Below are positions 1 through 21,695 of a stretch of DNA of 21,695 nt, piece by piece. The position numbers and the translations under genes were made by a program. The first letter of the stretch is position 1, and every line of letters begins with the position of its first letter. Source of the stretch: Lunasporangiospora selenospora (lineage: Eukaryota > Mortierellomycota > Mortierellomycetes > Mortierellales > Mortierellaceae); contig JAABOA010000169.1 in assembly GCA_015680635.1 (NCBI GenBank), forward strand, positions 1 to 21,695, given 5' to 3'. A model generated the notes under the pieces. It worked only from the letters and a program-made list of their open reading frames with translations, was not told the DNA's origin and did no database searches.

Positions 1-85
1 CACGTCAATATTATGTAATGCCATTCAGGTTCGGACAGCATAGTGTAATTTCCACACATTGGCCACAACATTGCCGCCTACTTGC

Positions 86-1454
86 CTCCGCCATGGAATA
101 GGGCAGTGGCGCGCTCGGCCTTTAAAAATGAACTTTTGGGGAATACTTCTGTCAAGTCATCCAGCATCCCCAAGAGGTTTTCCAAACGGTACGAGTGAGT
201 TATGCCAACCCGACAGAGCATGAAGGCCGTCATAATGTTGAGTGGAAGATCGCGGACCATCGTTACTGCCTAGTCAATTCAGATTTCAAGCAAAACAGTG
301 AATGCTGGGAAGGTTTTTTTCTTTCGAGTCTATACATGGAGATGAGTGACGGAGGATTATGTCTGGGCCACATACCGCACTGAAGGATGGTATACAAGAA
401 GCAAGATCCAGCCATGCACTCCAGTTGAATGGATACTGGTTCACAGATTCAACCAACACTCCTGCCGCCAGACCCATTTTCTGTCTCTTGATTAACACTA
501 CCCCATAGCTGTGAAAACAAAGAGTGCGTCAATTTCATGCAGCTCTAAAGAAGACTCGTCAAGAGATAAGTCTGTCTTGACGTACAGGTACTTGCAGAAA
601 GAGTCCAAAGTCCCTGCAAAGTATTCCATTGATAGTTCGGCCTCAATACTGTCAAGCTCCTTGTTCACCGTCGAGCTATAATCGCGAGACTCTACATATA
701 TTTTGTGGATTAAAAGATCGAGTAAGCTCTCCTGAATTGAAGGAAGTAGATTATATGTCAAGGATGCCACAAGACTTTTCGGCTTACCAAACACTAATCT
801 CGCATCTAGCCGACGTTCTCTCTCACCCGTCTATTAAACATACTTTTCGATTAAACGAGGGTATAGTCTGGACGAGGCACAAGAGTGCAGGTTGACTATA
901 AAGACGGGAACTATGGTAGACTTACAAGGTATTTGGAGAAGAGTCGGAGGAACATCGACTTGTCGCTTGCGCACCGATCAAGGGTAGCGGATGCTCTGTC
1001 AAACTCTCCTCTTCTAAAAAATGACATTGCCCTGCTGTATACGTCTACTTCTTTTGCGAATGTTGAATGTGGATGATAGTGTTGGTCGAGCTGGAGATTG
1101 GCAGACCACTTAGTCTCTCCCGATGCTGTAGTTGCCCTGCCCACGGCAGCATCCTTTGTATTCGCAGAAGAGAGACTATTCAATGCCTCGGATGCCCTAC
1201 AACGAAATATAAAAGGCGTCAGGGATGGCATTTACCCCGGGCTTAGTAGGCATTCATATCTGAACCCCCCCCCCCCTTCCTCCATTCTTCCACCATACCT
1301 AACCTGTGGGTTAGCTATTCAAGTGTACGTCTTACCACAGTGAAGAAACGTCAAGACCGCGTTCGCTACAAGCATTTATCGCCTCCCTCAACGCCAATCT
1401 TATTTCCCCGATGGGTATGGACTGGATCAATGCTTTCCACGCTGCATTGTTCAT
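86..1454 (-). CDS. CDC23: Cdc23/APC8, anaphase-promoting complex TPR subunit (5' part, cut by window edge)
   Basis: Cdc23/APC8 is a scaffold subunit of the anaphase-promoting complex, the nuclear ubiquitin ligase that degrades securin and mitotic cyclins. Five exons read in frame: 1454-1336, 1196-926, 830-586, 508-376 and 269-86, giving about 317 residues. ATG 1454 is the start because an in-frame TGA lies just upstream. Family landmarks in order: CSERGL...WASEALNSL near residues 33-50, LFSKYL before residue 130, FCKYLYGVVLIKRQKMG around residue 210, the TPR segment SVNQYPFNWSAWLDLAS, then LPLNIMTAF and FPKSSFLKAERATALFH. The four complete introns are 139, 95, 77 and 106 nt with good GT-AG ends. 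The last exon ends at a probable GC donor (AG/GCAAGT at 87-80); its acceptor and the rest of the TPR region lie left of the window. The gene lies tail-to-head behind the MPP alpha gene on the same strand. Identity is from conserved motifs recalled for the family; exon ends are inferred. Confidence 0.92.
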
Positions 1455-1937
1455 TTCGAGAATATAAAAGTCTTTTCAAAACGCTTTAGTTCGAGGTGCT
1501 GAACGACGAGTAAGGAAGTGAGATGCGGATACATTCATACAAATCAACAAAGTCAACTTCTTATGGGTGAAGCGAACCCAAGTGAAAGCGGTGGATGGAC
1601 ATATGACAGGACGGATCCGCCCAGGATTTGATACTGATACTGACGGGATCAGCAACACAGATTTCGATATCAACGAGGGGATAGAACCCTCCATCACCAC
1701 TAACCTCTTAACCTTGCAGCATCGAGAAACTACCTTCAACGAATACCTTTGATGATGATTAGCAAGGCCAGACTGGTAAAAGACCGTTGACCAATTGGAC
1801 TTGTTGACAGACAATTGTTTTACAAGGGGGAAAAAAACGAGGGAAAAAAGGGGAGTGAATGCCATTCTATTACATCGAACAAATTTTCTGCTTGTTTTTT
1901 TTTTCTATTCTTTTCTTTTTTTTCTTGCTACTTTTCA
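1455..1937. other. Intergenic gap between MPP alpha stop and CDC23 start
   Basis: This gap must hold the 3' UTR of the minus-strand MPP alpha gene and the promoter of CDC23. A T-rich run at about 1893-1924 reads as A-rich just after the MPP alpha stop on its own strand. Open frames here on both strands (for example 1567-1752 and 1476-1865) show no recognisable motif. I see no further gene. Confidence 0.6.
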
Positions 1938-3778
1938 TTAATTCCACTTTGGATTATTGCCGAGACCATGGTGAGCCAGTACTTTCTCTGCGCCCTCAAG
2001 TCCCTTGACGTTACCCTGGGCCACAATAGATGGCAATCCAGAACCGCCAGTGACCTTGGCAACACCACCTCCAAAGACCCTTCTTGCGACACGGATCATA
2101 TCCTGGCGAGTCACCTTTTCGATCCGTGCACACAATTCATCCGCTGCAACCTTGTATCCATGTACCTGGACTTGCCGTCCCAGATCCTCAACCTGGACCA
2201 TCTTGGACTCTAGGTTCATTAGAACGCTTGATCTCAATTGATTCTTGGCCCGGTCCAGCTCTACCTGAAGGATTCCACCTCGTGTGGTCCTCGTTGTCAA
2301 CTCCAACTCGCGAGCAATGATTTCGAGCAACATCTGCTCGTACCCAGGGTAACAAGATCCCGAGATACCAAAGAGTCCCGAGTCCGAATAACAGTGGTTG
2401 AAGCACATGCAGGATTCAATCCAAGCGTGGTGATTAAGGACATTGCTGAACAATCGCGAGTACATGCCCTTGCCAGGTCCACCAGCCGAGAACGAGCTAC
2501 CGCCACCCAACAGAAGCTGCAAGGTTGCCAATGCATAAATATCGTCATCGTGAATCGAAAGACCCTCGAATCCAACATTGATGTGCGAGAACTGCTGGGA
2601 CGCGTCCTCGATCAAGCACATGCCTCCTGTGTAGTGAGCCTTCTCCTGACTGAGCGTGTCAAAGTTTGGTCTAAGAATTGTCGAGTTTGTGCCCTTTGCA
2701 TCTTGCTCTTGCTTTTTACCAAACAATGAAGTGAAGAGTCCTCCCTTGGATGGCTGCGTTGTTGGGGCTGAGGAGGATCCTGAGGAAGAGTCGGAAGAAC
2801 TGAAAGGAGCCTTCATGTCGCCAAAGAACTTTGTTGTCAAATCCACTACATAGTCGTGGTCTGCACCAACAGCTGCAACAACAATCCTCTCTGGCTTATA
2901 CCAGGTGTTCATAAATGTCTTTACGTTATTGATTGACATCGTTTCCAGCTTTTCGATCGGGCAGAGAAGAGGGTTTCCAAGAGTGTTATCCTTGAACGCA
3001 ACTGTATGCAACAGCTCAGGGAGGATAGCCTCGGGCTTTTGCCAGTACTCGTTGATCTCATGTCCCGCAGAGACTTGCTGCTCCTCCAGCTCTACTTCAG
3101 AAATAATCGGGTTCTGGATCGTGTCTGCCATGATTTCAAGCATACTAGGCAAATCCTGTGGCAAGAGCGCGCATTGGTACATGATCGACTCTCGTGAGCT
3201 CGAACACATTACATTTCCACCTGCTGCTTCAAGATCTGCAACCATCTTCTCACTCGTCCGGTTTTTGGTCGATTTGAAAGCAAGACGGTCGAGGATATGG
3301 CTTACGCCCCGGGTGTAGTCGTCCTCAAAACGGGATCCGGCATCGACATAGACACCCAAAGAGGCAAAGTGTCCTTGACTCGCCTCAGTAGCGACCCTAA
3401 CGCCATTAGCAAGTTGTGTAAGTTTAGAGGTATCGCCCCCGCTGCTGGCACTGCTGCGTTGAGTCACTGCTGACTTGGATTGTTCCGTTGTGGGCTAGCG
3501 TTGCATGACGACCATGTGGCTCACAAAAAACATTTGCGGTTGAGCCAGAGAGCAGGTTCGACATTAATGAAAGGATCAACACTGGCATTTCAAAATAGAG
3601 AAAACGAGCTTTGAACACAATTAACAAGGAAAGGTTGTACCTTGATATAATCTTCTGACTGGAGAGATGCCTGCTGATGCTTGCTCATGCGCGCAACCAT
3701 GGGTTTGGCTACACTGGTGGCTCGCTTCGTGAAGGGCAAGACATGGCGAGCAATTGCGCTGCTGAGCTGTTTGGACAT
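1938..3778 (-). CDS. MAS2: Mitochondrial processing peptidase alpha subunit
   Basis: Alpha subunit of the matrix (or cytochrome bc1-linked) peptidase that removes presequences from imported proteins; it binds the presequence while the beta subunit carries the zinc site. Exons 3778-3641 and 3494-1938 give 564 residues; the intron 3640-3495 starts GTACAA and ends CTAG, in phase 0. The first about 40 residues are rich in Arg, Lys, Ser and Ala without acidic residues, as expected for a matrix-targeting sequence, which supports ATG 3778. The M16 metal motif is degenerate (HILDR near residues 112-116 instead of HxxEH), diagnostic of the alpha rather than the beta subunit. The glycine-rich loop GGGSSFSAGGPGKGMYSRL lies near residue 376. 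A Ser-rich insert with a Lys-rich patch (about residues 276-317) interrupts the fold and looks lineage-specific. Divergent from the SKI8 gene with about 560 bp between the starts. Confidence 0.96.
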
Positions 3779-4336
3779 TACGAATAGAAATGGCGACAAA
3801 GTCGGATTCGGGTAGGTTATGGGTAGGTAGGGGTTTTTAGGAAGGACTTGCTACTCTTGATCGGGTGCAAGCTCTGCGAAGCTGCTGTGCAGTGAAGGGC
3901 AATGAAAAACGAACAATGGAATGAACTCGCGGAAGGAGAAACTGCCTTTTACGGAGTCGGAGTGACAGGAACCAAGACTCAAAGAGTTGGTGCTGTTCCC
4001 AAGCCACCTCGATCCTCTCTCAACAAATCCACAGCGCGTCGTTCCAGCTTTGTTCTAACGAAGCCTCTTACTCGGGACCACGAGCATATTCAAGTGACAA
4101 TGGTACATACGCAGGACAGTGGATAATGGAAGAAAATGCAGGATGCATGAATACCATGGCCTTGATAGCCTGGGGCAGATGCGAGTAGAATCGCTGGTGC
4201 TTGGCAGCCTGCATGTCTTTCAAGGAATGACGCCTACTTTAAACTCAACCTGAAGCATCTTTTTCTTGTGCCCTGCAATGCTCAACATTTCCGACGCTCT
4301 AGCCAACACAATTCTTGACCAGTTTGACAAAAGAAG
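3779..4336. promoter_or_regulatory. Divergent intergenic region between MAS2 and SKI8
   Basis: The two genes are transcribed away from each other, so this stretch must contain both promoters and both 5' UTRs. No clear TATA box is visible. An open frame at 3902-4126 (plus) has no family motif and is treated as chance. I saw no repeats or RNA gene. Confidence 0.6.
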
Positions 4337-6199
4337 ATGGTACATTGGATTGTCTCCTTTCCTCTGCTAAATATGCTCTCCTTTCATGAGCCGTACATCT
4401 TTATCAGGGACTGACTCTCACTACCATTATTGTCAATAATATAGCTCATGAGGATGGCATCTGGAGTGTCTCATGGTCTTCTAAGAATGATATCGTGACT
4501 GGCTCAGTCGACAATACAGTCAAAGTGTGGTATGTATTAGGCACCTCAATCCATCCAGAGCTACGCCTCTCAGTCATTATTGCCAACTATGAGTTCTGCC
4601 TAATCATTTTTTGATGCAAGTCGCGCGGAACAACTGAAAACCTCAAAACTAAAACTGGAGCCGACACGCTGACCGTGCACAATTAGGAACGCAGAGAACG
4701 GAGAACTAAAGGGAACGCTGACAGGACATCATCTTGGTGTCAACTCTGTTGATACCAGCTCTGATGGAAAACGTAATGGCCAAACGCCTCTTAATATATT
4801 TTATTTTCCCAATTCACATTGGCTTGTCAGTGGGACGACAATGAACTATGAATACTCATGAGAGCTATTGTATTTGAACTGTACTAGTTGCCGTGTCCAC
4901 ATCTCTGGATAGTCAGATCAGGGTTTGGGATCTTGAGCAGCTCAAACAACACAAGGTTATTGATGCTGGGTCAGGTAGTAGACGATACTGCAAACTTTTT
5001 ACTGGTTAACGCGCACAAACCGTTCGTATCAACAAATTGACGATCGTCTCTCTTTACTCTCCTGGATTCGACATTTAGTTCAAGCATGGACCGCCAAATT
5101 CTCACCGGATTCTAAGCATATCGTGACGGGATCATCATCGGGTGACGTCAACCAATACGAGGTTGAGACTGGAACAAAAGTGCAGTCGTTTGAAGGCCGC
5201 GGGAAGTTTTCTATGTGTGTCGCCTATGTATGTGTCGTCTCCCCCTCAGCACTATTCGATGAACTTGCTCAAGGGTCTTGTTTCTTATGCACTGGAGAAT
5301 TGCCTTTGACTCTTCTTTACTACATTTTTCTTGGCCTCAGAGTCCAAATGGAGAATATGTTGCCTGCGGAACAGAGGCTTCAACAGACTCGGCAACTGTT
5401 CTTTTGTTCGATGTTGCTACAGGCAAACTCCGCTCAACCTTCAAGGGTAATGAACCACAACATCATTTTTTTTCCTTCCATTGGAGAGCACCTCTTTCCC
5501 AATCACATACGATATTCGTCTTGGATTGACTGACCCGGTTTCATTGCTCGTCCTAGGCCACGCGATGGCTGTTAGATCACTCGCTTTCTCAGCCGATTCT
5601 ACAAAACTTGTCACCGGCTCAGATGATAAGCGCATCATGATTCACGACGCGTAAGGACTAAGCAAAGGCCCCCACCAATGTTCGCCGTTATAGTGTCATA
5701 TCTTTGATTCTAACATTGAAATACCATGTTTTTCTGTCTCTGAAAGTGTCCACGGAGACACGATTCGCACACTCTCAGGGCATGCAGCATGGGTTATGAG
5801 CGTAGCCGTCAGCAGTGATGGAGTTCACGTTGCCAGTGGGTAAGTTTAGTTGCATGGATACCCGGATGCTGGACGTTGGTGGACGTTGGTGGACGCTACA
5901 CAGTTTCTCATACTTTTTGATGCGGCCGAACTTGTGATTAGATCTAGCGACAGCAAGGTCAAGCTCTGGGATCTAGTTGCAGACCAGTGCATTGACACAA
6001 TGGATGGACACAGCGATCAGGTAATTGTCAACTGCTACAGAGTCCAACATCTTTCAGTACATCTACGCGAGCATGCTTTCTCACTATCTGTTGAATGATA
6101 TGTTAGGTCTGGGGTTTAGCCTGGAACGGGCAAGGCAACAAGTTTGTGTCTGTATCGGACGACAAGGCTATGAGGGTGTACTCCACCACCTCTGCATGA
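4337..6199 (+). CDS. SKI8: Ski8/WDR61 WD40-repeat protein
   Basis: WD40 scaffold of the cytoplasmic Ski complex, which feeds mRNA to the exosome; its animal orthologue also sits in the Paf1 transcription complex. Ten exons: 4337-4339, 4408-4529, 4687-4772, 4888-4974, 5079-5227, 5341-5446, 5557-5650, 5747-5839, 5942-6020, 6107-6199. They total 912 nt, a 303-residue protein, matching the about 305 residues of WDR61. The blades show typical ends: GSVDNTVKVW, SLDSQIRVWDL, GDVNQYEVETG, TVLLFDVATGKL, GSDDKRIMIHDA, SSDSKVKLWDL and SDDKAMRVY. Family phrases include AHEDGIWSVSW near the start, VQAWTAKFSPDSK, GRGKFSMCVAYSPNG, GHAMAVRSLAFS and the C-terminal VWGLAWNGQGNKFVSVSDD. All nine introns follow GT-AG and every junction keeps frame. 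The first exon appears to be only the ATG, since an in-frame TGA precedes exon 2 and no ATG lies between; another upstream exon remains possible. Intron 8 holds a short ggacgttggt repeat at 5871-5895. Confidence 0.95.
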
Positions 6200-7818
6200 T
6201 TTTGCTTACCAATGTAGCTGATGATTACACGACAGCATTTCCGGAGCCCTCGTGTGATGAAGTATGCCTGCAGCGACAAGCCTTGGGAACTTTGAAATTT
6301 CACATAATCTAGCTTCACATTGTGTAGGGGCGGAGCTCAATGGCAAACAAGATGTAAAGCCTTGCTTGCTTCGCCCAAGATAAAGGGACTGGATTCTGTT
6401 CCACTCTTGACTCTTTTTATTACTGCAGAGCACGCGTCGTCGGGAGGACCGCGAGACACTTGATTTGATTTCGATAGAATAGTTTTCTTCTTTCCTATGA
6501 CCAGTGACGAAGGTGAAGGGAATAACGAGGAAGGTTACAAATAAGGAGGCGACAAGAGCGCAGGAGTGAGAGCAGGAGAGGAGAAGGAGGAGGGGGAGGA
6601 GGTGAAAGGAGGGAGGATGAGCGGGAACAGGAGCAGGAGCATGGCATAGACATAGACGCAACAAGAAAAAAGGAGACAAAGAAAGGAGCAAGTGTCCATC
6701 TTTGGTGGCGAAGGCTATTTCAACGAACCAACAATCAAATGAGCCGTAGAAATCCGAATAACATCTAAAGCCGGACAATAGGCGGGGGAGAGAGGGGCAC
6801 AGTCCTGCCTATGCGATAGTAATTCATTGCACATCATCATTGGTGGACTGTGTCTATCTTTATTAGGTTGACCTGTCATCCCGCCACCTTATTACCCACA
6901 GAACTGTTTCTACTGTCTGATTTCTTGTTTGCTCGATGGGAGGAGACAAGAACAGGAAGAGAGGATGAAAGAGTGAGAAATCGGGGCACGATAAGGAGAA
7001 TCCAAAGAATTCGGCCGGTGCCCGAGAGCGAAGACCGGTTAGTCTCGCACTTACACTTGACTTTCTGTGGCTGCCTTCTTGAATGAACCGCCTGGTTTGC
7101 ATCTTCGGCCATTGGTATTGTGAGCTGGAGGCTGAGTCCTTGCGTGGGGAGGAGCCATGGTTATTGTTGGCCTGGAACCTGTTCAGGCACAGCGATCAAA
7201 GCACAGTGGAGTCGAGCACGGCGTCATCCATTCCAGAACCAGGGCCGAATTCTCTTCATCTACTCGCTCGCTCTATCTCTCGCTCCTTTCTCATTTTCCC
7301 GCTCCCTCTCTTTTTTGTCGTCTTGTACCTCTAACCAAGGACTCGATTTGACGTCTCCATCTCCCACTTTTTACATCAACTCCCGTACATCTAAACCCGA
7401 TTCAACCAACCTGCGTCCATTCTATCTTACAACAATTCCCTAATAGTCTCACCTTAACAACTGAACCGCGATCAAAGTGACTGTTCCTTCCTCGGCCACC
7501 AGAGATCAGCAAATCCTCCACCTTACACCTCCACTCTGCTGAACAAACCAACCAACCAGCTTGACAGTACTGAGGATGTGAACAGGATCGGCTTACTTCA
7601 TTTTCAACTTCGTGCTACCCACCTCTTATTGTTTTGCTATCCACTTTGACCCAACGACCAATCGACCTTTCCATCGCCATTTTGTAATATAACTTTCTTC
7701 CGTCCTAAACAACGACGAAGTCCGACCCTTGGTGATACTGGATTTACCAAACACAAGATTAACGAGTCGTCACTCTATTCACCACTTGTAATCTGGAATA
7801 AGCATTTTATCCCCTGCT
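6200..7818. other. Intergenic region and probable 5' leader of the membrane-protein gene
   Basis: A polypurine tract (about 6540-6640, G/A on the plus strand) lies downstream of SKI8. From about 7240 the sequence becomes pyrimidine-rich (TCT/CTC runs, 7255-7325) and C/A-rich up to the ATG at 7819, typical of a fungal 5' leader. Open frames in the stretch (for example the minus-strand frame 6206-6778) are low-complexity translations of the purine tract and are not supported. Confidence 0.5.
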
Positions 7819-10800
7819 ATGGGAACTCTCCCAGCGGTGGTGCTCAAGGCGTCGCTCTGGACTCAAGCTGTAAATCTCATACAATTGCCGCAGAGACTGT
7901 CAAGCATGTGCGCCTGAACTGTGAGCTCTTTTGAGGAAATGCCGCTAACTATTCACCGGATTTGTTGATAGGCACTGCTGCTGGTTTTGACCTCGATTTT
8001 GGCGGACACAGATGCCTGGATCGGCACTATTCTGACTACAGCCGGTCTGTGCTTTGTGATCATTGGGATACTCGCTGCATACATGCAAAGGTTTGGATAT
8101 TTGTATATTGTATGTAACCTAAAAGTGCTCTTCTAAGACAATAGTCTCTTGTTTTTTGGTCATCGCGGAGGATAAAACAGTGACTAACCAAAACTACTAC
8201 CATTACTCCATCAAGTATGCCACGCTCGTTGGGATATGGGAGATATCAGCCCTGGCGCACATTTTATTGATCTGTGGGTTGGCGTCTCTACCACCAGCGG
8301 TTGTGGACGTCACCAACCTTGTTGGAAACAGAGTATCTTCGGATCCGTCCGACCCCCTCAGGATTGTATTACCACTGCTCTACGGGATCCAATGGATATT
8401 TTGGTGCATTTCGCTAATTAGCCTGATTAGCTTACGACCGGAAGCTCTTGACCCAACTCATGGATTTGACATTCAGGAATCCTCGCGTGAATATACACGG
8501 TTAGCAGCAGCAACACCGTATCACTCCCAATATCGCCACCATTGCTCGAAGGGCAGAAACACCACTGTGATAAATATACCACACGGGAGAGGCCCGCCAT
8601 CTACAACCCTACAGTTTGAAGATAGCTCAGGAGAAGATGATAAAGTGTCCTCCACAACAAATATGAAGGGTAAAGCACCCGCCGACCATCAATATTTTAC
8701 CAACAATACATCCGGGATGCGGCCTGAATGGCCTAATTCAGGAACCATCGTAATCCCAAAAGACCCTCGTATATCTCAAGTGTTAGTAAGACTCAATCAT
8801 TCAGGCAGCAGGGCGACGCCAATCCATCGTCTAGAAAACCCCCATCCATATGCCCAGGATGCAACATATTTACCTGGTATGACAAATCCAGTCAACCAAC
8901 AGCACCGCCCCATTCAACAACATAATCAGCCAGCTATTTTCAAAGAGGGTCTGGACGAGGTTACCGTAACACCAGCAGATATCCAGTCTCTTCAGGGACC
9001 TTCAAACCGTCATCCAGAGCCTAAACAACCCAGCAATCATGCACACTTTGTCCTGAATGTACCTAGTCAGGGCGAATCACTCTCAGAAATGATACTCAAA
9101 GTGAGTGAACCTGGCCAAACGCCACTAATGCACAATCCCACCTCAACGGCGCGACCCGTCCACAACACTTCGACACTTAACGATGAAGCGCTGACTTCAA
9201 ACGCCAGGAATACCAGAAATGGAGCGCCGTCACTTCCAACAGACACACCAAATCCTGCGCGCGTCAAGAGTACAGCAACAAAGGCTTCACTTACATTGTC
9301 TTCAGACTCTTCGTTATCAGGACTGTCGGCGATCTCAAACGAATCCAGCTTTGAGTGCGATGAGGCTGAACATACAGTCACCTCTGCTGAAAATACAAGC
9401 TTCAGCACAAACCAAAAAGCTCAGCGTCGGAACTTTGGAGTGTCTCCCCTTGCAATATTGTCCGAGCCAGAAATCGAACATTATGAGGCATTTATGCCGC
9501 AAACGGAACCCCATGAGCCCAGTTATATATTCCAACGCCCTAATGAAGTCACTCGGTCTAGGAGAGAGGCTATGACACAAGCTCCACTTTGGAAAACTAA
9601 TACGAAAAACAGGAGCGATGATGTTCAGGAGCTAGCCCCCAAGAGTGTTTTATCTAGCATGGGGGAAACCATGAGCAGCGAAGTTAACAGCATGAGCGAA
9701 CCTTGCCCGAGAATCCAGCCCAATTCGTCTTACCTTGGCCAAGCTATCCCAGCATCGACCACAGCATCGACTATGAGTGTCAATAGTCGTGCGCTACAAG
9801 ATCCGGAGGAGGCGGCGATTGCCTTTACAATGGAAACGAATGAACCCTCACATCCCCCGGCCACGATATCTATTCAGTACCTAACTATAACTCCATCGAC
9901 TTCTCCAGTGACCAGTACTCCAAATTCTTCAGCTGCAAAATCAGGGTCAGAGCTGACATCAACTCTAGACACCCCTGCATCAGTAGCATATACACCAACT
10001 GCATCCACATTCACTGCATCTACTGCACCGTTTCCTACACCTGCATTATCAACACCAATTCCAACACCAGTTCCTCCCCCATTTTACGGACGCACACCTG
10101 TGATCGCTCACCTACAGCAGATAGGGGCATTTGATGCCTTCCCAGAACGGTCATATACCCCGGCGAGCTCCAGTACCAACCGTGCGTCACATAGACATGA
10201 CTCTAAACCCAACTTCAACCCACCATCTCCACTACAGGCGTACCACCAACGGCTAGAGAACGACCCTTATATATCTCATCGAATGAAGGGGTCGTTCAGA
10301 GTGATGTCTCCCAGCAACACTTCAGCTCCCTTTGAGTTTCCTCTATCGCCTACAGCTACTACAGCTGCGCCTGCCCCTACCTCATTCTCGACATCAACAA
10401 GCCCACTACCACTAGTATCTCTACCTACGCCTTCAGTGCAAGTAACGGAACCCGAAGATGACCCTCTTCCATTGGCCATTACTGATAACAGACAAGAAAC
10501 AAACATTCCAATGATTGTTATCCATCCAGATCCAGATGACCAAAAAGAAGGCGAGTCACCACGAGTACTTTCAAATGAGGATATTGAGTATCTGTCGATG
10601 ATGCCTCCGCCTCCATTGAGGCTACTCGAACAGCCTTGGGACGACTCTTTTGAAGATGAAGAGTATATGGATGACATTGAAGAAGAGTATAGTGATGAAG
10701 ACCATGAGCACAGAATTGTGCGTAGTAGGAGCGTTTATGACATCGAGGAGGAAGATACGGACAGAGAAGAGAGTGACGATGACCAGACCATGTTAGTCTC

Positions 10801-10837
10801 AATGGAGATAGATGATCAACATCGGGGTATAGAGTAG
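7819..10837 (+). CDS. Four-helix membrane protein with long disordered Ser/Thr/Pro tail (unknown function)
   Basis: I do not recognise a family. Exon 1 (7819-7869) and exon 2 (from 7972) encode two hydrophobic helices (from about residue 4 and residue 32). The large third exon begins with two more (around GIWEISALAHILLICGLASL and the stretch ending WIFWCISLISLISL) and then runs about 800 residues of low-complexity Ser/Thr/Pro/Asn-rich sequence. The C-terminus is strongly acidic (EDEEYMDDIEEEYSDEDHEH and EEEDTDREESDDDQ). Length is about 950 residues. Intron 1 (7870-7971, GTAAAT...GATAG) is clear. Intron 2 is ambiguous: donor 8110 (GTATGT) with acceptor ending 8170, or donor 8114 with acceptor ending 8180. 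Both keep frame and give 951 or 949 residues. Four N-terminal helices plus a long soluble tail suggest a plasma-membrane or endomembrane protein with a cytoplasmic regulatory tail; this is inference only. An AATAAA at 11268-11273 may end the transcript. Confidence 0.83.
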
Positions 10838-12545
10838 TGGGAGAGGATGAAGAAGGGTTAATGGTCAAAAAACACGCTCAAGTCATGGATAGTAGCTTAG
10901 CGGCGATGCCACCATTATTATCCAGATATATTGCTTGCAAATTGTACAACATTACAATTCTTAAAAAAAAAAAAAAAAGACACTGCCAACTTGTCTCCTT
11001 CAATCCATCCAGTAAATATGAACGAAAACGCTCTAACTATGCCGCATAGTGGAGAAAAAATAGACCGTACCTCCTATCAGCTCTCTTTTGAAAGCCTTCT
11101 GTCTGCGTGTAGTTTTGATACTAATAGTCTCAGTAACTTTTTTTTCACCCGACATATGGGCAGTGTAGCCCTGGAGGAGGAAGGTGGAATGGAATCCAGA
11201 GAAATGTTTTTTTCAAGACACAATGTCACAAAGATGGAGGATGAGTGAAGAGGCGTCGTTGGTGTAAAATAAACCAAAATGGGTCAAATGAGATTGCGCA
11301 GCCGTGATTTCCCAGGTGGATGGCAGTGCTGAAGACGACATTTTTGAGAGAAAATATCTTCACGTCCACTTGCCCTTTCGACAAACGGAAAACTTAGAGA
11401 TCAAGAGTGAGAGAAAGGCTATTGAACAATGTTGTCTGTTTTGAATTTCCGTTGTCAATGAAATATCCTTTGGGTATCCTTCGCACTATTTTTATGTCGG
11501 CTTTGGATGACGTGCACTGTAGTGAATCAAAGAGTAGGATCGAGAATGTGATTTTCTCGCGTCTCCGCATATGCCTCCATATGGTACTCTCCATGGCACT
11601 ACACTATTAGAAGACCAACCCATTTGGCAAAGACGGGTGGTGAACCCAATAAGGATGGGTGATCTCTTGCATGGTGGAGGACAACAACTGAATCAGACGC
11701 TGTTAACGCTGTCTCCTCCTGAATGAACAAAGTTAACAACAGAGTCAGGAACAAACCTTGAAAGGAAACAAAAACGTGTCGTTAATAGTGCTATCTGTTT
11801 AAAATAGAAGGAGCCTGGTCGGTCACCTCCGCTATCCAAACGCGTATTCGCTATTGACTACACCACAGCAGCTATGCCGTAGCAAACCGCCTACTTCCTT
11901 GAAGGCCCATCGGGTCCGTGATTGACATTGCTTTGTGATACTCTAGTGGTGCATCTTGGTGATTCGCCCTTGGAAAATTTACTCCAAGGCTACAATATAA
12001 CAGAGACCCCTCATCTATTGCTTACCCTGCCTCCTAATTTTTGGGCTTTGGTGCTCGTCCACCTTTTTAAAGATATGGAGTAGAAAGTGTAGGAGTAATA
12101 CTTGGAATAATTTTAGGTCATTGATCGAATTGAGGATATCTCAAAAGACTATACAGATTTACTTGTGCATGACCAGCTTAGCCTATTATTGAGCCAGATG
12201 GCGCGCGGGTGACCTTGATTTCCACTTCTCCAAGCACTGTTCATAACCAAAAACTACAAATTTCCTGCATGCTAGAACTACAATAGCGCCCCCAGCGATC
12301 GGCTGGCTCTATCGAGTCAAGTGCCCCTACACTCTGTATTCAATGCCCTCAATGCCTCTGTTACCTCTACCCCTGTATTGGCAAGTAAACTACGCATAAA
12401 AATCAGCATCACTGGCGACAAACAACGAACCTGGCTCATGGTTGACCTTACCATTGGGTCGCCTATCGTGCGTGGCCTCTCTCCATGCAAGCTAACAAAG
12501 AGTTCTCACTTTCAGAAGGTCTCAGGCATCACTCCCATGACTCGT

Positions 12546-12593
12546 TTGTGGAAACTGTCCCCTGGCTTGTGGAAACTGTCCCCTGGCTTGTGG
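12546..12593 (+). repeat. 21-bp tandem repeat, about 2.3 copies
   Basis: Two identical 21-bp units (12546-12566 and 12567-12587), each starting TTGTGGAAAC and ending CCCCTGGC, are followed by the first six bases of a third. The unit length is a multiple of three, so open frames through it repeat a seven-residue block. The identity of the copies suggests recent slippage. Confidence 0.9.
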
Positions 12594-13182
12594 CAGTGAG
12601 ACGTGAGGGAATTGTTAAGGCCACTGCCCTCGACAAGAATACTCTGGTCAGTCGTTCGAAGTAAGCCTTGCTCGATCCCATGGAAAAAATCGCTCCAGTC
12701 CTCCTGGCCAATCATATACCATCTTTACAACGCCCACCCTGGTATGACCGGCTCCGCTATTGAAGGGAAAAAATAGCTCGATGCTACTAGCGCCAACCCT
12801 TTGAGCTTTACGACTAAAATTTCCCAAGCCCCCTCCCTCTTGCGCAGAGACAGTCAACAGACGCCCTTCTCGTAACTGACTCAATGCTAATCTAACAACA
12901 AAAATTCTCGATTATGGGCTAAAGAGCGGCGATCAGTGAGGAAAGAAATCTCTTTCAAATAAAATAAGCAGTTATTATCGGGTCCCTAAACCGTCATATT
13001 GGCTCCATGTCATCCTGCCATTACATGGCTGGAGCCCCGAGGGATACCAAAGTAAAATATGGGCAGTGTAGTGCTTGGGGTCAGCCTAACAAAAGCCTTG
13101 CGCTATACTTTTGTCCAAGATACCGCCACTTCTAGTGCCTATGACCTGCTACTCTCCCTGTTGATAGCTCGAGGAAAAACAT

Positions 13183-13220
13183 CCCCCCTCCCCTCCCCTC
13201 CCCTCCTCCCCTTTCTCCCT
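13183..13220 (+). repeat. C-rich tract (possible G-quadruplex on the minus strand)
   Basis: At least five runs of three or more C separated by one or a few T lie within 38 bp. The complementary strand therefore carries regularly spaced G4 runs, the pattern of an intramolecular G-quadruplex. No gene start lies nearby, so no regulatory target can be named. Confidence 0.6.
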
Positions 13221-14258
13221 CTATTCATTTGCAAAAATATGCCATGCCAGTAAACAGCGCGCCCTTGCTGGAAGTGGTTGGAACATCATACATGACACCG
13301 AGTAGGTTTCAATAGGAGCCGTGGCTCAATTTTCATAGACATTTGTATACCGTGGCTGAAGCGCAAGCGTTCTTTTCTGTTGCGAACCTTGTTGGTAGCC
13401 TGTGACACATTCAACTTAACTCGCACTTGTCTAGCCGCCGATGCCTCTGCATGTTTCCCATATTTGATACTTATACATAGACTACTGCAAATATGGGTCT
13501 ATAGTCGACAATAGTACACGTTTCCTCACCATTGGGCCGTTAGGATTTCAAACACAGAATTTGAGACCATGCAACGGAATCCTGTCTATTCAGTTCGCTG
13601 CAAGGGGCAACAACGGATTTGTTAATTTTTCCTCTTCTATCCCGATGTCCAGATGAGGATATGGGCGCTGCATGACGATGGCTGCGTTTCCTTGTCGTCT
13701 TTCCTTGAGCCTTTATCTACACTTCCAGCCCAATCATTTGAACGCTAATACCTTGTGTACATTATATTGAGGATACAGTACGGATCCTCCTACGCTTAGG
13801 TAGGGAGGCACAATCTAGCCTAAATCCTGATCCATGGGGTGCCTGCAGGCTTCTAGAGACGCCCACCTTTTCTTGATATCCAAATGGGGGGTTACAAAGA
13901 TGTTCTAGTGCTGAAGTGAGTCGGATGTCTATTTGAAATTCATAGGAGGGTTGACTGTATAGAAAACAACCCATCAAAGCTTTGGCGTTTTTGCCTCAAT
14001 CACACATCCTTCAGCTTATTTGATTGGACTCTATAAATTTCTTCCCCCCGTATGACTCCACTCCACGCCATATCCTTTGCCCCTTCTGTCCTTTCAAGTT
14101 TTGTCCAGTAATCGGGAGCACGCGCCATTGGCTTCAAGCCTACTGCTATCCTTCCCCCGAGTTATGATGCACAGGCATGATCTAGGCGATGCCGGTAGTA
14201 TGTAGAAATGCGGTGTGCGTGAACAACGCACCTTCAGCGGTCCAAGTTGAGCAAATAA

Positions 14259-14278
14259 TAGCCCATTTGAATGGGCTA
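14259..14278. promoter_or_regulatory. Perfect 9-bp inverted repeat upstream of the secreted-protein TATA box
   Basis: TAGCCCATT (14259-14267) and AATGGGCTA (14270-14278) are exact reverse complements separated by TG. The element ends 33 bp before the TATA box at 14312. Such a spacing fits a dimeric transcription factor site, but no factor can be named from sequence. Confidence 0.5.
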
Positions 14279-14311
14279 GGGCATTGAAAGGGAGACGAGG
14301 CGATCTAAAGG

Positions 14312-14318
14312 TATAAAA
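14312..14318 (+). promoter_or_regulatory. TATA box of the secreted cysteine-rich gene
   Basis: A canonical TATAAAA lies 252 bp before the ATG. About 25-35 bp downstream begins a C/A/T-rich leader typical of a highly expressed fungal gene, so transcription probably starts near 14340-14350. Confidence 0.75.
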
Positions 14319-14419
14319 GACGCTGAGATTTGCACCACAAAATTCAAATCATCACCAGCTTCTTTTCCTTCCTTCATACCAAGAACAACTCCCTCTCAAG
14401 AATCACTTAAACAACTCTT

Positions 14420-14545
14420 GTAAGAATTCCACACAACCCACCAAAACATCTTCATGAAATTGTTCCTCGATGTTGAGAAATTCCGGAAAAGGACCACCAT
14501 TAGAGTGTCAACGCGTTTTAATCTCACTGAATTTTCTACTTGTAG
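14420..14545 (+). other. Intron in the 5' untranslated leader
   Basis: The donor GTAAGAAT at 14420 and the pyrimidine-rich acceptor ending ACTTGTAG at 14545 bound a 126-nt intron just 18 nt before the start codon of the secreted protein. It removes the upstream ATG at 14454, whose long frame would otherwise overlap the true CDS. Confidence 0.7.
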
Positions 14546-14563
14546 CCTTCAACCATCTTCAAC

Positions 14564-14830
14564 ATGCACAAGTCCATCCTCTTCCTTGCCGCCATTGTCC
14601 TCGGCTCCGCTGCTGTCCAAGCTGAATCTGGTTCCTGGTGCTACAGCCCCAAGAACGAGAAGTTCTGGGGTCAGGCCTCCGCCGAGTGCTGTCGCCCTGC
14701 TGGCGGCAGCATGGGGGGCGACCGCCGCTGCTACGGCCTTAATGGAGACTTGGGCAAGTGCCGTGCCTTTTACGCCTGCTGCATTGACACCTGGGGGAGC
14801 GGTAACCACTACGATAATGCCTGCTACTAA
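14564..14830 (+). CDS. Small secreted cysteine-rich protein (88 aa)
   Basis: A complete single-exon coding sequence of 88 residues. Residues 1-20 form a classic signal peptide (Lys at position 3, hydrophobic core ILFLAAIVLG, AVQA cleavage site), so the product is exported. The mature 68 residues contain eight cysteines at 26, 42, 43, 56, 66, 72, 73 and 87, including two CC pairs, enough for four disulfides. Aromatic and glycine residues are frequent (KFWGQAS, CYGLNGDLGKC, FYACC). The layout resembles small secreted proteins seen across fungi with an N-terminal WCYS motif and CC pairs; I cannot assign a named family or activity. Codons are strongly C-ending, unlike the surrounding AT-rich DNA, and with the TATA box and leader intron this suggests high expression. 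A defence, effector or cell-wall role is speculation. Confidence 0.9.
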   Translation: MHKSILFLAAIVLGSAAVQAESGSWCYSPKNEKFWGQASAECCRPAGGSMGGDRRCYGLNGDLGKCRAFYACCIDTWGSGNHYDNACY

Positions 14831-14920
14831 AGCAATATGGGATCGTATCGGGATAAACTACCTCTTCTCGACCCCAGTCGTCTTTTTCAGGCCATTCGAG
14901 GGCCCTCAATTCCCGAACAC

Positions 14921-14926
14921 AATAAA
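14921..14926 (+). terminator. Polyadenylation signal AATAAA
   Basis: A canonical AATAAA 91 bp after the stop codon of the secreted cysteine-rich protein, followed by T-rich sequence near 15025-15065. It fits the 3' end of that transcript. Confidence 0.6.
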
Positions 14927-16169
14927 TCCTCTGTCAGTCACTGACTGTTAGCTCCCACAACTCAACTGAGACGGATCAAAATATATCTATAGAAACGTCT
15001 CTAGTTATTCTTCTGGAGTACACTTTCTTTCTTTTTCCTTTTTTTCCCTTTCTTTTTCATTTTTTTACCCTGATACGATCTTGATTTCCTCCGCTGCAGC
15101 AATATTCCTCAAAAACAGAATAAGGTGAATCTGTCGACCTCTTGATTCATTGCAAAGCATATTCAGTACTGTCGAAGCTGGACTATGGTGAGGGAGGGAG
15201 AGGGTGAGAGAATTGCACGTGAATGTGGACGTGTACACCTGTAACAAAGGGAAAGCCATGTAACTCTGTCTCACTAGGCTTCCCTTTCCAAAGGTTTCTG
15301 TCCTGCGGGATCTAGTCAAGTGGCGCCATTAGCACGACATACTAGAGATCAAAGAGTATTGTAATGCAAGGGGGCACAAAAGATTTAACTCCATTGCGAC
15401 TCTATACCTCATCTGAGGAATGTATGGTGGTCTCAGGTGACCCCCAGCTCGACCCCTCTTGCCAGCCAAACTCTGGATGTCGTTGGTCTTCCCCCCTCCC
15501 CCATTTTATTTTTTCAACTTTGTTCAAAACACGGCCTCTCAGACTTTTGAGGCATAGTCACACCTGACATTCTAATACACCACGAGAACGTATCCGTAGT
15601 TTAACTATTTATTTGTGCTGAGGGAGAATGTGCAACACCAACGTCATCTCAGCGAAAACAGCTTTGGAGATGCCTGCCACTAAGTCAAGCCAGCCTCTTA
15701 ATGAGGTGGAACCAGCCTTGACCATGCCTTCTTTATTATTGACCAATTTTTTGAGTTTCGAAACCTGAAGTCAACATAAGATCAATAAATCCTGGTACTC
15801 GGCGGTACTATGGCTACAATCGCCTACACGGAAATGGAGTAAGTATTCTCAGACTATTTAGTTTTCATGGTTGTGGTGATGATGACAAGGCTGGGAATGA
15901 GATGGAGATGGGGAGACGGAGGGAGTGAGAGTGAGAGTGAGAAAAGGTGCAAGAAGGTTGATTTCTATCATTTAGAAGAGATTTGTGAAGAGATGTCAAG
16001 TATCTCTATCCTGTCAGACTTTCCTATTCCTAATCTACTCTGGAAAGCTTAGTGGAATGATCATTGGTACTGTATGAATGAACCAGAGGCCTTAATCTGA
16101 AGAGCCTCTACATTTTAAAAGAAAAAAAGCCTTGGTATCACACTACGGATGGATAGACTGATCTCTCCT
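14927..16169. other. Intergenic stretch without supported gene
   Basis: Pyrimidine-rich sequence at about 15025-15065 and an A/G-rich stretch at 15895-15960. An ATG at 15810 is followed after ten codons by a good donor (GTAAGT at 15840), but I found no matching downstream exon. Nothing else is recognisable. Confidence 0.4.
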
Positions 16170-16676
16170 CTATCCCAACTTTTGAAGCACAAGTTGGATA
16201 CTACTGGGATCGAGTCTCAAATGCAAATTGAGCATTCCTGCTACAGTGAATCTATTTAGTGAGTAATAGAGTCGTACCTTCTACTATTTTCATGAGTTGC
16301 TCATATGTCTTTGCTGCAATTGAAATCGATATTGAAACTCCATGAGGACAGTTGAAAGCTTTATAAAAGGATTCATTGAATGTGACGCTCTTTTGTCCGA
16401 GGCATCCACGCTGAAAAAATTGTTGTCGGGATGGCACTATTGATGCTGCAATAGGCCAAGGCAGAAACAAGGTAATAGCAAGGGAAACTTCATTACCATT
16501 GACTCATATTCAAAGGATTGGAAAATCATGGTTTGAAAGTGAAGATACTCTCTGTCTGACTCTTCCTTGGTAGCCAATCTGGGGATCTGATGTAGATGCT
16601 AGCCTCCTTGTTATTTTCTCATTCTCCTATCTACAGCGTCGATCAGCAAAGAGACCATTCCGCTCGATTGGCTCAT
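16170..16676 (-). CDS. Unrecognised short four-exon gene (possibly the 3' end of a larger one)
   Basis: Three consecutive exons read in frame to a stop: 16586-16497 (IPRLATKEESDREYLHFQTM...), 16410-16278 (RGCLGQKSVTFNESFYKAFN... to MKIVEG) and 16240-16170 (AGMLNLHLRLDPSSIQLVLQ..., stop TAG). Introns 16496-16411 (GTAATG...TTTTTTCAG) and 16277-16241 (GTACGA...TGTAG, 37 nt) have standard ends, and the 294 nt of exon are an exact multiple of three. A possible first exon at 16676-16635 begins with ATG and joins through a 48-nt intron, giving 111 residues in all. I do not recognise the product; the C-terminus is leucine-rich and predicted helical by eye. An A18-19 run (about 16734-16752) lies just upstream and argues against coding continuing there. 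It may instead be the 3' end of a decayed gene whose other exons lie at 17.2-17.75 kb. Confidence 0.42.
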
Positions 16677-17197
16677 ACACGTCCTTCCGTATCGTTATCG
16701 TTAGTTGTCAAGCAATCTAGAATACCATGGGATAAAAAAAAAAAAAAAAAAAGTATTGGTAAATTAGCCAACAGCCGTCGCCAATCATTAGAGCTCTGGT
16801 TTTCCTCTCGTGTTTGCAAATGGATGGATGGATATATAGTTTTCCCGCTCCAATCGTCGAGTTCTCACTCGCAACGGCTCTCAACCTGCGAGATAAGTGA
16901 CCGACAATGTACGTACTTGTTTACTGAAATACTGCCAGAGTGGTTTGTCATTGTTGTTATTGCTGTGCGTTGCCCTCGCACAGACATCCTAACCATTGAA
17001 CCTTTGTTATTGTCCACGAGCGATGCATTAGTAGGGGCCAATTTAAACCAGGCATGGAAGTAAGCTCTACTCTGTGAAGTGACAGTAGAGTCCTGACTGA
17101 CAACCTTCAGTATATTTGTAGAATGTTAACACGCTGCAGAATGATCCAACCTAAAAAAGAGTATAACTACTAACTAAACAATACTATCACATTGTAT

Positions 17198-17749
17198 TTA
17201 GTTGGCTAAAACCCCGTTCTTGCACGCCGATGATATCAATACCCATTGCAACCTCGTCAACTTTGTTAAGACTAGACTCAGCAATTCTGAATTAGCAGCT
17301 ATATCTGATGAGATCTGTAATGGACGTAGAGATGATGAAGCAGCATAGACCGTACCTCAATGAAATTAGGGTGTGCCCAAATCATTAGAAATGCTGATGA
17401 GGAGCACAAAGTCAAGGGTTGAGGAGAGATAGAGATAGAGAAGAAGAGAAATACGACATTTTGCGAGTTAAGAATTTACTGCCCGTAGAGGTTCAAAAAC
17501 CGGCAATTTAGTCTTATCTCTATTCAAAGCATTCAATAGGGATGTCCAAAAGCATGTGCCTCACCAATGCGTTATTATACTAAGGGAATTCTCTTGAAAG
17601 TCTGGGGATCAGTCGGAATATGGAAAATGTATTGTGAGTCATTCAGTGATCGGGAAAGTGAAGCACCGTGGGAAGGGGGGAGGACCTTTAAAAACAATCG
17701 CCATATTGGAGTATTCCCAGGTCTCATTGTCACACCAACTATCATCTAA
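17198..17749 (-). pseudogene. Degenerate coding fragments of an unrecognised multi-exon gene
   Basis: Several stretches translate like real protein. From 17749 to 17579 an open frame contains MAIVFKGPPPSHGA..., then SQYIFHIPTDPQTFKRIPLV, ending in TAA at 17578-17576. About 17530-17480, in another frame, reads NALNRDKTKLPVFEPLRAVNS. At 17389-17356, FLMIWAHPNFIE ends at a GTACGG donor and joins in phase 0, across a 41-nt intron, to 17314-17198 (ISSDIAANSELLSLVLTKLTR..., stop TAA). The phrases DPQTFKRIPL and LPFLEPLR-like text recall the N-termini of large Mortierella proteins that I cannot name with certainty. I found no splice pattern that links all blocks in one frame, so a pseudogene or a gene with unseen exons is equally possible. 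Confidence 0.35.
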
Positions 17750-18777
17750 CTATTGTCTCATGAGGTTGCTCCTTCATCCTTTGTACCGAAATTACAACGA
17801 GCTTTTCCTTATTTGCGTACCTATAGCATACATTCATGAATCTCAGTGTAAGGTACGTACACTAATTGACACGCGGCTCTTTTTGCACAAAAATAGTTCC
17901 CAATGTGGAAGACGGTATTTGTATTGAAAGGTTAGAGGCTGATAGGTTTCCTTGATGGAATCTTGCCCATCCTTTTGAACATTAAAAGATATTTCCTACC
18001 TGATTAACTCTAGCTAGGAAGTGTTGGCTTTAGTCGTGGTGGGTTGTTCAAATTAGACGAAGCTCGTGCCTTTACATCGGTGTTCTCTATTATTTTGATT
18101 ACGAACTTTCTCCACTAACAATCATATAAGCAAGACTAAAACAAATAACTAAGATATCAATGACCGTCGCTGTGCAGCAGTAGTACTCCACTGCTGTCGC
18201 AGCTAGCGTAACAGAAGTCCCGCAATACAATTGTCGTTTTTTTAGTGGATTGCGGCCTATCCTCCATCACTTCCAAATGTCGATGGCCTGCCGGGCTATT
18301 CGGTAAGATATTCCCCCCCCCCCATGGCATTGCAAAGTAATTGCCCGTTCCATGGCTAGGGGATACGATCGTTGGTACGTGCGCCCTTTCTCCATACTAT
18401 CTTACCCAGGCGTCCTTAATAATAAGAATATTTGCCCCTCCTCCATCGTCCCTTAGCTCCGCATCCGCCCCCTTGCATACACCAATATTAAGGGCATAAA
18501 AGGGGAGAGAGAGTAGATAAAGTTAAGGAGATATAGGAAGGAAATATAGGAAGGAAAGAAAGTAAGGGGTTAAAGAAGGGGTCCATCGCGAAAGAGAAGA
18601 TGGCATCATCCATGAGTGACATTATGCCTCTGTTCAAATCCATTTTACATTTATACCCTCTTTATCCTCTTTCTATCTTCTAAAAAAGTTCACAGCTCCA
18701 ACTTCTAACACACCCCACAGCTCCAACTCCCCATAAACTTTCACAGACCCAACTACCCATACGCTTTCTCAGCAACG
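17750..18777. other. Gap, then promoter-like region of the putative micro-exon gene
   Basis: 17.75-18.45 kb shows nothing assignable apart from a C11 run at 18313-18323. From 18494 there is a TATA-like GCATAAAAGG and a purine-rich stretch with repeated ATATAGGAAGGA (about 18530-18553). The sequence then becomes C/A/T-rich (18640-18777), with CACAGCTCCAACT repeated at about 18691 and 18715, the composition of a fungal 5' leader. An ATG at 18600 could start an upstream exon. Confidence 0.45.
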
Positions 18778-19835
18778 ATTGCGTCTACTGTTCGATCGGC
18801 CACCTTCCTTTTGATTGCCCTGGCTATGGTCACTTCTACAGCTCATGCAGCTCCAATGTAAAAGCTCTTTTATGGCCCTTGCACACGACACAGGGCACCA
18901 TCCGCTTCATCTTTATTTAGTGGCACGTACTGGGCATAGTCCAGCTTGACGCCTGATTTCTCACGATATTTGCCCTGTAATTTTGTATTCACTTTCTCTT
19001 CTCGCCTTCACACTCCTTCTGTCCATGGCCAATAGCCCGTAAGAGAATGCTCTCTATCATAAATGCGATGAACCATGCATCCTCCAATGTCCATGATTAC
19101 TCACTGCATCCACCTTTTGTTCTTCAACTTTTCGTCTCAACACTCCTTTTGCTCGTGACCGATAGCTTGTAAGAACATGATCTCTATCATAAATGCCATG
19201 AACTGGGTCTCCTCTATTGTCCATGATTACTCACTGGCATCCGCCTTTTATTCTTCTACTTTTCGTCTTCACATCCCTTTTGCTCATGACAAATAGCAGG
19301 TATGAACATTTCTCTGACAGAGACACCATGTACTGTGTCTCCATCATTGCCCATGATTACTCACAGTACCCACCTTTCTCTCTTCTACTTTTCATTTCCA
19401 CACTCCTTTTGCTCATGACCGATAGCATATAAGAACATGATCTCTGTCATAAATGCCATGAACTGTGTCTCCACCATTATCCATGGTTACTCACTGCATC
19501 CACCATTTTTTCTTCTATTTTTTGTCATCACATCCCTTTTGCTCATAACCGGTAGCCGGTAAGAACATGATCTCTATCATAAATGGCATGAACTATATCC
19601 CTCCATTGTCGATGATTACTCACAGCCTCTGTCTTTACTTTTGTACTTTTCGTCTTCACACTCTTTTTATCTATGACCAATAGCCCATAAGAACAACTTA
19701 TTTGTACGATATGCCACGCATGGTGTCCCTTCCATCTTTGCGTATGGTTACTTACAGCTTGCGCCCTTTACTTTTCTACTTTTCGCCATCGCCGTACTAT
19801 CGTGCATGACCAATAGCGATCAAGAATATTTTTAA
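18778..19835 (+). CDS. Putative micro-exon gene for a tiny secreted peptide (or its decayed remains)
   Basis: The first exon, 18778-18857, encodes a convincing signal peptide (basic start, core ATFLLIALAMV, TSTAHA cleavage site, then AP) and ends at a GTAAAA donor in phase 2. Unspliced, it meets TAA at once. Intron-like units follow: 18858-18920, 18927-19035, 19039-19165, 19169-19296, 19300-19425, 19429-19555, 19559-19683 and 19687-19816. The exons between them are one of 6 nt (TGGCAC) and then 3 nt each (CCC, CTT, CAG, CAT, CCG, CCC), all keeping phase 2. After the last TAG (19816) the frame reads D-Q-E-Y-F-stop (TAA at 19833-19835). Units beginning at 19429 and 19687 have AT in place of GT, so splicing would skip them. 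Using only good donors, the tail after the signal peptide is APIGTPFSRDQEYF. The expected ATG is ATT. A pseudogene or a chance repeat is possible; no transcript evidence is available. Confidence 0.4.
18927..19816 (+). repeat. Tandem array of about 130-bp intron-like units (six clear copies plus one diverged)
   Basis: The ATAG/GTAG boundaries recur at 19035, 19165, 19296, 19425, 19555, 19683 and 19816, a period of 128-133 bp. Shared blocks in order: GTAAGAACATGATCTCT, CATAAATGCCATGAACT, GTCCATGATTACTCAC, a pyrimidine-rich half with CTTCTACTTTTCGTCTTCAC, and CCTTTTGCTCATGACCGATAG. The first (18927-19035) and last (19687-19816) units are the most diverged, as expected of an old array with internal homogenisation. 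The period is not a multiple of three and stops occur in all frames, so the units themselves are not protein-coding. Confidence 0.9.
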
Positions 19836-20101
19836 TGCCGGATTGACATTGTTGAGGTGTATCCATTTGGCCCGTCTGTTCAAGATTGAGAAATATCGCT
19901 GTCGTCCCACTTGGCTTGCGCCCGCAAACTCAGCATTTTTGTTATCCTGTTTTCATTAAAAATACTGATGCTATTACTGTGTATTACAGATATCAATGAA
20001 ATGCAGTTGACACTTTGGAGATTGTGTATTGATTAAAGCAAAGTAAGAGAGGAAAAAAAGGACGCCAGTCTTATTTGCACAAAGCTCTTGGCATTGACTC
20101 T

Positions 20102-20374
20102 GCAGGACCAAGACGACAAAGGAAGTCTTGAGCCCATCATCCGAGTCGGCAACCCCTACACTGTGTAATCTCCCTTTCTTGAATTCCACCCACGTACTAC
20201 GGAAAATAAAGAAAATCTACCTAGATAACCCTCTCATGGCTGACTCTGGACCTACATCTTTCTTTTACGAGCATTGCGACGACGCAAGAATAAAAGGGAG
20301 GAGAGATCGGGCAGTAAAGGGGGTCGCTGGCTCGGATAATGGACTCAAGACTTTCTTTGTCGTCTTAGTACTGC
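20102..20374. repeat. Imperfect inverted repeat, arms of about 90 bp
   Basis: The left arm (about 20102-20190) and right arm (about 20374-20285, reverse complement) share GCAG, then AAGACGACAAAG, AGTCTTGAG and ATCCGAG with scattered, mostly transitional, differences. Similarity fades toward the centre, and the spacer is about 95 bp. In the left arm, GACCAAGACGACAAAGG after an acceptor-like CTCTGCAG reads DQDDKGSLEPIIRVGNPYTV and stops at 20168. The right arm reads DDKESLESIIRASDP in the same frame but has a TAA at its start. The arms may be copies of a terminal exon placed head to head, or ends of a small element. A transcript through both would fold into a long hairpin. Confidence 0.7.
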
Positions 20375-20749
20375 ATATCACCATTTAGTAAGGTTGAGCA
20401 GGTAGTGGTGATGTCTCAGCCTCATTTGTCCCGAATCATTGCCATCGGATGGCATGGCTCGTTAGTTATGCGTGAAGTTACATCAAGATAAATAGGTAAT
20501 AGCAGGATCACTTGGGAACAATTGACATACATAATATGCTTTTTTTGAAACTTGCAGTGGTTTTGAGTAGGCTCTATTCCACCCAGTTAGAAGTTGAATC
20601 CAGGGTGATCCGACTCGAGTGGATAGAACAATTGTGTAAAATGATTGTCTTCGATATATTGGTCAGCCTTGGTAGTATGGACCACGAGAAGTGAAGATCA
20701 TTGTGGAAGAAGACCCTTCCTTTCTCGGATTTTGTACCAGAGTACATAC

Positions 20750-21317
20750 CAGGGGAGTGATTATCCAGATCCCTCAGCGTCTGAGTCTTGTACTCTTCCA
20801 TTGATGCGAATGCCTTTGTCCTTGGTGTTTCTCTCATAAAAAATTGGCTGCTGTCGAATGTGTCCTCTGGATCTGAGCTTCCAACACTCAGATCCTCATT
20901 TATCATATCACTGCTACTACCTTCTTGATTGATTTGGAAGATCAGGCTATCATGGCTATTATGTTTGTCGTTGCCATTATCCGCGAATTGGCCAGCAGTT
21001 TTGGCACCGACTCCACGACTCTTGTACACTATTTTAGACAGACAGTTACGATTTTAATACAGCACGTTTTTGGTTCCTTTAAAGTTTGGTTCCTTGATCT
21101 TTGTGGTTGGAGATTCACTCGTGAACATTATTATTCTAGTTTAACGCATGCCCGTGCGATGGCTTTTTTAATGCAGGCCCGTGCGATGGAATCCTAGGCG
21201 AAGAGCTCTGCAATCAGAAATGTTCATTCGAATCCCTTCCCCCTTTTTCCATCCTGAGGCAGACTAGTGTTCAGTCTATTTTGTTGTCCTCCCCCACGCC
21301 TTTCCAACGGGCTCACC
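20750..21317 (-). CDS. Unrecognised gene fragment (internal exons)
   Basis: The exon 21028-20750 is open for 92 codons between an acceptor-like AAAATAG and a strong donor (GTATGT at 20749). It encodes a hydrophilic, Ser/Asp/Asn-rich segment containing AKTAGQFADNGNDKHNSHDS, SVGSSDPEDTFDSSQFF and RTKAFASMEEYKTQTLRDLD. An upstream exon ending at 21317 (FLHLRRGTTSREETIAG, donor GTGAGC) joins it in correct phase across 288 nt. Downstream, a possible acceptor (GGAATAG near 20570) opens a further in-frame stretch. No domain is recognisable and neither the start nor the stop is established. Composition and two well-formed splice sites favour a real exon, but the gene could be decayed. Confidence 0.35.
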
Positions 21318-21695
21318 TGCTATTGTTTCCTCGCGAGACGTCGTGCCTCTTCGCAAATGCAGAAAACTATGGACCCTCAATCCTTGTTTATTACGTTGCA
21401 CTTCCCATATCACCTCGAATACCTGAATCTCAATAAAACTGACAAAATTGTGAGCAATGGATGTCACTACCTTCTCCGTTTCAGAGAATCACAACAGTTG
21501 TTGACTCCAGTGCCTACATGGCTATTTTGGCGGAAATAGCGTGTTTTAAAAAACAATAAAAAATTGCCGACTCTTATTCGCTCTCTTTCTCTCGAGACGA
21601 TTATATAGATAAAACAGATCAACAACTGGACAGGATACATAATCTTTTTTTTTGATTTAGCTTCCAAATGTTCTCACCCTGCCAAACCACCAAGG
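21318..21695. other. Right end of window, no supported gene
   Basis: Short open frames on both strands lack motifs. The minus-strand upstream exon of the preceding fragment may extend into 21318-21390. Beyond about 21540 the sequence is AT-rich with T and A runs. Confidence 0.35.

Follow-up and report, generated by a model that had tools for sequence, protein, structure and literature searches.

A putative family of secreted-peptide genes in Lunasporangiospora selenospora with tandem introns separated by single-codon micro-exons

The closest described counterparts of the locus reported here are the MEG genes of schistosomes and the bicycle genes of aphids. According to an excerpt of their description, MEG genes encode secreted or membrane-anchored proteins, place about 80% of their coding sequence in small, symmetric exons of 6-36 bp, and vary through alternative splicing (PMC5825161), while bicycle genes are characterized, again in excerpt, as fast-evolving putative effectors with about 17 exons on average, among them many unusually small internal exons that are almost all of phase 2 (PMC9168663). 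The fungal family that we describe here would by analogy work like both of these, standing apart in exon size, in its apparent tandem-intron origin, and in organism. It resembles MEG genes in having a signal peptide (six hydrophobic N-terminal exons, recognized by eye), and in that the coding region of its most complete copy, on contig C337, consists mostly of symmetric micro-exons, with 31 three-nucleotide exons in a predicted reading of 57 codons; unlike the 6-36 bp exons of MEG genes, its exons measure 3 nt, a single codon, at 113 of 115 junctions with GT and AG, its host is a fungus, its introns are tandem copies of one unit, and a word-based search with the short C337 peptide gave no homologue. 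With bicycle genes it shares small exons, here of 3, 6 or 9 nt, behind phase-2 first exons. Bicycle gene exons are longer than 3 nt. Their host is an insect and the excerpted description of them includes no tandem-intron array, whereas the present family is fungal and built on tandem introns.

The SP7-like effectors of arbuscular mycorrhizal fungi, which are secreted proteins of Mucoromycota, likewise combine a signal peptide with a repeat region; going by the published description alone, in the part available, the family is set apart from them, their repeats being coding, preceded by a conserved intron, with a conserved island, and 6-11 in number, and no SP7-like genes having been found in Mortierellomycotina (PMC11333574). 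Isolated exons of 1 and 3 nt are on record, with 1-nt exons in Arabidopsis (APC11) and, with read support, in Fusarium (CYP621A) (PMC4674806, PMC12940212), and an isolated tiny exon likewise in homothorax of Drosophila (PMC7392893); in the available parts of these accounts the spliceosome does include such tiny exons, a fungus being among the examples, but as single ones in ordinary genes, whereas dozens would stand in a row in C337 and C22. Multiplication of introns from a template is described, in the excerpts available, for introner-like elements and for intron gain by tandem duplication (PMC4457414, PMC4974935); in our reading the present family differs in that intron and codon multiply together within one array. 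A gene of this class was not found in full-text searches of an open library, most subscription papers being outside its scope.

The window, i.e., the whole stretch of 21,695 nucleotides that was analyzed (contig C142 of the assembly), contains a tandem array at 18994-19695 with a period of 130 bp, 5.4 copies and 76% matches as determined by TRF, and the features assigned to the locus are collected in Table 1. When acceptors and donors were scored independently of each other and exons were allowed any length from 0 to 15 nt, seven junctions emerged in the window, at a unit spacing of 128-133. The original prediction, made from the letters of this stretch, described a signal-peptide exon with a phase-2 donor directly ahead of intron-like units that are separated by three bases, always beginning with C, and a frame closing five codons after the last unit. 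All of these parts are found at the locus, the six spacers and the following last exon (CGA...) being C-initial throughout, but the first codon reads ACG and two donors read ATAAG. Its statement that every unit starts like a 5' splice site thus holds for four of the six internal donors, which carry GT, and fails for those at 19429 and 19687. The three units singled out as free of internal AG (19039-19165, 19169-19296 and 19429-19555) do contain AG only within the first seven bases and at the end, although the third is one of the two that begin with ATAAG and lacks GT.

Table 1. Features assigned to the micro-exon locus in the window
Feature	Position	Strand	Details
Exon 1, signal peptide (by eye)	18775..18857	+	83 nt: TIASTVRSATFLLIALAMVTSTAHAAP + 2 nt, phase 2; donor GTAAAAG
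Intron 1	18858..19035	+	178 nt, GTAAAAG...CAATAG
Micro-exon CCC	19036..19038	+	junction scoring
Intron unit	19039..19165	+	127 nt, GTAAGAGA...CGATAG
Micro-exon CTT	19166..19168	+	junction scoring
Intron unit	19169..19296	+	128 nt, GTAAGAAC...AAATAG
Micro-exon CAG	19297..19299	+	junction scoring
Intron unit with internal AGs	19300..19425	+	126 nt, GTATGAAC...CGATAG
Micro-exon CAT	19426..19428	+	junction scoring; ATAAG downstream
Intron unit without GT	19429..19555	+	127 nt, ATAAGAAC...CGGTAG
Micro-exon CCG	19556..19558	+	junction scoring
Intron unit	19559..19683	+	125 nt, GTAAGAAC...CAATAG
Micro-exon CCC	19684..19686	+	junction scoring; ATAAG downstream
Intron unit without GT	19687..19816	+	130 nt, ATAAGAAC...CAATAG
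Last exon	19817..19835	+	C, GAT CAA GAA TAT TTT TAA = DQEYF, stop
Conserved 3' flank, presumed 3' UTR	19836..20110	+	BLAST: C411, C121, C228, C149

The length of exon 1 is common to the window, C411, C202 and C361, and C411 has ATG at the place where the window has ACG. The peptide end DQEYF with its stop is identical in C411, and a related end, DYECF and stop, occurs in C121; by eye and in comparison with C425, the start of the last exon in the window resembles a decayed unit start. The 3' flank was also recognized by eye in C22, C337, C361 and C425. Leaving out any micro-exon of the window keeps the frame, and the CAT micro-exon would probably be skipped because the donor downstream of it is ATAAG. 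With ACG in place of ATG and two ATAAG donors, this copy probably represents a relic or else a weak gene. ACG is seen at the start position in both the window and C91, and immediately upstream of the ATG in C337; near-cognate initiation or repeated loss are both possible.

Family loci were gathered from the assembly (8,218,449 bases, 475 contigs) by a pattern search and by DNA searches in which the array, its 3' flank and units of C22 and C337 served as queries. Besides the window, 14 contigs carry related sequence (C22, C411, C149, C91, C121, C228, C105, C337, C352, C90, C361, C425, C202 and C96). A signal-peptide exon, identified by a hydrophobic N-terminus with exon ends set by eye, is present at six of the 15 loci (window, C411, C91, C337, C202 and C361), and in all six its length is 2 mod 3 (phase 2) and a GT donor follows. 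At the other nine no such exon was seen in flanks read by eye, so that the repeat without a signal-peptide exon in front, which the original prediction had named as an observation that would count against it, seems to occur at part of the loci. Among these nine, the C425 locus starts at the contig edge, C105 seems by eye to have lost the exon through a deletion between two TACGATTG copies when compared with C91, C228 has the 3' flank alone in the part examined, and C149, C352, C90 and C96 carry decayed fragments. C22 holds the longest array, with 57 spacers and one 268-nt interval containing an insertion, and the 5' side of this array adjoins unrelated sequence with a TATA-like motif. BLAST with the signal-peptide exon found C411 as the sole match besides the query, and with the C91 region C105 as the sole match. 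Across the signal-peptide exons (23-27 codons; C361, whose exon contains a run of C, left out) dN/dS is at most 0.51 in eight of ten pairs, the two others being window-C411 with 0.98 and C91-C337 with 0.89.

These comparisons bear on the explanation that we lean towards for the window itself, namely that it is a dead member of the family: formerly a coding micro-exon gene, it would have been deprived of its start codon and of two donors and would by now be drifting like any tandem repeat, while the family may be real elsewhere. Besides the ACG start and the ATAAG at 19429 and 19687, the dN/dS of 0.98 against C411 and the decayed fragments at four other loci are in keeping with this; set against it, the frame closes with any combination of micro-exons, the remaining splice signals are good, and the presence of ACG in C91 and just before the C337 ATG leaves near-cognate initiation possible. 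The pseudogene alternative offered with the original prediction comes close for the window copy, which looks degraded. For the family, the reading as signal peptide, tandem introns and micro-exons draws support from the related loci, from their conserved splice dinucleotides and from the rapid change of the first two codon positions in the micro-exons.

The pattern GTAAG-N100..130-AG-NNN-GTAAG-N100..130-AG-NNN-GTAAG has 65 matches in the assembly, as compared to one for the reversed pattern, although matches within one array are related by descent and not independent; 38 lie in C22, 16 in C337 and 11 in C105, and there is none in the window because its donors are variant. The same pattern with spacers of 4, 6 or 2 nt gave no matches (reversed controls 3, 1 and 2), nor did the same architecture with introns of 70-100 nt (reversed control 3), while a first intron of 130-160 followed by one of 100-130 gave two, in C22 and C411. 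Chaining over eight loci yielded 134 junctions, and after 13 with a donor score of 3 or less had been left out the exon length is 3 nt in 119 of the remaining 121, 6 in one and 9 in one; once another six are omitted because the donor is not GT or the acceptor not AG, 115 junctions with both dinucleotides are left at the eight loci, 113 of them with 3 nt, one with 6 and one with 9. The sole 6-nt exon here lies within the C22 insertion. Loci found later are outside the 134, and of the 16 junctions listed for these, 13 have 3 nt and one has 6 nt, the remaining two (8 and 16 nt) lying 650 and 1741 nt from the next junction. Also outside the counts are junctions added by hand for their AG-NNN-GT form, four in C337 and, in C105, four for the joined reading and three for the alignment. 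The score matrices were trained on AG-NNN-GTAAG junctions from the same arrays. Given that a tandem array inherits its spacing, the fixed 3-nt length alone is weak evidence for exons; intron lengths fall into all mod-3 classes in C22, C337 and C105.

With respect to the splice signals, GT follows all 111 curated spacers (57/57 in C22, 31/31 in C337 and 23/23 in C105) and AG precedes 109 of the 111 (57/57, 30/31 and 22/23, respectively); the only intervals whose length could conceal a unit without signals are one each in C22 (268, the insertion), C337 (244) and C105 (202). The units are pyrimidine-rich and strand-asymmetric. A second conserved block lies about 60 nt before the acceptor, near TGATTACTCACA, in the units of C22, C337, C105 and the window, and we take this block to resemble a branch site (YTNAY) followed by a pyrimidine-rich stretch. 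Eight introns were inferred in a nearby WD-repeat gene by joining its exons into an open frame, with lengths of 86-157 nt and GTAA, GTAT or GTAG donors, and we count this similarity in length and donors in favor of the family being spliced.

C337 is the most complete copy, having a signal-peptide exon with ATG, 31 three-nucleotide spacers and the last exon TAACTTTTAA. Joined as exons, its spacers give MAPSLRSLIILLATLVMFASAANICCCYIYAPGDYISCYFDRCPDGFIEQPAKRCNF followed by a stop, a predicted secreted precursor of 57 aa that is open through to the stop, with about 35 residues after the signal peptide and 6 Cys. The donors after all 31 spacers are GT and 30 of the 31 acceptors AG; the remaining one is TAA, where use of an AG lying nine bases further upstream would yield an in-frame 12-nt exon. 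The predicted reading of C105 includes ..CCNSGGGCNLDHNECPKDYFYSPPS.., and that of C22 is rich in Pro, Gly and Arg across its 57 spacers. Reciprocal unit pairs between C337 and C105 number three of 22, with no common order, and since the units are not collinear the resemblance between the two predicted peptides is weak. The C337 peptide had no homologue in a word-based protein search, for which it is a short query, and no Pfam match; Cys content is not significant (P = 0.079), and in a comparison of codon usage in the three phases phase 2 is not favored, phase 1 being higher in C22, C337 and C105.

We place most weight on the rates of change within the unit, for which the alignments were restricted to units of 115-145 nt (55 of 57 in C22, 29 of 31 in C337 and 22 of 23 in C105; values below follow this order). 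The GT and AG columns have mean conservation ranks of 5.5, 4.5 and 5.5 of 133-136 (p ≤ 2e-5 against random columns), a result that is partly circular because units were delimited by splice signals, and exon nucleotides 2 and 3 occupy variability ranks 124-136 of 133-136 (p = 0.007, 0.0006 and 0.0005). Changes were counted on unit trees built without the tested columns, pairing each intron with its downstream exon. Nucleotides 2 and 3 require 20.3 and 15.5, 13.0 and 14.4, and 10.9 and 12.7 changes, against held-out intron column means of 5.20, 5.50 and 4.24, i.e., 2.4-3.9 times as many, a factor that is approximate, given that unit trees can be disturbed by gene conversion and that neutrality does not hold for every intron column. 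The rate of nucleotide 2 is reached by 0/126, 1/129 and 1/129 intron columns and that of nucleotide 3 by none, and no adjacent pair of intron columns reaches the sum of both (0/125, 0/128 and 0/128). Transversions alone agree (nucleotides 2 and 3: 13.1 and 11.4, 7.7 and 9.4, 5.5 and 6.9; intron means 2.01, 1.91 and 1.69), so that CpG decay does not account for the excess. When the upstream exon is used instead the excess is smaller, with 4 of 127 intron columns reaching nucleotide 2 in C22 and 1 of 130 reaching nucleotide 2 or 3 in C337 and C105. Nucleotide 1 is slower (8.0, 8.3 and 5.0 changes, or 1.2-1.5 times the intron mean), although the C337 array shows considerable variability at this nucleotide too (entropy rank 114-125 of 136). 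In phase 2, the first two positions of a codon fall on exon nucleotides 2 and 3, and its wobble position on nucleotide 1. The fast change at nucleotides 2 and 3 fits diversifying selection on the encoded residues, whereas a splicing preference for C directly after AG may be an alternative cause of the slow nucleotide 1.

The architecture, the pattern of conservation and the site-specific rates are features of the DNA; from them we infer transcription, splicing, translation and secretion, as well as a function, for the family, perhaps that of a fast-evolving secreted peptide with an antimicrobial or recognition role. We consider it quite probable that the loci form a family of secreted-peptide genes whose one-codon micro-exons are spliced and translated, an assessment that covers the family and not the activity of the window copy. 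The first exon would encode the signal peptide and end in phase 2, the remaining coding region would be a chain of 3-nt phase-2 exons between spliceosomal introns of about 127 nt, and a short last exon would supply the stop. Splicing of the array would presumably be sequential, because an acceptor and a donor 3 nt apart could hardly both be bound at once. A skipped micro-exon would cost one residue, and a retained intron would bring a stop at the next codon; an unused donor is indeed followed by such a stop in 31/31 cases in C337, 23/23 in C105, 57/57 in C22 and for 5/6 donors in the window, as had been predicted, within a codon or two, for most units, and this follows almost entirely from phase 2 and GTAA. 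Duplication or loss of a tandem unit, comprising an intron plus 3 nt, would let the array grow or shrink by one residue at a time with the frame kept, and the codons of the micro-exons would diversify under selection. C337 would be a near-intact example with its 31 micro-exons, the window copy a short and partly broken one.

It is unlikely, though worth keeping in mind, that splicing is real and the micro-exons irrelevant, the array being mostly removed as one large intron or skipped, so that the product is the signal peptide plus the last exon. Including many consecutive 3-nt exons would presumably be hard, and skipping is always in frame with spacers of 3, 6 or 9 nt; what such a scenario does not predict is that exon nucleotides 2 and 3 change faster than the introns while GT and AG are kept. 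Very improbable in our view is a satellite without coding function, or a series of binding sites for a protein in which a fixed 3-nt spacer separates two conserved half-sites. Conserved blocks do flank the spacer on both sides, the rates could in part result from a variable spacer between such half-sites, and nine of 15 loci show no signal-peptide exon by eye, but neither the six signal-peptide exons with a phase-2 donor and a common 3' end nor the pyrimidine-rich, strand-asymmetric units are then well accounted for, and the spacer outpaces any or nearly any intron column, with nucleotide 1 slower than nucleotides 2 and 3. Rfam searches returned no match in the window at 18700-20100 at E up to 1, and none at gathering cut-offs in L018 (C22, part of which reads N), L060, L061 and the window. 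For the unit alignments of C22, C337 and C105 the RNAalifold value is 0.00 throughout, a test without power since shuffled controls are also near 0. Likewise very improbable is a host gene for intron-encoded small RNAs with incidental exons. Tens of tandem introns do resemble SNHG14 (29 and 48 snoRNA introns in the excerpted account, PMC11608373), but these searches gave no Rfam match and the fast exon change would be left unexplained.

Beyond the secreted-peptide family reading as such, we tentatively raise a more far-reaching version, which we regard as somewhat doubtful. This would be a gene combinatorial codon by codon, a generator of protein diversity built from tandem introns, in which introns that multiply themselves carry along the dozens of one-codon exons that spell out a secreted peptide; duplication would add residues, skipping would create up to 2^n in-frame variants, retention would generate a ladder of truncated peptides, and positive selection would act on each codon separately. 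Selection on single codons is measurable here because the flanking introns provide an internal yardstick.

If confirmed, the family would stand at an extreme among the ways in which proteins are built and diversified, with a coding region assembled from single-codon exons through tandem duplication of introns. It would show on many exons at once how small an exon can be, and offer a natural system for the sequential splicing of dozens of adjacent sites. Since gene prediction can hardly be expected to recognize exons of 3 nt, some secreted fungal peptides would then likely have escaped it.

Among the neighbors of the array in the window, an 88-aa ORF at 14564-14830 (+), which by eye starts like a signal peptide and contains 8 Cys, has no Pfam match and looks like an ordinary small secreted protein gene. 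An 893-aa ORF at 8156-10837 (+) is rich in Ser, Thr and Pro, likewise has no Pfam match, and is probably joined to an upstream exon. The WD-repeat type gene with its eight inferred introns of 86-157 nt lies at 4441-6200 (+) and is presumably SKI8-like, and an ORF at 911-1231 (-) matches ANAPC8/Cdc23 (E 3.5e-13). An ORF for the mitochondrial processing peptidase alpha subunit, which places the host in the Mortierellaceae, shows 75-77% identity to its best matches, which come from Mortierella, Linnemannia, Dissophora and similar genera of that family.
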